Positions 1 to 64,000 of a stretch of 64,000 bases of DNA are shown one piece after another. Within the stretch, counting starts at the first letter, position 1. Every line of letters begins with the position of its first letter. Position numbers and translations under genes: made by a program. The stretch comes from Streptomyces mirabilis (GTDB taxonomy: Bacteria; Actinomycetota; Actinomycetes; Streptomycetales; Streptomycetaceae), in NCBI RefSeq assembly GCF_018310535.1, contig NZ_CP074102.1, forward strand, positions 8,742,001 through 8,806,000, in the 5' to 3' direction. The notes beneath the pieces are model-generated. The model ran no database searches, had not been told where the DNA came from, and saw only the letters and a program-made list of their open reading frames with translations.

Positions 1-1098
1 GACGAGGGCAGGCGGTTGCTGCGGATCATCCGCAGAGGCACCGGTTCGGTGGTGACCTGGCGGCGGGCCCAGATGGCGCTGTTATCCGCGCAGGGCATGC
101 CCATGACGAAGATCGCCGAGGTGACGTTCACCGGTGCGGATCGGGTCCGGGACGTGATCCACAACTTCAACACCGACGGCTTCGACTCGCTCTACCCGAA
201 GTACAAAGGCGGCCGGCCAAAGACCTTCACGCTGCCCGAGCGTCGCGAGATCAAGAAGATCGCGAAGTCGAAGCCGGCCGAGCACGGCCTGCCGTTCTCG
301 ACCTGGAGCCTGGTCAAGCTGGCCGACTTCCTGGTCGCCGAGGGGGTGGTCGACGACATCAGCCACGAGGGCCTTCGGGTCCTGCTCCGCGAGGAGGGCG
401 TCTCGTTTCAACGCGTGAAGACCTGGAAGACCTCACGCGACCCGGACTACGCGGCCAAGAAAGCCCGGGTCGAGCATCTCTACGCCATTGCCGACGGCGA
501 GGTCATAGCCGAGGAAGGCGAGCCCGAAGTCGTCTTCTGCATGGACGAATTCGGGCCGCTCAACCTCCAGCCCCACCCCGGCCGTCAATGGGCCGAGCGT
601 GGCGGCCGGCACAGGGATCCCGATCGGGAGCCCCGGCCCCGCCGCCGGGCGACCTACACCCGCCCGCACGGGGTCCGGCATCTGTTCGCCGCCTACGACC
701 TCGCCAAGGACCAGCTCTACGGGCACGTCAAGAAGACCAAGAACAGGTCGAAGTTCCTGGAGTTCTGCCGCTACCTGCGCTCCCTGCACCCGATGGACGT
801 GCGCATTGCGATCGTCCGTGACAACTACTCCCCACACCTGACGACGAAGCGGTGCCAGCGCGTCGCGACGTGGGCAGCGGCGAACAACGTGGAGATCGCC
901 TACACCCCGACCAACAGCTCCTGGCTCAACCGGATCGAGGCCCAGTTCACCGCCCTGCGCCACTTCGCTCTCGACGGCACCGACCACGCCAGCCACAAGG
1001 AGCAGGGGAGCATGATCCGCCGCTATATCATCTGGCGGAACAGGCACGCTGCCGACGAACGCCTCCGCAAGGTCGTGAACAGGGCGAACGTTGCCTGA
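1..1098 (+). CDS. IS630-family transposase, 5' partial
   Basis: Cut-and-paste DDE transposase that moves its own element into TA sites. The frame is open from base 1, and the residues before the first possible start (DEGRR) fit the family N-terminus, so the gene begins upstream of the window. An N-terminal helix-turn-helix region comes first. The catalytic residues follow: Asp in VVFCMDEFG, Asp in IAIVRDNYSPH and Glu in SSWLNRIEAQF. At least 365 codons are present without interruption, so it looks functional. It is a different subtype from the IS630 transposase at 49169. The convergent secreted-protein gene ends at its border. Confidence 0.9.
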   Translation, partial: DEGRRLLRIIRRGTGSVVTWRRAQMALLSAQGMPMTKIAEVTFTGADRVRDVIHNFNTDGFDSLYPKYKGGRPKTFTLPERREIKKIAKSKPAEHGLPFSTWSLVKLADFLVAEGVVDDISHEGLRVLLREEGVSFQRVKTWKTSRDPDYAAKKARVEHLYAIADGEVIAEEGEPEVVFCMDEFGPLNLQPHPGRQWAERGGRHRDPDREPRPRRRATYTRPHGVRHLFAAYDLAKDQLYGHVKKTKNRSKFLEFCRYLRSLHPMDVRIAIVRDNYSPHLTTKRCQRVATWAAANNVEIAYTPTNSSWLNRIEAQFTALRHFALDGTDHASHKEQGSMIRRYIIWRNRHAADERLRKVVNRANVA

Positions 1099-1106
1099 TG
1101 CGGCAC
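1..1106 (+). mobile_element. IS630-family element, right part (left end outside window)
   Basis: The element consists of the transposase gene plus a short right end. The sequence reads GCGGCAC then TA at 1100-1108, so the last IS base is taken as 1106 followed by the TA target dinucleotide typical of IS630. The left inverted repeat lies before base 1 and cannot be checked. Confidence 0.7.
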
Positions 1107-1564
1107 TAGCCGAGCCGCTCCAGGATCCACTGGGGGCCGCCGTAGGGGGTTACGGTGACATGGTCGCCCTCAGTGGTCAGGCGGCCCAGCTCGCCCCGTT
1201 CGAAGGCGATGGCAACTGGCCCTTCGTCGGGCTGGCCCTGGATCGTCCACCGGTCGGGCCGGCTGCCGCACTGGTCGACGGACACGAGCGGCGGGTAGAT
1301 GGGGATGGGCGCGAGTGCCAGGCAGCGGTCTCTTCCGCGCGCCTCGACGATCTGGGCCATGCCGTCGCCCTGGTTGCGGATCTCCCATACGGGGTTCCAG
1401 TCGCAGGGCGCGAGGCGGCCGCCGTGCGGCCCTTCCGCCAGGCACGCACCAGTGCGTACATCACGGATGTAGTAGAAGCCGTCGTCGGCGGCCTGGGCGG
1501 GAGTGGCCAGCGCCATCACGGCAACGGCGGGCACGGCCAGTGACAGGATCGAGCGAATACGCAC
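1106..1564 (-). CDS. Small secreted protein, ricin-type beta-trefoil-like
   Basis: 152-residue exported protein of unknown function. Residues 1-25 form a signal peptide (MRIRS, hydrophobic core, TPAQA cleavage site). The mature part has regularly spaced Trp and Cys residues and repeats such as GACLAE...W and DRCLALA...W, resembling a carbohydrate-binding beta-trefoil (RICIN) fold; this is inferred from pattern only. The stop codon TAG at 1106-1108 overlaps the TA duplicated by the neighbouring IS630 element, so the true C-terminus may have been trimmed by the insertion. Confidence 0.65.
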   Translation of the reverse strand: MRIRSILSLAVPAVAVMALATPAQAADDGFYYIRDVRTGACLAEGPHGGRLAPCDWNPVWEIRNQGDGMAQIVEARGRDRCLALAPIPIYPPLVSVDQCGSRPDRWTIQGQPDEGPVAIAFERGELGRLTTEGDHVTVTPYGGPQWILERLG

Positions 1565-2162
1565 GGGACTCCTTAACCGGAAGAGAACGGGGAGGAAGGT
1601 GCGGGCTGACCGGCCCGCGCTGCCAAGCTCACAGAAGCCCGGCGCCCTTCCCGCTGGACTTCCACGCTATGGGCGTCGCGGCGCCCCTGAGCTGGCATCA
1701 ATGCCAAACCGCCCGTGCGGGGGCAGTGGAAGCGCGGCAGCGGTCCACCTGATGCGCCCGGTGTGCGACGGTAGCCGCAAGGGCGCGGTGAAGCGCCGGA
1801 TCCCGCCAGCCTGTGAATCCCGGATAAGCTCCCCATATCCGAGCTGCATGCTGGGTAGAGCGGCGGTGGGTGTCGCCCATACGATGATCGCGTGACGGCC
1901 CGCCGCACCCTTGGCACTGGCCCCCAGGACGCGCACAGCATCCGCGCTGCCCAGGCCGACCTCCTCGATGCAGTCCCCGGAGTCCGTCTCCCCGACCTTG
2001 ACGAGCTGCGGGCCCGTGGAGTGCTCGGCCCTTACCCGGCGACGTCCCCGAGCGAGCGGCGGACCCTTGGAGCCGGCGGCCGCGCGGTCGGCGATTCGCC
2101 CGACCTCTCAGCCTGACGCGTCCTCAGCACGCCGCGCTGAGAGCCCGATAGGGTCGCCCCGG
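1565..2162. other. Intergenic stretch without a convincing gene
   Basis: About 600 bp between two minus-strand genes. A 74-codon GTG frame at 1892-2116 (+) has no recognisable domain or clear ribosome binding site. It could be a remnant. Confidence 0.3.
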
Positions 2163-2189
2163 CGTCACAGTTATGCCATAGCTGTGACG
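2163..2189. promoter_or_regulatory. 27-bp near-perfect palindrome
   Basis: Arms CGTCACAG (2163-2170) and CTGTGACG (2182-2189) enclose TATG-C-CATA, with one mismatched pair (2171/2181). The symmetry about a single central base resembles a dimeric regulator or recombinase site more than a terminator. It lies just before the hairpin at 2193. Confidence 0.4.
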
Positions 2190-2192
2190 ACG

Positions 2193-2218
2193 AACGGCCC
2201 CTCGGATAAGGGGCCGTT
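2193..2218. terminator. 10-bp perfect hairpin terminator
   Basis: AACGGCCCCT (2193-2202), a 6-nt loop, then AGGGGCCGTT (2209-2218). It lies 24 bp beyond the stop of the minus-strand XRE gene (2242) and is followed by TT on the plus strand. It can act as a terminator for that gene. Confidence 0.65.
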
Positions 2219-2241
2219 CTTGGCGCGTCGCACCGTTGGGA

Positions 2242-2898
2242 CTACCTGAACGACGCCGCAGCAGACGTAAGTCCTGGCATCCACTGGGACTCGGGCCCCT
2301 GCAGCGCCTTCAGCCGCCGCCAGGTGAATACCCACACGTCCAAGTTCTTGTCCCGGATCCCGCAGGCGTACAAGTACGCCATGAACCGGTCGTACTTGGG
2401 CAGTTCTTCCGAGTTGAGCATGGCTCCGACGCTGCTCTTACTCAGGCGGCTCCGGCCGCGGTCCGCCAGTGTCCGCAGCGACGGCGAGCCCGCCCAGATC
2501 GGGACGGCACGCAAGGCCTCGACGAACTGGGCCGGCGTGGCCACCGTCAGCGGGTCCGGCTGTCCGAACTGCGGCAGGGGAATGTCGCTGTGGAACGCGA
2601 TCTCGGCCCGGCGTTGCCCTCGCTCCCGACCCGTGACCGCTTGATCCCAAAGTCTCAGGACCCGGGCAGCGTCGTCAGGTTCACTATCCAGAGCCTCCAG
2701 GACCTTCAGGAGGGCGTCGCGCTGGGGGAGCGTTCTGCCCAATAGCCACTGTTGCACCGACGCGGGGGACACCTGGGCGCGGTCTGACAGCCGCCTGAGC
2801 GTCGGCGAACCCTGTTTGACTCGCAACTCGCGGAGAGCATGCGCCAGCTCGGAATGCGGCATGTCCTCGCTTCTCTGGATCGTTGCCACCGCGGTCAC
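2242..2898 (-). CDS. XRE-type transcriptional regulator with duplicated HTH
   Basis: 218-residue DNA-binding protein. Residues about 15-75 form an XRE helix-turn-helix (LRELRVKQGSPTLRRLSDRA then VSPASVQQWLLGR). A second, similar HTH half is seen at about 120-175 (SPSLRTLADRG, SKSSVGAMLNSEELP). The C-terminus has the FTWRRLK segment common in Streptomyces relatives of these proteins. The start overlaps the stop of the upstream membrane-protein gene by 4 bp, so the two are translationally coupled. No enzymatic domain is present. Targets are unknown. Confidence 0.75.
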   Translation of the reverse strand: MTAVATIQRSEDMPHSELAHALRELRVKQGSPTLRRLSDRAQVSPASVQQWLLGRTLPQRDALLKVLEALDSEPDDAARVLRLWDQAVTGRERGQRRAEIAFHSDIPLPQFGQPDPLTVATPAQFVEALRAVPIWAGSPSLRTLADRGRSRLSKSSVGAMLNSEELPKYDRFMAYLYACGIRDKNLDVWVFTWRRLKALQGPESQWMPGLTSAAASFR

Positions 2899-3206
2899 CG
2901 ATGCCCTCGGCGCAGCGCGCGCTCGGAGAAGCGGAGGAGCGATCGCAGCGGCCGCGCGAGCGCGGTGGACGCTTTGTCCGCCACTCCGATGAGAAGCGCG
3001 GCCCAGAGAGCCCCGGCTACTTCCACGGCATGGCCGTGGATCCAGAGTTCACCAAGCGCGATGATCGAGGCCGTGAGTACGGCGACCGTGCCCAGAATCC
3101 GACCGAAGCCGAAGGAACGACGGGCGGGAGGACGCACGACGCATCCGTTCGCCGTCAGAGTGGCAGGCCAGAGAGCCCAACCGCCCTGCGTGCAGAGCCA
3201 CAGCAT
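2895..3206 (-). CDS. Small membrane protein, unknown function
   Basis: 103 residues with two likely transmembrane segments (about 35-55 and 62-82, ILGTVAVLTASIIALGELW and VEVAGALWAALLIGVA) and a basic C-terminal tail. It is the first gene of a two-gene unit. Its stop overlaps the start of the XRE regulator by 4 bp, suggesting co-translation and a membrane-linked partner role. The family is not recognised. A shorter start inside the frame is possible. Confidence 0.5.
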   Translation of the reverse strand: MLWLCTQGGWALWPATLTANGCVVRPPARRSFGFGRILGTVAVLTASIIALGELWIHGHAVEVAGALWAALLIGVADKASTALARPLRSLLRFSERALRRGHR

Positions 3207-3487
3207 GGAGAGACCTCCGTGAGGTTCGTCCTAGCCCGGACGTTAAGAAGGGGTTTCGCAGACCCCTGGGGCAGCACTGCGCGGCCTTGCTTCGAGCATG
3301 GCGTCACGGTGATACGAGGAGCAACTTCCATTTTATGAGGAGAGTTGGGGACTCACGACCATCAACTGTTCAGTCGGTCAGCAGCTCCAAGCCGCAGCGC
3401 AGGACATGGAGTACTCGCCAACCGTTGCTGCCGCTCCAAGACCGTCCAGGAGTGTCCAAGAACGTCCACTAGGGTGCGTTTTAGAAG

Positions 3488-4389
3488 TTGATCAAGCTCT
3501 GTAATGATCAACGCGTGGAACGTGGGGATCTGACGAGTGCGCAGTGGGCCAGGCTGGAGCCGTTGTTGCCGGTGGGGAAGAAGCCGGGACGGCCTCCGGT
3601 CTGGTCCAAGCGGCAACTGATAGACGGCATTCGGTGGCGGACACGGACGGGTGCGCCGTGGCGGGACGTGCCGATCAGGTACGGCGAGTGGGAAACCGTC
3701 TATGGGTTGTTCCGGCGTTGGCAGCGCGATGGGACCTGGAAGCGAATCCTCAAACAGCTCCAGGCCCGGGCCGACGCCGACGGGCTGATCACCTGGGACG
3801 TCAGCGTCGACTCCACCATCGCCCGCGCACACCAGCATGCCGCCGGCGCCCGAAAAAGGGGGCTCTCCAACGAGAACCGCCCGGCGGCGTCGACAGCGAA
3901 CCGGCCGACCACGGACTCGGACGCTCCCGGGGCGGACTGACGACCAAGCTCCACCTCGCGGTCGAGCAGGGGCAGAAGCCGCTGTCCCTGGTCATCACCG
4001 CTGGCCACCGCCATGACAGCCCGCAGTTCCAGAATGTGCTCGACCGCGTCAGTGTCCCGCGCGTCGGTCCGGGACGCCCGCGCACCAAGCCCCACAAGGT
4101 CCGCGCGGATAGGGCGTACGGCTCTCGCGCGAACCGCGCCTACCTGCGCAGACGCGGCATCCGCTGCACCATCCCGGAGAAGACCGACCAGATCCGCAAC
4201 CGAAAGAAGCGTGGCATGCGCGGCGGCAGGCCACCGAAGTTCGACAAGGCCGACTATCGCGAACGCCACGCTGTCGAATGCGGAATCAACCGCCTCAAGA
4301 GGCACCGGGCCGTCGCGACTCGATACGACAAACTCGCCGTCCGCTACGAAGCCACCGTGGTCATCGCGGCGATCAACGAGTGGCTGTGA
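3488..4389 (+). CDS. IS5-family (IS427 group) transposase, -1 frameshift
   Basis: DDE transposase in two overlapping frames: the first reading frame 3488-3940 (DUF4096-type N-terminus, [14 protein letters not shown]), the second ending at 4389 with RSRGGLTTK, the [11 protein letters not shown] motif and the C-terminal [14 protein letters not shown] helix holding the catalytic Glu. A slippery run C-GAA-AAA-GGG near 3850-3862 would shift the ribosome by -1 and join the frames into one protein of about 300 residues, as is usual in this IS group. No internal stop lies in the joined frame, so it may be active. Confidence 0.85.
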
Positions 4390-4422
4390 GGGCCGAGCGG
4401 CGCGCATCGCGCCGCACGAGGT

Positions 4423-4791
4423 TCATCGCGCTGGTTCCACCGGTGGCCACGGAGCCCAGGGAAGAGCTTTACGCCAGCCCGGCCGCCCCCGGGCCCAGTC
4501 CTGAAGCACTTCGGCTACAGGTTCCACGGCGAACACCTCGTGCTCACGCGGCACCCGGGCGTGGAAGTGCCTGTCCGGGCCACCCTCGAGGTATTCAACC
4601 CGGTAGCTGAGGTCGTCGTTGAGATAGACCTGCATGTAGTGCTGGCCGACAGGTTCGAGGTCGAGCCGCTGGACAACTACAAATCGCCAAGTCAGGCTCA
4701 TGTCGGCCAGTAGATCGTGCAGATGTTCGTCAGACGGGTCGTCCCATGACGTCCCGTCCCACTCAATCGCCCGCAGTACCGGTGTTGCCAT
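4423..4791 (-). CDS. Accessory gene in IS5 element, small acidic protein
   Basis: 122-residue cytoplasmic protein of unknown function, rich in Asp, Glu and Trp (pattern WDGTSWDDPSDEHLHDLL, RHFHARVPREHEVFAVEPV). It has no signal peptide or membrane segment. Size and composition resemble polymorphic-toxin immunity proteins, but no family is assigned. It lies entirely between the two inverted repeats of the IS5 element and reads against the transposase, with a 33-bp gap between the stop codons. It would therefore move with the element. Confidence 0.65.
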   Translation of the reverse strand: MATPVLRAIEWDGTSWDDPSDEHLHDLLADMSLTWRFVVVQRLDLEPVGQHYMQVYLNDDLSYRVEYLEGGPDRHFHARVPREHEVFAVEPVAEVLQDWARGRPGWRKALPWAPWPPVEPAR

Positions 4792-4949
4792 GAGGGCGAC
4801 TGTACTGGCCGATCATGCTGCGGACATCAGCGGACGGCCGCTTATGAAACGCACCCTAGCCAGGGACAACTTGTCCGGGGTTAGAACTGCCCTTCATCCG
4901 GTCTCCGGTTCGCGTCAAGATTGTCCTGTCGAACAGAGGAGGTCGGACG

Positions 4950-5771
4950 ATGGACCGGGCGTTGCTGGCGGATTTTCTCCGAGCGCGTCGTGAGGCGTTG
5001 CAGCCGGAGGATGTCGGGCTTCCCCGCGGGCAGCGGCGCCGCACCGGCGGGCTGCGGCGCGAGGAGGTAGCGGTGCTGGCCGGGATGTCGGCCGACTACT
5101 ACAGCCGAATCGAGCAGCAGCGGGGTCCGGCGCCGTCGGAGCGGATGCTTGTCGCGCTCGCCCGGGCGCTGCGCCTCAACCAGAGCGAGCAAGACCACCT
5201 CTTCATCCTGGGCGGGAACCCGGCGCCGCGGCGGATCCCGCGGGACGATTACATCGGTCCCACGATGACGCGGATCGTCGCCGGCCTCTCGGACGTGCCC
5301 GCCATCGTGCTGTCACGGCTCGGCGAGGCGTTGCTGCAGACGCCCCCGGCGGTCGCCCTGCTCGGTGACTACACCCAGTACTCGGGCATGTCCCGTTACC
5401 TGGTCTACCGTTGGTTCACCGGTGATCCGCGGGTTCGTGGCCTGTACCCCGTCGAGGATCATCCGATACGGGGCAGGGTCTTTGCCGCGGAGATCCGGGA
5501 CGCGTACACGGCGGATCCCACAGGGAGGGCCGGCGAGATCGTCGCGGCGCTGCTGGAGGCCAGTTCCGAGTTCGCGAACATCTGGCGGTTGCACGAGGTG
5601 GGAGTGACCCACCATCACGATCTCAAGCGCTACCTGCACCCCGAGTTGGGGGAGCTGGAGCTGTACGCCGAGATGCTGTTGGATCCGGAGCAGTGCCACA
5701 CGCTGCTGGTGTTCACCGCCGTGCCCGGTTCCCCGAGCCACGGCAAGCTTCAGCTCCTGACCGCCGTCTAG
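4950..5771 (+). CDS. XRE regulator with MmyB-like ligand-binding domain
   Basis: 273-residue transcription factor. Residues 1-75 form the HTH (GLRREEVAVLAGMSADYYSRIEQ). Residues about 100-265 match the MmyB-like ligand-binding domain (YSGMSRYLVYRWFTGDPRVR, ELYAEMLLDPEQCHTLLVF). A strong ribosome binding site (GAGGAGG) precedes the ATG by 7 bp. It heads a co-directional run of five genes and lies 113 bp upstream of an oxidoreductase. In this family such regulators usually control the adjacent oxidoreductase gene. The inverted repeat at 5835 is a plausible operator. Confidence 0.9.
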   Translation: MDRALLADFLRARREALQPEDVGLPRGQRRRTGGLRREEVAVLAGMSADYYSRIEQQRGPAPSERMLVALARALRLNQSEQDHLFILGGNPAPRRIPRDDYIGPTMTRIVAGLSDVPAIVLSRLGEALLQTPPAVALLGDYTQYSGMSRYLVYRWFTGDPRVRGLYPVEDHPIRGRVFAAEIRDAYTADPTGRAGEIVAALLEASSEFANIWRLHEVGVTHHHDLKRYLHPELGELELYAEMLLDPEQCHTLLVFTAVPGSPSHGKLQLLTAV

Positions 5772-5834
5772 CGGCTGTCGTCCCTCACACACCTGAAGGC
5801 ACTGCCTCGAAGCCGAGGTGTGCCCGGGTCTCAC

Positions 5835-5856
5835 GATGCTTCAGATTCGAAGCATC
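5835..5856. promoter_or_regulatory. Inverted repeat, candidate operator
   Basis: GATGCTTC (5835-5842), a 6-bp spacer, then GAAGCATC (5849-5856), a perfect 8-bp repeat. It ends 28 bp before the oxidoreductase start and follows the regulator gene. A binding site for the MmyB-type regulator is the simplest reading; a weak terminator is the alternative. Confidence 0.5.
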
Positions 5857-5884
5857 TTCTCTGCCATGAAAGGTGGCATTTGTC

Positions 5885-6826
5885 ATGAAAGCAGTGCGTT
5901 TCCATGAGTACGGCACTCCGGACGTCTTGCGTTACGAGGACGTGGAACAGCCGGTCCCCGCAGCCGGGGAGGTGCGGATCCGGGTGGCGGCGACGTCGTT
6001 CAACCCGGTCGACGGCAACATCCGTGCGGGCTTCATGAAGGGCCCCATCCCGGTGACCCTGCCGCACACCCCCGGCATCGACGTCGCGGGCACGGTCGAC
6101 GCCCTGGGCGAGGGCGCGGACAGGGTCAGGGCGGGTGACCAGGTCGTCGGCTTCCTGCCGATGACCGGTGCCGGCGCGGCGGCGGAGTACGTGCTCGCAC
6201 CGGCCGGCCTGCTGACGGCAGCGCCGGCGAGCATCCCGCTGGCCGATGCGGGCGGGCTGCCGCTGGTCGGGCTCACCGCCTGGCAGGCCCTCTTCGACCA
6301 CGCCAAGCTCACTGCTGGCCAACGGGTGCTGATCAACGGTGCGGGCGGCGCGGTCGGCGGCTACGCCGTCCAGCTGGCCAAGCACGCCGGCGCACACGTG
6401 ATCGCCACGGCCGGGCCGCGTAGCAGCGAACGCGTCAGGACGGCGGGTGCCGATGAGGTGTTCGGCCACGGGGTCCCCGAGCTGTCCGCGCTGGTCGACG
6501 TCGTGCTCAACCTCGCGCCGGTCGATCCGATGCAATTGGCCGCGCTGACCTCCGTGGTCCGCGACGGCGGCATCGTGGTGAACACCACGGTGTGGATGCC
6601 CGCGCCTTCCGACGAGGAACGCGGCGTGCGCGGCGTCAACCTCTTCGTCAACAGCGACGCCGCGCAGCTCGCGAGGCTGGTGACGCTGGTCGACTCCGGA
6701 GCGCTGCACGTCGACATCGCCCGACGGGTGCCGCTGGCCGAGCTGCCGGCGCTGCACGCGGAGGCCGCAAAAGGCGCGCTCTCCGGCAAGGTCCTCGTCC
6801 TTCCCACCGTCGCTTCTCTCACCTAG
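5885..6826 (+). CDS. NADP-dependent quinone-type oxidoreductase (MDR family)
   Basis: 313-residue medium-chain dehydrogenase/reductase. The N-terminal GroES-like domain (MKAVRFHEYGTPDVLRYEDV) is followed by the nucleotide-binding domain with GAGGAVGGYAVQLAKHAGA at about 150-168. The structural-zinc cysteines are absent, as in quinone oxidoreductases, so reduction of an enone or quinone with NAD(P)H is likely. ATG 5885 is chosen because AAAGGTGG lies 8 bp upstream; a GTG 12 bp earlier is less likely. It sits between the MmyB-type regulator and the esterase. Confidence 0.9.
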   Translation: MKAVRFHEYGTPDVLRYEDVEQPVPAAGEVRIRVAATSFNPVDGNIRAGFMKGPIPVTLPHTPGIDVAGTVDALGEGADRVRAGDQVVGFLPMTGAGAAAEYVLAPAGLLTAAPASIPLADAGGLPLVGLTAWQALFDHAKLTAGQRVLINGAGGAVGGYAVQLAKHAGAHVIATAGPRSSERVRTAGADEVFGHGVPELSALVDVVLNLAPVDPMQLAALTSVVRDGGIVVNTTVWMPAPSDEERGVRGVNLFVNSDAAQLARLVTLVDSGALHVDIARRVPLAELPALHAEAAKGALSGKVLVLPTVASLT

Positions 6827-6840
6827 GCGGCCTTCTTCGG

Positions 6841-7022
6841 CACGGCGATCGCGTCGCGTCTCCCTACAAGCGGTCGAGCCATCGCGGGGGGCTGCGCTCT
6901 GCCGGACCTGGCAGAGCGCAGCCCCAGCAATTCATGCCAGCCGCAGCCGAATCCTGCTGGGGCCACACCGCTCCTACGCATCACACCAGCTCAGACCCAT
7001 GAGCCAAAAAGATAGGACAGCC
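6841..7022 (+). other. Orphan IS110-type left-end sequence without transposase
   Basis: The stretch begins GCGATCGCGTCGCGTCTCCC (6846-6865) and ends near CCAGCTCAGACCCA and GATAGGAC. These blocks recur in the same order next to the IS110 transposase at 53469 (54725-54893) and, inverted and more diverged, before the one at 60368. No transposase lies beside it. The middle differs from the other copies and contains a 16-bp hairpin. It ends at the esterase start codon and may supply its promoter or ribosome binding site (AGGACA). Confidence 0.6.
6888..6925 (+). terminator. 16-bp perfect hairpin
   Basis: GGGGCTGCGCTCTGCC (6888-6903), loop GGACCT, then its exact complement (6910-6925). It lies 62 bp after the oxidoreductase stop. 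It probably ends that transcript, or is a structural part of the IS110-like left-end RNA. Confidence 0.65.
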
Positions 7023-7973
7023 ATGTCACTCGGTTTCGACCCCGAGTTCGCCCAGGTTTTCGCCCCCATGGCCGAGGCCATGGCCCACGCCACACCCCCG
7101 GCGGTCGGCGACGTGCCCGCCCGCCGCGCCATGTGGGAGCCGATCATCGGTGCCGCCTCGGCGGCCCAGCCGATCCCGACCGACGTCACGACCGCCGAGC
7201 ACCACGCAACCGCCGACGACGGCACACAGATCACCATGCGCTGGTACGCCAAGACCGGCGCTGCAGCAGGGCCGGCGGTGCTGTTCTTCCACGGCGGCGG
7301 CTACATCTTCGGCCACATCGACCTGTTCGACGGACCGGTCTCGCGCTACGTCTCCGCCAGCGGCGTGCCGATGCTGTCGGTCGAATACCGCCGCGCCCCC
7401 GAGCATCCGTTCCCGACGCCGGTCGAGGACGCCTACGCCGCCCTGTGCTGGCTGCACGAACACGCCGGCGAACTAGGCGTCGACCGGGGCCGGATCGCAG
7501 TGATGGGCGACAGCGCCGGAGGCGGACTTGCCGCGGCTCTGTCGATCCCCACCCGGGAGCGTGGCGGTCCGGCAATCGCCCGGCAGATCCTGCTCATGCC
7601 GATGCTCGACGACCGCACCACCACGCCCGACCCGCACATCGAGCCATACCTCCTGTGGTCCTACGACGACAGCCGCACCGCGTGGCCGGCGTTGCTCGGC
7701 GACGCGGCGGGCAGGCCGGACGTGCCCGCCACGGCGGCTCCCGCCCGTCTCGAGGGCGCGACCGGGCTGCCCCCGGCCTACATCGAGGTCGGCCAGCTCG
7801 ACGCCTTCCGCGACGAGGACCTCGCCTACGCGACCAAGCTCAGCCGGGCCGGCGTCCCTGTGGAGTTCCACCTGCACCCCGGCGTCCCGCACGAGTACGA
7901 CTCCATCGCCTTCACCACCGACGTCGCTCGCCGCGCCATCGCCGACCGCGTCCGCGTCCTCGCCTCCCTCTAG
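7023..7973 (+). CDS. Alpha/beta hydrolase, hormone-sensitive lipase (HSL) type
   Basis: 316-residue carboxylesterase. The oxyanion-hole motif HGGG is at 90-93, the nucleophile Ser164 in GDSAGG, and the probable acid and base are Asp260 (GQLDAFRDE) and His290 (GVPHEYD). This is the complete HSL-type catalytic set. It lacks a signal peptide, so it should act on small esters in the cytoplasm. ATG 7023 is preferred because AGGACA lies just upstream; an in-frame ATG at 6999 lies inside the IS110-like sequence. It is followed by SRPBCC and cupin genes in the same direction. Confidence 0.9.
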   Translation: MSLGFDPEFAQVFAPMAEAMAHATPPAVGDVPARRAMWEPIIGAASAAQPIPTDVTTAEHHATADDGTQITMRWYAKTGAAAGPAVLFFHGGGYIFGHIDLFDGPVSRYVSASGVPMLSVEYRRAPEHPFPTPVEDAYAALCWLHEHAGELGVDRGRIAVMGDSAGGGLAAALSIPTRERGGPAIARQILLMPMLDDRTTTPDPHIEPYLLWSYDDSRTAWPALLGDAAGRPDVPATAAPARLEGATGLPPAYIEVGQLDAFRDEDLAYATKLSRAGVPVEFHLHPGVPHEYDSIAFTTDVARRAIADRVRVLASL

Positions 7974-8057
7974 CCCCTTCCCTCGACCCGCTCGGCCTCG
8001 CCCTTCCACGGCGGCTACACCGACTACCGCATCCTCCCCACCACGGAGAGCTGAACC

Positions 8058-8588
8058 ATGACCACACTCCTCATCGGCCCAGGCGACAAGACCGTCACCA
8101 TCACCGTCCAGCAGCGGACCCGCACGGCACCCCGGGACGCCTTCCACATCCTGGCGCCCATTGACCTCCCCACCGTCTTCCGCCCGGTGGCCCCGTTCCC
8201 CGGCATCAGCAGCGTGAAGAACCAGACCGAGGCCTGGGACCACGCGGGCCCACGAAGAAGCCCGCAGTTCGACGACGGTTCCCAGGCTGACGAAGAACTC
8301 ACCGAGTACGTACCGGGCTCCAGCTTCGCCTACCAGCTGACCGGCTTCACCAACGTCCTCTCCCGCCTCGCGGTCGGCATCCGGGGCGAGTTCAACGTCA
8401 ACCCCGACGGCGACGGCGCACTCATCCGCTGGACCTACGAGTTCAAGCCGCTGCCCGGCCGCCGCTGGATCCTCGCCGGCCCCTTCACCCCGCTCTGGCG
8501 CCGCTACATGGTGGCCGCCCTCGACCGGTGCGTTCACGTCATCGAAGCACAGCACAACAGCGCGCAGGCGCTGCTCCGGGCCGGGTGA
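8058..8588 (+). CDS. SRPBCC-family protein (polyketide cyclase-like)
   Basis: 176 residues with the pattern of the SRPBCC/Polyketide_cyc2 fold: an N-terminal strand region (VTITVQQRTRTAPRDAFHIL), a central strand segment (ADEELTEYVPGSSFAYQLTGF), GALIRWTYEFKPLPGRRW, and a long C-terminal helix. Such proteins bind hydrophobic ligands or act as cyclases; the substrate here is unknown. It follows the esterase by 84 bp in the same direction and may share its transcript. Confidence 0.75.
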   Translation: MTTLLIGPGDKTVTITVQQRTRTAPRDAFHILAPIDLPTVFRPVAPFPGISSVKNQTEAWDHAGPRRSPQFDDGSQADEELTEYVPGSSFAYQLTGFTNVLSRLAVGIRGEFNVNPDGDGALIRWTYEFKPLPGRRWILAGPFTPLWRRYMVAALDRCVHVIEAQHNSAQALLRAG

Positions 8589-8873
8589 CGGCCCGAAGCA
8601 GCGGCACCCGGTCGGTCCGATCAAGCTGAACCCGTGGGAACCCGTCCTCGAGGCCGGCCTCCCACGGACTCCAGCCCCGACGGACGATCAGCTCGGACCG
8701 GCCCCGAGATCCACTGCACGGCACCCGCGGCAGGGCCGGAAAGAGCGCCACAGCACCGACGGGCGGCCTGGCCCGGCGGATGTACGAGGCGAACACACCC
8801 AGCCCCTTGTCCCGCTCCGCAGGAGTCCGATTCCGCCCCGGCCCGAAGGCTGGAGTTTCCTTGGAGGTCCCCG

Positions 8874-9341
8874 ATGACCATGGCCTATCTGGCGCAGCCC
8901 GAACAGCAGCAGAAGCTGGAATGGCTCGACGGGGGAACGTTCTCCGTACTCCTCGACAAGGAAGCCACCGAGGGCAAGCTGACCGTGGGCCGCTTTGACG
9001 TCGCCAAGGGCGAAGCCCCGCCGTTCCACCTGCACACCCGCGAGGACGAGGTGTTCATGCTGATCAAGGGCACGGCCCTGGTGTGGTCCGGGGAGGAGGA
9101 ACACGAACTGAGCGAAGGCGGGATCGTCTACCTGCCCCGCAACGTCCCGCACGGCTACCGCATCACCTCCGACCGCGCCGACCTTCTGATGATCGCCACG
9201 CCTGGCGGCATCGAGGGCATGTTCCGCCACGCCGGACGCGACCTCACCACCCCGCGCCCCGACGGCTTCGAGATCCCCAAGTCCCTCCTGGCGGCAGCAT
9301 CCGAGCTCTACGGCGGCGTCATCCTCGGCCCGCCGCGCTGA
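8874..9341 (+). CDS. Cupin-domain protein (quercetin dioxygenase-like)
   Basis: 155-residue single-domain cupin. Motif 1 metal ligands are seen in PPFHLHTREDEVFMLIKG (two His, a Glu) and motif 2 in NVPHGYRI (His). A metal-dependent dioxygenase or isomerase activity is possible; the substrate is not evident. The ATG is preceded by TTGGAGG. It closes the co-directional cluster beginning with the regulator at 4950; the 285-bp gap before it may hold its own promoter. Confidence 0.85.
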   Translation: MTMAYLAQPEQQQKLEWLDGGTFSVLLDKEATEGKLTVGRFDVAKGEAPPFHLHTREDEVFMLIKGTALVWSGEEEHELSEGGIVYLPRNVPHGYRITSDRADLLMIATPGGIEGMFRHAGRDLTTPRPDGFEIPKSLLAAASELYGGVILGPPR

Positions 9342-9365
9342 ACCGCTCACGGACCCGTGCACCTG

Positions 9366-9560
9366 TGCCGACAGCTGACCCTGGCCGCCGTACGGGCCTG
9401 GATCGCCGAGCACGGCGAAGGACCCAGCGTGCGGCAGATCAGCAGCGTGACCGGCCTGTCCCTGGGCGGCATCGCGCACGCGCTCCCCACCGCCTGGAGC
9501 AGGACGGCGCTCTGATACGTACCAGCAGCCATTGCACCACAGAGCCCCTGAACGGACGCC
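9366..9560 (+). pseudogene. LexA-like winged-helix remnant, frameshifted
   Basis: Translation gives LAAVRAWIAEHGEGPSVRQI, which matches the LexA-type N-terminal DNA-binding domain, and after a one-base shift continues as HRLEQDGALIRTSS. The catalytic peptidase domain is missing. A dead fragment. Confidence 0.5.
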
Positions 9561-10538
9561 TGGGCCCGCCCCGGACCCGGCGGTCCGTACGCCCTCCGCC
9601 GTTACGGCACCCCACCACTTCACCCACAGCCCGCAGCAAGGTCCTCATCGACCAGCAGATGAACGGGTGGGTGTGGCGTTGACGCTCATTGTGTGGTCAC
9701 CCTGGCCTTTGGATCGCCATGCCCGCTCCTCTGACCGCCGCACAGGCCCCGGCTGCCCCCCGTCAACCCTCGCAGTGACAGGCGCTGGCCTCCGTCCACG
9801 TTCGAGGTCGATTACCTCGCCGTCGGACACGCGGAAATCTATGTTAGCCAGAGTAGACATTGGGAGATCGCGTGGTTATGGTTTCTCTCGTAGCCGAGAT
9901 CGAGCAGGGCCCGGCAGACACGAACTACCGGGCAGCAGTACGCAGTTGCAGTGCGCAGGACGGTGCGGTGGTGGAGTTCCGGAGCCAGGGTTGTTGCAGG
10001 ACGGCGACGGGGCTGACGACCGGACCGGGTGGCCCGCAGTGATCAGGGGCCGCCGTGAGCAGGACCGCAGTTAACGCAAGTGCATTACCCGTAGGTGCAG
10101 TTCGCAGTACCAGCAGTGCGGTTGTCAGCGGTTCCTCGGTAAAGGCGTCGGCTGCGGGCGCGCGTACCGGGAAGTTCGGCAGCGGGGTTCCAAGCCAGAG
10201 CAGACGCAGGACGGGCGACGGGGCTGGCTGCCGAAGAGTGGCGCTCACTCAGGCCACCAGCAGTTCGCATCACCAGTAGTACAGAGCAGTGTGCAGGACC
10301 AGCAGTACGCAGTCCCCCTTCGGTAAGTGTTGATCAAGAGGGAAGAACGGAGGAGCCCCGCGCCATCAGGATCGCCCGGGCGAAAACGCTGAGCCCGGGT
10401 ACCGCAGGACATCGATAGTGAGGTGGTCTCCGGTCAGGCAACCGCGATCCCCGCATTGCCCGTCCTCTCCCGGGTGGGCGTGCGGACACAGAAGGCCGGC
10501 GCAGTACCAGGGCCGGCAGATGGTGTAGCAGTTCCTTC
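9561..10538. other. Non-coding, repeat-containing region
   Basis: No supported gene. Between about 9930 and 10320 short motifs recur imperfectly: CAGTACGCAGT (9936, 10302), GCAGTTCGCA (10098, 10260), and a roughly 50-bp block around GCAGGACGGCGACGGGGCTG (10007) echoed at 10206 (GCAGGACGGGCGACGGGGCT). It may be a regulatory or decayed tandem-repeat region ahead of the MerR-type gene. Confidence 0.4.
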
Positions 10539-10570
10539 GGGGCCCTGGTGCCATATGGCACCAGGGCCCC
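10539..10570. promoter_or_regulatory. 32-bp perfect palindrome before MerR-type gene
   Basis: GGGGCCCTGGTGCCAT (10539-10554) is followed directly by its exact reverse complement (10555-10570), centred on CATATG. It ends 25 bp before the MerR-type start codon. Spacer-less perfect symmetry and position suggest an operator, perhaps autoregulatory; a cruciform or terminator of an upstream transcript are alternatives. Confidence 0.55.
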
Positions 10571-10595
10571 TCCAGGCGTTCCACAGAGAGGTGCG

Positions 10596-10934
10596 ATGAC
10601 AGCAGACGACTCGTTCAACCGGCTCGATGACGACGACTACCCCGCCTACACTATGGGCCGGGCCGCCGACATGCTCGGCACCACCCAGGGCTTCCTGCGC
10701 GCCCTCGGCGAAGCCCGCCTGATCACCCCGCTCCGCTCCGAGGGCGGCCACCGCCGCTACTCCCGCTACCAGCTGCGCATCGCCGCCCGCGCCCGGGAGC
10801 TCGTCGACCAGGGCACTCCCATCGAGGCCGCCTGCCGCATCATCATCCTCGAAGACCAGCTCGAAGAAGCCCAGCGCATCAACGCCGAATACCGCCGCGC
10901 CGCCGAATCGGCGAACCCAACGGCCGCGGCCTGA
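10596..10934 (+). CDS. MerR-type helix-turn-helix regulator
   Basis: 112-residue regulator containing only the MerR-like winged HTH (YTMGRAADMLGTTQGFLRALGEA, then SEGGHRRYSRYQLR) and a helical tail (AACRIIILEDQLEEAQRINAEYRR). It lacks an effector-binding domain, like short actinobacterial MerR/BldC-like proteins. The ATG at 10596 follows GAGAGGTG; an earlier in-frame ATG lies inside the palindrome and is unlikely to be used. Autoregulation through the 32-bp palindrome is inferred. Confidence 0.85.
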   Translation: MTADDSFNRLDDDDYPAYTMGRAADMLGTTQGFLRALGEARLITPLRSEGGHRRYSRYQLRIAARARELVDQGTPIEAACRIIILEDQLEEAQRINAEYRRAAESANPTAAA

Positions 10935-11139
10935 AGAGGCTGGGCCCCGTCGGCCTTCCCGCATCTTCTTCGCTGATATTCGTCACTTTCTGTGGATAGT
11001 GCATGCACAATGGGTAATCCACCTTCCTCCCCGTGGACGCTCTATGGGAGGTGGCTTCCTGCTGCTGTGGTTACCGTGGCAGGTCAGGGCGGTCGCCTTG
11101 TCGTTCCTCGGCCGGGACGGCGGGCGGCCGCCCGCCGCC

Positions 11140-11700
11140 CTACCAGCGCATGCCGAGAGCATCGAGTTCCGCGCGGCGCTCGAGGGTGATTTTCGCGGCC
11201 CTGCGGCGGGTGTTGTCGAGGAACCCACCCAGCTTGACCGGGACTCCGCCAACGTCTTCGACGTGCTTGCGCGGCACGTTCAAGTGGCCTTCGCGGGCGT
11301 GGAACTGACGAGCCGCAGAGAGATGGCCGGCCCACCGGTCGGCTTGCGTCCGGCGCGCAGGCGGTAGTTCTGCCTCGCTGGCGGGCTCAAGTCCGATCAC
11401 GCTGTCGAGCATCCACTGCTGCGCGGGCGTCAGCGCATCCCAGCCGACCCGCTGCGCCATCGTCCAGGCTCCGAGGTCCTCGCCCTGCACGAGCACTTCG
11501 CCTGCCCGTACGGGCAGCGCCCCGCCGGACCGGACGTGGGCGAGGGTGAGGTGGAAGCCGCGCTACCAGTCGATTCCCCGGGCCGGGCACCAAGCCGGAT
11601 CGATCGCATCCAGCGCCTCCATACGGCTCTCCGACAGCTCCCCAGCCGCCGATACCGTCTCCCCGGCAGCACGCCGCTGTAACGGAGTAGTGATCTTCAG
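11140..11700 (-). pseudogene. Helicase-associated domain protein, C-terminal fragment with amber stop
   Basis: The minus strand encodes the helicase-associated repeat seen at the C-terminus of large Streptomyces helicases (ESRMEALDAIDPAWCP; RVGWDALTPAQQWML; RAAKITLERRAELDALGM). A TAG at 11563-11565 interrupts it in frame at W-stop-RGFHLTLAHVR, where relatives usually have Gln. The DEAD/DEAH helicase core is absent. Such genes are common near Streptomyces chromosome ends. Confidence 0.65.
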
Positions 11701-11714
11701 AGGGCTGGGCTGCT

Positions 11715-12152
11715 TTGGTCTGGTGTCCCGTCTTTGATCGGTATGACGGATCGGGATCGGTTGGGCCGGCGGCGGTGCACTATGCGGCTGCCGATGGGGA
11801 CGCGGATGGCCTGAGGGTGCTCTTGGCCGGAGGTGCCGCCGCGGAGGCAGTCGACGATGCGGGCTGGACGCCGCTGCATTTCGCGGCTCAGGCTCAAGCC
11901 CCATCGGTTGTCGAGGTTCTCCTGGCCGCAGGTGCGGCGGTTGATACCGCGGATCGTCATGGCAATACGCCGTTGTGGAGGGCGGTGTTCTGTTCACAGG
12001 GCGAGGGCGCGACGATCCGGCTGCTGCTGGAGGCCGGTGCCGACCCTGACCGAGACAACGGCCATGGCATGAGCCCGCGGGTGTCGGCGGGACGCATCGC
12101 CAACTATGACGTGGCTGCTCACTTGCCTGCCGGAGACGCGACTTCCTCCTAG
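11715..12152 (+). CDS. Ankyrin-repeat protein, probably frameshifted at the 5' end
   Basis: About 145 residues with three to four ankyrin repeats (AVHYAAADGDADGLRVLLAGG, GWTPLHFAAQAQAP, HGNTPLWRAVF...LLLEAGADPD). Ankyrin proteins mediate protein contacts; the partner is unknown. The expected start ATGACGGATCGG at 11743 lies in another frame and would need one extra base near 11769 to enter the repeats. As it stands, translation would rely on a TTG at 11715 or GTG inside. It is therefore either a shortened gene or a young pseudogene. Confidence 0.65.
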   Translation: MVWCPVFDRYDGSGSVGPAAVHYAAADGDADGLRVLLAGGAAAEAVDDAGWTPLHFAAQAQAPSVVEVLLAAGAAVDTADRHGNTPLWRAVFCSQGEGATIRLLLEAGADPDRDNGHGMSPRVSAGRIANYDVAAHLPAGDATSS

Positions 12153-12265
12153 GCTCCACCGCCCGTGGTGGCGGGCTGGGGCTCGTAGAAGGTCCCGTCG
12201 CGGAGCATCGCGAAGAGGACGTCGGCCCGGCGCCTGGCGAGGCAGAGCAGGCCCGCGATGCCGGG
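12149..12265 (-). pseudogene. IS110-family transposase, C-terminal fragment
   Basis: The minus strand reads LLCLARRRADVLFAMLRDGT then FYEPQP and a stop, which is the typical IS110 C-terminus (compare LALARRRANVLWAMIRDG in the copy at 53469). The rest of the element is gone. Confidence 0.65.
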
Positions 12266-12292
12266 TCACCTTGGGGTTACCGGGACTGGTAG

Positions 12293-13879
12293 TCAGCCGC
12301 GGTCACGGAGGCTGGCTTCTTCGAGGTCGAGTTCGTGCTGGATCCGGCGGCGGGTGGCGTTGCTGATCTTGTTCGCTTCGTAGAGGTGCTGGAGTTCGGC
12401 TGCCTCGATGGCGATGAGTGTCCGGCGTATCTCGCGGTAGGCGTCGGCAGGACGGGCGTCCGGGTCGCTGTAGTGGGCGTCTTCAACCTGGTGGATGCGC
12501 GCTTCCAGATGACGACGGGCCTGTTTCAAGGCGGCCTCGGCGGCGGAACCCAGATCAGCGAGCTGATCCAGATCGCCAAGCTGTTTGAGCTCTTCGAGAG
12601 CGGCGTTTGCAATGTGTCGGCGGGTCCGGGCCTCCTCGCGGGCGGTGCGTTCTGGTTCCAGAGCGATGCCGGAGCGGCGGACGACGGGGATCAGGGTGAA
12701 ACCCTGGAAGATCAGAGTGAGCGCGATGGTCCCGGTGGTGAGCGTGAGAATGAGTGCCCGGTGCGGCAGCGGCGCCCCTGTGTGGGTGACCAGGGGGATG
12801 GAGAGGGCGGCTGCCAGCGGCATGACGCCTCGGGTGCCCGCCCAGGACAGGACAGCCGGGACGCGCCAGGAGAGGCGGTTGTCGCCCTCCGTGTGCCGGT
12901 GGTGGATCAGGGCGGACAGCGGGAAGATCCACAGCAGGCGGATCGCCAGCAGAGTGAAGGCGATCACCGGCACCCACAGCGGCCAGCCGTGCTCGTCGCG
13001 CGCGAGATGACGGACGGCCGAGGGGAGTTCGAGGCCGATCAGGGCGAAGACGACGCTCTCCAGCAGGAAGGTCACGGTGTCGTAGACGGCGTGGACCTGG
13101 AGGCGGACGGGGGCGTTGCTGAGTTTGTGGCCGGTGCTGCCGAGGACGACCCCGGACACGATGACGGCGGTCACGCCGGAGGTGTGCGATTGCTCCGCGA
13201 TGACGTAAGAGGCGTACGGCGTGACCAATGCGATGACGGTCTCCAGCATGGGGTCCTCGGTCCGTCTGCGGATCAGGGCCACCACTGCGGCGACTGCCGC
13301 GCCGATGAGGCCTCCTCCGCCTGCAAGGATCAGGAACTGCTCAATGGTCCCGGGCACACTGATGGCGCTGCCGGACACCGCGGTGGCCACGGCGACCTTG
13401 TACAGGACCAGTGAGGTGGCATCGTTGAACAGGCTTTCCGCCTGCACCATGGCCTGCACGCGCGGTGGGAGAGACAGGCGTCGGCCAAGCGCGGTCACGG
13501 CCACGGGGTCGGTGCTGGCCAGGACAGAGCCGAGGATGAACGCGGTCGCGGCCGTGAGCGGGGTGATCGCGTGGGCCACGTACCCGACGCCGATGGCCGA
13601 GGCGAGGACCAGGCCGAAGACCAGGCCGGTCACAGGCCGCCACACGGTGCGCAGGTCGCGGACGGAGATTTCCCCGGCCGCGGCGTAGAGCAGCGGTGGC
13701 AGCACCAGCACGTTGATCACGTGAGGCGGCAGGCGCACCTCTGGAACCCAGGGCATCAGCCCCACGACCAGACCGGCAACTACGAGGAGCGAGGGGGCGG
13801 GCAAGCTCCAGCGTCGGGCACCGGTCGCCACGGCGGTGGCCAGAACCACGAGCAGCAGGATGACGGTCAGGCCAGTCAT
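12293..13879 (-). CDS. Na+/H+ antiporter, NhaP/CPA1 type
   Basis: 528-residue integral membrane protein with about 12 hydrophobic segments, exchanging Na+ (or K+) for H+ across the membrane. The CPA1 signatures are visible: LASTDPVAVTALGRRL and QAESLFNDATSLVLYK, the latter containing the ion-binding Asn-Asp pair, and later VLSWAGTRGVMPLAAALSIP. A charged cytoplasmic tail of about 130 residues follows the last membrane segment. Transcribed alone, with about 280 bp of gene-free sequence upstream. Confidence 0.93.
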   Translation of the reverse strand: MTGLTVILLLVVLATAVATGARRWSLPAPSLLVVAGLVVGLMPWVPEVRLPPHVINVLVLPPLLYAAAGEISVRDLRTVWRPVTGLVFGLVLASAIGVGYVAHAITPLTAATAFILGSVLASTDPVAVTALGRRLSLPPRVQAMVQAESLFNDATSLVLYKVAVATAVSGSAISVPGTIEQFLILAGGGGLIGAAVAAVVALIRRRTEDPMLETVIALVTPYASYVIAEQSHTSGVTAVIVSGVVLGSTGHKLSNAPVRLQVHAVYDTVTFLLESVVFALIGLELPSAVRHLARDEHGWPLWVPVIAFTLLAIRLLWIFPLSALIHHRHTEGDNRLSWRVPAVLSWAGTRGVMPLAAALSIPLVTHTGAPLPHRALILTLTTGTIALTLIFQGFTLIPVVRRSGIALEPERTAREEARTRRHIANAALEELKQLGDLDQLADLGSAAEAALKQARRHLEARIHQVEDAHYSDPDARPADAYREIRRTLIAIEAAELQHLYEANKISNATRRRIQHELDLEEASLRDRG

Positions 13880-14164
13880 GGAGTGTCCCGGGTGGGTTAC
13901 GGCTTGTTACCCCCCTCTGGCCAGGTGCTTTATCAACGTAACCGACCTCGGGCGGTGATGCAGCTGACATGGAGCCGCGACCATACAGGGCGCGGCAGTC
14001 GTTGCGGCGACGCACCTGCCCATGGTTCACGCCCTGCCGGCGGTGAGCGCTCCGGGCTCGCACATGCGATCGACGATCGCCTCGCGGTCGGGGTGACTGG
14101 CGAACTGGTGGAGAGGCGGTATTCCGGAAGCGTGCTATCCGGTGCCCGTCAACTTGTCAGCCGG

Positions 14165-14815
14165 TCAACTGTTCAGCGAACCCAGGAATTCCAGCAGCGT
14201 CGCATTGACCTGGTCGGGGTACTCCTCGGCGGTCCAGTGGCCGCAGCCGGGCAGGATGTGTGCCGGTCCGATGCCCGGGTGAAGCGTGGGCAGGGCGGGG
14301 ATCAGTTGGTCCATCCCCGGGAACCCGTAGACCAGGTCACGGTCGCGGGTGACGTAGCGGCCGGGCATCCGGTACTGCGCGCCCTCCCACGGGGCGGTCA
14401 GCTGCCAGTTGCGGTACCAGTTGAGAGCGCTGGTGAATCCAGCTTCGGTGAACTCGGTCGCGAGCGTGTCGATGTCGGCTTCGGCGAGCCAGGAGGGAAG
14501 CTCCTCAGGGTCCTCGAAGAGGTCCAGGAATCCGTTGCCCGGTGGGACGAGCGGCTCGACCGGCGGGTCGCTGTGCGGATTGTCGCCGGAGAGCCCGTAC
14601 ATCACGCGGCGGAAGGTGCGGTGCGGGTCCTTCGCGAGCTCGGCGTCCGCGACGCCGGGTGCCTGGAAGTAGTTCCAGTAGAACTGACCGTCGCAGCGCT
14701 CGCGCATCGCCTGCAGCGGAGGAACCGGCCCACGCTGCGGCGGCGGGACACTGAAGCCCACAACCCCCGGACGACGTCAGGCCGCATCAGCGCGGTGGAC
14801 CAGGCGACCCGGCAT
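14165..14815 (-). pseudogene. Epoxide-hydrolase-like alpha/beta hydrolase, truncated and frameshifted
   Basis: Residues such as VPPPQRGPVPPLQAMRERC, ALNWYRNWQ and the C-terminal GCGHWTAEEYPDQVN (base His) match epoxide hydrolases. The N-terminal half with the nucleophile Asp is missing. Homology continues upstream as VAWSTALMRPDVVRG in a different frame, so a frameshift lies near 14760. The break near 14815 adjoins a degraded transposase. Confidence 0.7.
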
Positions 14816-14937
14816 TGCGGGTGCTGGTAAGGCATCCGTGTTGGTCGAGGCCTTGATCGCTGGATGTGTGGCTGCCTGCGACTCTCGCCCGGGGTTTTCA
14901 TCTGCACGGGCCCACGGGCGGCATCACGGTCTGTCGT

Positions 14938-16024
14938 GCTGCTGTGCCTGGCCTTCCTCGCCGCGGCCAGTGCTCTGGCGCTCCTGCGCCTGCTGCCGAT
15001 GAGCGGTCGCGATAAAGGCATTGAGATCCTTGCGCTGCGGCACCTGCTGCTCGTTCTGCAGTGCCAGGTCGGCCGGCCTGTGTTCTCCGGCACCGACCGC
15101 GCGGTCCTTGCCGGCCTGTTCCACCACTTCCCGGCAGCGAGACTGCGGCGCCTCCTGCTGCTGGTACGCCCCGGACACCATCCTGCGGTGGCACCGCGAC
15201 CTGCTCAACCGTCGCCACGCTGCGCCCTGTGTGCCGAAACGACGCGGACGCCCGCCCACCGTCCGCTCGGTCCGCGTCCTGGTCCTATGCCTTGGGCGAG
15301 AGAATTCCTCCTGGGGCTACCGCAGGATCCACGGCGAGCTTGCAGCGTTCGGCATCAAGACCGCCGCCTCCACCGTCGGGGAGATCCTCCGCGAGCACGG
15401 CATCCCGCCCGCGCCCGAACGGCAGAGCGCCACCTGGGCCGACTTCCTACGCGGCCAGGCCGAGGCCCTGCTCGCCTGCGACCTCTTCGAAGTCCGCACT
15501 GACCGGGGCACGCTTACGTCTGCGCCGTCATCGGGCACGCCACCCGCAGGGTGCGGATCCTGGGCGCCGGCGCGCACCCGACCGAGGACTGGATCGCGCA
15601 GCTCGGGCGGATTCTCCTCATGGACCTCCAGGACGCCGGCAGCGGGGCCGGGTTCCTGATCCGCGACCGTGACTCCAAGTTCACCGCCGCCTTCGACGCC
15701 CTGATGTCCGACGCCGGACTGAAGGTCGTCACCACCGGCATCCGGATACCGCGGATGAACTCCCTCATCGAGCGCTGGATACAAACCTGCCGGCGCGAGC
15801 TCCTGGACAGAACCCTGATCTGGAACCAGAGCCACCTCCTCCACGCGCTCCGCGAGTTCGAGGACCTCTACAACGGGCATCGCCCACACCGAACGCTCAA
15901 ACAGGCCGCTCCGTTCAACCCGCTACCCGAACCGATTCATGTGCCGGCACAGGTCCGGCACCTGGATATCCACCGACGAGACCGACTCAGCGGAACCCTG
16001 CACGAGTACCAACATGCGGCCTGA
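14938..16024 (+). pseudogene. Integrase-core (rve) transposase, two frameshifts
   Basis: Degraded relative of the intact gene at 52213. Matching blocks: LLPMSGRDKGIEILALRH, APDTILRWHRDLL, SSWGYRRIHGELAAFGIK, RDRDSKFTAAFD and RMNSLIERWIQTCRRELLDR, ending LHEYQHAA. The frame changes near 15165 and again near 15500-15550, so no complete DDE protein can be made. Confidence 0.8.
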
Positions 16025-16037
16025 CCAAGTCGGATGA

Positions 16038-18629
16038 CTATTCGGCACCTGCACAGTTCTGTAGATCTGCCAGCAGGCCCTCGATGTCAGCGCGTTCGGG
16101 TAAGGATTCTTCGATGGCGTGAGGGAGCGCGGCCTCCCAGAGTGACCGGGCGGCCACGAAGTCGCCTGCGGCAGCGTGCGCGCGTCCCAGGACCACGCGC
16201 AGACGCGTGACCGTTAGACCGTGGCCCGCGGCCACGCGGCGGGCCAGCCCGGTAGCACCGAATTCGATTGCGTGGTCGAGTCGGTTTGCGGCGAGGTACG
16301 TCTCGACGATCGCCGTTTCTGCGAGATCCTCCGGTGCGAAGCCGGGTGTACCCAGGTCTAGCAGATCTTGAAGCGGCTCGATCCAGTTCAGTGCCTCGGC
16401 CACACGCCCGGCGCGAACGCAGAGGAGAGCCAGGGCGGAGAGAGCGTCGTAGAGGTTGTTCTGGCTGCCGACAAGCTCGGCGGCGGTCCTGCCTTCGGAC
16501 AGCAGTTCCTCCGCCGTGGCCAATTCACCCATGGCCAGATGCGTCATGCCTGCTTCGAGCTTGGCGACCGCGGCTGTCTGAGGGTTGCCGTTCCCAGCGG
16601 CGATGGCCAGGGCTTCCCGGGCGTGCCACTGGGAGGCCACGTAGTCGCCCTGTATCCGGAAGATCTCGGCGAGATTGGCATGATGCACAGCACGACTCGG
16701 AGTGTAATCCGTGTGGAATGTCAGGGCCGTGGAGGCGTGATGGAGGGCTTCAGCGACCCGGCCGGCTCTGGTGCAAACCTCCGCAGAGTCGTTCCAGGCG
16801 GCTGCCAGTCCCCGGGTGTAGCCGATCCGATCGAACTGGATCTTCGCGGAGTTGAACTCTTCCAGTGCCGCGTCCAGGGCTCCCTTGTCCCATGCGATGA
16901 AGCCGAGACACATGTGGCACATTCCCCGTCCGAGCGGGTGGTCGCGTGCTTCGGCTGCACGCAGTGCCGCTTGGCTGGCGGCGAGCGCGCCCCCGTCCGA
17001 GCGTTGGGCATAGAAGTGTGCGCGCAGCGCGTGGGCCAGGTGCCAGGCGAAGGGGGAGGGCCCGTGCTCCGAGACGTGGATGACTGCTGTGATGAGATTC
17101 GAGTGTTCGGCGGCGAGCCAGGCCTGGGAGTCGTGCGGGCCGGAGAATGCCTGAGGCTCACCGGTCAGGGGGAACTCGTCAGGGAACAGGACCCAGCCGC
17201 TCGGCATGCTGATCCTGTTGGCGGCGTCCACACTGAGCAGGTACCAGGACAGCAGCCGGTGCAGTGCGGACGCGCGCGTCTCCTTCGGCTCGGTGCCCGC
17301 AAGTTGCTTTGCATACAGTGCCAGCAGGTCGTGGCTGCGGTAGCGCCCCGGGATTGGCTCGGACAGTAAGTGCGCCGCCAGCAACTCGTCGAGCTCCGGC
17401 ACCGGCGCCGACAGCTCGCGGCCGAGCAGGACGGCTGCCGCCTCGCGGCTCGCTTCCGGGCCCGGGATCACTCCGAGGAGGCGGAACAGGCGTTGTGCCT
17501 CCGCCGTGAGCGAGCGGTAGGAGAGATCGAAGGCCGCCGCGACCGCGCTCTCCGGGTCGCCGACCACCTGCAGCCGTGCCAGCAGATCCGTACCACCCAG
17601 TTCGGCGACCATGCCTGCCAAGCTCTGCGCCGGGCGGGCCGCCAGGTTGGCCGCGGCGATACGGAGAGCCAGTGGCAGATGGGCACAGAGCTCGGCCAGC
17701 TCTTCGGCGCCTCGCAGCTCCGCGTCCACGCGGTCCCGGCCCAGCTGGACCGCCAACAGGTCGACGGACTCCGCAGGGGCGAGGGTGTCCAGCGAGATCC
17801 GGGCCGCGCCCTCGCGGACAACCAGACCTGTCAGGGTGTCACGGCTGGTCACCAGGGCGTGGCAGTTGTGGCCGCTGGGCAGCAGCGGGCGAACGTGCGC
17901 CACGTCCAGAGCGTTGTCCAGAACCACCAGCACCCGCCGGTTGGCCAGCACCGACCGATACAGGCCCATCTGCAGGTTCAGGTCCAGGGGGATCCGCTCG
18001 CCCGGCACCCCCAGAGACTGCAGCAGCAACGACAATGCCTCGGAGGCGGTGAGCGCGGGATCGGTGGCGCGTCCGCGTAGGTCGAGATACAGCTGGCCGT
18101 CCGGATAGTGGGCAGCTACCTGGTGCGCCCAATGCACGGCGAGCGCCGTCTTGCCGATGCCGGCCGTGCCGGTGATCACGGTGGCGGGCGCGTCCCGACG
18201 TATCCCGGCGAGTAACACGAGGGCGTCGGCGCGACCGGTAAATCCACTGATATCTGAGGGAAGTTGACGGGGCGTCCAGTCCTGGGCCAGCGGAAGCAAG
18301 CCCCTTGTTGTCAGCGGTCTGGCTGCAGCGAAGCGGCTGTCACGGGCTCTGGCAGAACGCCACGCCCGCTCCCACTGCGCTGCCTGTATGGCGTTGGCGC
18401 CGCAGGCACGAACCAGGGACCGGACCAGTTCCAGTGAAGGAAGGCGCCGCCGCTGCGGGTTCAATGCGTCGGACAGTGTGCTGGTGGCCACGCCTGTCCG
18501 GCGGTACAGCACTTCGAGCGACGGGTCGCCGGCCCAGAACTTGATCGAGCGCAGGCCGCGGACGAAGTCCGCCACGTCCATGTCGTCCTGCGGCAAGGGG
18601 AAGTCATCTACTGGCTCTGGACTCGCCAC
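16038..18629 (-). CDS. XRE-HTH / NB-ARC ATPase / TPR regulator (STAND family)
   Basis: About 863-residue signal-transduction ATPase. N-terminal HTH-like segment (RSIKFWAGDPSLEVLYRRTG, then TSTLSDALN), then the NB-ARC domain with Walker A GTAGIGKT and Walker B RRVLVVLDNA, and a C-terminal half of TPR repeats (LGFIAWDKGALDAALEEFNSA, LAEIFRIQGDYVAS). Proteins of this design integrate a signal through the TPRs and control transcription. GTG 18629 is preferred because GAGGGGC precedes it; the frame stays open to 18917 but lacks protein-like features there. A small gene is divergent. Confidence 0.85.
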   Translation of the reverse strand: MASPEPVDDFPLPQDDMDVADFVRGLRSIKFWAGDPSLEVLYRRTGVATSTLSDALNPQRRRLPSLELVRSLVRACGANAIQAAQWERAWRSARARDSRFAAARPLTTRGLLPLAQDWTPRQLPSDISGFTGRADALVLLAGIRRDAPATVITGTAGIGKTALAVHWAHQVAAHYPDGQLYLDLRGRATDPALTASEALSLLLQSLGVPGERIPLDLNLQMGLYRSVLANRRVLVVLDNALDVAHVRPLLPSGHNCHALVTSRDTLTGLVVREGAARISLDTLAPAESVDLLAVQLGRDRVDAELRGAEELAELCAHLPLALRIAAANLAARPAQSLAGMVAELGGTDLLARLQVVGDPESAVAAAFDLSYRSLTAEAQRLFRLLGVIPGPEASREAAAVLLGRELSAPVPELDELLAAHLLSEPIPGRYRSHDLLALYAKQLAGTEPKETRASALHRLLSWYLLSVDAANRISMPSGWVLFPDEFPLTGEPQAFSGPHDSQAWLAAEHSNLITAVIHVSEHGPSPFAWHLAHALRAHFYAQRSDGGALAASQAALRAAEARDHPLGRGMCHMCLGFIAWDKGALDAALEEFNSAKIQFDRIGYTRGLAAAWNDSAEVCTRAGRVAEALHHASTALTFHTDYTPSRAVHHANLAEIFRIQGDYVASQWHAREALAIAAGNGNPQTAAVAKLEAGMTHLAMGELATAEELLSEGRTAAELVGSQNNLYDALSALALLCVRAGRVAEALNWIEPLQDLLDLGTPGFAPEDLAETAIVETYLAANRLDHAIEFGATGLARRVAAGHGLTVTRLRVVLGRAHAAAGDFVAARSLWEAALPHAIEESLPERADIEGLLADLQNCAGAE

Positions 18630-18901
18630 CTGCGCCCCTCGGCTTCCCCGGTGTCGTGTGCGAACGTGCCCACCAGTGTAGAGGCTGCGGAAGCCCTCCT
18701 TCAGCCCCTCCGTGCCCGTCCGGGTTCGTCCGGGTTCCGCCGAGCGGCTGGCCGGTGGAAGCGTTGAACGTGTGTGATCGCGGTACGGCGATTCAGCAAT
18801 GCGCACACGGCACACCGTTGAAGAACGCCCACGTTGGCGGCCATCGCCGTTCCTGACGCCGAAAGGCTCTGGACCACCCCAGGAGAAAGGCGAGGAACCC
18901 G

Positions 18902-19102
18902 ATGCGAGTCCGCACACGAGAATCAGCCATGGTGGTCGCCGCCTTGATGGGGCTCGACTGGTGGATCCAACAGGAGCTCAACTCCTGGTGCCTGTTGTTC
19001 GTCATGCCGACCGTGCTCTTGGAGGACCAGCAGGACGCTTTCGCCGCACGTTGCTGCATCGAGGCCATGGTGCTCATGGTGGCCACGGGGCACAGCCTGT
19101 GA
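18902..19102 (+). CDS. Small protein of unknown function
   Basis: 66 residues (MRVRTRESAMVVAALMGLDW start) with a hydrophobic centre and two adjacent cysteines (AARCC). GGAGAAAGGCGAGGA lies a few bases before the ATG, which supports real translation. It is divergent from the NB-ARC regulator. The family is not recognised. Confidence 0.4.
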   Translation: MRVRTRESAMVVAALMGLDWWIQQELNSWCLLFVMPTVLLEDQQDAFAARCCIEAMVLMVATGHSL

Positions 19103-19201
19103 AGCTCGCGGACAGATATCCCAGTCTGCTGCGTCCCGCCGTATGGTACGGACCTCCCAGGAGCGCGTCCCCACGTTTGAACTCCGGAGGGGGCCGGCAC
19201 G

Positions 19202-19384
19202 GTGAGCGCATTCGACCTCGTCACTGACGGTGCGCCAGGCGAACCACCCCAGTTCGAATCCACCGAACCCGGGGCGGTTCACGCTGCGGAGGCGGAGGCG
19301 GAGGCGGAGGCGGAGGCGGAAGCAGGAGCGGCAGCGAGGAGCGCGGCGGCGCCCAACCCCGAGGGACGACGCAGTACGTCGTAG
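19202..19384 (+). CDS. Possible small protein with Ala-Glu repeat
   Basis: 60 codons from a GTG preceded by GGAGGGGG. The middle is an (Ala-Glu) run encoded by the hexanucleotide repeat at 19286-19321, so length can vary by slippage. No domain is recognised. Coding status is uncertain. Confidence 0.3.
   Translation: MSAFDLVTDGAPGEPPQFESTEPGAVHAAEAEAEAEAEAEAGAAARSAAAPNPEGRRSTS
19286..19321 (+). repeat. Hexanucleotide tandem repeat (GCGGAG)x5-6
   Basis: Five exact copies of GCGGAG and a sixth ending GCGGAA. In the frame of the small gene at 19202 it encodes alternating Ala and Glu, so copy-number change would not shift the frame. Confidence 0.9.
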
Positions 19385-19404
19385 GGGAGGAGCGGCCAGG
19401 GTCA

Positions 19405-19809
19405 TTAGGCGTTGCTCCACCCGGTTGTGCTGGAATACGAGTCCAGCAGGTCCACCACGAAGACCAGGGTCGAGCCCGCCGGGATCAACGGCGAGTGCGA
19501 CTGATTGCCGTAGCCGAGACGCGGGGGAACGATGATCTCGCGCCGACCGCCGACCTTCATCCCCCTCACCCCCCGGTCCCAGCCCTTGATGACCTTGCCA
19601 CTGCCCAGGGCGAACTTGAACGGCTGGCCCCGGTCCCAGGAGGCATCGAACTCCTTCCCGGACTCGAAGGTCACCCCGACATAGTGGACCCTTACCACCA
19701 TGCCCGGCTTCACCTCAGCCCCGTCCCCGACGACCAGGTCCCGGATGGTCAGCTCGGTAGGAGCGTCACCCTCCGGAACGTCGACCTCGGGCTTCGTCAG
19801 TTCACTCAT
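19405..19809 (-). CDS. FKBP-type peptidyl-prolyl cis-trans isomerase
   Basis: 134-residue single-domain FKBP that catalyses cis-trans isomerisation of X-Pro bonds. The family core is clear: VVRVHYVGVTFESGKEFDAS, FALGSGKVIKGWDRGVRGMK, GGRREIIVPPRLGYG and GSTLVFVVDLL. No signal peptide, so it acts in the cytoplasm. The start at 19809 (MSELTKPEVDVPEG) fits the family; the frame extends 17 codons further but without family character. Confidence 0.92.
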   Translation of the reverse strand: MSELTKPEVDVPEGDAPTELTIRDLVVGDGAEVKPGMVVRVHYVGVTFESGKEFDASWDRGQPFKFALGSGKVIKGWDRGVRGMKVGGRREIIVPPRLGYGNQSHSPLIPAGSTLVFVVDLLDSYSSTTGWSNA

Positions 19810-20108
19810 TGCAGCATCATCACTCTCCGTCGGAAGCCGCCGCACGCACCAGCCGGACACATGGACACTCCATGCAGCAGATGGTCACGCTACCGAGAAT
19901 GCCGGCCCCCGGAGCACACCAGATCCAGCAGCCACACGTGATGATCTTTCACACAGCCGATGAACGCGACCGCCACGCACAGGTCACGCAGTAATCGCCA
20001 GAACGAGACGAGGTGCAGACGGCTGTCGGCACATTGCGAGACAGGGCCCTCCACCTTGATCGTGGACACCTCGACACTGGATCTTGAGTCCAGGGAGAGG
20101 AGTCCCGG

Positions 20109-20640
20109 GTGGGGACCTACAAGTACTCGGCGGAGTTCCGGGCCGACGCGGTGGCGTTGGCTCGTTCGTCGGGCCGGCCTGTCTCGCGTATCGCCGCCGA
20201 GCTGGGTGTGAATCACGAGACGCTGCGGCAGTGGATCAAGACGGCAGAGAAGGCCGAGCGGCCCGAGGCAGTTGCGGAGTCGGCGAAGGACGCGGAGATC
20301 GCGGCCTTGCGCAAGCAGGTGCGCGAGCTGGAGATGGAACGTGACATTTCTGCGCCGGGCGGCCAAGTATTTTGCGGGCGAGACGAACTGGTGAGCCGCT
20401 TCGAGTTCGTTGCCGACCACCGCGGCGCCTTCGGCGTGAAGCGGCTGTGCACCGTGTTGAATTTGTCGAGGTCCGGGTTCTACCGGTGGCCGAAGACCGC
20501 CCCGGCCCGCGCCGCGAAACAGGCCGCGGACGCTGCACTCACCCGGCGGATACGCAAGGTCCACGCGGAGTCCGGGAAGACGTACGGGGCCAAGCGGATC
20601 ACCGCCGAGCTTCGCGCGGGCGGTGTGGCGTGTTGGCGCA
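20109..20640 (+). pseudogene. IS3-family transposase remnant (OrfA fused to truncated OrfB)
   Basis: OrfA HTH and leucine-zipper region (KYSAEFRADAVALARSSG, ELGVNHETLRQWIK, LRKQVRELEMERD), then the OrfB start (VSRFEFVADHRGAFGVKRLC). An extra T near 20344-20348 puts both in one frame. The DDE domain is lost: family similarity ends near 20625-20640, where a secreted-protein fragment on the other strand begins. Confidence 0.75.
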
Positions 20641-20838
20641 TGAGCCGTTCGACGCGTTTGCGGTTGACGACCCCTCGGCAGCCGTGTCCACGTTCCAGTC
20701 GTAGGAGTCACCCGCCGGATCGGCGTCCCCTCCCCGACCGAGCAGGTCGGGCTGCACGGCCAGCCCGCTGAAGACGGCCAGGGTGGCTACGGACGTGACG
20801 ACGGGAGTGAAGAATCTGGATCTTCGTGTTCCGGGCAT
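20640..20838 (-). pseudogene. Secreted protein, N-terminal fragment
   Basis: MPGTRRSRFFTPVVTS and a hydrophobic run form a signal peptide, followed by DPAGDSYDWNVDTAAEGSS. The frame enters IS3 sequence at about 20640, so the 3' part of the gene was lost to the insertion or a later deletion. Confidence 0.45.
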
Positions 20839-21221
20839 ACGGAACCACGGTCTGGGGCGCAACAGAGCATCTCTTTCTTCGTTCAAAGGGGGCGGGCCCG
20901 GTCAGGCCCGGTCGAAGACAAGGGAGAACAGCGGGGACACCCTCACCAACCTGATCATCAGCATGCACGGACACATCGTTCCAGACGCCCCGAACTCACA
21001 CCCGACCAGCTTGACCAAAGAGATAGGAGCACCCCCGCACGATGATGTGGATGTCCGCGCCGCGCTGTTCTGCTTCGGTCTTGACGAGGTCGACCGGACA
21101 GGCCGTCACGCGTCCCGCAACAGGAGATCGTGTGCTCGGCAACCATTTCGTCTGCCCGTTGGTCATGTGATCGGGGTTCATAGGGCCCTGACAGCAAAGA
21201 ACAACCCTGGAACGGGGATGC
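20839..21221. other. Intergenic, no supported gene
   Basis: Frames on both strands lack starts, ribosome binding sites or recognisable motifs. Possible promoter region of the acyltransferase at 21222. Confidence 0.3.
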
Positions 21222-22430
21222 ATGACCCAGGCGGAGCACAGGGGACGGGTCGACGTGGCCACGAGGCGTGGGAACGAGGGGGCGGTCGCACCCAATGTGC
21301 CACTCCTGCGGTCGGCGCCTGCGGGGCGGGTGATCGTGGCCAGGCCGGCCGTCCGCAGGGACCGGCTCGCCGCGCTGGACGGCCTGCGGTTCCTGGCGGC
21401 GCTGGCGGTGGTGCTGTTCCACTTCGTCGGCCAGACCCCCTGGGCGATGATCACGATCTGGGGCCGCCCGTATCGGAGCACGTTCCCCGAGGCGCACGGG
21501 TACTTCGCCTACGGCCGGCTCGGCGTCGACCTGTTCTTCCTGATCAGCGGGTTCGTCATCTGCATGAGCGCATGGGGGCGCACCCCGCGCGACTTCTTCA
21601 TCTCGCGCGTCACCCGCCTGTACCCGATGTACTGGATCGCGATCGTGGTGTCGGCGTGCATCATCTACCTGACCGACAGCCCGTTCGGGCACCCCAACCC
21701 GCGGCTGCTGTTCGCGAACTTCACGATGTTGCAGACCCCGCTCGGCGTGGACAACCTGGACTCGGTCTACTGGACGCTCTGGCCGGAACTCTGCTTCTAC
21801 CTCACCTTCGCGGTCGTGGTGTGGAAGGGGCTCACGTACCAACGGGTCGTGATTTTCTGCGGGTTGTGGACGGTCGCCGCGGTGCTGGCGCCCGGCGCCC
21901 AGATCCCGTTGCTCTCACTGATGGTCAACCCGACGTCCGCTCCGTACTTCATCGCGGGCATGGCCTTCTACCTCATGCACCGCTACCGGCCGACGCCACT
22001 GCTGTGGGGGATCGTCGCCATGTCGTGGCTGCTGGCGCTGCACTTCCTGCTGGCACCCGTCGGCGGCCGCAACAACTGGGACACCTGGGCGCCTTGGCGC
22101 GGCTGGCTGATCGTGGTGACCACGGTGTTTTTCCTGCTGATCGCCGCCATCGCACTCGGCTGGACCCGCTGGATCCGCTGGCGCGGCCTGACCGTCGCCG
22201 GCACCATGACCTTCCCGCTGTATCTGCTGCACGACACCATCGGCATGACCATCGCGCACTACTACGGCGACCGGGTCGCCCCCTGGGCCCTGGTCGGGGT
22301 CACGGTGAGCGCGTTGATCGTCCTGGCGTACCTCGTGCACCGGTTCGTCGAGCGGCCGATCGCACAGGCCATGCGGCGCTGGCTGAACACCGCGGCGTTC
22401 GGTCTGCAGCCGCCGACGCCGCGCCGCTGA
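21222..22430 (+). CDS. Acyltransferase 3 family membrane protein (OafA/YrhL-like)
   Basis: 402-residue integral membrane acyltransferase with about 10 transmembrane segments. The family start is obvious: RLAALDGLRFLAALAVVLFH, including the conserved His, then YGRLGVDLFFLISGFVICMS and RVTRLYPMYW. The C-terminal AYLVHRFVERPI is also typical. Such enzymes O-acylate surface carbohydrates or secondary metabolites; no neighbouring pathway identifies the substrate. ATG 21222 is preceded by GGAACGGGGATGC. The first 45 residues are a non-conserved cytoplasmic leader. Confidence 0.92.
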   Translation: MTQAEHRGRVDVATRRGNEGAVAPNVPLLRSAPAGRVIVARPAVRRDRLAALDGLRFLAALAVVLFHFVGQTPWAMITIWGRPYRSTFPEAHGYFAYGRLGVDLFFLISGFVICMSAWGRTPRDFFISRVTRLYPMYWIAIVVSACIIYLTDSPFGHPNPRLLFANFTMLQTPLGVDNLDSVYWTLWPELCFYLTFAVVVWKGLTYQRVVIFCGLWTVAAVLAPGAQIPLLSLMVNPTSAPYFIAGMAFYLMHRYRPTPLLWGIVAMSWLLALHFLLAPVGGRNNWDTWAPWRGWLIVVTTVFFLLIAAIALGWTRWIRWRGLTVAGTMTFPLYLLHDTIGMTIAHYYGDRVAPWALVGVTVSALIVLAYLVHRFVERPIAQAMRRWLNTAAFGLQPPTPRR

Positions 22431-22515
22431 ACAGACGGTGCCCCGTCCTGCCCGCTGCCTGAAACGGTGAACGCGGAGCGGCTGCGGGTGCCGAGAACCG
22501 TGCCGGGCAGGTAGC

Positions 22516-22809
22516 TCAGACGCCGGATGCACCCAGATCGGGGACGACCCTCAGATCTCCGTACCCCTCGTGCCAGCCGGTGAGCCCGAAGCCGTCCAGC
22601 GGGGTCATGTTCACGTCGGACGCCAGGATGTAGGCGCACATCTCCGACCCGGCGGGAAGCTGCGTGAGAAAGTGAAGAGCGTCGAAGCTCTTCCCCTTCA
22701 GGCGGCCCATCAGGTCCGGGACGCCGAGCATCACCGTGTTGATCTCGTGGGCCTGGACGAGCTCGCCGAGCCTGTCACGGGTGAGACGGTCGTTGATCTC
22801 GTCGGTCAT
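22516..22809 (-). pseudogene. Glutamine synthetase-like protein, N-terminal fragment
   Basis: About 97 residues matching the N-terminal (beta-grasp) domain of GlnA-type ligases (VMLGVPDLMGRLKGKSFDA, ILASDVNMTPLDGF). The catalytic barrel is missing. The start overlaps the stop of the upstream permease remnant as TGATG, the usual layout of a permease/ligase operon. Confidence 0.75.
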
Positions 22810-23100
22810 CACAGCACATCCCCAGCGAGAGCAGCGTTCTGAGCAGCGGAGCCGAGCGGGGGAACCTTGTAGTCACGCTTGCCCTTGGTGACCCACGTAA
22901 TCCAGGCCAGAAGCAGGACCAAAGCCAGCGCGACGCCTGCATAGTTGAACGACTCGGCGTTAATCGGGGAGGCCTGCGGCAGGCAGAACACGACCGTCAG
23001 GACGATCACGTACACCACGGAGAGGAGCCCAAGGGGGCGGCTCCAGCCTCCGAGGTGCCACGGGCCGGGCTGGAAAGCACGGCCGGCGGGGATGCCGCAG
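22809..23100 (-). pseudogene. Amino-acid permease (APC family), C-terminal fragment
   Basis: The sequence FQPGPWHLGGWSRPLGLLSV, then CLPQASPINAESFNYAGVA and a membrane helix, matches the last two helices of APC transporters. All upstream helices are missing. Confidence 0.65.
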
Positions 23101-23215
23101 CCCCACACGTTCAGGTGACGACAAATCACCTGTCAACTCGCATACCGCCCTCTGAGGAGTGTGGGGAGCGAGGAGTGACGGCAGGGTGGGAGGGACGTAC
23201 TGGCACTCTTGCCCT

Positions 23216-23806
23216 ATGGCAATCGCGGGGTCTCGCACGAAGACGACGGACACATGGCTCATGCCTGCTGATGAGGTGCTCCTAGGGCAACGGATTGCTG
23301 AGGTGCTTCCCGCATCCGGATGGCATTGCAGTCATCCGGGGCCGCTGGGTTTGCACCAAGTGCACTTGCATTCCTCGATCGAGTCCGCGCTGGCCTGCGG
23401 AAGCACGCAAGCGTTCCTCGGCCTCCCGGCAGGCGCCTCCCTGCCACCAACAATCATTCCGGCTCCCGGCGTCAGCGCGCCGTGCGGACCGCCGATAGCG
23501 GCAGTTGTCCAACTGCTTTGTTCACGTCTCAGGACGGACGAACGGGGCGAGTTCTTCGAGAGCGGGCGACTCGCAGTGCGGTGGTTCGAGCCCGAAGTCG
23601 GACCGGAAATGCATCAGACACTCACGGAACAGACACGGCTGCTCTGGACTGCGTTGCGAGCCGTGACCCGGCCGGCAGTGATCGAGACAGCCGATGGTCG
23701 CCGCACTATGGGAACGAGAATCGGGCCCGCTGCCCGTGACAAGGTGATCCGCCAGCAGGTGTCGCTGGCGAGACCAGGCATTCAGCGGTTTCGGCTGGTG
23801 AACTGA
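23216..23806 (+). CDS. Hypothetical protein
   Basis: 196 residues from ATG 23216 (MAIAGSRTKTTDTWLMPADE). The family is not recognised. The C-terminal half contains LAVRWFEPEVGPEMHQTLTEQT and IGPAARDKVIRQQVSLARPG; no signal peptide or membrane helix. GC at third positions is lower than in the neighbours, suggesting transfer. The gene is followed 5 bp later by a perfect terminator hairpin. No clear ribosome binding site marks the start, so an alternative start is possible. Confidence 0.5.
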   Translation: MAIAGSRTKTTDTWLMPADEVLLGQRIAEVLPASGWHCSHPGPLGLHQVHLHSSIESALACGSTQAFLGLPAGASLPPTIIPAPGVSAPCGPPIAAVVQLLCSRLRTDERGEFFESGRLAVRWFEPEVGPEMHQTLTEQTRLLWTALRAVTRPAVIETADGRRTMGTRIGPAARDKVIRQQVSLARPGIQRFRLVN

Positions 23807-23810
23807 CGGC

Positions 23811-23845
23811 AAGGACCCGGCGGCCGGAGGCCGCCGGGTCCTTGT
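23811..23845. terminator. 16-bp perfect hairpin terminator
   Basis: CAAGGACCCGGCGGCC (23811-23826), loop GGA, exact complement 23830-23845. It directly follows the stop of the gene at 23216. Confidence 0.85.
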
Positions 23846-23849
23846 GATC

Positions 23850-24240
23850 ACAGATCAGGCGCAGTTTGGGCTTCACCGGCGCCGGGCCGGTCTCCACCCG
23901 TACCCGCTCGCCGTCGCCCTGCAGCCACAGCTTCTCCTCGCCGGCCGCCAACTCCGTGAGCGTGTCGAAGCGCGCCGCCTCTCCCGGAGCTGTAGGACGC
24001 ATCGCCACCACGGACCAAGCGGTGCGATCGGTGTAGCTGGGCGGCGGGTCTTCCAGGCCTGCGCCCCACTCGGCGAGGCCGGCGAGGATTCGGCATCAAC
24101 GCCTCGCCCCGGCCGGTCAGAAACGCGTCCCCGGAGAAGAAGCTGACACAGGCCGCCGTTGCTGCCTGGTCCCCCGCGAGCGGCACGAACGGCCGTTCGT
24201 GGTGAGCTGCCGCGCTTTCGTAGAGTCTGCGGCCTGGCCC
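23850..24240 (-). pseudogene. Unidentified coding remnant, frameshifted
   Basis: The minus strand shows protein-like codon use in two frames: RRLYESAAAHHERPFVPLAG and, after a shift near 24100, LTELAAGEEKLWLQGDGERV. No start, no clean stop before the terminator, and no family recognised. Confidence 0.3.
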
Positions 24241-24274
24241 GAGGGGTGTCGCATCGACCTCACTCACGTCCGGT

Positions 24275-25444
24275 TCAGGAGCTGTGACCGAACCCGCTCG
24301 TGTGGATGACGCGCCCGTGGTGGTGGCGGCGTCGGTGGATGTCGGGCTCGCGGCGGAGCGCGACGAGAGCCGCGTCGTCTTCAAGGCGTCCGCGGGTGTG
24401 GGCGAGCAGATCGCGCTGGATGTGGTGCAGCAGCGATTCTGGGCCGGCCTCGCTCCACTGGGCGGCCCGTGTCTCGAAGGGGTAGAAGTCGCCATCGGCG
24501 TCGCGGGCTTCGATGACGCCGTCGGTGTAGAGCAGGAGCGTGTCGCCGGCCCCGAAGGAGAGCACATCGATCGTGTATCCCTCCGGCCCCATCCCGCCGA
24601 TCCCCAGCGGGGGCGCGGGGTGCAGGCTGGGGACGGTGAGAGCACGGCCGGGGCTGAGCACCAGCGGCGGGGGGTGCCCGCAGCTGATGATGCGGGTGAT
24701 GTGGTCGTCGTCGGGGAGTTCCAGCAGCAAGGCGGTGGCGAAGCGTTCGCCGGTTTCCTCGACTGGCTCGAAGTCGGCCAGGTAGCGGGTGACGCTCTGC
24801 TCCAGGGCGGCAGCCAGATCAGGCAGGGAGGCGTGCCGGTGGGCGGCCTCGCGGAAGGCTCCAAGCAGGAGGGCGGCCTCGCCGATGGCGGACAGGCCCT
24901 TGCCCCGCACATCGCCGATCATGATGCGCACACCGCCGATGATGCGGGTGGCCGCATAGAGGTCACCGCCGATCTGCGCCTCGTCCTCGGCGGCCAGGTA
25001 CAGGCAGGCGATCCGCAACGGCCCGATCCGCTCCGGCAGCGGCCACAGCAGGACGTGCTGCGCGGCCTCGGCAACCGACCGCACCTGGGCCAATTGCCGG
25101 CTGCGCCGCTCGCGCACCGCACTCAAGAACACGACCAAGACCGAGAGCACCGCGATGGTGACCAACTGCACCATGTGGTTCGTTGTGGCCAGCCCGCCGT
25201 GAAACACGCCAATGATCGCTTGGGCCGCCAAGGCCAGAACTCCGATGAAGCCGGTCAGCCGGGGACCGGCGAACGAGGCAGTGATCGCGGGCGCGATGAC
25301 CAGCGCCGGTCCCAGATGGACATCTGGAGGAGAGTGGATGTCCACCAAAGTGATCACCAGGATGAGCACAACAGGAATCACCAGCAGCGCATGGCTGGAC
25401 TGCCATGGCTGCCGCAGACCGGCAAAGCGCTGCTGGGCTGCCAC
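24275..25444 (-). CDS. Membrane SpoIIE/PP2C-type serine phosphatase
   Basis: 389 residues. Four or so transmembrane helices (residues about 15-115: LVIPVVLILVITLVDIHS, IAPAITASFAGPRLTGFIGV) precede a PP2C/SpoIIE phosphatase domain with GDVRGKGLSAIGEAALLLGAF, ISCGHPPPLVL and DTLLLYTDGVIEARD, which carry the metal-binding Asp residues. Such enzymes dephosphorylate anti-anti-sigma factors to control sigma factors. GTG 25444 is chosen because GGTGGAG precedes it; the frame runs further upstream into an unrelated fragment on the other strand. Confidence 0.88.
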   Translation of the reverse strand: MAAQQRFAGLRQPWQSSHALLVIPVVLILVITLVDIHSPPDVHLGPALVIAPAITASFAGPRLTGFIGVLALAAQAIIGVFHGGLATTNHMVQLVTIAVLSVLVVFLSAVRERRSRQLAQVRSVAEAAQHVLLWPLPERIGPLRIACLYLAAEDEAQIGGDLYAATRIIGGVRIMIGDVRGKGLSAIGEAALLLGAFREAAHRHASLPDLAAALEQSVTRYLADFEPVEETGERFATALLLELPDDDHITRIISCGHPPPLVLSPGRALTVPSLHPAPPLGIGGMGPEGYTIDVLSFGAGDTLLLYTDGVIEARDADGDFYPFETRAAQWSEAGPESLLHHIQRDLLAHTRGRLEDDAALVALRREPDIHRRRHHHGRVIHTSGFGHSS

Positions 25445-25494
25445 GTCTCCACCCTGCACCCCCTCGGGGGTGGCTGCGAGGGCGGCGCGCAGGG

Positions 25495-25842
25495 CAGCGG
25501 CAAGATCGGCGGTTCGCTCTCCGCCAAGGCCGTCTTCCAGACGGCGTTCAAGGGCCAGTACCAGCACGTCTGGACCGCCAAGCACACGGAGTCCACGACC
25601 TACAGGATGACGGTCAAGCCCGGTGACGCGCTCGTTTTCGGGGCCAGCGCCGCCATGCAGCGGATCCAGGGCACTCTGACCACCAACCAGGGCCAGGCCG
25701 TGCGCAACGTCATCGTGGACAGCCCGTCGACCGCGTCAATACCTCGTCGTTCATCGCGACCACCATCACCGCGCCGGGCCGCCCCACCACCAACCTGCCC
25801 CCCGCGGCACCCCTACGCAGCCGGGCAGTGCCGGTTTTCTGA
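25495..25842 (+). pseudogene. Fragment of an unidentified gene, frameshifted
   Basis: Strong Streptomyces codon use in QTAFKGQYQHVWTAKHTEST and TVKPGDALVFGASAAMQRIQ, then a frame change near 25735 to NTSSFIATTITAPGRPTTN and a stop. The 5' end is cut off near the start of the convergently fused phosphatase gene. Confidence 0.45.
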
Positions 25843-25849
25843 GCTCTAT

Positions 25850-25881
25850 AGCGTCACATGAAGGCGTCACGGTGTGACGCT
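25850..25881 (+). terminator. 9-bp hairpin followed by TTT
   Basis: AGCGTCACA (25850-25858) and TGTGACGCT (25873-25881), then TT. It ends the fragment at 25495-25842. Confidence 0.6.
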
Positions 25882-26090
25882 TTCTGAACGTGATTGCCTC
25901 TGGCGAACTGATGGTGGACGGTCGCCGCAAGTCCATCCAGGCCATGGCCTCGCGGCTGCCGGACGCGTCGGCGCCCCGGGTCCCGGATGCCCGTTCCTAC
26001 AGGTCAGACCCGGCGCCCGCCGCCTCGGCCACCGTCTCCCTGCTCGTGCCATTCGTCCCCTCCGACGTGCTGTGATGAGCCTCACCGCAA

Positions 26091-26110
26091 ACATGAGGGC
26101 CCCCTCGAGT
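26091..26110. promoter_or_regulatory. TetR-type operator copy 1
   Basis: ACATGAGGGCCCCCTCGAGT. The core GAGGGCCCCCTC differs by one base from the perfect palindrome upstream of the TetR gene at 28183. It is one of two direct copies 37 bp apart ahead of the secreted-protein gene at 26248. Confidence 0.65.
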
Positions 26111-26127
26111 ACGCTGGCAACGTCGAA

Positions 26128-26148
26128 CATGAGGGCCCCCTCCGAATG
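26128..26148. promoter_or_regulatory. TetR-type operator copy 2
   Basis: The site reads ACATGAGGGCCCCCTC then CGAAT. Same core as copy 1. It lies 100 bp before the start of the gene at 26248. Confidence 0.65.
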
Positions 26149-26247
26149 ATCCTCACAGTTCGGCACCCGGCCGATCCGGATTCCCCGGATCACGGACAGG
26201 ACGGCCGCCCGGTCAACGGAATCGCGGCACATCACAAGGAGATGACC

Positions 26248-26640
26248 ATGAACAAGTGGATCAAGCGCGTCTCGACCGCTGTCGCTTCTACGGCGCTGGC
26301 AGGCGGAGCCCTTCTCGGAGTCAGCGGCACGGCGTCAGCGGCGACGGCCTCGGCGCCCGGGGAGCACACGCAGACCGCGATCACCGCCTTCGCCACCAGC
26401 GGCGACCGCACGGACCGATACCAGAGCGCCCACCACGAGGCACAGGACGACAGCTGGGGCGCACCCCGCGGCTGGTACACGAACGACGACCGCCAGGGCC
26501 ACTACGGTGAAGAGCGCTGGAACGGTAGCCACGTGTACGTCTGGGACGGGTACCGCTGGGACGAGGCGACGACGTGGCACCGCGTCAGCGCCGAGCGCTG
26601 GCACCTGGACCAGGTCGCGTGGTACGCGAACCAGCGCTGA
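26248..26640 (+). CDS. Small secreted protein rich in Trp, His and Asp
   Basis: 130 residues. A classical signal peptide (MNKWIKRVSTAVASTALAGG to GTASA, cleaved about residue 32) precedes a hydrophilic mature domain with repeated aromatic motifs (WGAPRGWYTNDDRQ, HVYVWDGYRWDE). AAGGAG stands 6 bp before ATG 26248. Two operator copies upstream match the site before the TetR gene at 27462, so TetR repression is likely. A long hairpin follows. Function is not known. Confidence 0.75.
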   Translation: MNKWIKRVSTAVASTALAGGALLGVSGTASAATASAPGEHTQTAITAFATSGDRTDRYQSAHHEAQDDSWGAPRGWYTNDDRQGHYGEERWNGSHVYVWDGYRWDEATTWHRVSAERWHLDQVAWYANQR

Positions 26641-26658
26641 TGCGGCCGCAGGCCGGCA

Positions 26659-26725
26659 CGGTCGGTTTGACCGGCCGCAACGACGTGGCTTTGGGCTGTG
26701 CCGTTGCGACTCGTCAAACCGACCG
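26659..26725. terminator. Long imperfect hairpin
   Basis: CGGTCGGTTTGAC (26659-26671) pairs exactly with GTCAAACCGACCG (26713-26725); the inner parts pair imperfectly (CGCAACG/CGTTGCG). It follows the secreted-protein gene. Confidence 0.6.
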
Positions 26726-26920
26726 CTCGCCGAGCCGACATCGAGCGCGAGCCGGTGACATCGCCCTCCGGCTGAACAGGGACAACACGCGGGATCCGTG
26801 TGTGCCGCTCCCGTCCACCGGCGCTTCCGGTCGCGCCGGCGGTACCGCCACCCCCGCGCCTCGAAGCACACGGGGAGCGATCGCAGTGCCGGGCAAGCGA
26901 GGACATGGAAGTGAGGGACC

Positions 26921-27343
26921 GTGAGATCGGTCAGAACCGTGGCACACGAGCTGACCGTGCAGCTCGTCCTGTCGCACGACCTGTCGGTGCCGATACGTGC
27001 AGCACTGCAGTACGACGCGGATGATCCCTATGCCGTGCGTGCCGTCTTCCACACCCTGAACCAGAGCGGAACGGTCGAGTGGCTCCTCAGCCGCGACATG
27101 CTGGCTCAGGCTCTGAGCGAGCACACCGGGCACGGAGACGTGCGCATGTGGCCGCCCCGTGACTCAGGACGCGATGCGGTGCGCATGGTTCTTCGTTCGC
27201 CTGGGGGATCGGCCCTGCTCGAGTTCCCCGCGCAGGGCGTGGAATCCTTCCTGCGCGAAACATGGTCCGCGGTGCCGCCGGGGGCCGAATCCAGCCGGCT
27301 CGACCTGGACGCCGAACTGGCACAGCTGCTGGCGGAAAACTGA
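26921..27343 (+). CDS. SsgA-like (SALP) sporulation/cell-division regulator
   Basis: 140-residue member of the SsgA/SsgB family found only in morphologically complex actinomycetes, where members control septum placement and spore maturation. The family pattern is clear: LVLSHDLSVPIRAALQYDADDPYAV, GHGDVRMWPPRDSGRDAVRM, LEFPAQGVESFLRETWSAVPPG. Length matches the family. GTG 26921 is preceded by a GAGGG sequence. It lies between a secreted-protein gene and a convergent TetR gene, with a hairpin between the convergent stops. The paralogue type is not assigned. Confidence 0.9.
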   Translation: MRSVRTVAHELTVQLVLSHDLSVPIRAALQYDADDPYAVRAVFHTLNQSGTVEWLLSRDMLAQALSEHTGHGDVRMWPPRDSGRDAVRMVLRSPGGSALLEFPAQGVESFLRETWSAVPPGAESSRLDLDAELAQLLAEN

Positions 27344-27381
27344 ACGCCTCCCCCTGGACGGTGACACCCCCGAGGGACTGA

Positions 27382-27412
27382 GGGCCCGGATGCCGACCGC
27401 GGCACCGGGCCC
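27382..27412. terminator. Bidirectional hairpin
   Basis: GGGCCCGG (27382-27389) with TGCC, loop, GGCA and CCGGGCCC (27405-27412). It is placed between the convergent SsgA-like and TetR genes. Confidence 0.7.
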
Positions 27413-27461
27413 GCCGCATGTCCCGCTGTAGGCCGCGTTGCACGACGTCGTATGCCGCGGC

Positions 27462-28166
27462 TCATGCCTCCTCACGGCACTCGCGGCACTCCTCTTCGGG
27501 GCACTCGAGAGTGGTGAGGGTCTGCGCGAACTGCTGAGGGGTCAGCGGAGGTTCGGGCAGCTCGTGGGCGCACTCGGCGCGGAAGGCGTCGAGCAGCAGG
27601 TGGAGATGGCGGCGCCAGGCGTTGGGAGCGACGGCACGGGTGGCCTGGATGATTCCGACCTGGGACCAGATCACGAAAGCGATGTCGTCCGGAGTGACGT
27701 CGTCACGCAGGACGCCCTGCTCCTGGGCGTTCCGGAAAATCTGAGCGACCCATTCCTGCGTGCGCTCAAACATTCCCCTGCCGAGCGCATGGACCGGCAG
27801 GCGAGCCGAGACCAGGTCATTGAAGGCCCGGTCACAGGCCTGCAGTTCACAGAGTCTTTCCAGGTAGGAGCAGAACCCCTCCCAGGCGTCGTCCATGACC
27901 GCGGCCTCTTCGGCAGCAGCGAGCAGATCCGTGAACTTCGCGGTGAAGAGCTCCTCGACCAGGTCGAGCCGGCTGGGGAAGTGCCGGTAGACCGTGCCGA
28001 TCGCGACACCCGCCTCGCGGGCAACACCCTCCAGGGAAGCGTCCAGCCCCTGCTCGGCGAAAGCCTTGCGGGCAGCCGCCACGATCGCGTCCCTGTTGCG
28101 CTGCGCGTCGCGGCGCAGCGGTTTGACCGGCGCCTGGGGCGCGGACAGGACGTGCTGGTGACTCAT
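27462..28166 (-). CDS. TetR/AcrR-family transcriptional regulator
   Basis: 234 residues. The N-terminal TetR HTH is complete (AIVAAARKAFAEQGLDASLEGVAREAGVAIGTVYRHFPSRLDLV). The C-terminal ligand domain resembles the actinobacterial SBP/C-terminal type (MFERTQEWVAQIFRNAQEQGVLRDDVT). The last residues are unusually Cys/Glu-rich (ECPEEECRECREEA), possibly metal- or redox-sensing. A perfect palindrome GAGGGGCCCCTC lies 17 bp before its start and recurs twice ahead of the gene at 26248, which supports autoregulation and control of that gene. Confidence 0.9.
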   Translation of the reverse strand: MSHQHVLSAPQAPVKPLRRDAQRNRDAIVAAARKAFAEQGLDASLEGVAREAGVAIGTVYRHFPSRLDLVEELFTAKFTDLLAAAEEAAVMDDAWEGFCSYLERLCELQACDRAFNDLVSARLPVHALGRGMFERTQEWVAQIFRNAQEQGVLRDDVTPDDIAFVIWSQVGIIQATRAVAPNAWRRHLHLLLDAFRAECAHELPEPPLTPQQFAQTLTTLECPEEECRECREEA

Positions 28167-28177
28167 GCCTCCAGACT

Positions 28178-28202
28178 AACATGAGGGGCCCCTCGAATTA
28201 GG
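28178..28202. promoter_or_regulatory. TetR autoregulatory operator
   Basis: The site reads AACATGAGGGGCCCCTCGAA, then TTAGG. The 12-bp palindrome is at 28183-28194. The flanking ACATG and CGA bases are also shared with the copies at 26091 and 26128, which marks a specific site rather than chance GC symmetry. Confidence 0.7.
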
Positions 28203-28294
28203 TTGTGATCTTGCTCACGGTACGGACGGAACGTGGTCCAGAAGCACGCACGCAGGGCGCGCCGAAGACGACGAGCCTCCGGCTCAGGCCGCTA

Positions 28295-29391
28295 GGGCCT
28301 GTGTGATGTTGTGATCGTTCTTCGGATTCCGGTCCCGTACGGGGGCTGGATCCGGTAGGACGCTGGTGTGACGCGCAGGCAACTCACCGACAGGCAATGG
28401 AAGTTGATCGAGCCGTTCCTGCCGATAGGCGAATACGGCCCGTACCCCGAGCGGCTGCGGGAGCAGTTCGAGGGGGTGATCTGGCGGTTCCGCACCAGCA
28501 GCCAGTGGCGGGAGATGCCGGGTGAGTTCGGTCCGTGGGCGACGGTCTACGGCCGCTTCCGGGTCTGGAGGGACGCCGGCGTCTTCACCGCATTGCTGGA
28601 AGGCGTGATCGCCGAGGCCGCCCGCCAGGGGAAGACGGATTTGTCCCTGGTCAGCGTGGACTCCGCCACCGCCCGCGCCCATCACGACGCCGCCGGGATG
28701 TGCATCGGGGAGGAGGTCATGGACGCCCTTGAGGAAGCCGCCGCCGAGCAGTAGCGGGCCCGACAAAAGGGGGCGGCCCGCCAGAACAGAACGGACAGGA
28801 CGGGAGTGGCGGCCCCGACCGGGAAGAGCGGCGCCGCGTCAGGCGACGGCGCAGGATCCGCTTGACGGAGGCCCTGCTCGGCAGGTCCCGTGGAGGGCTG
28901 ACGAGCAAGGTTCATCTCGCCGCGGACCGCAGGTGCCGTCCGCTGTCGCTGGTCCTGACCGCAGGACAGGCGCCGACAGCCCGCAGTTCGTTCCCGTGCT
29001 GCAGAAGGTGCGCATCCGTCTGCCTGTCGGCCGTCCGCGGACCCGGCCTGACGCTGTCGCCGCGGACAAGGCCTACTCGTCCCGCGCCAACCGCTCTTAC
29101 CTGCGCAAACGCAACATCAAGACAGTCATTCCGGAGAAGAAGGACCAGGCCGCGAACCGGAAGAAGAAAGGCAGCCGGGGCGGCCGGCCCACCCGCCACG
29201 ACGCCGGTCTCTACAAAGAGCGGAACACCGTCGAGCGCCTGATCAACAAGCTGAAGGCCTGGCGGGGCATCGCGACTCGATGTGACAAGACGCCCGAGAG
29301 CTACCTCGCCGGCCTTCACCTCCGCGCTTCCATGATCTGGATCAACGACCTACTGAAGGCAGCTGAATGATCACAACATCACACAGGGCCC
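28295..29391 (+). mobile_element. IS5-family (IS427 group) element, decayed
   Basis: Ends GGGCCTGTGTGATGTTGTGA (left) and its complement with one extra C (right), flanked by TA at 28293-28294 and 29392-29393. Confidence 0.85.
28368..29370 (+). pseudogene. IS5-family transposase, inactivated
   Basis: N-terminal part 28368-28754 (LTDRQWKLIEPFLPIGEYGP ... SVDSATARAHHDAAG) ends at an amber codon where the other copies continue into the frameshift region. The C-terminal part (RSRGGLTSKVHLAADRR; RPDAVAADKAYSSRANRSYL; ERNTVERLINKLKAW) is split by a further one-base loss near 28970. It cannot be restored by a single -1 shift. Confidence 0.8.
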
Positions 29392-29447
29392 TAAACAAGC
29401 CGCGCACGCGAGCAGGTGTCCCACATCGTTCACGGACCGCATTGCCG

Positions 29448-30350
29448 TTACTTGAACTTCAGCTGCGTGCCCTTGGGCACGATCTGAATATCGAGATCGA
29501 CCTTGATGTTGGAGCCAACGACTGCGATGCCACGGGCCAGCATCGTCTTCCAATTGATGGTGTAGTCCTCACGGTGCAACTCGGTGGTGGCGTTGACGGC
29601 CAAGCGGGTCTCACCCTCCATGCCGACGCGCATACCGCCGTAGTTGGCGTCGAGGGTCACCGTGCGGGTGACGCCGTGCAGCGTGAACCCGCCGGTGATC
29701 GCCCAGGTGTTTCCTCCGCGGTGCACGAAGCGGTCGCTGTAGAACTCCATGGCGGGGTAGTGCTCCACGTCGAGGAAGTCCGCGGACCGCAGATGGTCGT
29801 CGCGCATCTGCACATTGGTATCGATCGAAGCGGCGTCGATGACGACATGCATCGCCGAGTCCTCGATGGTGTTGCCGATCCGGATCGCCCCGGCGAAGTT
29901 GTTGAAGCGGCCGTGGACCTGGGCGAGGCCGATGTGGCGTGCGGCGAACCCGATCCGGGTGTGGGCCTGTTCGATCTCCCATTCGCCGGGGTCGGGCAGC
30001 GGAAGGGATGGGGCTATCTGGAGCGTGATGTCTCGGGGGCCGGCCGGCACCCCGTCATCGGCGACTGGAATGCTGTCCCGGTAAGGGGCGAAACCCTCGG
30101 CGGAGACGGCCAGTCGGTATTTTCCGAACGGAACCATCGCCACGACCAGGCCGTAGGGATCGGCCTCACCACTCACTACCCTGCGACTGTGGCTGTCGTG
30201 CAGCGTGAACTCGGCTAGGCTCACGGGCTCGCCCATGGGGTCGAGGACCCGGCAGATGAGGAGACCCGCGCCGGGGGGCACGGTGAGTCCGGTGAGTGGG
30301 TTTCCCCTGCGCTGAGAGGCCTTCCGTCGGCCGAGAAGGCGGCTGATCAT
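29448..30350 (-). CDS. YceI-family protein with N-terminal beta-sandwich domain
   Basis: 300 residues in two parts. Residues about 20-115 resemble a carboxypeptidase-regulatory-like beta-sandwich (GLLICRVLDPMGEPVSLAEF, DPYGLVVAMVPFGKYRL). Residues about 125-300 form the YceI lipocalin-like domain (GEWEIEQAHTRIGFAARHIG, VHGRFNNFAGAIRIG, DFLDVEHYPAMEFYSDRF, GGFTLHGVTRTVTLD), which binds polyisoprenoid lipids. No signal peptide, so a cytoplasmic lipid-binding role is likely. The ATG 30350 start follows AGGGGT; a longer start is unsupported. Confidence 0.9.
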   Translation of the reverse strand: MISRLLGRRKASQRRGNPLTGLTVPPGAGLLICRVLDPMGEPVSLAEFTLHDSHSRRVVSGEADPYGLVVAMVPFGKYRLAVSAEGFAPYRDSIPVADDGVPAGPRDITLQIAPSLPLPDPGEWEIEQAHTRIGFAARHIGLAQVHGRFNNFAGAIRIGNTIEDSAMHVVIDAASIDTNVQMRDDHLRSADFLDVEHYPAMEFYSDRFVHRGGNTWAITGGFTLHGVTRTVTLDANYGGMRVGMEGETRLAVNATTELHREDYTINWKTMLARGIAVVGSNIKVDLDIQIVPKGTQLKFK

Positions 30351-30614
30351 GGTGTGCGTACCCCTATGCGGTCGGGCTTCGTGGGCCGCGCACAGCGCGA
30401 CGTCGGCCGGCGACCCATGACGGATATGCCTTCGGTTGTTGCCCGTTCGAGGCAAACGTACAGGCAGGTGGAAGCTCTGGCCTCAGCCGTGGTTAAGGCG
30501 TCGCCGCCAATGCCTGAACGCCCTCCCCGGTTGTCTTGAGGCCGTGGAGGGCGCTCAATGGTGAGCAACGTCGACAAGCGCCGACAGCTCATCAGTAGGT
30601 AGTCAGGCTGCCGA
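30351..30614. other. Intergenic; no gene seen
   Basis: Lies between the leader-peptide gene and the YceI gene, both on the minus strand. It should contain the end of the former and the promoter of the latter; no clear hairpin was identified. Confidence 0.4.
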
Positions 30615-30824
30615 TCAGAAGGAGGCGAAGACGCCGGCCTGGTGGAACTGGCCGAGGGCGCCCAGGGCTTCGCCCTTGACTGCGTCGACCTGAGCCAGGA
30701 CATCCGAGTCGCTGATCGCCGTGGGGCCGGCGATGACGCTGGCGTGCGGGCTCAGACCACCGGAGACGCTGTCGAGCTCGGCATCGGAGATCCCAACGGT
30801 CTGAACCTGGGGAGCGGAGTTCAT
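30615..30824 (-). CDS. Double-glycine leader peptide (bacteriocin/RiPP precursor-like)
   Basis: 69-residue peptide starting MNSAPQVQTVGISDAELDSV then SGG. The DAELDSVSGG stretch is a classical double-glycine leader, cleaved after Gly-Gly by C39 peptidase-ABC exporters. The core (about 42 residues from LSPHASVIAG) has no Cys and only a few Ser and Thr, so lanthionine modification is unlikely; it may be an unmodified bacteriocin-like peptide. AGGGA precedes the ATG by about 10 bp. No modification enzyme or exporter is adjacent. Confidence 0.65.
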   Translation of the reverse strand: MNSAPQVQTVGISDAELDSVSGGLSPHASVIAGPTAISDSDVLAQVDAVKGEALGALGQFHQAGVFASF

Positions 30825-31299
30825 GATGAAAGTTCCCTTCGCATGGATGTTCCACAAGGCGGCCCTGCTGGGGACAGATGGCAGGCCTCGACCGCAGGCG
30901 CGACATATTCCGGAGATCTTCGCGCGAGCCCGGCGGCGCAAAGGATCAAATCACGGAGCGCACCGAGCATCCAGTCAATCGGCGCCCGCACCAATGGGGT
31001 TGTACGCACAGGTTGCGCATCCGTGCAGACATGAACACGAATTGAGGACAACCTCTCTACACGCTGCACGGCACTGGGAGGTGACGGGTATTGCCACGGT
31101 GGTTCCGAACTGGACACTCCGTGCCAACAGAGCACCATTCGCCAGGCTCATGGGTAGATCCAACGCACCCCGTGTCGCGGCTGCGCATGTGGTGTGCAGA
31201 TTTCACCCCGCCGTAGGGCGCATACAGCGCCACCGGGGGAGTGGGGCAGGTGGCGTCCTCCACGCACTATGTCGGCGGCGCAACCGGGTCGGCGTACAC
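30825..31299. other. Lower-GC upstream region of the leader-peptide gene
   Basis: Contains the minus-strand promoter region of the double-glycine peptide. GC is visibly lower than the surroundings. No gene is supported. Confidence 0.35.
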
Positions 31300-31755
31300 C
31301 AGTGACAGCAGATGCGTGGGTGCTGCGTCGTCGCTCTCATGCACCACAGACGGGGCCAGCATCCGCTGCTAGAGCCAGTGCCGGCGCCGTCGGGCGGAAC
31401 CAGCCAGCGCAGGTGCCCGGCGGCCCGGTCCGGTGGGGGGGACCGTGAGCCACGCGCCCGTGCCGAGATAGCGGATTTCCGAGCCGACCCAGTGGCCGAT
31501 CGGGTCGGGTGGCAGGAAGAAACCCACCCGGCATGCGACGAAGTCCGCGAGGGCCGGGCCGGGAGCCTGAGGAATGCAGAGGAGAGCATCAAGGGCCATT
31601 AGGCCGAGTTGTTGCGGCACGCTCAGCACGTCCCAGAACCGCCCGCACGCCAGCACCGCTGTCCCCGTTGTTCCGTGCCACTGCCGTTTGCACGCTCGTG
31701 GGTCGGTTGCTGCGGCGGCCAGCCATTCCATGGCCTGCCTCGTGGATCGTCGCAT
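31300..31755 (-). pseudogene. Streptomyces conserved hypothetical protein, frameshifted
   Basis: Starts MRRSTRQAMEWLAAAATDPR and continues CGRFWDVLSVPQQLGLMALD, VACRVGFFLPPDPIG and YLGTGAWLTVPP, a pattern I associate with a widespread Streptomyces protein of about 150 residues. A shift near 31430-31395 is needed to read the expected RWLVPPDGAG. The tail is degraded. Confidence 0.5.
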
Positions 31756-31878
31756 GGCGCCTCTCGGGGATCCGTTGGCCGACGTGGGCTGCACACTTCC
31801 CCCTCGCTGTCGGGGTGGTCAGTGCCGACTCGCATCATGCTGTTGCATATTTCTATTTGGCGGAAGGGGTGGCGAACC

Positions 31879-32127
31879 GTGGCGAATAGCTATGAAATGT
31901 TCGCTTCCAGAGCAAGCGTTCCCCCGCGCCTGGGGATTTCGTTCGAGGTCATGACAGGAAACCCGATACGCGTCGGACTCCGGCGCCCCTGGCGGGACAT
32001 GTGGCATAAGATCCGCGCCGCGCTGCGCGGGCGGCCCGTGGACCCGCTGGCGTCCCTCGTGGAAACAGCGCGGCGTCTCGACTACGGCGCCGGCTGGCTG
32101 CAACGCGATGAAGGTGAGGAGGCGTGA
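31879..32127 (+). CDS. Small hypothetical protein
   Basis: 82 residues from a GTG preceded by GGAAGGGGTGG (MANSYEMFASRASVPPRLGI; later LRGRPVDPLASLVETARRLD). Basic centre, acidic C-terminus (DEGEEA). No domain recognised. It is divergent from the degraded gene at 31300-31755. Confidence 0.4.
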   Translation: MANSYEMFASRASVPPRLGISFEVMTGNPIRVGLRRPWRDMWHKIRAALRGRPVDPLASLVETARRLDYGAGWLQRDEGEEA

Positions 32128-32352
32128 GCGCCGCCAGCGCCCGGTATTGCTACGGCGCGTCCGGCCCATGCCGTTGAAGACGACTGAGCTCGTACTCGTC
32201 CACCGGCAGCGCGTGACAGGCCTGATTCAGGAAGTGCGTGGAGGCGGCGGGACCCGCCCCCCCCCAGCCCGAGCCCGAGCCGCAGGCCCCGGCCGCGCAC
32301 CCCGAGGCCGAGGCCAAGCCCGCAGGCGGCGCTGAGCGGCAGCGTGAACGCC

Positions 32353-32490
32353 ATGACCAGCAAGCCCTCTCCAGCCGCGACAGCGGCCACCGCACCCGAC
32401 ACTGCGGAAGACCGCTTCGGCACACGCGAATTCCCGATGCGCTTCAGCTCCACCCCCCGCGGAGCGCACCTCGCCCGCCGACTGGTGTGG
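32353..32490 (+). pseudogene. RsbW-like ATP-binding protein, N-terminal fragment
   Basis: The segment FGTREFPMRFSSTPRGAHLA then RRL matches the first 45 residues of Streptomyces anti-sigma-type ATPases. The ATP-binding domain is missing, and the frame runs into an unrelated fragment. Confidence 0.5.
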
Positions 32491-32849
32491 CCATCGACGA
32501 CACCGAGAACAACATCCACGCCACCGTGCAGGCTTTGGAATACCAGCAGCCCTACAAGGGCCCCCAGCCACAGAAACCCGAAGACTTCCAAGGCGGCGAC
32601 ATCTAGGCCACCGCCAGCATCAAGGTGGGCAACATCAACGGCAATGACATCACCGTCAGCCAATTCCCCTGGTCGCTCGCCTACGCGGCTGGCACCAGCA
32701 TCCAGATCACGGGCAGCGTCGGCGGCGACATGCCCAAGCCCGAGTACCCGATGGACCAGACCGTGAAGCCCGGGCGTTACGTGGCCGGCCTCCGCTACGG
32801 ACGGCCGCTCCATCCACGTACTGGTCCCGCCATACAAGTCAGCGGTTGA
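32488..32849 (+). pseudogene. Unidentified gene fragment with in-frame amber codon
   Basis: VAIDDTENNIHATVQALEYQ ... EDFQGGDI, then TAG (32604-32606), then in the same frame ATASIKVGNINGNDITVSQF and SVGGDMPKPEYPMDQTVKPG. Composition on both sides of the stop is protein-like. Family unknown. Confidence 0.4.
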
Positions 32850-32889
32850 TGAACTGGCCAGCGCACGAGTTGGAGACGAGCACGCAACC

Positions 32890-33026
32890 GCACGCAGCTT
32901 CTTGATCGCGTTCGCGAGCTGCCGACCCGGGTCGGTCCCCGCGCGCTGTGGAAACCGTTTGAAAAAGAGTTCGGATTCCTTGCGACGGACGCCGCCTACC
33001 TCCCCGTAGAGCAGACGAAGCCCTGA
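32890..33026 (+). pseudogene. C-terminal gene fragment
   Basis: TQLLDRVRELPTRVGPRALW, then KEFGFLATDAAYLPVEQTKP and TGA. Protein-like, no start; a remnant of an unknown gene. Confidence 0.35.
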
Positions 33027-33082
33027 TCAGTATCGCCACGCGCCACCCGTCTTCGTCCGACTCACGAACCCACGAGGTATCT

Positions 33083-34900
33083 GTGGCTCTCTTCCCCGCC
33101 CTGCGTCTCCAGCGCACTCCTCGGTCGCGGAGGCGCATTACCGTCGGGTTGCTGGCGCTCGTCGCCGGCGCCCTGCCGAATGTATCGGCCGACGCCGCCG
33201 CTTCGCCCTCCGGATCGGTCAGCGACACAGCGCCCACGACCACGTGGAGCGCCGGTCCCTTCGTCGTCCCCAACGTCTCGGGCACCTCCGGGACGGTGAG
33301 CTGCGGGAATCCGCAACTCTGCGACGACTACGCTCTGAAGGTGTCCGTGCCTGCGGGCTACGACGCTGGTCACAGCCTGCGCATCGACATCAAGTGGCCC
33401 GACAGCGCGGCCGACTTCGACGTCTACGTCCTCGACGCGAACGGCCGCGAGGTGGCCGCCTCGGCGTCCTCCAGCGACCCCGAGACCGTGCTGCTTCCGG
33501 CGCTGACGGCGTCGTACACCGTGCGCGTGGTGCCGTACGGACCGCTCGGCGACAGCTTCACCGGCACCGCTAGCCTGATTGCCGACCCGGCCGATCCGCC
33601 GCCGAGCACGGCCGTCCCACCGACGTACGCCAACTCGGCGGCGCCCGACGGCATCAAGGACGCGCACAATGCCGGTGAACCCTCGATCGGCGTGAACCGC
33701 GCGAGTGGCGCCGCGATGTTCCAGGCGCATACCTCGACGCTCAAGGTCACCTACGACGGCGCCGGCGCCGGCACCTGGCAGGACAAGAGCGCCAACGCGG
33801 GCAACGGCTGTCCCCAGGGCAGCAGCACCAGCCTCGACCCGATCCTGTTCACCGACCCGGCCACCCACCGCACCTTCGAGTCGCAGCTCGCCGGAAAGAC
33901 CGCCCTGACCTGCTACACCGACGACGACGGCCAGACGTGGACGCCGACAGGCGGCTCGGGCATCAACTCCGGTGTGGACCACCAGACCATCGGTGGCGGC
34001 CCCTTCACCACGGGCGGACCTGGCGCCCTCACGGCATACCCGAACGCCGTCTACTACTGCTCGCAGGACATTGCCGACGCCTCCTGCGCGGTCAGCCGGG
34101 ACGGCGGTCTGACGTACGGGCCCGCCGTTCCGATGTACTCGCTGCTGGACTGCGGCGGCCTGCACGGGCATGTGAAGGTCGCCCCGGACGGCACGGTGTA
34201 CGTGCCCAACAAGGGCTGCGGCGGCAACCAGGCTGTGGCCGTGTCCGAGGACAACGGGCTGACGTGGACCGTCCGCAAGAACCCCTCCAGCACCCCCGGT
34301 GACTCCGACCCGAGCGTGGGAATCGGCGCCGGCGGGACTGTGTACATGGGATACCAGAACAGCGACGGCACCGCGCGGATCGCCGTCAGCCACGACAAGG
34401 GCAAGACGTGGCTGTACGACCAGAACGTCGGCGCGTCCCTCGGCATCAAGAACATCGTCTTCCCCGCCGTGACCGCGGGCGACGACAACCGCGCCGCCTT
34501 CGCCTTCCTGGGCACCACCACAGGCGGCAACTACCAGGACACGGCCAACTTCAAGGGCGTCTGGCACCTGTACGTGGCCACCACCTACGACGGCGGCCAG
34601 TCCTGGGTCACCGTCGACGCCACCCCCACCGACCCGGTACAGAAGGGCTCGATCTGCACCGGCGGCACCACCTGCGGCCAGGACCGCAACCTCCTGGACT
34701 TCAACGACGTCACCCTCGACGCCCAGGGCCGCGTGCTCGCCGCCTACGCCGACGGCTGCACCGGCAGCTGCGCGACCGGCGGCGCGCAGAACTACGACGC
34801 ACTGGCCACCATCTCCCGCCAGTCATCCGGCAACACGCTGTACGGCGCGTATGACGCCGTGGTCCGCGGCGCACACAACAAGCCCAAAGGAGGCCAGTAA
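33083..34900 (+). CDS. Secreted Asp-box (sialidase-fold) protein
   Basis: 605-residue exported protein. A signal sequence (RRITVGLLALVAGALPNVSA) precedes a beta-sandwich-like region (residues about 60-160, DVYVLDANGREVAAS) and a beta-propeller with five BNR/Asp-box repeats: YTDDDGQTW, VSRDGGLTY, VSEDNGLTW, VSHDKGKTW and TTYDGGQSW. Asp-boxes mark sialidases and other secreted glycan-binding or hydrolytic propellers; the sialidase Arg triad cannot be confirmed, so the substrate is open. GTG 33083 follows GAGGT. A lipoprotein gene starts directly after its stop. Confidence 0.85.
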   Translation: MALFPALRLQRTPRSRRRITVGLLALVAGALPNVSADAAASPSGSVSDTAPTTTWSAGPFVVPNVSGTSGTVSCGNPQLCDDYALKVSVPAGYDAGHSLRIDIKWPDSAADFDVYVLDANGREVAASASSSDPETVLLPALTASYTVRVVPYGPLGDSFTGTASLIADPADPPPSTAVPPTYANSAAPDGIKDAHNAGEPSIGVNRASGAAMFQAHTSTLKVTYDGAGAGTWQDKSANAGNGCPQGSSTSLDPILFTDPATHRTFESQLAGKTALTCYTDDDGQTWTPTGGSGINSGVDHQTIGGGPFTTGGPGALTAYPNAVYYCSQDIADASCAVSRDGGLTYGPAVPMYSLLDCGGLHGHVKVAPDGTVYVPNKGCGGNQAVAVSEDNGLTWTVRKNPSSTPGDSDPSVGIGAGGTVYMGYQNSDGTARIAVSHDKGKTWLYDQNVGASLGIKNIVFPAVTAGDDNRAAFAFLGTTTGGNYQDTANFKGVWHLYVATTYDGGQSWVTVDATPTDPVQKGSICTGGTTCGQDRNLLDFNDVTLDAQGRVLAAYADGCTGSCATGGAQNYDALATISRQSSGNTLYGAYDAVVRGAHNKPKGGQ

Positions 34901-35404
34901 GTGAAGTCTCTCCTCCCCGCTGCCGCATCGGCCGGCGTCCTCCTCAGCCTGGCCGCTGTCACCGGATGCTCGGCGACGACCAAGCACGCCGAACCCGAGA
35001 GACAGACGCGGTATGCGGCCGTGCAAGGAGAAGATCCGTCTGCCGCGAAGGCGGCCGACACCGCGCCCCGCGGCTGTGCCACCGCCGCCTCACTGCCGCT
35101 TCCCAAGGACTTCCCGGCGACCCTGCCGGTGCCCGACGACGCGGTCGTCACCTCGGTGCAGCATCGCACCGGTAGCCGGCTCATCGTTGCCACAGTCGTA
35201 CGGGGCGGCTTTAACTCCGCGCTGACCTTCCTGCACAAGCAGCTCCCCAAGGCCGGATACACCCTGAAGGAGGGCGAGGTGGAAGAGGACGACGCCGAGT
35301 CGAACTTCTCCTCCGCGACCGTCAACGGCCGCTGGACCCTGCAAAAGATGCCTGATTGCGAGGGAGGGGTCTACCTGACGTACCTGACGTCCACCGTCTC
35401 CTGA
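34901..35404 (+). CDS. Lipoprotein, unknown function
   Basis: 167 residues with a lipobox at about 20-23 (LAAVTGCSATT; the Cys would be lipidated). The mature domain (ATLPVPDDAVVTSVQHRTGS, FLHKQLPKAGYTLKEGEVEE) has two further Cys that may pair. The GTG start immediately follows the stop of the Asp-box gene and AAAGGAGG lies in that gene's end, so the two are translationally coupled and probably work together at the cell surface. Confidence 0.8.
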   Translation: MKSLLPAAASAGVLLSLAAVTGCSATTKHAEPERQTRYAAVQGEDPSAAKAADTAPRGCATAASLPLPKDFPATLPVPDDAVVTSVQHRTGSRLIVATVVRGGFNSALTFLHKQLPKAGYTLKEGEVEEDDAESNFSSATVNGRWTLQKMPDCEGGVYLTYLTSTVS

Positions 35405-35482
35405 GCTTGGTCAGACCGGCGCCACTTGTTGACCAGGTGGAACTGCGAGTGGCCACCTGCACGCGGGCCGCGGAGGACGACG

Positions 35483-35880
35483 GTGAACCGGCGCCTCGGG
35501 CAGGGCGACGCTGAAGCGCTGATGCAGCGTGCCGTCGACCATCACGGCGCCGACGACGACAGCGCTGAACCGTACGACGAGGTCACCGACCCGTGCACGG
35601 GCACCGTCCGGTTGAGTGCCCGGCCATGCGATACGTGCGCCTTCCGCCCGGGCAACCTCATGGACCTGTAGCCAGGCCGGGTCGCGAACATGGCCACCCG
35701 GGCGCGGCAAGCCGACAGGCACGTGGTGTGCCACGCAACCCTGGGAACCGACGCCCCGGCGAACTGCCGGGGCGTCGCCGACAGCCCCGATCGGGGCCAC
35801 AGCCTCGCCCTACGCCTGGCCCGCGCGCTCGGCACACTGCGGTCAGCGTCTCGCCACCTCAGCCCCGATCCGCACACGAC
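35483..35880 (+). pseudogene. Cys-rich hypothetical protein interrupted by an amber codon
   Basis: From a GTG after GGAGGACGACG: EVTDPCTGTVRLSARPCDTC, FRPGNLMDL, then TAG (35669-35671), then in frame PGRVANMATRARQADRHVVC and NCRGVADSPDRGHSLALRLA. The Cys pattern on both sides belongs to one conserved Streptomyces/phage-type protein, so the stop is a mutation. A terminator overlaps the end. Confidence 0.6.
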
Positions 35881-35924
35881 GGTGCCCCCGTACTCGTCAC
35901 CCGGACGAGCACGGGGGCACCGTC
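35878..35924. terminator. Long bidirectional hairpin
   Basis: GACGGTGCCCCCGT (35878-35891) pairs exactly with ACGGGGGCACCGTC (35911-35924). An inner CTCGTC/GACGAG pair extends the stem. Lies between convergent genes. Confidence 0.85.
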
Positions 35925-35938
35925 ATGCCCTGCGGACG

Positions 35939-36637
35939 TCAGCCCCGGGAGGCCCTACGACGCCGCAGCACCAGGTAACCGCCCGCGGCCACCATCGCCG
36001 CCGCGGCGCCCGACAGCAGGCCCACCGGGGCGCTGCTGCCGGTCTCGGCCAGATCGCCGCTGCCGGCCTGCGCGGACGAGGAGGCGTCGGCCGACGGGGC
36101 GGCCCCGCCCTCGCCGGACGACGCACTCGGCGAGGCCGTCGCACCTGCCGAGCCCGAAGGCAAGGACGACGCCGACGACGTGGGCGACACGGATGTGGAC
36201 GGCGTCGTACCGCCACCACCGCCCTGTGAGTCCTTGCAGTCGGTCCAGAACACCTTGTGCTTAGCGGCGCCCTTCTCGCCGTCGAAGTTCCAGAACAGCT
36301 TGTAGTGCCCGTCGGGCAGCGACAGGTCATCCGTACGGCCGTGACCCTGGCCGTCCTGGGTGATGGCGCCGGACTTCACGGTCTCGCCCTTGGTGGCGGC
36401 GGTAGGAGCCCAGGCCTCGATGTGCCAGTCGACCTGCTGGACCGCGTCGAAGCCGAAGGCGTCGAGGTAGAACGTGCAGACGTGGGGCTCGTTGCGGCGC
36501 AGCTCCTCGCCTGTCTTGGCGTCGTGGATCTTCACTGTGCCGTTGTCACCGGGAGCGGTGGCGTGCGCGGCCGGCGCAAGGAGCAGCACGGCCGAGGCGC
36601 CGGCGGTCAGCGCGCCGGCGCGGATGAGGGTACGCAT
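35939..36637 (-). CDS. Cell-wall anchored protein with LAETG sortase motif
   Basis: 232 residues. Signal peptide 1-27 (MRTLIRAGALTAGASAVLLL...AHA), a folded domain of about 110 residues with two Cys (EPHVCTFYLDAFGFDAVQQV; KVFWTDCKD), a Ser/Thr/Pro/Gly-rich stalk, and a C-terminal sorting signal: LAETG, hydrophobic helix, RRRRASRG. LAXTG is the motif used by class E sortases of Streptomyces, as for chaplins. It is displayed on the wall; ligand unknown. Confidence 0.9.
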   Translation of the reverse strand: MRTLIRAGALTAGASAVLLLAPAAHATAPGDNGTVKIHDAKTGEELRRNEPHVCTFYLDAFGFDAVQQVDWHIEAWAPTAATKGETVKSGAITQDGQGHGRTDDLSLPDGHYKLFWNFDGEKGAAKHKVFWTDCKDSQGGGGGTTPSTSVSPTSSASSLPSGSAGATASPSASSGEGGAAPSADASSSAQAGSGDLAETGSSAPVGLLSGAAAAMVAAGGYLVLRRRRASRG

Positions 36638-36855
36638 GGGGCAGGTCCATCTTCAAGATACGAATGGGAAGATGTGGAGGGGGCAGCCCAGCATCCAGCC
36701 CGGCCCGACGACGGATCAAGCACGAACAGACAACGAACAGACCTATCACCGACGTGGGAGCCCTCCCCGGGACCCCGCGGGCGTCCGGCCGGGTGTGGAG
36801 GCGCCATCTCGGCGCCTCGCGCTCAACTGGGCATGCCGGCTGCTATGCCCGTCTA

Positions 36856-37949
36856 GGGCGTGTTCTGAGTTGAGATCACGGGAGGGCTGGCAGGCTGCGT
36901 AACCAGAGGATGGATCCGCGCAGGTGGAGTCCTGCGGCGTAGCTCTCGGGTGTCTTGTCGTACCGGCTGGCCAGTCCCCGCCATTCCTTGAACTTGTTGA
37001 TGGCGCGCTCGACCGTGTTGCGATCTTTGTAGAGCGTGGCGTCGTGGCTGACCGGGCGGCCGCCGGAACGTCCCTTCTTCCTGCGGTTGGCGGCCTGGTC
37101 GGTCTTTTCCGGGATCACTGCCTTGATGTTGCGTCTGTGCAGGTGGGCGCGGTTGGCGCGGGAGGAGTACGCCTTGTCTCCGGCGACCGCGTCCGGCCGT
37201 GTCCTGGGGCGGCCGACCGGGACGCGCACCTTGATCTTCTTGAGGACCGGGATGAAGCGCGGGCTGTCCGCGGACTGCCCGGGGGTGAGGATGATGGCCA
37301 GCGGGCGGCAGCGTCGCTCGACGGCGAGGTGGACCTTGCTGGTGAGCCCGCCCCGGGAGCGGCCCAGTTCGGCGGCCCGCAGTCGGGCCCTGCGGCGTCG
37401 GCGCACGGCGCGGCGCTGTTCCCGCTCGGGGTCCTCCCTGTCCGCGGACCCCTCACCTACGGGGTTGTTTTGCCCCTTTGCTGCAGCCCCTTTTCTTCCG
37501 CCACGGCCTTCTCCAGGTCCTCAAGGAGCTCCGGGTCGACGACCATGCCCGCCGCGTGGTGATGCGCGCGGGCAACGGTCGAGTCCACGCTGACCAGGCT
37601 GAGATCGACATCGTCGCGGGCCGCCGCCTCGGCGATCATCGTTTCCATGAGGGCCTGGAAGACTTCGCCATGCGCCCACATCCGGAACCGGTCGTAGATC
37701 GTCGACCAGGAGCCGTAGCTCTCCGGCACATCCCGCCAGGGGCTGCCGGTGCGGAACCGCCACATCACCGCGTTGAAGTAGCTGCGCAGGTCAGGGATCG
37801 GTCCGAACGCCCCCAGCGGCAGGTGCGGCTCGATCAACTCCCACTCGGCATCGGTCAGATCACCACGAGTCACGCGACCGGTCTACCGCAGCCAGCGCCC
37901 TCCTGAAGCGGGAATGACCGATCCCGTGATCTCAACTCAGAACAGGCCC
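36856..37949 (-). mobile_element. IS5-family (IS427 group) element, intact
   Basis: Inverted repeats of at least 26 bp begin GGGCGTGTTCTGAGTTGAGA and GGGCCTGTTCTGAGTTGAGA with a single mismatch. TA is duplicated at 36854-36855 and 37950-37951. Length 1094 bp. Confidence 0.92.
36876..37873 (-). CDS. IS5-family transposase, -1 frameshift, intact
   Basis: First frame 37873-37457 (LTDAEWELIEPHLPLGAFGP ... SVDSTVARAHHHAAG). A slippery A-AAA-GGG (GAAGAAAAGGGG, near 37490) allows a -1 shift into an open second frame ending at 36876 (RSRGGLTSKVHLAVERR; RPDAVAGDKAYSSRANRAHL; ERAINKFKEWRGLASRYDKT). The joined protein of about 330 residues has no internal stop, so this copy may be the active source for related copies in the window. 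Its right inverted repeat supplies the final G of the stop codon of the gene at 37949. Confidence 0.9.
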
Positions 37950-38269
37950 TAGTCGGCCTCGCCGTCTTTCACCAGGACGATGAGGTCGCCGTTAGGTGTC
38001 CCCATGACCGGGTATCCCAGGGAGGTCATCAAACCCGAGACGGCAGCCTGCACCGCAACCTGCATGCCGCCCCTGCAATCACCGCCAGACTGGTCAGCAG
38101 CCAGCGCAGCGAATCCGTCAGACGTCGCCCAGGCGACCAGCACCCCGGCAGGGGTCCCACTGACCTGGAGACCGGTCATCCGGCGATCTACTCCGCCGAC
38201 CACCTCAAATCCCGCCTGGTTCAGAGCATGCCGAACCCGCGCGACAAGCTCATCCACCTCACACGACAC
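37949..38269 (-). CDS. Small hypothetical protein, 3' end at IS5 border
   Basis: 106 residues from a GTG (VSCEVDELVARVRHALNQAG; AALAADQSGGDCRGGMQVAV; GYPVMGTPNGDLIVLV). No signal peptide. The family is not recognised. Its stop TAG consists of the IS5 target TA plus the first G of the element. Joining the flanks without the IS gives the same GAC-TAG, so the gene survived insertion intact. Confidence 0.5.
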   Translation of the reverse strand: MSCEVDELVARVRHALNQAGFEVVGGVDRRMTGLQVSGTPAGVLVAWATSDGFAALAADQSGGDCRGGMQVAVQAAVSGLMTSLGYPVMGTPNGDLIVLVKDGEAD

Positions 38270-38437
38270 ATTCCTCGTTTGCCCGCAGCCGGGCCCTTCA
38301 CACCCACGCGCGCGGGGGACTTTGAGAAGCCGTTGTCTTTCCGAGCTTGAGGACTGCATTTCCGCTGGTCAGGCATGGGGGCGGCGGTTCCGTTGCAGTG
38401 GTGACCTGTTGTGTCGTCGCTCCAGTGGAGGTCAGGA

Positions 38438-38983
38438 ATGCCGTCGGTCGTTGGACTGCTGGAACAGCGCGAGTGCGCCGCTCGCCGTCGTGTGGACGAA
38501 CTGCGGGAGGAGGCCGATCGGATCCAGGCCGAGTTGTCCGTGGCCGAGCACGATTGGAACGAGTGGGTCATCGCTCGCTTGCGTGTCCGCGAGGTACTGG
38601 CCCCAGGCGAGGGTGACGTCGCCGGTCCTGATATCGCTTTGGACCTGCCGAATGGCGGTGAACAGCCGTTGCCCGCAGGGGCTTTGGAACCAGCGAAGTC
38701 GAAGTCGATGGTGCCGATGTGGCGTGCGGGGCTGGCCTGGTCGGCGCTGTCGGTGGACTACCAACGCATCCTGCGAGTCCTTGCCGACCGCGACCGACTT
38801 GGTCAGGGTTCGCTTTCCTGCCAGGAGATGGCCGTCTGCTTCGGCCTGGAGGTCGTGCCGGCAAAGGTGGAAGCGTTGCGGTCGAAGGCGAAGCGGATGG
38901 TGGCCCGGGGGTGGCTGGTCGAGCCGGTGCCGGGTCGGTTCACGCTCTCGCAGGCCGTGGCCGGACAAGGCGAGGGACTGTGA
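38438..38983 (+). CDS. Conserved Streptomyces protein with coiled coil and winged helix
   Basis: 181 residues. An N-terminal coiled coil (VVGLLEQRECAARRRVDELREEADRIQAEL) is followed by a C-terminal winged-helix-like part (MAVCFGLEVVPAKVEALRSK, then KRMVARGWLVEPVPGRFTL). Proteins of this type recur in Streptomyces genomes beside insertion sequences, and a role in DNA binding is inferred. GGAGGTCAGGA precedes ATG 38438. It stands between an IS5 element and a convergent small gene. Confidence 0.7.
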   Translation: MPSVVGLLEQRECAARRRVDELREEADRIQAELSVAEHDWNEWVIARLRVREVLAPGEGDVAGPDIALDLPNGGEQPLPAGALEPAKSKSMVPMWRAGLAWSALSVDYQRILRVLADRDRLGQGSLSCQEMAVCFGLEVVPAKVEALRSKAKRMVARGWLVEPVPGRFTLSQAVAGQGEGL

Positions 38984-38992
38984 ACGGCGACC

Positions 38993-39337
38993 TCAGACCC
39001 GCAGGGTTTCTCCCTGGGGGTCGTAGCAGACGAGCCCGTGCTCGCGTGCCAGGGCAGCCGCATACTCGGAGACTTCCTCCGCTCTGCTATAGGACATGAG
39101 CAGATAGACGATCGGGCCCGATGCCTCGCCCATGACGGGCGGTGACGCCCAGGGACTGCCGGCGACATCATCTGGATACCGCTCGACGAGTGCCTCGACA
39201 TAGGTCTCGATGCGCGGCGAGAGCTCGGCGATCACGTCTTCAGAATCGAGGTAGCGCTCGTAAAGCGCGTCGAAGACAGCGCCGGCTTCGTCGCCGCGCG
39301 GCAGCTCTCCATCCCACACGGCCAGGTCGTAGCTCAT
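38993..39337 (-). CDS. Small acidic hypothetical protein
   Basis: 114 residues (MSYDLAVWDGELPRGDEAGA; YLDSEDVIAELSPRIETYVE; GPIVYLLMSYSRAEEVSEYA). Acidic, no signal peptide, one conserved-looking Trp near the N-terminus. Proteins of this kind are common in Streptomyces and resemble immunity-type proteins in size and charge, but there is no adjacent toxin. It is convergent with the gene at 38438 (9-bp gap). Confidence 0.6.
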   Translation of the reverse strand: MSYDLAVWDGELPRGDEAGAVFDALYERYLDSEDVIAELSPRIETYVEALVERYPDDVAGSPWASPPVMGEASGPIVYLLMSYSRAEEVSEYAAALAREHGLVCYDPQGETLRV

Positions 39338-39396
39338 GTGCGAATGATCTCAGGTGCCCACCTGGCCTGTGCCAAAAGCCCCGGCGCCGGAGGGGT

Positions 39397-40314
39397 TCAC
39401 ACCCGCGAGGGGCGTGGCCGGGCAAGGCGGCGGGTCATGAGCAGGGTCATCGACCAGTAGATCATCGCTTCGGCGCTGGAGGTGCGGCGCTCGAAGTCAC
39501 GCACCAGGCGGCGGGTGCGCATCAGGTGGGCGAAGAACCGCTCGACGATCCACCGCTTGGGCAGGACCACGAAACCGCGCATGTCGTCACTGCGTTTGAC
39601 GACCGCGATGACCAGAGCAAGCGCGGTCAGGCAGCGCTTGATCAGGCTGCCGGTGTAGCCGCCATCAGCCCAGACCAGCTCCAACCGATGGTGCGCGTCG
39701 ACGACCCGCGCGAGCAGGGTCTGCGCGGCGGCGCGGTCGCCGGTGTCCGCGGGGGTGACCTGCACGGCGAGTAGCAGGCCGAGGGTGTCAACGACGGCGT
39801 GGCGCTTGCGGCCGTTGATCAGCTTTCCGCCGTCGAAGCCGCGGCTGTCGGCGCCGACGACTGCGTCCGCCTTGACCGACTGGGAGTCGATCACGCCCGC
39901 GCTCGGCTCCGGATCCCGGCCCGCCTTTTCGCGGACCCTGCCGCGCAGCCGGTCGTGGAACTCGGTGACCAGGCCGTGGTCGCGCCAGCGGCGGAAGAAG
40001 GCGTAGACCCGGTCCCACGGCGGGAAATCGGACGGCATCGCCCGCCATTTGGTTCCGTTGTCGACCAGGTAGCGCACCGCGTCCAACATCGCCCGGTGGC
40101 AGTACGCCTCCGGCTGGCCGCCGCGTCCCTGCAGCCAGCCCGGCACCGGCAGCAGCGGACGGACTACGGCCCACTCCGCGTCCGTCATGTCAGTGGGATA
40201 GCGCCGCTCGCGCGTGCCGTTGTCCGCGGCGTTCCCGAACCGGTGCGCGAGGCAGTCACACGACGGGGTGACCGAACTGGACCCGACTGGCCCGAGGGCG
40301 TACAAATGCGGCAA
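39397..40314 (-). CDS. IS5-family transposase, single frame
   Basis: Up to 305 residues; the conserved part starts at RRYPTDMTDAEWAVVRPLLP, so the first 40 residues may be over-called. DDE residues are seen in VIDSQSVKADAVVGADSRGF (Asp), ELVWADGGYTGSLIKRCL (Asp) and PKRWIVERFFAHLMRTRRLV (Glu). Unlike the IS427-type copies it needs no frameshift. It appears intact; the exact inverted repeats were not identified. Confidence 0.88.
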   Translation of the reverse strand: MPHLYALGPVGSSSVTPSCDCLAHRFGNAADNGTRERRYPTDMTDAEWAVVRPLLPVPGWLQGRGGQPEAYCHRAMLDAVRYLVDNGTKWRAMPSDFPPWDRVYAFFRRWRDHGLVTEFHDRLRGRVREKAGRDPEPSAGVIDSQSVKADAVVGADSRGFDGGKLINGRKRHAVVDTLGLLLAVQVTPADTGDRAAAQTLLARVVDAHHRLELVWADGGYTGSLIKRCLTALALVIAVVKRSDDMRGFVVLPKRWIVERFFAHLMRTRRLVRDFERRTSSAEAMIYWSMTLLMTRRLARPRPSRV

Positions 40315-40527
40315 CAGGGCTCCCTGGACAGCTTGTTGGCGTAGACACCCACCCAGCTACCAAGGGGCCCTGTTCTCCATGCCCGACACTCGCCGCGATC
40401 ACCCGAACGAGACTCCCGTTCGACCAACACCGCTCAAGATCGGAACGACAACAGCCACTGAGGTTCCCCCGAGATGCGGAGTGTGTTGACAGAGGGTCAG
40501 ATGGGACTCATGAGAGGAACATCGACC

Positions 40528-40836
40528 ATGGCTGCCCCCAGGAAGTACTCGCTGGAGTTGCGTGAGCGTGCGGTGCGGATATACCGCACCGCCGAACCGA
40601 AGCCCCAAATCAAGAAGCTCGCCGTCGACCTCGGCGTGCATCCGGAGGCGCTGCGCGGCTGGATCCGCCAGGCCGAGGCGGACGCCGGCGAGCGGGATGA
40701 TCGGCTGACCACCGATGAACGCGCCGAACTTGCCGCGCTGCGCAAGGAGAACATCCAGCTCAAGCGGGCAAACGAGGTCCTGCGGACGGCCTCGGCGTTT
40801 TTCGCGGCGCAGCTCGACCCGACCCGGCCCAGGTGA
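40528..40836 (+). CDS. IS3-family transposase OrfA
   Basis: 102-residue DNA-binding subunit: HTH (KYSLELRERAVRIYR, DLGVHPEALRGWIRQ) and a leucine-zipper segment (LAALRKENIQLKRANEVLRT) that mediates dimerisation with OrfAB. ATG 40528 starts the conserved part. It overlaps OrfB by 4 bp (GTGA), and a -1 frameshift before the stop would give the OrfAB fusion transposase. Confidence 0.9.
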   Translation: MAAPRKYSLELRERAVRIYRTAEPKPQIKKLAVDLGVHPEALRGWIRQAEADAGERDDRLTTDERAELAALRKENIQLKRANEVLRTASAFFAAQLDPTRPR

Positions 40837-41750
40837 CGGCGCTCGTTGACGAGCACCCGCACCTGGGGGTCGAGTGCGTACTCCGGGAACTCTCCATCGC
40901 CTCCTCGACGTACTACCGCTGGCGTCGTGCCGAGCGCGAGCCGTGCGAACGCCGGCGCCGGGACGTGGAACTCACCGGGCAGATCAAGGAGATCCACGCC
41001 GACTCGGGCGGGATCTACGGCTCGCCGCGCGTGCACGCCGTGCTCAAGCGCGAGGGCGTCCGCGTGGGCCGCAAACGGGTCGAGCGCCTGATGCGCGAGG
41101 CCGACATTGCGGGCATCAGCCCCCGCCGAAGCGGCTTCACACGCCGCGATCCCAAGGCCACACTCGCCCCGGATCTGGTCGAGCGGGACTTCACCGCATC
41201 CGCGCCGAACCGGCTGTGGGTCACCGACCTCACCATGATCACCACCGGTGAGGGGCCCTTGTGGCTGTCCGCGATCCGGGACGCGTTCTCCCGCCGGGTG
41301 GTCGCCTGGGAAACCTCCGCCCGCGCGGACGCCGACCTGGTCCTGACCACCCTCGAGTACGCCCTTGCGAGCCGGGAAGTCGAACCGGGCAAGCTGGTCC
41401 ACCATGCCGATCACGGCTGTCAATACACATCCGTGAAGCTCACAACTCGGCTACTACGAGCGGGAGTTGAAGCATCCATGGGCTCGGTCGGGGACAGTTA
41501 CGACAACGCTCTCGCGGAGAACCTGTGGATGATCATCAAGACGGAGTGCATCCGCGGCCGCGTCTTCGCCACCCGGGCCGAGGCGAATCTCGCGCTCTTC
41601 GAGTACATCGACGGCTTCTATAACTCCCGGCGCATCCAGAAGCGGCTCGGCTACCTCAGTCCGGTCGAGTTCGAGGAGAAGCGCTACGCCGACCAGGCAA
41701 CGGCCGAACGAACGAACCTGAAACGCCGTCAACCCGCCCTGACCAGCTGA
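40833..41750 (+). CDS. IS3-family transposase OrfB (integrase core)
   Basis: 305 residues. N-terminal HTH_21-like part (YRWRRAEREP, SGGIYGSPRVHAVLKREGVR), then the rve integrase core with the DDE triad: Asp in RLWVTDLTMI, Asp in VHHADHGCQYTS and Glu in DNALAENLWMIIKTE. The ending YNSRRIQKRLGYLSPVEFEE is typical of IS3. No defects are seen, so the element is probably active. Confidence 0.93.
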   Translation: MTALVDEHPHLGVECVLRELSIASSTYYRWRRAEREPCERRRRDVELTGQIKEIHADSGGIYGSPRVHAVLKREGVRVGRKRVERLMREADIAGISPRRSGFTRRDPKATLAPDLVERDFTASAPNRLWVTDLTMITTGEGPLWLSAIRDAFSRRVVAWETSARADADLVLTTLEYALASREVEPGKLVHHADHGCQYTSVKLTTRLLRAGVEASMGSVGDSYDNALAENLWMIIKTECIRGRVFATRAEANLALFEYIDGFYNSRRIQKRLGYLSPVEFEEKRYADQATAERTNLKRRQPALTS

Positions 41751-41781
41751 TCAGCACCTCCCGCACACCGGGGGAACCTCA

Positions 41782-42153
41782 CTTCGTGGACGATCTGTAA
41801 GGCTCGCGAGGTCAGCACCACACAGATGTGTTGACCTCATGGTGGCGGGCGATCACCCGTGACACTTGAAACCCACGTTGTGCTGGAGAAAGTGACCCCC
41901 CGAACGTGGGGCGGGCCGCCTGCCCCCCAGGGGAGGTACGCGGGCGGCATCGTGCAGGGGCAGGGCCGTCCCCGTCCCCGTGACGGGTCTGCCCCTGCAC
42001 GTCTCTCCCGGAGAACGGGGCAACCCGTCTCATGCACTGCCAACCGCCTTGGCCTGGCGAGTGCGCCTGCGCCCCGATGCGGTACAGCAGCGAAGTACAG
42101 CACTCCACCGACCGTCATCGGCCGATCCTCACTTTCAAAGCCGGCCCGAGCCT
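41782..42153. other. Intergenic, no supported gene
   Basis: Short peptide stretches on the minus strand (for example VTFSSTTWVSSVTGD) may be debris of another transposon, but nothing can be assigned. Confidence 0.3.
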
Positions 42154-42291
42154 CTATGACCCCCGATGGCCGATCCACATACAGTCGCCGACCCGGCCGA
42201 TAGAGCGGTCACCGCGTTGAAACGGCTCGACGACCTCTGCCTTGAACTCCGGCCTAAACGAGCGGCGAGGACGCGGCTTCTTCTTCCCCAT
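42154..42291 (-). pseudogene. IS3-type OrfA, N-terminal fragment
   Basis: MGKKKPRPRRSFRPEFKAEV, then VEPFQRGDRSIGRV matches the start of IS3 OrfA proteins (SFxPEFKAEIV). It ends at an early stop after about 45 residues. The rest of the element is absent. Confidence 0.55.
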
Positions 42292-42405
42292 GCTCTCCAT
42301 CCTCTGAATCTTCGCAGGGAATCCCGGACTTCAGGCCGGGCGGGAATGCGATCCTCGGTCCGGAGGCGCGAAGCGCCGGAGTTCTCTGCGCCTGCGGGGT
42401 GACGG

Positions 42406-42834
42406 TCAGGCCGGTCGCTTCTGGTTGTTGATGTAGTCCTTGACGATGCTCAGTGGTGCGCCGCCGCAGGAGCCCGCGAAGTAGGACGGGGACCAGAACA
42501 CGGACCCGGTGCCAGTCCGGTTGATCCGGCCGGCGTACTCCGCGCGCAGGTAGCGGGAGCTGACGCTCTTGAGGCTGTTGACGAGTTTGGACAGGGCGAT
42601 TTTCGGCGGGTAGTGCACGAGCAGGTGGACGTGGGCGCCTTCGCCGTTGAACTCCCGCAGCTGTGCGCCGAAGCCCTCGCACACGTCCCGCATGATCGCC
42701 TCGCAGCGCGTCAGCATCTCGTCGTTGAAGACTTCACGCCGGTACTTGGTGACGAACACCAAGTGTGCATGGAGGTGGTGGATGACGTGGTTTCCCCGAC
42801 GGATATCGGGATCTGGTTCCCAGCGTGGTGACAT
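42406..42834 (-). CDS. tnpA: IS200/IS605 transposase TnpA (Y1, HUH)
   Basis: 142-residue single-strand transposase. HUH metal-binding motif His68-Val-His70 and catalytic Tyr134 (VKDYINNQKRP), which forms the covalent link to DNA during peel-and-paste transposition. Other family marks: LVFVTKYRREVF near residues 25-36 and SVFWSPSYFAGS near 111-122. Length is normal. It is divergent from tnpB with about 50 bp between the start codons. Confidence 0.93.
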   Translation of the reverse strand: MSPRWEPDPDIRRGNHVIHHLHAHLVFVTKYRREVFNDEMLTRCEAIMRDVCEGFGAQLREFNGEGAHVHLLVHYPPKIALSKLVNSLKSVSSRYLRAEYAGRINRTGTGSVFWSPSYFAGSCGGAPLSIVKDYINNQKRPA

Positions 42835-42887
42835 ACGCCAAGGGTATTAGGATGGGGTGAACTCGACCGGAGGGGGCGGGCGTTGGG

Positions 42888-44102
42888 GTGATCCGTGCGT
42901 ACAAGTTCCTCATGCGGCCCACCGTCCGGCAGGCTCAGGCACTCGGCGAGATGCTGCGGGATCACTGCTCCCTCTACAACGGGGCGTTGCAGGAACGCCG
43001 TGACGCCTACCGGCATGTCTCGAAGACGAGCGTCAGGTACGGGATGCAGTCCGCGCAGCTCAAGGGGATCAGGGCGTTCGACCCGGAGCGTCAGGGCCGC
43101 TGGTCGTTCTCCTCGCAGCAGGCCACCTTGCGCCGTCTCGACAAGGCGATGCAGGCGTTTTTCCGCCGGGTCAAGTCCGGTGAGACGCCTGGCTATCCGC
43201 GTTTCCGTGGGGTGAACTGGTTCGACACGGTGGAGTTCCCCAAGGACGGGGACGGCTGCCGGTGGGACTCCACCCCGCACGATCCTGTTACCCGCGTCCG
43301 CTTCCAGGGTGTCGGTCACGTCAGGGTCAACCAGCACCGCGCCGTGGCCGGGCGGGTCAAGACCGTGTCGGTCAAGAGGGAGGGCCGTAAGTGGTTCGTG
43401 GTGCTGAGTGCCGAGCAGGACCAGCCGGAGCCGCTGCCCGCGACCGGCTCCGTGGTCGGGATCGACCTGGGCATCGCGAACTTCCTCGCCGACTCGAACG
43501 GCGGGTTCGTGCCCAACCCGCGCCACGGCCGCCGGGCAGCCGGGAAGCTCCAGGCAGCGCAGCAGGCACTGTCCCGGTTCCCGCGTGTCCGCCGGGACAA
43601 GCGCACCGGCAACCACCAGCGCGCCGTGGAGAAGGTCGCCCGGCTCCACGGCAAGGTGCGCCGCCGGCGGCTCGACCACGCGCACAAGACCGCGCTGGGC
43701 CTGGTCCGCGCGCATGACGTCATCGCGCACGAAGACCTCAGGATCCGCAACATGAGCAAGGCCCCCGCACCGAAGCCCGACCCCGGCCGGCCGGGCACCT
43801 TCCTGCCCAACGGGACCGCCGTCAAGGCCGGGCTCAACACGTCGATCAGCGATGCCGGTTGGGGGGTGTTCCTGACGATCCTGCACGCCAAGGCTGAAAG
43901 CGCCGGACGGGAAGTGATCGCCGTGGACCCCCGCAACACCTCCCGCACCTGCCCCGCATGCGGGCACACCGCGAAGGAGAACCGGCCCACACAGGACAAG
44001 TTCCACTGCCTCGCCTGCGGCCACAACGCCCACGCCGACACAGTGGGAGCCACCAACGTTCTACGGGCCGGGCTGGTCCGTCGCGACGCCAACCCAGCAT
44101 AG
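42888..44102 (+). CDS. tnpB: RNA-guided nuclease TnpB (IS605 OrfB)
   Basis: 404 residues. RuvC catalytic residues are intact: Asp at about 193 (GIDLGIANF), Glu at about 282 (AHEDLRIRN), Asp at about 384 (NAHADTVGATNV). A four-Cys zinc ribbon lies between them (TCPACGHT ... CLACGHN). The N-terminal part has the family start (IRAYKFLMRPTVRQ) and SSQQATLRRLDKAMQAFFRR. In this family the protein uses an RNA made from the element's right end to cut the empty donor site and so maintain the transposon. Confidence 0.92.
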   Translation: MIRAYKFLMRPTVRQAQALGEMLRDHCSLYNGALQERRDAYRHVSKTSVRYGMQSAQLKGIRAFDPERQGRWSFSSQQATLRRLDKAMQAFFRRVKSGETPGYPRFRGVNWFDTVEFPKDGDGCRWDSTPHDPVTRVRFQGVGHVRVNQHRAVAGRVKTVSVKREGRKWFVVLSAEQDQPEPLPATGSVVGIDLGIANFLADSNGGFVPNPRHGRRAAGKLQAAQQALSRFPRVRRDKRTGNHQRAVEKVARLHGKVRRRRLDHAHKTALGLVRAHDVIAHEDLRIRNMSKAPAPKPDPGRPGTFLPNGTAVKAGLNTSISDAGWGVFLTILHAKAESAGREVIAVDPRNTSRTCPACGHTAKENRPTQDKFHCLACGHNAHADTVGATNVLRAGLVRRDANPA

Positions 44103-44145
44103 CGAGAAGCCCCCGGCTTCAGCCGGGGGAGGAGTCACGATGGAA
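43960..44145 (+). ncRNA. Probable omega (right-end) RNA of TnpB
   Basis: By family knowledge the guide RNA overlaps the 3' end of tnpB and runs through the right-end hairpin (9-bp stem 44110-44129) into the flank, which serves as guide. Only the hairpin is seen directly; limits are inferred. The guide would begin near 44135-44145. Confidence 0.4.
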
Positions 44146-44244
44146 ATCATCCTTCCGGGGCCGAAGCCCCCGGGTGTGTCAATTTAACGGCTGATCTTGG
44201 TTGTTGAATGGTCAGTTGTTGCTCGGGGTCAGACACTCCATGTC

Positions 44245-44651
44245 GTTGGGATGTCTGGGCTGCCGCGCTCGCGTACACGGACGACGGTGAAGCGGTCGGC
44301 TACGCGTACGGCAACGTCATCGACTCCGACGATCGCTGGTGGAAACGAGTCACACCCACTCCTGCCAGCAAGTACATCGATCGACTGGCCGTAGCACTGA
44401 AAGAGCTTGGCGCGCGGGTGCCGTGGCGGAAGACCGGAACTGCGCGACGCCTTCATGACTCGCTGCTGGCGGCGTATGTCAACGAGCCGTACGTGACGCT
44501 GATGGTGAATCCTGCCGCCGGAGACGGCAAGGTTCAGCGGCTCTACGAGTCGTGGGGGTACTGGAGCATCGGCACGAGCCAGCCGTCTCCGGAGTCCCCG
44601 GTTCTCACGGTGATGATTCGCCCGACCCTGGGGCGTTCGTCTCTTGCTTGA
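44245..44651 (+). pseudogene. GNAT acetyltransferase, 5'-truncated
   Basis: About 135 residues of a GNAT domain (DGEAVGYAYGNVIDSDDRWW; NEPYVTLMVNPAAGDGKVQR; LYESWGYWSIGTSQPSPESP). The first strand and helix of the fold are missing, and the frame starts in unrelated sequence next to the IS605 right flank. Probably inactive. Confidence 0.6.
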
Positions 44652-44681
44652 AGCCACCCAAGGACGGGCCCCACTGGGTGA

Positions 44682-45059
44682 TCACGGGGCCCGCCAGGAT
44701 CGGAGACGATCCGCGATGTCGAAGGTGTCCAGACGCAGGGCCTTGATGTCCTCGATGAGCTGGATCCACTGCTCTTGGCTCGCGGCTACGGTCTCGCCGG
44801 ACGCCTCGATGTAGCCTACGGCGACGCCGTATCCGTACAACTCGTTCCTTGCGGGCAGCGGCCGCTGCAGCACGATCGTGTCGAGCAGCGCGGCTGCCCG
44901 CCAGTAGGCATCCGGCTCGCCCACATCCAGGTGCGGCGTGTTCACCCGGTGACGGGCAACGGCCGCGACCAGCGCCGAGTAGTCACGGATCTGGAGATCC
45001 TTGCCGAGCACGCGCTCTTGCCGGTCGAGGAGCCACCGGACGTCGATGAACAGTTCCAA
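44682..45059 (-). CDS. Putative toxin partner of RHH antitoxin
   Basis: 125 residues (MELFIDVRWLLDRQERVLGK; YSALVAAVARHRVNTPHLDV; LLDTIVLQRPLPARNELYGY). It occupies the toxin place two bases after a ribbon-helix-helix gene and resembles actinobacterial Doc/Fic-like toxins in the alternation of segments, but the Fic motif HPFxxGNKR is absent. Likely start is TTG 45059, consistent with tight coupling. Target unknown; a PIN-type or novel toxin cannot be excluded. Confidence 0.6.
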   Translation of the reverse strand: MELFIDVRWLLDRQERVLGKDLQIRDYSALVAAVARHRVNTPHLDVGEPDAYWRAAALLDTIVLQRPLPARNELYGYGVAVGYIEASGETVAASQEQWIQLIEDIKALRLDTFDIADRLRSWRAP

Positions 45060-45061
45060 GA

Positions 45062-45307
45062 TCAGGCCGCCTGGCTACGGGCGGGCGCGGCGGGGAGGCC
45101 GCCGAATGCCTTGTCGAAGGCGTCGACGAAGCCCGGACGGTCGATCGCGGCGTCGAACGCGGCGGTCGCTCGCCCAAGCAGCGCCTGGTGCTCCTCCTGC
45201 CGGGAGAGGTCGTCGAGGTAGGCGGCCAGACTCATGCCGCGGGCCTTGGCGAGGGCGGCGAGGCGATCCCTCGTGGTCGTGTTGATCCGTACGCTGGTGT
45301 CAGCCAT
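45062..45307 (-). CDS. Ribbon-helix-helix antitoxin
   Basis: 81-residue DNA-binding protein. The N-terminus has the RHH strand-helix-helix (ADTSVRINTTTRDRLAALAK, then ARGMSLAAYLDDLSRQ). The C-terminal tail (AFDKAFGGLPAAPARSQAA) would bind the toxin. It precedes the toxin by 2 bp, the standard antitoxin-first order. A palindromic motif lies just upstream of its start and probably serves autoregulation. Confidence 0.8.
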   Translation of the reverse strand: MADTSVRINTTTRDRLAALAKARGMSLAAYLDDLSRQEEHQALLGRATAAFDAAIDRPGFVDAFDKAFGGLPAAPARSQAA

Positions 45308-45314
45308 GCGACCA

Positions 45315-45344
45315 GTATGCACCCGCGCATGCGTTTGCGCATAC
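45315..45344. promoter_or_regulatory. Antitoxin operator (inverted GTATGC repeats)
   Basis: GTATGC (45315-45320) and GCATAC (45339-45344) enclose two further GCGCAT-type half-sites (45325-45330, 45337-45342). It begins 8 bp upstream of the antitoxin ATG, where RHH dimers usually bind. Confidence 0.6.
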
Positions 45345-45365
45345 ACCCGCCTCTGACCTGCGCCC

Positions 45366-45800
45366 CTACGTAGCCTCCGAGGGCTCCTTGAATCTCCTGA
45401 GGAGCGGGACGGCGTCCAGCGGGTTGGTCTCGGTGGCGTCCACGGTGTCGGCGGGCCGGTTGTAGCGGGAATCAGGGAGAGGAGACTTCTCGCCCCAGCC
45501 GCCGGCCTCGCGTTGGTCGAGGGGCACCTTGGCGCGCTTCGTGTGGTGTTCGGCCAGTCCGCAGGGAGTGGCTGGTGACCCTTCAGGCCGTTGACGTACT
45601 TCACCCTGGCGGCGGCCGCGCGCTTCTTCTCGGTCTCGTTGGTCGCCCGGCCGGACAGGTGCAGCCCTCGCACCGTGGCGTTGCCGCGATCCTTGCGTGA
45701 ACAGCGTCTGGGCGAGGACGTGGCCTGCGAGGCTCCAGCGGCCATCGGTGGCCGCTGGGTTGAAGGTGCCGCATCGCCCCGCTCGTGGTGATCTGGCTGA
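45366..45800 (-). pseudogene. Degraded gene of unknown function
   Basis: Three protein-like blocks in different frames, in order: CGTFNPAATDGRWSLAGHVL; RAAAARVKYVNGLKGHQPLP; and DSRYNRPADTVDATETNPLD ending LLRRFKEPSEAT. At least two frameshifts. Possibly plasmid-derived; not assigned. Confidence 0.4.
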
Positions 45801-46026
45801 GGGGTACACCGGACAGGATCCGGCTGTACGTCAGGCCGGTATCGGCCGCCGCGATGGGAGATGGGGGAGGCAAGGCAAGAGTTGATGCAACTGTTGCCCT
45901 ACGTGGGCGGTGCGCCTCACCGTGCGGAACAGGTTTAGCGGTGATGTCGCGGGGGGTGCCATTTTGCGTGTGTGCCTGCTGGGAATTGGCCCTGGCGGTA
46001 TGGCAACCTCTTGGAGGCGGAAGAAG

Positions 46027-46305
46027 GTGGGGGAGCACCATCGGTTAACACGCGTGCAGCGGTCCTTGATTGGTGTGGTCGTCGCCGGTGCGCTCGTCAT
46101 CGCGGGTATCGGCTTCGCCGGTTCGTACGCGGCTGTGCGCGAGCTGGCCCTCAAGAAGGGCTTCGGGAACTTCGCGTACGTCTTCCCGATAGGCATCGAC
46201 GCGGGTATCTGCGTCCTGCTCGCCCTGGACCTCCTGCTGACCTGGATCCGCATCCCCTTCCCGCTGCTGCGCCAGACGGCGTGGCTGCTGACGGTCGCGA
46301 CGATC
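46027..46305 (+). pseudogene. DUF2637 (SpdB-like) plasmid-spread protein, 3'-truncated
   Basis: GTG start after GGAGGCGGAAGAAG. Sequence: HHRLTRVQRSLIGVVVAGAL ... SYAAVRELALKKGFGNFAYV and IGIDAGICVLLALDLLLTW, i.e. three membrane helices of the DUF2637 fold common in actinomycete conjugative plasmids and integrative elements. It is cut after VATIA by an IS5-type fragment on the other strand. Confidence 0.75.
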
Positions 46306-46307
46306 GC

Positions 46308-46535
46308 CCCCCTGGCCCGGCTCCACTCGGTGAACCGGCGGTGCCCGGTCGGCCCGGACGGACCGAAGACCGGCGGCAGTTGCCGCCAGGTACAGCCCGT
46401 CGTGGCCACGAACAGGATCGTCGCCAGCACTCGGTCGGTGGCGCGGAGGCGGGCACCGAGGTCGTCGGCGAGGGCGAGCAGGATGCGAGGCGCTACCGTC
46501 TGGCACTGTTCGATTGCAGCAGTAGTAATTCCGCT
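46308..46535 (-). pseudogene. IS5-family transposase, N-terminal fragment
   Basis: VATTGCTWRQLPPVFGPSGP, then HRRFTEWSRA, preceded by ILLALADDLGARLRATDRVL. It is the N-terminal region of an IS5-type transposase of another subgroup. The catalytic core is absent. Confidence 0.65.
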
Positions 46536-46621
46536 TCAACCCTCCGCGACCGTCACGCAGGCCGTTGCCGCCCTCCGGGCCCCCGAACACGATTGCGTGA
46601 GCTGGATGCGATCCTGCATGC

Positions 46622-46681
46622 ATGAACCATCTCGGCGACGCGAACCTGCGCACCTGGACGCTGCGCGTTACGGCCCGACTA
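46622..46681 (+). pseudogene. 5' part of an interrupted gene (3' part at 50258)
   Basis: ATG plus 19 codons (MNHLGDANLRTWTLRVTARL) end exactly at the TA target of the IS5 element. Reading on from 50258 after both IS elements are removed gives AADTQDQLAWLGEREL and an open frame to 50593, a 131-residue protein. Confidence 0.8.
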
Positions 46682-46701
46682 GGGCGCGTATCGAGTCGTG
46701 A

Positions 46702-47705
46702 TCAACGGGTGGTCCGGGCGAGGTCTTTGATCCAGATCATCGAGGCGCGCAGGTGGAGGCCGGCGAGGTAGCTGTCCGGGGTCTTGTCATATCGGGTGGC
46801 GATGCCTCGCCAGGCCTTGAGCTTGTTGATCGACCGCTCGACGCTGTTCCGCTCCTTGTAGAGGTCGGCGTCGTGGCTGACGGGCCGACCGCCCTTGCCA
46901 CCCTTCTTCTTTCGGTTGGCGGCCTGGTCCTTCTTCTCCGGGATCACTGCCTTGATGCCGCGTCGGCGCAGGTGGGCCCGGTTGCCGCGGGACGAGTAGG
47001 CCTTGTCCCCGGCGACCGCGTCCGGTCGGGTGCGAGGGCGGCCGACGGGACCGCGGACCCGTATCTTCCCCAGCACGGGGATGAACTGCGGGCTGTCTGC
47101 GGCCTGCCCCGCGGTCAGGACGAACGCCAGCGGGCGACACTTCCGGTCGGCCGCGAGGTGAACCTTGCTGGTCTGCCCGCCCCTGGAGCGTCCGAGGAGG
47201 GCGGCTTTCAGCCGCAGTTTGCGCCGACGCCTGAGGCGTCGCCGCTCGTCCCGCTCGGGATCGGTCTCGGCGTCCTGCCCGTTTTGTTCTTCGAGGCCGC
47301 CCCCTTTGACCTGGCCTTCTCCTCCTCGGCGGCAGCCTTCTCCAACGCGCTGATGACGTCCTCGTCCAGGTGCATCCCAGCAGCGTCGTGGTGAGCCCGC
47401 GCGGTGGTGGAGTCGACGCTGACCAGCGACAAGTCCACCTCGCCCCGCTTCGCAGCCTCCGCCATCAGGCCCTCCAGAAGCGCCTCGAACACGCCCGCGT
47501 CACGCCACTGCCGGAAGCGGTTGTGAACGGTCGACCAGGCACCGAACTCCTGCGGCATCTCCCGCCACTGCCCGCCCGTCTTGAAACGCCAGATCACACC
47601 CTCGAACTGCTGCCGCAGCCGCTCGGGATACGGACCGTACTCGCCGATCGGCAGGTACGGCCCAATGAACTCCCACTCCGTATCCGACAGTTGCACTCGC
47701 GTCAT
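46702..47705 (-). CDS. IS5-family transposase, -1 frameshift, intact
   Basis: First frame 47705-47208 (LSDTEWEFIGPYLPIGEYGP; SVDSTTARAHHDAAGMHLDE). A slippery AACAAAACGGG near 47277-47290 permits a -1 shift into the open second frame (RSRGGQTSKVHLAADRKCRP; RPDAVAGDKAYSSRGNRAHL; ERSINKLKAWRGIATRYDKT). The combined protein of about 330 residues has no stop. It is closely related to the copies at 28368 and 36876. It would mobilise the SMI1/KNR4 gene beside it. Confidence 0.88.
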
Positions 47706-47747
47706 GCAAGACGATCTACCTGATCACGTCCCGTCACGAGGGTGAAT

Positions 47748-47774
47748 CCCGCAGATTGATCACAACTCGCGCCC
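47748..47774. repeat. Internal IS5 right-type end
   Basis: Inverted, it reads GGGCGCGAGTTGTGATCAAT, i.e. the left end with five bases (TATCG) missing. It is followed by TA. It marks the original end of a simple 1093-bp IS before the accessory gene was included. Confidence 0.7.
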
Positions 47775-47825
47775 TAGGCGAAGGCGGCAGCTTCAGTCAC
47801 GACGACCACCCCTAAGCTCGACCTC

Positions 47826-48335
47826 ATGACCGCGTTCGACGACCTCACTCGCCTCATCACTCCGCCGGCGCAACCACTGTGGGCGAACGGAGACTGGAAG
47901 GAGGTGGAGGCAGCACTCGGCGTGGAACTCCCCTCCGACTTCAAGCAGTTGGTCGGAGCCTACGGGGCTTACCACTTCGCCGAGTTCTTGACGCCACTCA
48001 CACCCTTTGGCGGGCAAGACCTGCTGGTCGGCCCGGCGAAGCGGCTGCTGGACCAGGAACGCAACTTCCGGGACAGCAACCCCGAAGACTGCCCGTACCC
48101 CTTCTATCCGGAGCCGGGCGGACTCCTGCCGTGGGCAGGAACCGACAACGGGGACCGCGTGTGCTGGCTCACTGACAGGAAGCCGGACGAGTGGACGGTC
48201 GTCTGCTGGAATCCGCGGGGCTGGTACTACGACGCGCATCCTGTGGGTGCGGTCGAGTTCCTGGTCGGCTGGCTGTCAGGACACATCAGCACCAACGTCT
48301 TTCCCGATGCCGCTGAGTTTGCCGAGGAGGAGTGA
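47826..48335 (+). CDS. SMI1/KNR4-family protein carried by the IS5 element
   Basis: 169 residues of the SMI1/KNR4 (SUKH) fold: an N-terminal helix region (FDDLTRLITPPAQPLWANGD), EVEAALGVELPSDFKQLVGA and YGAYHFAEFLTPLTPFGGQD, then LLPWAGTDNGDRVCWLTDRK and DEWTVVCWNPRGWYYDAHPV. SUKH proteins are the commonest immunity proteins against polymorphic toxins. No toxin gene is adjacent. It lies between the internal and outer right ends of the IS5 element, so it travels as an orphan immunity-type gene. Confidence 0.88.
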   Translation: MTAFDDLTRLITPPAQPLWANGDWKEVEAALGVELPSDFKQLVGAYGAYHFAEFLTPLTPFGGQDLLVGPAKRLLDQERNFRDSNPEDCPYPFYPEPGGLLPWAGTDNGDRVCWLTDRKPDEWTVVCWNPRGWYYDAHPVGAVEFLVGWLSGHISTNVFPDAAEFAEEE

Positions 48336-48450
48336 TCCCCTGCTCACTTGGATTGATCGCGACTCGATACAGGCCCTAGTGCAGCGCCGCATTGATCTTG
48401 CGGGGGTTTGTGCCCCACCGTCAGCGCTACTGACGGCGGGCAGTGATGTG

Positions 48451-49065
48451 TCAGCTCTTGACGAGTACGGTCGCAAGGGCTGACAGCGCGGAGTTGGCCT
48501 GGGCTGCGTCAAAGGCTGCAGGGTCGAACTGGTCGGCTGAGTCGAGGCCGATCCATTCCAGGCGGTCTTCGTGTTCTTCGTGGCGGGGGTCGGCAAGGAT
48601 CTCGATCAGGTAGTCGTATCCCCAGATACCGCCACAGTCCTCAGGCGGGCAGGCTCGGCGGCCGGTGAGGCATCGGGGGTAGGCGGTGTCGGCCTCCGCC
48701 TCGGTGACGTCCTCGATGAGGATGTCGTGTTCCCAGTCGTCGCCGAAGTCGTATGTGTAGCGGAGCCGGTCGCCGGCGTGGGGAGCCACCTGGCCGAGCC
48801 GTTTGGAGGCGGCGCTGCGGATGCCCAGGTCGCGGTCGGCGACGCCGTATCGGTCCTGTCCGCTTTCGAAGGCCCACATGTGGTAGTCCTCCCAGCCGAA
48901 GGCAGCCTGGACGACGTCGTGCAGCTCGCGCAGGGTGACGCCTGACGGCACCTCCAAGCGGCGCCAGATCGGCGGTCGGGAGTCCCGCAAGGTGATCTTG
49001 ATCTTGTGCACGGTCTGACTCGGTGCGGTCCGCGAGTTCGGCTTCGCGCTCCTGCTGTTCGCCAT
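48451..49065 (-). CDS. Plasmid pRiA4b ORF-3-like protein carried by IS630 element
   Basis: 204 residues with the pRiA4b ORF-3 domain: VHKIKITLRDSRPPIWRRLE, HDVVQAAFGWEDYHMWAFES, YTYDFGDDWEHDILIEDV, then a Cys pair region (PRCLTGRRACPPEDCGGIWG). The biochemical role of this family is unknown; members are frequent on plasmids and beside transposons. ATG 49065 follows AGGA; an ATG 9 bp earlier is also possible. It lies inside the inverted repeats of the IS630 element and is divergent from the transposase. Confidence 0.88.
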   Translation of the reverse strand: MANSRSAKPNSRTAPSQTVHKIKITLRDSRPPIWRRLEVPSGVTLRELHDVVQAAFGWEDYHMWAFESGQDRYGVADRDLGIRSAASKRLGQVAPHAGDRLRYTYDFGDDWEHDILIEDVTEAEADTAYPRCLTGRRACPPEDCGGIWGYDYLIEILADPRHEEHEDRLEWIGLDSADQFDPAAFDAAQANSALSALATVLVKS

Positions 49066-49168
49066 GGCGGCCATCCTGCCATCCGTGCCGGCCGTGCCCA
49101 GGCGGGACGTGTGCCCCTGCTCGCGACAATGATCACCGCGAGTCGTTGAGTCGAAGGGGGGACAGCGC

Positions 49169-50227
49169 GTGCCGGTGGTCAGTCCGTTCCAGGTGGCCTG
49201 GGAGGGTGAACAGCACAAAGTGCTAGACGATTTGGCGCGTTCTCGGACTGCGCCGTTGCGCCGGGTGCAGCGGGCCCGGGCCGCGCTGTCCTGTGCGGAG
49301 GGCGTCGCGAACGCGGTCATCGCCCGCACCCTCGACGTGCATCTGGACACCGTGCGTCGCTGGCGTAAGCGGTTCGCCGCCGAGGGTCTGGCCGCGCTGG
49401 AGGACCGGCCCCGGACTGGCCGCTCCCGCCGCTACGGTCCCGACGTGCACCTGGCCATCGTCGCCACCGTCACCTCCGCCCGGCCCCAGACCGACAGCCA
49501 GTGGACTCACCGCTCCATCGCCCATCGCCTGGCCTCCACCGGGATATCAGCGTCCCAGATCGGGCGGATCCTGGCCGGCCTCGATCTCAAGCCGCACCTG
49601 GTGCGTGGCTGGCTCACCCGCCCGGAAGATCCGGACTTCTACACCAAGGCCGCCGAAGTCTGCAGCCTTTACCTGCGCCGCCCGCCCCACTCGGTGGTGC
49701 TCAGCGTGGATGAGAAGACCGCGATGCAGGCTCGCTCCCGCCGCCATCCCACGCGGCCGGCCCGCCCGGGCCAGGCCGAGCGGCGCGAGTTCGAGTACCG
49801 CCGCCACGGCACGGCCTCCATCGTCGCGGCCCTGGACGTGCACACCGGGCAGGTCCTGGTCGAGGACATCGCCCGCAACGACTCGGCCACCTTCATCGAC
49901 TTCCTGCGGATGCTGGACCAGTCCATCGATTCGAAGCTGACGATCCACCTGGTTCTCGACAACGGGTCGTCCCATGTCTCGAAGGCGACCCGGGCCTGGC
50001 TGACCGCGCACCCGAGGTTCGCCGTCCACCACACGCCCAAACACGCCTCGTGGCTCAACCAAGTCGAGATCTTCTTCTCGATCCTGGCCCGCCGACTGCT
50101 GCGGCGCGGCGAGTTCACCTCACCCCAGGACCTCATCGGCCAGATCCGCGAGTTCACCCTCGCCTACGACGACGAGGCCCGCCCGTTCCGCTGGACCTAC
50201 GACGGAACCCCGCTCAAAGCTGCATGA
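49169..50227 (+). CDS. IS630-family transposase
   Basis: 352 residues. HTH (LRRVQRARAALSCAEGVANA, LDVHLDTVRRWRKRFAAEGL), linker, then the DDE domain with Asp in VVLSVDEKTAMQA, Asp in IHLVLDNGSSHVS and Glu in HASWLNQVEIFFS. Start GTG follows AAGGGGGGAC. The frame is intact and the inverted repeats are nearly perfect, so the element should be mobile. It shares little with the IS630 gene at the left edge of the window. Confidence 0.93.
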   Translation: MPVVSPFQVAWEGEQHKVLDDLARSRTAPLRRVQRARAALSCAEGVANAVIARTLDVHLDTVRRWRKRFAAEGLAALEDRPRTGRSRRYGPDVHLAIVATVTSARPQTDSQWTHRSIAHRLASTGISASQIGRILAGLDLKPHLVRGWLTRPEDPDFYTKAAEVCSLYLRRPPHSVVLSVDEKTAMQARSRRHPTRPARPGQAERREFEYRRHGTASIVAALDVHTGQVLVEDIARNDSATFIDFLRMLDQSIDSKLTIHLVLDNGSSHVSKATRAWLTAHPRFAVHHTPKHASWLNQVEIFFSILARRLLRRGEFTSPQDLIGQIREFTLAYDDEARPFRWTYDGTPLKAA

Positions 50228-50257
50228 CCCCCGCAAGATCAACGCGGCGCTGCACTA

Positions 50258-50593
50258 GCGGCCGACACCCAAGATCAACTTGCCTGGCTGGGCGAGCGTG
50301 AGCTGGAGACGAAGGACGTCGTTGAAGAGGTGGAGCTCATGTGCCGCGTGTCCGAAGGGCTCGCGGAGCGCGGAGCCTTCGAGCCTGAGGATCAGCGTCA
50401 TCTTCGGGCCATCGGCCGTCGTATCGGCGAGATCGATGCCACCCGCCGCGTCGGTCCCTGGGACAACGCTCTGGCCACAGATTCGGCGTGGGACGACATT
50501 CGTTCTCTCGCTCGCCAGTTTCTCCTCACGAGGCTGGGCGACTGGCATCAGCCACTGCCACGCCTCGTGCCCCCACCCATGGGCGACCACTGA
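50258..50593 (+). pseudogene. 3' part of the gene interrupted at 46681
   Basis: 111 codons (AADTQDQLAWLGERELETKD; CRVSEGLAERGAFEPEDQRH; ARQFLLTRLGDWHQPLPRLV). It begins directly after the IS630 TA duplication and is in frame with the piece at 46622-46681. The full protein is acidic with no recognised family. Confidence 0.8.
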
Positions 50594-50813
50594 GCCGTCC
50601 AGGCCGCCTGTGCGACTCTGACACAGTCGGCGCCGCACACTAAATGGCGGGAACGTCGCGACTATGTTCGGACGGATGTCGGCAGGGCCGCCGCACACCG
50701 CCTGCCAAGCCCCGGGGGCCGCCTCTCGGGTCGAAACTCAAGCCGCGTTCGAATCCTCGGTGTGCTCTGACGCCTCCCGTAGCCGTGAACATCTGCTGTC
50801 CGTTCTCGGATCA

Positions 50814-51318
50814 GGCACAAATTCCGTGAGGAGGATCAACGGGGTTCGGTCTCGGTGACGTGGCGTCATTTGGGACCGTGGTGCGGTGTGATGAGCTCGT
50901 CGGTGATCTGTTTCCGCACCTCAGCGCGTTACTGCTGGAGCGCGTGTTCTTCGAGTGCGGAGTGATTCGCCTGATGGCGAGAACTCGGGTGGCTGAGGTC
51001 GCCTGCCCCGGATGTGCGGTGATGTCCAAGCGGGTGCACAGTACCTATGGAAGGTGCCTTGCCGACACGCCGGTTGGAGATCGACCGGTGCTGATCGAGT
51101 TGACCGTGCGGCGTCTGTACTGCGAGAACGTTCGTTGTTCGCGGCGTACGTTTGCCGAGCAGGTCGAGGGGCTGACCGTTCGCTATGGCCGTCGTACGCC
51201 TGCCGCCCGGCGAGTTCTGGAGGCTGTCGCCGTCGCGCTCGCCGGCCGGGCCGGGAGCCGTCTTGCTGCTGTTCTGCACGCTCCGGTGAGCCGGACGACG
51301 CTCGAGCCGGTCAACTGG
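50814..51318 (+). pseudogene. ISL3-family element, left end and N-terminal transposase part
   Basis: An ISL3-type terminal sequence (GGCACAAATTCCGTGAGGAG, 50814 on) precedes a GTG at 50860. The frame shows the ISL3 zinc-finger and HTH region (RTRVAEVACPGCAVMSKRVH; YCENVRCSRRTFAEQVEGLT). Homology ends near 51318, where plasmid-type genes begin. The DDE domain is missing here; a C-terminal ISL3 piece occurs at 57022. Confidence 0.75.
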
Positions 51319-51359
51319 GCGGCGACGCAGACGGGTTGGGCAACCGGCCCGGTTCGCGC

Positions 51360-51950
51360 TCAGCGGCGTCCGTGGCGGCGCTCGGCCCGGTTGCGGGGCG
51401 GGAGCGGTCGGGCGGCCTCGGCCCGCTCCTCCTGCTCGCGCACCCGGCGCTCGTAGTCCGCGCGGGCGCCGATCTCGGCGGCGGTGCGGCGCGCGAGCGT
51501 CGGGGCGGCCCAGGTGCCGATTGCCCAGGCGACGGTGGCGGGTAGGACGGGCGCGAGGAGCAGCAGCGTCCAGCGGCCGCCGGCGGCCGAGGCGGCGTTC
51601 CTGCGCTGCCGGGAACGGTGCTCCCGCCATGCCTGTTCGGGGGTGGGGATCTCCACCGGTGCGCGCCGGGTGCGCACGAAACCCGCGACGAGGCTGAGCA
51701 GGCAGGCGACCGCCGTCACCGCGTACACCGCGGTACGTGCAGAGCGGGGCACCCCCACCGCTTCCCAGAACCCCGCGTAGAAGGCGGTCACGACGAGCCC
51801 GGCGAACAGCAGCAGGGCGAGCTGGAAGCTGCCATGTGCGATCCGGCGCAGCCAGTACCCGGCGCCCCGGTCGAACCAGGTGGTGCCCAGGCGCGGAATC
51901 GCCGCCGGCTCCACCTGCTCCCCGGGGACGCCGTCCGCCGTACTTTTCAT
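51360..51950 (-). CDS. Membrane protein, likely from a conjugative element
   Basis: 196 residues with four predicted membrane helices (LALLLFAGLVVTAFYAGFW; YAVTAVACLLSLVAGFV; LLLLAPVLPATVAWAIGTW; one weaker) and a long basic/acidic C-terminal tail (YERRVREQEERAEAARPLPP). Start ATG 51950 lies 17 bp after the stop of another truncated gene on the same strand. The type is seen in actinomycete plasmids and integrative elements; the function is unknown. Confidence 0.6.
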   Translation of the reverse strand: MKSTADGVPGEQVEPAAIPRLGTTWFDRGAGYWLRRIAHGSFQLALLLFAGLVVTAFYAGFWEAVGVPRSARTAVYAVTAVACLLSLVAGFVRTRRAPVEIPTPEQAWREHRSRQRRNAASAAGGRWTLLLLAPVLPATVAWAIGTWAAPTLARRTAAEIGARADYERRVREQEERAEAARPLPPRNRAERRHGRR

Positions 51951-51966
51951 GTCGTCCCCACCAACA

Positions 51967-52095
51967 TCAGAAGATCTTGTGCCACAGCGCCTTGGACTTG
52001 TCGCCGATCCAGTGGCCGGTGCCGGTCACCATACCTTCGCCCGCGTGCCACGCCTGGGCCCCGGAGTGGCCGATGCCGTACAGCGTTGCCCTTGC
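51967..52095 (-). pseudogene. C-terminal fragment of an upstream operon gene
   Basis: YGIGHSGAQAWHAGEGMVTG, then TGHWIGDKSKALWHKIF and TGA. Codon use fits a real gene; the 5' part is cut off by the region of the transposase at 52213. Confidence 0.45.
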
Positions 52096-52212
52096 CGATA
52101 ACCTCATCCGCCCTGGTCAGAGCCCGTGTGCCGTGATCTTCGTTCCGTCGGATGCTGAGGCCGGCGCAGTGCTCTGGCGGAGATGACGATCACCTCGGCA
52201 TGATGGTCGCTC

Positions 52213-53310
52213 GTGCTGTTGAAACTCGCCTACCTGAGCGTGACCAACATGTTCGCGATGCTGCGACTGCTGCCGGTGAGCACCCGGGACAAGGATGTAG
52301 AGATCCTGGCTCTACGCCATCAGATCACCGTGCTGCAACGGCATCTGAACGGGCAGCGAGTCCAGTTCCCACCGGGGGATCGGGCGTTCCTGGCGGCGCT
52401 GCTGCATGACCTCCCGAAGGAGGCGCTGCTCCGTATGCGGTTGCTGGTGCGGCCGGACACGATCCTGCGTTGGCACCGTGACCTGGTCGCCCGCCGGCAT
52501 GCCGCCCGATCCCGGCCCCACCGCGGGGGCCGACTGCGCACCGTCCGCTCCATCCGGGCCCTCGTACTGCGCCTGGTCCGTGAGAACCCGAGCTGGGGGT
52601 ACCGGCGCGTGCACGGCGAACTGCTGGTACTCGGAGTGAAGGTAGCCGCGTCCACGGTCTGGGAGATCCTCCAGGACGCCGGCATCCCGCCGGCCCCCGA
52701 ACGGGCGTCGAGCACCTGGTCGGACTTTCTGCGCTCCCAAGCGGACGTCCTTCTGGCGTGTGACTTCTTCGAGACCGTCACCTTGTCCGGGGCGCGGTTG
52801 TACGTCTTCGCGGTGATCGAGCACGCCAACCGGCAAATCCGGGTCCTGGGCGCCACTGCGCATCCCACCGCGGCCCGGGTGACCCAGGCGGCGAAGAACC
52901 TCGTCATGGACCTCGAAGACGCCGACTGCCGGGCAAGGTTCATGATCCGGGACCGGGACGGGAAGTTCCCCGCACTGTTCGACACCATCCTCACCAGCGC
53001 CGGCATCGAGGTAGTCCTCAGCGGCGTGCGAATACCGCGCATGAACTCGATCATGGAACGGTGGGTGCAGACCTGCCGCCACGAACTCTTGGACCGCACC
53101 CTCATCTGGAACCATCACCACCTGCTCCGCGCGCTGAGGGAGTTCGAGCAGTTCTATAACGGGCATCGACCGCATCAGGGCATCGCCGACGCCCGCCCAC
53201 TGCACCCGTTGCCCCCACTGATCACCGATCCGGGGCAGATCGCCCGCCTCGACATACGAAAACGCGGCCGGCTCGGCGGCATCCTCCACGAGTACCAACA
53301 TGCCGCGTGA
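52213..53310 (+). CDS. Integrase-core (rve) transposase, intact copy
   Basis: 365 residues. N-terminal part LLPVSTRDKDVEILALRHQI, then RLLVRPDTILRWHRDLVARR and NPSWGYRRVHGELLVLGVKV (HTH_21-like), then the DDE core: Asp in LLACDFFETVTL, Asp in RFMIRDRDGKFP and Glu in PRMNSIMERWVQTCR. It ends GILHEYQHAA. It is the complete counterpart of the broken copy at 14938. The surrounding sequence does not show clear inverted repeats. Confidence 0.88.
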   Translation: MLLKLAYLSVTNMFAMLRLLPVSTRDKDVEILALRHQITVLQRHLNGQRVQFPPGDRAFLAALLHDLPKEALLRMRLLVRPDTILRWHRDLVARRHAARSRPHRGGRLRTVRSIRALVLRLVRENPSWGYRRVHGELLVLGVKVAASTVWEILQDAGIPPAPERASSTWSDFLRSQADVLLACDFFETVTLSGARLYVFAVIEHANRQIRVLGATAHPTAARVTQAAKNLVMDLEDADCRARFMIRDRDGKFPALFDTILTSAGIEVVLSGVRIPRMNSIMERWVQTCRHELLDRTLIWNHHHLLRALREFEQFYNGHRPHQGIADARPLHPLPPLITDPGQIARLDIRKRGRLGGILHEYQHAA

Positions 53311-53468
53311 CCTGTACGGACGAAGTTTTCGGCAAGGACAACCTCCTGCGATGCGACCTCGGGATGTTCCCGGAGTTGGTCAAGGGCAGGCGGAATCAGC
53401 GATGATGCGTCGGCAGGCACGGTCTTCCACTCGGATCACGGGGCGTAGAGAACTTCCCAATGACGTTG

Positions 53469-54659
53469 TCAAGCCGTTGCCGTGACTGGTGGTGTGGCTT
53501 GGTAGCACGCTCCGTCGCGGATCATGGCCCACAGGACGTTGGCCCGGCGGCGGGCGAGTGCCAGCAGCGCCTGCTTGTGCCCCTTGCCCTCGGCCCGCTT
53601 GCGCTCATAGAACTGTTTCGAGGCGGGACAGTTCCGCAGGCTGGCGAAGGCCGAGAGGTAGAAGGCGCGGAGCAGGCCGCGGTGGTAGCGGCGTGGGCGG
53701 TGGAGGTTGCCGCTGACGCGTCCGGAGTCGCGGGGGACGGGTGCGAGGCCGGCGTAGCCGGCCAGGCGGTCGGCGGTGCCGAAGGTGTCCATGTCGCCGC
53801 CGGTCGCAGCGAGGAACTCCGCGCTCAGCATGGTGCCCATGCCAGGCAGGCTCTGGATCACCTCGGCGTGCGGGTGCTCGCGAAACCGGGCCTCGATAAG
53901 GGCTTCGAGCTCGGTGATCTCCTCATCAAGGGCCATCACCCCCTTCGCCAGACGGGCCACCATGGTGGCCGCGAGTTTCTCGCCGGGCAGTGCGGTGAAC
54001 TGGGCCTCGGCGGCCTCCACGACGGTCCGGGCCAGGGCCGCGCTGTTGCGGACCTTGCGGTTCTTCAGCCACGCCGCGATCCGGGAGGCACCGGCGCGAC
54101 GGATCGCGGCCGGGGCCTGGTAGCCGGTCAACAACAGGACCGGCCCCTTCTTCGTCAGGTCCAACGAGCGTTCCAACGCAGGGAAGATTTCCAGGAGTTG
54201 GGCGCGCAGTCGGTTGATCTGCCGGGTCCGGTCGCAGACCAGATCGGTGCGGCGGGTAACCAGAGTGCGCAGGTCGACCGATATCTCGTCGCCGGGCCGC
54301 AGGACACCGAGGTCGGTGCGCATGCGGGCCTGGTCGGCGATGACGAAGGCGTCCTTCGCGTCGGTCTTGGCCTGGCCGCGGTAGCCGGCCGAGGCGCGGT
54401 GGATGGCCAGGCCGGTGATGTAGGTGATGTGCTGGTCGTGGCTGACCAGCAGACCGAGCAGGAGCGCGGCCCCGCCGTGGTTGATGTCCACCGCCCACAG
54501 CACATCCCGCGACAGCTCCAGTACGTCAGCGATGAGCTGGAGCAGTTCAGCCTCGTTGTTCAGGATCCGACGCGACAGCAGTCTCTTGCCTTGGGCGTCG
54601 ATCACCACGCAGTGGTGATGTTCCTTGCCGATGTCCACTCCGGCCCAGATCTCGGGCAC
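53469..54659 (-). CDS. IS110-family transposase (DEDD recombinase)
   Basis: 396 residues. N-terminal RuvC-like DEDD domain (PEIWAGVDIGKEHHHCVVID; WAVDINHGGAALLLGLLVSH; YRGQAKTDAKDAFVIADQAR) and C-terminal Transposase_20 domain (VIQSLPGMGTMLSAEFLAAT; YAGLAPVPRDSGRVSGNLHR) with the conserved Ser after the RDSG turn. IS110 enzymes use a bridge RNA from a non-coding end of the element. The frame is intact. It is a close relative of the copy at 60368. Confidence 0.94.
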   Translation of the reverse strand: MPEIWAGVDIGKEHHHCVVIDAQGKRLLSRRILNNEAELLQLIADVLELSRDVLWAVDINHGGAALLLGLLVSHDQHITYITGLAIHRASAGYRGQAKTDAKDAFVIADQARMRTDLGVLRPGDEISVDLRTLVTRRTDLVCDRTRQINRLRAQLLEIFPALERSLDLTKKGPVLLLTGYQAPAAIRRAGASRIAAWLKNRKVRNSAALARTVVEAAEAQFTALPGEKLAATMVARLAKGVMALDEEITELEALIEARFREHPHAEVIQSLPGMGTMLSAEFLAATGGDMDTFGTADRLAGYAGLAPVPRDSGRVSGNLHRPRRYHRGLLRAFYLSAFASLRNCPASKQFYERKRAEGKGHKQALLALARRRANVLWAMIRDGACYQATPPVTATA

Positions 54660-54893
54660 AGCCCCTCCGTCAGCTCGTCGTACACCAACCCAGCAGACGA
54701 CCTCGCCGACGTTGTCCTACAAAGCGATCGCGTCGCGTCTCCCAATTAGCGGTCGAGTCGTCGCGGGGTTTCGGGCGGCCAAGTTCTCTGAGCCATCCAG
54801 CGGCGACTCCATGACAGCCATACCCGGAACCCCTGGGCCCCGCCGATCTTACGAATGACCAGCTCAGACCCACATCAAGAAAGGTAGGACTCC
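54660..54893 (-). ncRNA. IS110 left end, likely bridge-RNA region
   Basis: About 230 bp of non-coding sequence on the 5' side of the transposase. Blocks conserved with element B (inverted at 60125-60320) and with 6841-7022 include GCGATCGCGTCGCGTCTCCC, ACAGCCATACCC and CAGCTCAGACCCA. Placement and conservation fit the IS110-group bridge RNA; folding was not computed. Confidence 0.45.
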
Positions 54894-55034
54894 ATGATCT
54901 TGGAAACCGTGCCTGCACTGCTTCCCGCCCCCACAGAGCCGACAGGCCATCACGAACCGGGCGTCACACGACTACGCCGAAGCCCTGGGCCCGCATGCAC
55001 GAGCGGGACGACCATGCGATGCCGGGAGGGAATT

Positions 55035-55781
55035 TCACTTCCAGCAGCGTCCAAACTCTTGCACATAGGTCGCGGCTGGGGTGTTCCACCCGGCGGCCGG
55101 ATCTGCGCTACCCCACACCACTGTCAAGTACATGGTATCGAACTCCGGGTCCATCATGGTGTCGTGGTGCGATTTGCTGCCCATCCACCAGTCGAAAGCA
55201 GCTTTCGGTGTCACCTTCGGGTCGCCCCAACCCGTGTACGTGTTCTCGCCGATCTTCCACTTGGTGCAACCATTTCCGAAGCCAAGATCTTGAGCGCGTT
55301 TCTGGGGTGTCGACTTTGTCTCCGGGTTGATGTGTGGATCACATAGGGTGCTTTCATCTAGGCTGGTGTTGGGGTCATCTATCCTCTTCGTGCAGGTTGG
55401 ATATTGGGCCACGGTCCCCCACCACCGCAACTGCGCTGCAGCGGTTGCATGGTCGTACGCGGCGCCAGCAAGTCCTCGTGGGCGCGGCCCTTTTCCGAGA
55501 AATTTGAAGGTTTGGACGTCCTTCAAACCGGCGAGGCGTCGGGCTTTGTCAACCTGACAGAGGACCGAATATTCCATCTTGCTGCTCTGCAACATGAACC
55601 TGACTCTCCCTATAGCCGTATCGGGAAAATCGGAACTCGGCCGTAACACCATGTTTTGGTCAGGACAGACGTCCGGGAACGGGGCGATCTCCTGTGATGC
55701 CACGGATGACGGCGGCGCGAAGGCAGTTGCCAAGGCGAGAGAAATCAGGAGCGACGAGATCACGGTCTTCTTGGCTTGCAT
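55035..55781 (-). CDS. Secreted CAP-like protein
   Basis: 248 residues from an ATG behind AAGGAGTCGAGC. Signal peptide 1-29 (MQAKKTVISSLLISLALATA). The mature part holds six or so Cys and a C-terminal CAP-like region (AAFDWWMGSKSHHDTMMDPE; DTMYLTVVWGSADPAAGWNT; TYVQEFGRC) with the W-xx-S-xx-H arrangement. CAP proteins are secreted and often bind lipids or act on peptides. The gene has lower GC and more A/T-ending codons than its neighbours, suggesting acquisition from another source. Confidence 0.65.
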   Translation of the reverse strand: MQAKKTVISSLLISLALATAFAPPSSVASQEIAPFPDVCPDQNMVLRPSSDFPDTAIGRVRFMLQSSKMEYSVLCQVDKARRLAGLKDVQTFKFLGKGPRPRGLAGAAYDHATAAAQLRWWGTVAQYPTCTKRIDDPNTSLDESTLCDPHINPETKSTPQKRAQDLGFGNGCTKWKIGENTYTGWGDPKVTPKAAFDWWMGSKSHHDTMMDPEFDTMYLTVVWGSADPAAGWNTPAATYVQEFGRCWK

Positions 55782-56560
55782 GCTCGACTCCTTGCGGGCA
55801 GTCCCCCCTCCTTCGGAACGAGCCGGAAGGTGCGCCACATCCTGCGTGAGGGAGAACAGTTGGGTGCTCCGCCGCGATTGTCGAGAGCACCGTCGCACCG
55901 ATGACCCTGCGCGACCACTACCGGCCGTCAGGCAGCCGCGGGTAACGCATGAGTGTCTTCAAGGAGCTGCGAAAGCAACTTGTGCGATAGCGTCCGCGAT
56001 TCCGACGGATGAGCGCTCGTGCTCCGCTATGCCCTCGTCTCGACCTCACGCTGCGGCGTGATGCAACTCGTAATTCCAGATTGCACCCGTCCTTCCGAAG
56101 TCGCCAGTCCCCCGTACCTGCACCACGAGGGCCAGCCGCCCGGGTCTGGCCGCGGAGCTGCAGGACTGCTGGCCGCGCGATGGACTGCTCACGCTGCGTT
56201 ATCGGTTAAACACTTCAGGCTCGTTCTCTTGGCGCTTGGTGCCTCCGGAGGCAGTGTCTGACCTGCGGTTCACTGTGTTCTGCGGGCGAGCGCCTGAGTC
56301 GATGGCGAAGGTGGCGACTGCAAGCCCCAACGCGACACTGGCCCTGGTGAGAGTCCCGGCATCGAGATCGAAGACGGCCGGGATGACCTGGAAGTGGCCT
56401 TGCGGAGGCTCCCGAGAGGAGCCCGAGCTGATCTGGGCCGCTTGGCGGAGCGGATCGACGGCGAGTGCGGGCGGCGTACTCTTCCGAACCCGGGTTGGGT
56501 GAGCGAGTGGACGGCGGGGCGCTGGTGGTGGTGGCGCATTCGGGAACGGTGGCACCGGTG
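55782..56560. other. Stretch without a supported gene
   Basis: Open frames on both strands show no family motifs. Codon-like sequence around 56250-56500 may be debris of the recombined IS21/ISL3 area. Confidence 0.3.
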
Positions 56561-56568
56561 GTCAGGAG

Positions 56569-56814
56569 CCCGAGGTGGCCTGTTGGCGGGCTTTGGCCGT
56601 GGCGAGCCGGTAGGAGTCGCAGCCGGTCTCGATGATGTTGCCGCCGAAGGTGAGGAGGTCCACGATGGCCGCGCAGAGTCTGGGGTCGGTGAAGGTCTGG
56701 GTCCATGAGGAGAAGGATTCGTTGGAGGCGATGGCCATGCTGTTCTTTTCCTCGCGCTCGGTCAGAACCTGGAACAGCAGTTCGGCTCCGCGTCGGCGCC
56801 GTCCGTAGCCACAC
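56569..56814 (-). pseudogene. IS21 helper ATPase IstB, C-terminal fragment
   Basis: LLFQVLTEREEKNSMAIASN ... FTDPRLCAAIVDLLTFGGNI, then ETGCDSYRLATAKAR is the IstB C-terminus. The Walker A part is missing, and no istA is present. Confidence 0.75.
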
Positions 56815-56839
56815 ACACCTCGTCCGACGGACTCTCAGT

Positions 56840-57012
56840 GACGCCCCGGTGCCGCAGCCGGAGCACACGATCCAGCGTTCCCGGCAGCGGTCGCACATCG
56901 GCTTGCCCGTCGCCTTCGAGATGGCGCCTCGGCCGGGCCGGTCGCAGATGCTGCAGCGCGGTTCGGGCCGGGGCCGACAGACCTGGCAGACCGGGCCGCT
57001 GTCGGTGATGGC
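56840..57012 (-). pseudogene. Zinc-ribbon fragment
   Basis: CQVCRPRPEPRCSICDRPGR, then KPMCDRCRERWIVCSGCG: four CxxC knuckles, resembling the zinc-ribbon part of some actinobacterial recombinases. No intact gene around it. Confidence 0.4.
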
Positions 57013-57021
57013 GGCGACGCG

Positions 57022-57336
57022 ATGCCGGTGCGTGCCCACTGCCCCGAGCTGGACGCCCTCACGCGGCGCGTCCGCTCCTTCGCGACCATGCTCAACGAGC
57101 GCCAAGGCAAACGCCTGCCCGAGTGGCTCGACGCTGTCCGGCAGGACGACCTGCCCAGCCTCCACACCCTCGCCGCGGGCATCGACCGGGACCGCGACGG
57201 CGTCATCGCCGGTCTCACCCTGCCTTGGAACTCGGGTCCCGTCGAAGGCCATGTCAACCGGATCAAGATGCGCAAGCGCCAGATGTTCGGCCGTGCCGGC
57301 TTCGAACTGCTACGCAAGCGGGTACTGCTCGCCTGA
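57022..57336 (+). pseudogene. ISL3-family transposase, C-terminal fragment
   Basis: LDALTRRVRSFATMLNERQG, then WNSGPVEGHVNRIKMRKRQM and FGRAGFELLRKRVLLA with stop: the ISL3 C-terminus with its catalytic Glu (PVEGHVNR). The N-terminal piece at 50814-51318 may be from the same element, but the central part is missing. Confidence 0.8.
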
Positions 57337-57356
57337 GCTGGCTGGATGAGTTACGG

Positions 57357-57899
57357 CTACTTCAGGAGCCGGAAGCCGGGCTGTTGGGCCCATGCTCTGA
57401 GGAACTCCGCTGAGCCGTAAGCGGCGGGCCACGGATCGGTCACCGTTGCGACGATGCCCGGAAGGCCGACCACTATTGGCACCTGGTCCTCCCGTAGTTC
57501 GGCGTTGGCGACGCCGCCGATCAAGTTCATGACAGCGGCGGTCAGCAGGGCCGTGACAACGTGATCGACGGGCCTGTTGCAGAAGGCGATGACGTCGACG
57601 GCATGAGTCGGGGTGAAGCCGATCAAGGGTTCCTGGTTGACTTCGTCGGCGTGCTCGGTCTCGAAGACGGCCTCGTCGCCGATACCGGGCCCCATGACAG
57701 AGACCATGATGGGCCGACGCCCATCAACACCCCCGGTGTCCGTGACGCCGAGGCTCTCCGCGTGAATGTTCACGTCGTACTCGCCGACCCGCTTCTCCTC
57801 AAAATGCGCTGAGGAGCGATCCAGGAACTCGCGGACTCGCTCGATCGACGCGCGGGGGACGACCTCCGCCAACTCGATCACCAACACAGGTCCGCTCAT
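57357..57899 (-). CDS. Immunity-type hypothetical protein (DUF6368-like)
   Basis: 180 residues (MSGPVLVIELAEVVPRASIE; RVGEYDVNIHAESLGVTDTG; LIGFTPTHAVDVIAFCNRPV; VVGLPGIVATVTDPWPAAYG). Acidic, no signal peptide. I associate it with the DUF6368 group, small proteins often found as immunity-like orphans; this is from pattern memory only. It starts 21 bp beyond the end of the ISL3 fragment and reads towards it, another case of such a gene beside transposon sequence. Confidence 0.6.
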   Translation of the reverse strand: MSGPVLVIELAEVVPRASIERVREFLDRSSAHFEEKRVGEYDVNIHAESLGVTDTGGVDGRRPIMVSVMGPGIGDEAVFETEHADEVNQEPLIGFTPTHAVDVIAFCNRPVDHVVTALLTAAVMNLIGGVANAELREDQVPIVVGLPGIVATVTDPWPAAYGSAEFLRAWAQQPGFRLLK

Positions 57900-58240
57900 G
57901 GCTCGGAGCGTAGCCAGCCGGGATAGTCCTCCCCAACCGATTACTCAGTGTGCACGCCCCAAAAAACCAGAGCCGGTTCCCACCGACAAAGTCACCCGCG
58001 AGTACGGCGTCGTGCACAGCCCGGCCCGGGCCTCGAACAATCCGTCGGCGGCCGGAGCGGCCGCGCGGGGCGGTGCGGGGGTCAGCGGGCGAGGGTGACG
58101 GTGATGGGCGTGGCCTCCTGCAGACCCTGGCCGCTTGCGCCGCGCTGCTGGGACAGAGCTGTGGGGCTCTCGCGCCGCGTGGGCGCGGCCGGGCCCCTCT
58201 GGATCCCGTCACGCGGCGCGGCCTACGGCCTCGCTGGGGG
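57900..58240. other. Intergenic; no supported gene
   Basis: High-GC sequence with open frames on both strands but no starts with ribosome binding sites and no motifs. Confidence 0.3.
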
Positions 58241-58765
58241 TCAGCCGATGCCGGTGACCTGGAGTGCGGTGGTCCAGTTGTTCTTGATGGCGCTGCGGGC
58301 GGCGGACAGGGTGATGGTGCCGTTGCAGACGGCGTTCTTCAGTTTCGTCTCGGTGCCGTCTTTGGTGTAAGCGGTCTTCGTGCCGTAGTGCGGCTCGGGC
58401 CACAGGTTGCCGGGGTCGCGGGGCGCACCGCCGAGTTCCAGCGGCACGAGGTGGTCCTCCTCGTAGTCCGACATGTTGGTGTCGGAGTACCCGTAGTCGA
58501 TGATGCCCTGTGCCTTGAGGGGGTTGGTGTAGGACGTGGGGGGCCGGACGGTGTCGGTCCAGCCGGACACGCAGATGGTGCTGTGGATGTTCGACTGGGT
58601 GACGTCGGGGTTGTACGAGCCGGGCGTGCAGGAGGAGTCGGGCAGCGGCAGGTAGGACTGGGAACAGGTGGAGGCGTGCGCGGTGCCGCTCACCGCGATG
58701 ATGAGGCCGGCGGCGGCCATGCCGAGGGCGGTGGTGGTGGCGGTGACGCGGCGCAGAGGTCGCAT
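58241..58765 (-). CDS. Secreted protein with DHL...N nuclease-like core, paralogue 1
   Basis: 174 residues. Signal peptide MRPLRRVTATTTALGMAAAG to AHA. Conserved with the divergent gene at 59069: SSCTPGSYNPDVTQSNIHST, then IC; YEEDHLVPLELGGAPRDPGN, then LWPEP; KLKNAVCNGTITLSAARSAI. The His of DHL and the Asn of GN lie at the spacing of HNH/beta-beta-alpha-metal nucleases, so a secreted nuclease-like activity is possible but unproven. The start at 58765 gives a normal signal peptide; the frame runs 21 codons further. Confidence 0.75.
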   Translation of the reverse strand: MRPLRRVTATTTALGMAAAGLIIAVSGTAHASTCSQSYLPLPDSSCTPGSYNPDVTQSNIHSTICVSGWTDTVRPPTSYTNPLKAQGIIDYGYSDTNMSDYEEDHLVPLELGGAPRDPGNLWPEPHYGTKTAYTKDGTETKLKNAVCNGTITLSAARSAIKNNWTTALQVTGIG

Positions 58766-59068
58766 AGGGGGTGTCTCCCGATTTTGGCCCGGAGGCGGGG
58801 TTCCGGGCGGCTGACGGAATGACAGCACCCGCCGGATCTATGCGGGTAGACGCAGGCGGTGAACATCTGGTGACCTGTACCTTCTCCATACCAGGGCATG
58901 GGCGATCCTTGCCCAAAGGCGCAGTTTCGCTTGGGACTTGAGGCGAACGGGCTGCCCGGTGGCGCACCCCGCATTCCGTCGTGCTTCTTGGCGCGGGCCC
59001 CGGCCGGTGTGCTGATGCGTCGGCCGGGCAGTATGTGCCCAGCCATTGCCTGCTCGTGAGGGGTCATC

Positions 59069-59740
59069 ATGCACGCCAGCTACCGTGCCGCGTCATCCGT
59101 GCTGTTCGCCGCGGTGTTCCTGGCGGGCTGCTCACCGGCCGCAACGGGCGGATCTGCCGCGTCCCCGGCCGGAACTGCGGCCACGGGGCCGTCGGGTACG
59201 GACGCGCGCGGCGGCCCGCAGGGGGCGATCGCGGTCGGGGCCGGCCCGCAGACCACCTACACCGTCCAGAAGCAGCCCCCGGCGGGGAGTTGCCACTTCC
59301 GGTACGAGAAGGGGGAACCGCTGGAGGACCCGGCGTGCACGCCGGGCGCGATCTCCCCGGCGGTCACGCAGGCGAATCTGAAGTCCACGATCTGCCGCAA
59401 GGGCGGCTACACCTCCGGCATCCGGCCGTCCACCTCCGTCACCGGCAAGGAGAAGATGCTGAACGCGGCCTCGTACGGCTACAAGGGCCCCATGGGCGAT
59501 GCCGAGTACGACCACCTCATCAGCCTGCAGCTCGGCGGCGACCCCAACGATCCCCGCAACCTGTGGGTCGAGCCGCCGGACCCCGGCCACAAGAAGGGCG
59601 GCGGGGTCAACAACCGCAAGGACCCGGTGGAGACGAAACTCCACACCGCGGTCTGCGCCGGGAAGGTCTCCCTGACGGCCGCGCAGAAGGCCATCGTCAC
59701 CGACTGGACCACGGCCCTCAGCACCCTCGGGCTCGGCTGA
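59069..59740 (+). CDS. Lipoprotein with DHL...N nuclease-like core, paralogue 2
   Basis: 223 residues. Lipobox FLAGCSPA near residue 21, a Gly/Ala-rich linker, then a domain homologous to the gene at 58241: ACTPGAISPAVTQANLKSTI; YDHLISLQLGGDPNDPRNLW; ETKLHTAVCAGKVSLTAAQK. The shared residues include two Cys pairs and the His and Asn. The two paralogues diverge from a common 300-bp region, one free and one membrane-anchored. Confidence 0.78.
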   Translation: MHASYRAASSVLFAAVFLAGCSPAATGGSAASPAGTAATGPSGTDARGGPQGAIAVGAGPQTTYTVQKQPPAGSCHFRYEKGEPLEDPACTPGAISPAVTQANLKSTICRKGGYTSGIRPSTSVTGKEKMLNAASYGYKGPMGDAEYDHLISLQLGGDPNDPRNLWVEPPDPGHKKGGGVNNRKDPVETKLHTAVCAGKVSLTAAQKAIVTDWTTALSTLGLG

Positions 59741-59804
59741 GGGCAATCCCACCAGCCGCCACGTACGGCGTCGGCACATCACCGCGCCGTGCGAGCACCC
59801 GCCT

Positions 59805-59965
59805 GCCCTGCGGTGACCAGGGCGCGCCACCGCTGGCGGTGACCGGTTCGCCGTCAGTCCACCGCGCGGCCGACGCCGACTCGAGGGGGAGAAGGTGCAT
59901 CAAGGGGCCCGCCGACGCACCGCTGATGATGGGCGAGAAGGCGTACCTCGTGGATTCGTAGCTGC
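59805..59965 (-). pseudogene. Remnant of a second copy of the STAND/TPR gene 3' end
   Basis: On the minus strand LMHLLPLESASAARWTDGEP parallels FMAGLPLDDPSPAQWIDGEP, the end of the gene at 61710, and the DNA matches over about 150 bp (GGTGACCAGGGCGCGCCA versus GGTGACCAGGGCTCGCCA). It lies on the other side of IS110 element B. Confidence 0.55.
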
Positions 59966-60119
59966 GCCCTGACGGCCCGCGCCGGTGATCAGCGCTGAAA
60001 GCCCCGGCTGGACGGGGGAGACCAGCCGGGGCCGTGGGTGGTGCCTGCGGAGGGCGGTCGCCTCTCGGCGAAAGGCTCCATGGGGCTTCAGCCGGACGAT
60101 CGTCCCCATGGGCTATAGG

Positions 60120-60367
60120 TGAGGCCCGGGGACACTGTCCATACCTTCCTTCGTGGGTCTGAACTGATCGTTCGTAGGATCGGTGGGCCCAGGAACCCTG
60201 GGTATGGCTGTCACTGTCGTGCCGTTGTCGTGGCTGGAGGGGAATGGCCGCCCGGGGTTCCGCGACGACTCGGCCGCTCATTGGGACGCGCGAACTGAAT
60301 CGCTTCGTATGGACTCGTCGGCGAGGTCGTCTGCTGGGCCAACCGGAGTACGACGTCGGAGGTGGCA
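60120..60367 (+). ncRNA. IS110 left end, likely bridge-RNA region
   Basis: Non-coding; inverted it contains ACAGCCATACCC, GGGCCCACCGATCCTACGAA and CAGTTCAGACCCACGA, parallel to 54800-54890. Includes a hairpin-like CCCAGGAACCCTGGG at 60188-60202. Confidence 0.45.
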
Positions 60368-61582
60368 GTGCCTGAACTCTGGGCTGGTATGGACGCGGGT
60401 AAAGCCGAGCATCACTGCACGGTGATCGACAAGGACGCCATTATCGTCCTTTCGCGCCGCGTGCCCAACAGCGAAGCCGAGCTCCTGGAACTCCTCGGCG
60501 ACGTCCTGGATCTGGCTCATGGCCAGCCGGTGACGTGGGCGGTGGACCTGAACGCGGGCGGGGCCGCGCTGTGGATCGCTCTGCTGGTCAACCACGAGCA
60601 GAAGTTGTTCTACCTTCCCGGCCGCAGCATCCACTACGCGTCTGACGCCTACCGAGGCAGCGGGAAAACGGATGCGAAAGACGCCTTCGTCATCGCCGAC
60701 CAGGCGAGGATGCGCCGCGACCTGCAGCCCCTGCAAGGGACGAGCGAACTCGCAGTCGACCTGAAGATCCTCACCGCCCGCCGCATGGACCTGGCAGTGG
60801 ACCGCACGAGGGCGATCAATCGGCTTCGGGCCCAGATTTTGGAGTACTTTCCCGCTCTGGAGCGGGCCTTCGACTACAGCACCTCGAAGACCGCGCTGAT
60901 CCTGCTGACGAAGTACCAGACCCCCGCCGACCTGCGGCGGATCGGCCGGGCACGTCTGGCGACCTGGTTGAAGAACCACGGGGTCCGCACCATCAACGTC
61001 GCCAGGAACGGCGCGGATGCGGCGGTGACCGCGGCCGAGGCCCAGTTCACCTCCGTGCCCGGCGAGAAGACCGCGGCCAAGATGGTCCACACTCTGGCCA
61101 GGGAGGTGATGGTCCTCGACGAGGAGATTGCGCAGATCAATGCCCTGATCGAGCAACGGTTTCGGGAACATCCCGACGCAGCGGTGATCACCAGCATGCC
61201 CGGAATTGGCGACACACTCGGCGCGGAGTTCATCGCAGCGACCGGCGGCGACATGGCTGTCTTCGGCAGCCCGGACCGGCTTGCCGGTGTTGCTGGGCTG
61301 GCCCCCGTCCCGCGCGACTCGGGAAAAGTCTCCGGCAACCTCCGCAGACCTCGACGTTTCAGCCGGCGCCTTCAGCGCGTGTTCTACATCTCGGCCCAGG
61401 TTGCGGCCACGCACTGTCCCGAGTCCCAGCGGTTCTACAGGCGGAAACGCGCGGAAGGGAAGTCCCACAAGCAGGCCATCATCGCGCTCGCTCGACGCCG
61501 CCTCAACGTGCTCTGGGTATTCATACGCGACCACCGCACCTTCGAACTGGCCACGCCCCCACCTGCCGGCTCACCCGCGTAA
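60368..61582 (+). CDS. IS110-family transposase (DEDD recombinase)
   Basis: 404 residues. DEDD domain: PELWAGMDAGKAEHHCTVID; WAVDLNAGGAALWIALLVNH; YRGSGKTDAKDAFVIADQAR. C-terminal Transposase_20: VITSMPGIGDTLGAEFIAAT; VAGLAPVPRDSGKVSGNLRR, with the Ser after RD. GTG 60368 is chosen because GGAGG lies 5 bp before it and the start then matches element A (MPE). Intact and closely related to the protein at 53469, with a different left end interior, so it may recognise a different target. Confidence 0.94.
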   Translation: MPELWAGMDAGKAEHHCTVIDKDAIIVLSRRVPNSEAELLELLGDVLDLAHGQPVTWAVDLNAGGAALWIALLVNHEQKLFYLPGRSIHYASDAYRGSGKTDAKDAFVIADQARMRRDLQPLQGTSELAVDLKILTARRMDLAVDRTRAINRLRAQILEYFPALERAFDYSTSKTALILLTKYQTPADLRRIGRARLATWLKNHGVRTINVARNGADAAVTAAEAQFTSVPGEKTAAKMVHTLAREVMVLDEEIAQINALIEQRFREHPDAAVITSMPGIGDTLGAEFIAATGGDMAVFGSPDRLAGVAGLAPVPRDSGKVSGNLRRPRRFSRRLQRVFYISAQVAATHCPESQRFYRRKRAEGKSHKQAIIALARRRLNVLWVFIRDHRTFELATPPPAGSPA

Positions 61583-61709
61583 AGCGCTCGCGAGAGGTTA
61601 ACGCCCCGGCTTGACAAGGTAATTGGGATTCCCCTCCGCAGCCACATGTAGATGAACGGTGAACTTCCCCTGCTTGTTCCGGTGTTGCCGCTGCGGGCTC
61701 CCGCAGGTG

Positions 61710-63848
61710 TCATCGCAGTGAGCCCAGGTGCTCGCGCCGCGCGGTGACCAGGGCTCGCCAGCGGCTGCGGGTGGCTGGTTCGCCGTCGATCCACTGTGCT
61801 GGCGAGGGGTCATCGAGGGGCAGGCCGGCCATGAAGTGGGCGATGTCGACGAAGTAGGCGTGATCTTCGTCGGACGTCTGTTCTCGTAGCCGGGTGAGGG
61901 TGGCGTTCAGTGCGATGTGGTCGTCGAGGACGGCGTGGTGGAAGGCGCCGGCCAGCTCGATCGCGGGTGTCAGCGAGGCGAGGCCCGCGATATCGAGTTC
62001 GGTGCGCAGCGTGGCGATCTGGTCGTCGACGCTGTCGCTGCCGGCATCGCGGATGAGTTCGGCCCGGCGGACGTTGATGGTGGTGGCGCGCAGGTTGAGG
62101 CCGGCCAGGAGCTGGTGGGCGAGGTCGATTTCCGCGTTGGCCTGGTCGGGGGCGTAGAGGGCGATGGCAAATGCCCGCAGGGCCTGATTGTGGGCGGCCT
62201 CGCCGGCCTTGCCGTGCTGTTCGGCTTCGGTGCGTCCGGCGAGGTAGGCCGCGGCGGCACGTGCGGGTTGGCCTTGGAGCCAGTACAGGTCGCCCATCAC
62301 GCGTTGGTGGCGGCCTTCCCAGCCGAGATTCTGGGCGGCGGCGAGGGCGGTGGGGAAGTCGCCGGTCAGGCGTGCGGCGTGGGCCAGGCCGCGGCGGGCG
62401 GCCGGAGCGAGGCGGCCGCCCTGGTCGGCGACCTGTTGGTAGTCGCGGCGGGATTGGGCGGCTCGGCCGGTGTCACGCAGGGACTTGGCCCGGTAGTAGA
62501 GCGCCATCTCCTGCAGGTCGGCGGGCAGCAGTTCGGCGTCGAGGACGGCGGTGAGTCGGCTGGCGGTGCGAGCACGGTGTTCGTGCTGGCGGCGGGTGAG
62601 GGTGCTGAGGAGTTCCACGAGGGCGTCGGTGCACGTACCGGGCGCCGGGGCGCCGGCGGCGGGTGGGGTGATCGGCTCCCAGACGGAATCGCCGACGTAG
62701 GTCCATGCGGCGTCGGTGAGCCAGTCGAGGTCGAGGTTGTAGTCCCGGGCGAGCGGCAGTCCCTGCTGCAGGCAGCCCACCAGCAGCAGGCGGTCCGGCG
62801 CTTCGCTGGCGCTCCACTGCTCGCCCAGCGCGCTGAACGCCCGCTCGGCTGCGGCGCGCCAGTCCCCGTCGGACCAGCGGTCGTCTGTCTGGTCGTCGGC
62901 GTTGCGGATAGTGGAGCGGATCAGGGCGTGCAGGTGGAACGGCCACTGCCCGAAGGGGCTTTCGCGGATGAACGGGCGCTCGGTCAGCCGCTGTGCGGGT
63001 GCCTCGTGCGTCAGGCCCGCGGCCCGGGTCGCCAGGGCCAGGTCGAAGGCGTCCAGGAGGCTGACCGAGCGCAGAACGTGCCGCTCGTCTGTGGTGAGGT
63101 CGGTCAGGGTGCGGGTGATCAGGGCCGGGAAGTCGTGGGCGAAGTCGGAAGGCCGGGGGGTGCGGCCGGTGCGGCGGATCTCCAGGAACCGCATGACGGC
63201 CAGGTCGAGGTAGAGGGGCAGGCCGTGCGATCGGGAGGTGATGACCTGGCGGATGTGGTCGCCGATGACCGGTTGTCCGTCGCGGGAGAGGCGGCGGGCG
63301 AGGTAGTCGTCGCAGTCCTCGGGCGAGAAGTCACCAACCAGGATCTGCCGTCCGTGGCTGGCGGTGCCCGGTGTGGTGCGGGCGGAGGGGAGGGCTGGGG
63401 CGGCAAGTCCCGGCCAGGCCGCCGGCCCGGTGTAGTCGAGCTGGCCCTGCAGGGCGGGGTCGGCCCACTGCAGACGGGAGCGGCCGGTGATGACGAAGAG
63501 CGCGTTGGGCATGAGCCACACCACGCGCTGCAGGAGGCGCTCCAGATCGCGGTGGGTGCGGTCGCCGATGTCCTCGAATGTGTCGAACAGGACGACCGGC
63601 GTGACGCGCTTGCCCGTAGGGAGGCGGGCGAGCTCCCACGCCAGCAGGTGCGGGTAGTAGGAGAGCGTGTCCAGGTCGGGTTCGGCCTCCAGAAGGTCGG
63701 CCAGGCGCGTGCAGGCGGCGAGCGCGCGGACGGTCTGCCGCCGCTCGCGCAGGGCGCGCACCAGCGCACCGGTGGCCTGGCCGACGACCGAGCCGACGGT
63801 GCCGGGCAGCAGCAGCGTCTGAGCGACGTCGGCGAGTGCGGACTGCAT
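61710..63848 (-). CDS. STAND NTPase/TPR protein, runs off the window with a frameshift
   Basis: 712 residues seen. The NTPase region (GKRVTPVVLFDTFEDIGDRT; VVWLMPNALFVITGRSRLQW; RSHGLPLYLDLAVMRFLEIR) is followed by winged-helix and TPR-like repeats (LGWEGRHQRVMGDLYWLQGQ, then PARAAAAYLAG). The P-loop should lie upstream. Reading beyond 63848, the expected RYWDANHPGEPLEEYMRRGG continues to base 64000 in another frame, so a one- or two-base indel lies near 63870-63880. The gene is thus either broken or starts internally. A remnant of its 3' end lies at 59805. Confidence 0.75.
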   Translation of the reverse strand: MQSALADVAQTLLLPGTVGSVVGQATGALVRALRERRQTVRALAACTRLADLLEAEPDLDTLSYYPHLLAWELARLPTGKRVTPVVLFDTFEDIGDRTHRDLERLLQRVVWLMPNALFVITGRSRLQWADPALQGQLDYTGPAAWPGLAAPALPSARTTPGTASHGRQILVGDFSPEDCDDYLARRLSRDGQPVIGDHIRQVITSRSHGLPLYLDLAVMRFLEIRRTGRTPRPSDFAHDFPALITRTLTDLTTDERHVLRSVSLLDAFDLALATRAAGLTHEAPAQRLTERPFIRESPFGQWPFHLHALIRSTIRNADDQTDDRWSDGDWRAAAERAFSALGEQWSASEAPDRLLLVGCLQQGLPLARDYNLDLDWLTDAAWTYVGDSVWEPITPPAAGAPAPGTCTDALVELLSTLTRRQHEHRARTASRLTAVLDAELLPADLQEMALYYRAKSLRDTGRAAQSRRDYQQVADQGGRLAPAARRGLAHAARLTGDFPTALAAAQNLGWEGRHQRVMGDLYWLQGQPARAAAAYLAGRTEAEQHGKAGEAAHNQALRAFAIALYAPDQANAEIDLAHQLLAGLNLRATTINVRRAELIRDAGSDSVDDQIATLRTELDIAGLASLTPAIELAGAFHHAVLDDHIALNATLTRLREQTSDEDHAYFVDIAHFMAGLPLDDPSPAQWIDGEPATRSRWRALVTARREHLGSLR

Positions 63849-64000
63849 CTGCTGGGGCAGCGCCTGGCGCGCACTTGGAGGCGAGGCCGCCGCGGCGCAT
63901 GTACTCCTCCAGCGGCTCGCCGGGATGGTTCGCGTCCCAGTAGCGGCGCAGCGCCAGGTCGAAGGCGGGCAGCGGACGGCCGATCCCGGCGACGGCGGCC

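Follow-up and report, generated by a model that had tools for sequence, protein, structure and literature searches.

The locus and its genes

The window analysed here, meaning the whole stretch of 64,000 nucleotides of Streptomyces mirabilis DNA, contains a compact unit made of an IS5-type transposase and a gene of the SUKH (SMI1/KNR4) superfamily, both enclosed in the span 46682-48376 and with a TA, part of a CTAG, on each side (Table 1). Terminal inverted repeats and a TA duplication, as in the IS5 family, are both found in this unit, whose subgroup we take to be the IS427-like group. Base for base, the left end and its outer right counterpart match at 21 of 24 positions, and a degenerate pattern describing such ends occurs at just two places in the whole window (the ends at 46682 and 48376) and never in 100 shuffles. 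The outer right end lies 602 bp past an inner one at 47774. The preliminary description, made from the sequence alone, had already given this distance and the number of matching bases, and the pattern scan and the coordinates agree with it on both.

The transposase is of the DDE kind found in IS4 and IS5 elements. It is encoded in two frames, which carry matches to PF13340 (83.5 bits, cut-off 34.3) and PF01609 (60.6 bits, cut-off 23), while the first frame alone scores 106.1 bits with the IS5-family profile NF033580, slightly under its cut-off of 110. The two-frame layout is common to all five full-length plain copies in the same genome, and the frames are presumably joined by frameshift. These plain copies are 1098 bp long, 99.8-100% alike, and bear GGGCGCGTATCGAGTCGTGATCAA at both ends; the copy in the window is 90% identical to them, with a transposase dN/dS of 0.13-0.22 against a plain copy. 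The same genome also holds an internally deleted derivative of the plain element, about 0.5 kb long and with both ends intact (G000:C1:686061-686586, L011).

The passenger gene scores 45.3 bits with PF14568 (cut-off 27) and 34.8 bits with PF09346 (cut-off 25.4), which places its product in the SUKH superfamily; a profile search of the protein gave no NCBIfam match. That an SMI1/KNR4 gene sits between matched IS ends, as first proposed, is therefore well founded.

Table 1. Features of the unit and its surroundings (window coordinates), and cargo genes of the sister elements (locus numbers)
Feature	Position or loci	Strand	Basis or remark
Host gene, 5′ part	46622..46681	+	rejoined reading frame, genome comparison
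Left TA, target duplication	46680..46681		inside CTAG, read from sequence
Left terminal inverted repeat GGGCGCGTATCGAGTCGTGATCAA	46682..46705	+	pattern match; same sequence at either end of all five full-length plain copies of the genome
Transposase, second frame, DDE domain PF01609	46702..47223	-	ORF list and profile match
Transposase, first frame, PF13340	47208..47705	-	ORF list and profile match
Inner right end, defective	47756..47774	-	comparison with plain copies
SUKH (SMI1/KNR4) passenger gene, 169 aa	47826..48335	+	ORF list and profile match
Outer right terminal inverted repeat GGGCCTGTATCGAGTCGCGATCAA	48353..48376	-	pattern match
Right TA, target duplication	48377..48378		read from sequence
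IS630-family element, TA on both sides, same target as the IS5 unit	48379..50255		inverted ends, profiles, homology in other genomes
PRiA4_ORF3 (pRiA4b ORF-3-like) passenger gene of the IS630 element	about 48451-49131	-	PF07929
IS630-family transposase	49169-50227	+	NF033545
Host gene, 3′ part	50258..50593	+	rejoined reading frame, genome comparison
Response regulator, histidine kinase and MMPL transporter cargo	L115-L120, L133, L136-L139		at least 11 of 392 genomes
SnoaL and LysR cargo	L122
95-aa ORF cargo	L123
NmrA-type gene cargo	L124
SDR and XRE/MmyB-type regulator cargo	L131
179-aa ORF cargo	L132
TetR and anthrone-oxygenase-like gene cargo	L134

Host gene, empty site and neighbouring element

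The unit interrupts a host gene, and it does not do so alone. The host reading frame is open throughout only after removal of 46682-50257, that is, of the IS5 unit together with the IS630-family element that follows it. Once rejoined, the gene is matched across the junction, with nothing inserted there, in 18 of 392 Streptomyces genomes (source genome included) at 69-86% identity, a match being counted when it began at query positions 1-13 and ended at 360 or later. Because the rejoined frame runs through and these genomes match it across the junction, the SUKH gene must be part of the inserted DNA. The split host gene had been put forward as proof that the whole unit was inserted: the 18 genomes support this in that the SUKH gene is part of the inserted DNA, but the gene closes only when the IS630 element, which the preliminary description missed, is removed as well.

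The IS630 element has inverted ends at 48372-48407 and 50227-50263. Homology to it in three other genomes begins at 48377 (L024, genome G228), 48372 (L025, G283) and 48378 (L028, G297) and spans its passenger gene; a fourth (L027, G234) has the ends and lacks the passenger region, and in all four loci the homology starts within 48370-48378. Both borders of the IS5 unit are thus independently marked, by the host gene at the left and by the IS630 element at the right. The two bases outside the visible IS630 end are TA in L024, CA in L028, GA in L025 and TG in L027, so that the TA rule for this element, with TA at one of four homologous loci, is not confirmed by its relatives.

A damaged inner end

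The transposase had first been described as bounded by its own right-type end at 47774. No intact end exists there: five base pairs (TATCG) present in all five full-length plain copies are missing, and when the IS in the window is aligned locally with a plain copy, homology gives out 10 bp ahead of the normal tip. How was this tip lost? A SUKH locus of Streptomyces hyaluromycini without any IS match (L051) is 93% identical over 47766-48313, a stretch that includes the last bases of the inner end. The tip (about 47766-47774) may accordingly be read as SUKH-side DNA standing in place of the IS tip; alternatively it may be the IS tip with a 5-bp deletion, a relic of which would also survive in S. 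hyaluromycini. Judged by its sequence, the inner right end is not intact under either account. The Rhs-like homology in L051 ends at about 3917-3921, 20 bp short of the stretch shared with the inner-end tip.

Origin of the outer right end

Compared with the termini of the IS itself, the outer right end has three differences in 24 bases. Two plain IS copies (L129, L130) in the genome of another species (G370), 86% identical to the IS in the window, have a right end that agrees with it exactly for 26 bp. Since this exact match is with a plain IS other than the one in the window, the outer end is probably a stub left by a second IS copy, of which 26-27 bp remain, and the unit would be a hybrid in which two IS lineages meet, the second surviving as a right end. 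A stray end from a nearby plain copy of the source genome was considered and ruled out, since the 14 zero-mismatch ends of that genome fall into seven pairs: five plain elements, the short derivative and the SUKH unit. The idea that a simple IS captured a gene by using a second end thus holds in one respect: a second, outer right end bounds the unit, which occupies a TA of the host gene as a single block. It does not hold as a picture of two working right ends, the inner one being damaged and the outer one looking like the stub of another IS.

Sister elements in Streptomyces

Ends with at most one mismatch were sought in 246 and then in 392 Streptomyces genomes (the 246 included), and found in 62 of the 392. 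Among the matches listed, at least 34 convergent pairs within 10 kb were counted by eye: 17 with the spacing of plain elements (about 1.1 kb), three shorter and 14 longer. The longer ones comprise the unit in the window, 12 cargo elements and one composite (L121) in which two IS copies stand inverted to each other; a single end led to each of L134 and L136-L139. Sequences were retrieved for every one of the 13 long-spaced pairs that lie in other genomes, and for some of the single ends. Other elements will have been missed, as outer ends with at most one mismatch were the search criterion, and many listed ends have no partner within reach, which means that in plain copies as well one of the two ends is often degenerate.

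Further end pairs flanking non-transposase genes, which the preliminary description had proposed to look for, do exist. Seven other cargo types were found, making eight designs with the unit in the window. The most frequent carries two-component and MMPL transporter genes. In L115 it occupies 162-5809 (5.6 kb), and by eye the left flanks differ between loci; both outer ends are within one mismatch in seven of the at least 11 genomes. Its long aligned pieces are 93.8-99.6% alike among L115-L120, and those of the remaining loci are 95.2-96.2% identical to L115. Two cargo ORFs have no family name (L123 and L132, without Pfam match at E 0.01), and that of L132 has no NCBIfam match either. Five of the seven other designs carry genes that have a name but no known connection with immunity; these ORFs are the cargo of the other two.

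The inner end is altered or gone in all eight designs, a contrast with the outer ends that is partly built into the search, since the sister elements were found by intact outer ends. Four designs (the window, L123, L124 and L131) have their cargo on the side of the transposase that faces its right end, and the other four have it on the left-end side. In four of the eight (the L115 type, L122, L124 and L131), the outer end includes 117-194 bp of terminal IS sequence, a sign that a second IS copy has left a remnant there; since the remnant of L131 is a left end, both outer ends of that element are left-type. TA is present at both ends of all 13 sister loci checked and the site is CTAG in 12 of them, L134 having CTAA. 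The joined flanks of these 13 loci gave no clear host gene.

A two-component/MMPL cassette on a plasmid of S. xanthophaeus (L128) was considered as an IS-free ancestor. It is probably not one, as a relic of the inner IS end can be seen by eye; a pattern scan allowing up to four errors did not pick up this relic.

The SUKH gene and its relatives

Seven database proteins are 80-92% identical to the SUKH protein; four come with a source name, in each case a Streptomyces. The dN/dS values of 0.26 against L051 and 0.21 against a second relative (L052) indicate that the protein is conserved, and most of the divergence behind them may predate capture. Among the 392 Streptomyces genomes, the SUKH region has one close relative besides the source genome (G275, 93%). 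L051 adjoins an Rhs-core-like fragment, and no cognate toxin for the SUKH protein was identified. The contig of L052, from Streptomyces sp. AW19M42, contains, besides the intact gene, a partial second copy of its 3′ end (3258-3349).

Orphan immunity genes that hop independently of toxins had been suggested at the outset. The genomes do not bear this out: the 392 yielded no second copy of the unit, and hence no SUKH element at another site with a TA duplication, and two relatives of the SUKH region in other genomes have no IS match alongside. A search of plasmids with the SUKH region matched, among the 20 records listed, only the first 83 bases, which are the IS end. An end-pattern scan of 29 SUKH loci in other genomes gave weak matches with three errors, none convincing as an IS end.

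Relation to known mobile elements

Mobile insertion cassettes consist of IS-type ends around a non-transposase gene. The SUKH unit resembles them in having IS-type ends around such a gene, but it retains its own transposase. Composite transposons are also close, with cargo beside IS sequence and ends from two IS copies. Here, however, two complete flanking copies are not found: one complete IS is present, and the second amounts to 26 bp in the unit and to 117-194 bp in four sister designs.

The nearest known kind is the tIS, or transporter IS, described in the cited parts of the literature as an IS with passenger genes unrelated to transposition (PMC3129680, PMC7986276). The unit likewise combines an IS transposase and a foreign, unrelated gene within one pair of ends and was inserted as a unit, as we infer in one step. 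It differs in that a crippled but recognisable form of the plain IS's earlier end survives, that its outer end derives from another IS lineage, and that its passenger belongs to an immunity family. Passenger genes are also reported in Tn3-family transposons (PMC7371123), and the passenger-gene cases in the cited part of that paper include no IS5 copy with a passenger.

As far as the cited part of the source goes, the rAID loci of Bacteroidales contain recombinase-linked, protective SUKH orphan immunity genes (PMC12247911). The likeness is a SUKH gene without toxin on potentially mobile DNA. In contrast to that recombinase association, the present unit holds an IS transposase and a single SUKH gene in an IS5-type transposon of an actinomycete, known from sequence. 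The titles and abstract openings of the open-licence PMC papers listed contain no report of an IS with a SUKH gene within it or of a Streptomyces series of cargo derivatives with dead inner ends. Within the literature covered, then, the passenger-carrying IS is an already known kind of element, while SUKH as an IS passenger and the series with dead inner ends are apparently new.

Proposed formation and movement of the unit

The unit is probably a passenger-carrying derivative of an IS5-family insertion sequence, moving by way of its left and outer right ends. The element's own transposase would recognise these two ends, everything between them, SUKH gene included, would be excised or copied, and the unit would then be inserted at a CTAG site with duplication of the TA. 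The original right end being crippled, the IS would be immobile without its passenger. As for the outer end, it would be the remnant of a related second IS copy, formerly located beyond the SUKH gene. We infer from the sequence that the transposase acts on the left and outer ends, that the unit moved whole and in a single step, and how the events of capture followed one another; the anatomy, the ends, the target, the empty site, the intact transposase layout, the damaged inner end and the recurrence in sister elements are observed. Against this account, the SUKH unit is known as a single copy at a single site, and its outer end is both short and at three positions unlike the ends of the IS itself.

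Could the unit be a decayed composite transposon, two IS copies having once flanked the SUKH gene and now being inert debris? A composite with two inverted IS copies does exist in genome G010 (L121), and the second copy at the SUKH unit is indeed down to 26 bp. It is however the same origin as that preferred above, the difference being the claim of inertness, and the unit still has its left end, its outer end and the two transposase frames in preserved form, with the transposase dN/dS given earlier. As a description of the present unit it appears unlikely.

Stepwise assembly in place would dispense with movement of the unit as a whole: an IS of the G370 type, whose right end is the outer end, would have entered the host gene, and a segment of IS and SUKH gene would later have replaced its left part by recombination. 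The outer end does belong to another IS lineage than the rest of the IS, recombination is possible through IS homology, and no second site of the unit is known. Such a course would nevertheless require that a second crossover fell inside the roughly 26 bp of the outer end and that the left tip was retained exactly at the same TA, and the two-component/MMPL sister, of the same design, is present as a whole unit at several sites; we hold it to be quite improbable. Finally, that the SUKH gene and the outer end were ancestral at the locus and only an IS at 46682-47774 was inserted, the outcome that the preliminary description had set against its own reading, is conceivable from the CTAG also found at the inner end (47774-47777), but it is practically ruled out by the 18 of 392 genomes whose host-gene match runs through the junction and has neither of them there, and by a host frame that resumes only past 50257.

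Under the preferred reading, movement as a passenger-carrying derivative, the recurrence of the design looks like a natural way for neighbouring genes to become mobile cargo, and it lays out concretely, at sequence level, how a plain insertion sequence could turn into a transposon with cargo. Several apparently independent examples occur in one IS lineage, and the two-component/MMPL element is clearly spreading. It thereby becomes testable whether cargo is locked to the transposase once the inner end is lost, and if the SUKH protein is active, an immunity gene would be travelling on the smallest kind of transposable element. A bolder proposal, speculative and on balance doubtful, is that this IS lineage is a recurrent gene-capture device in Streptomyces, in which one of two neighbouring copies would shrink to its outermost end while the inner end of the other dies, so that arbitrary genes become obligate cargo; the SUKH unit would then be a self-mobile, toxin-free immunity gene able to spread resistance to interbacterial toxins.

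Surroundings of the unit

Upstream of the unit, a 404-aa ORF at 42888-44102 presumably encodes a TnpB protein of the IS200/IS605 kind. Closer by, a short ORF on the minus strand (45831-46430) resembles by eye part of another IS5-type transposase and overlaps a DUF2637 gene (PF10935) on the opposite strand. The region around it looks insertion-rich.
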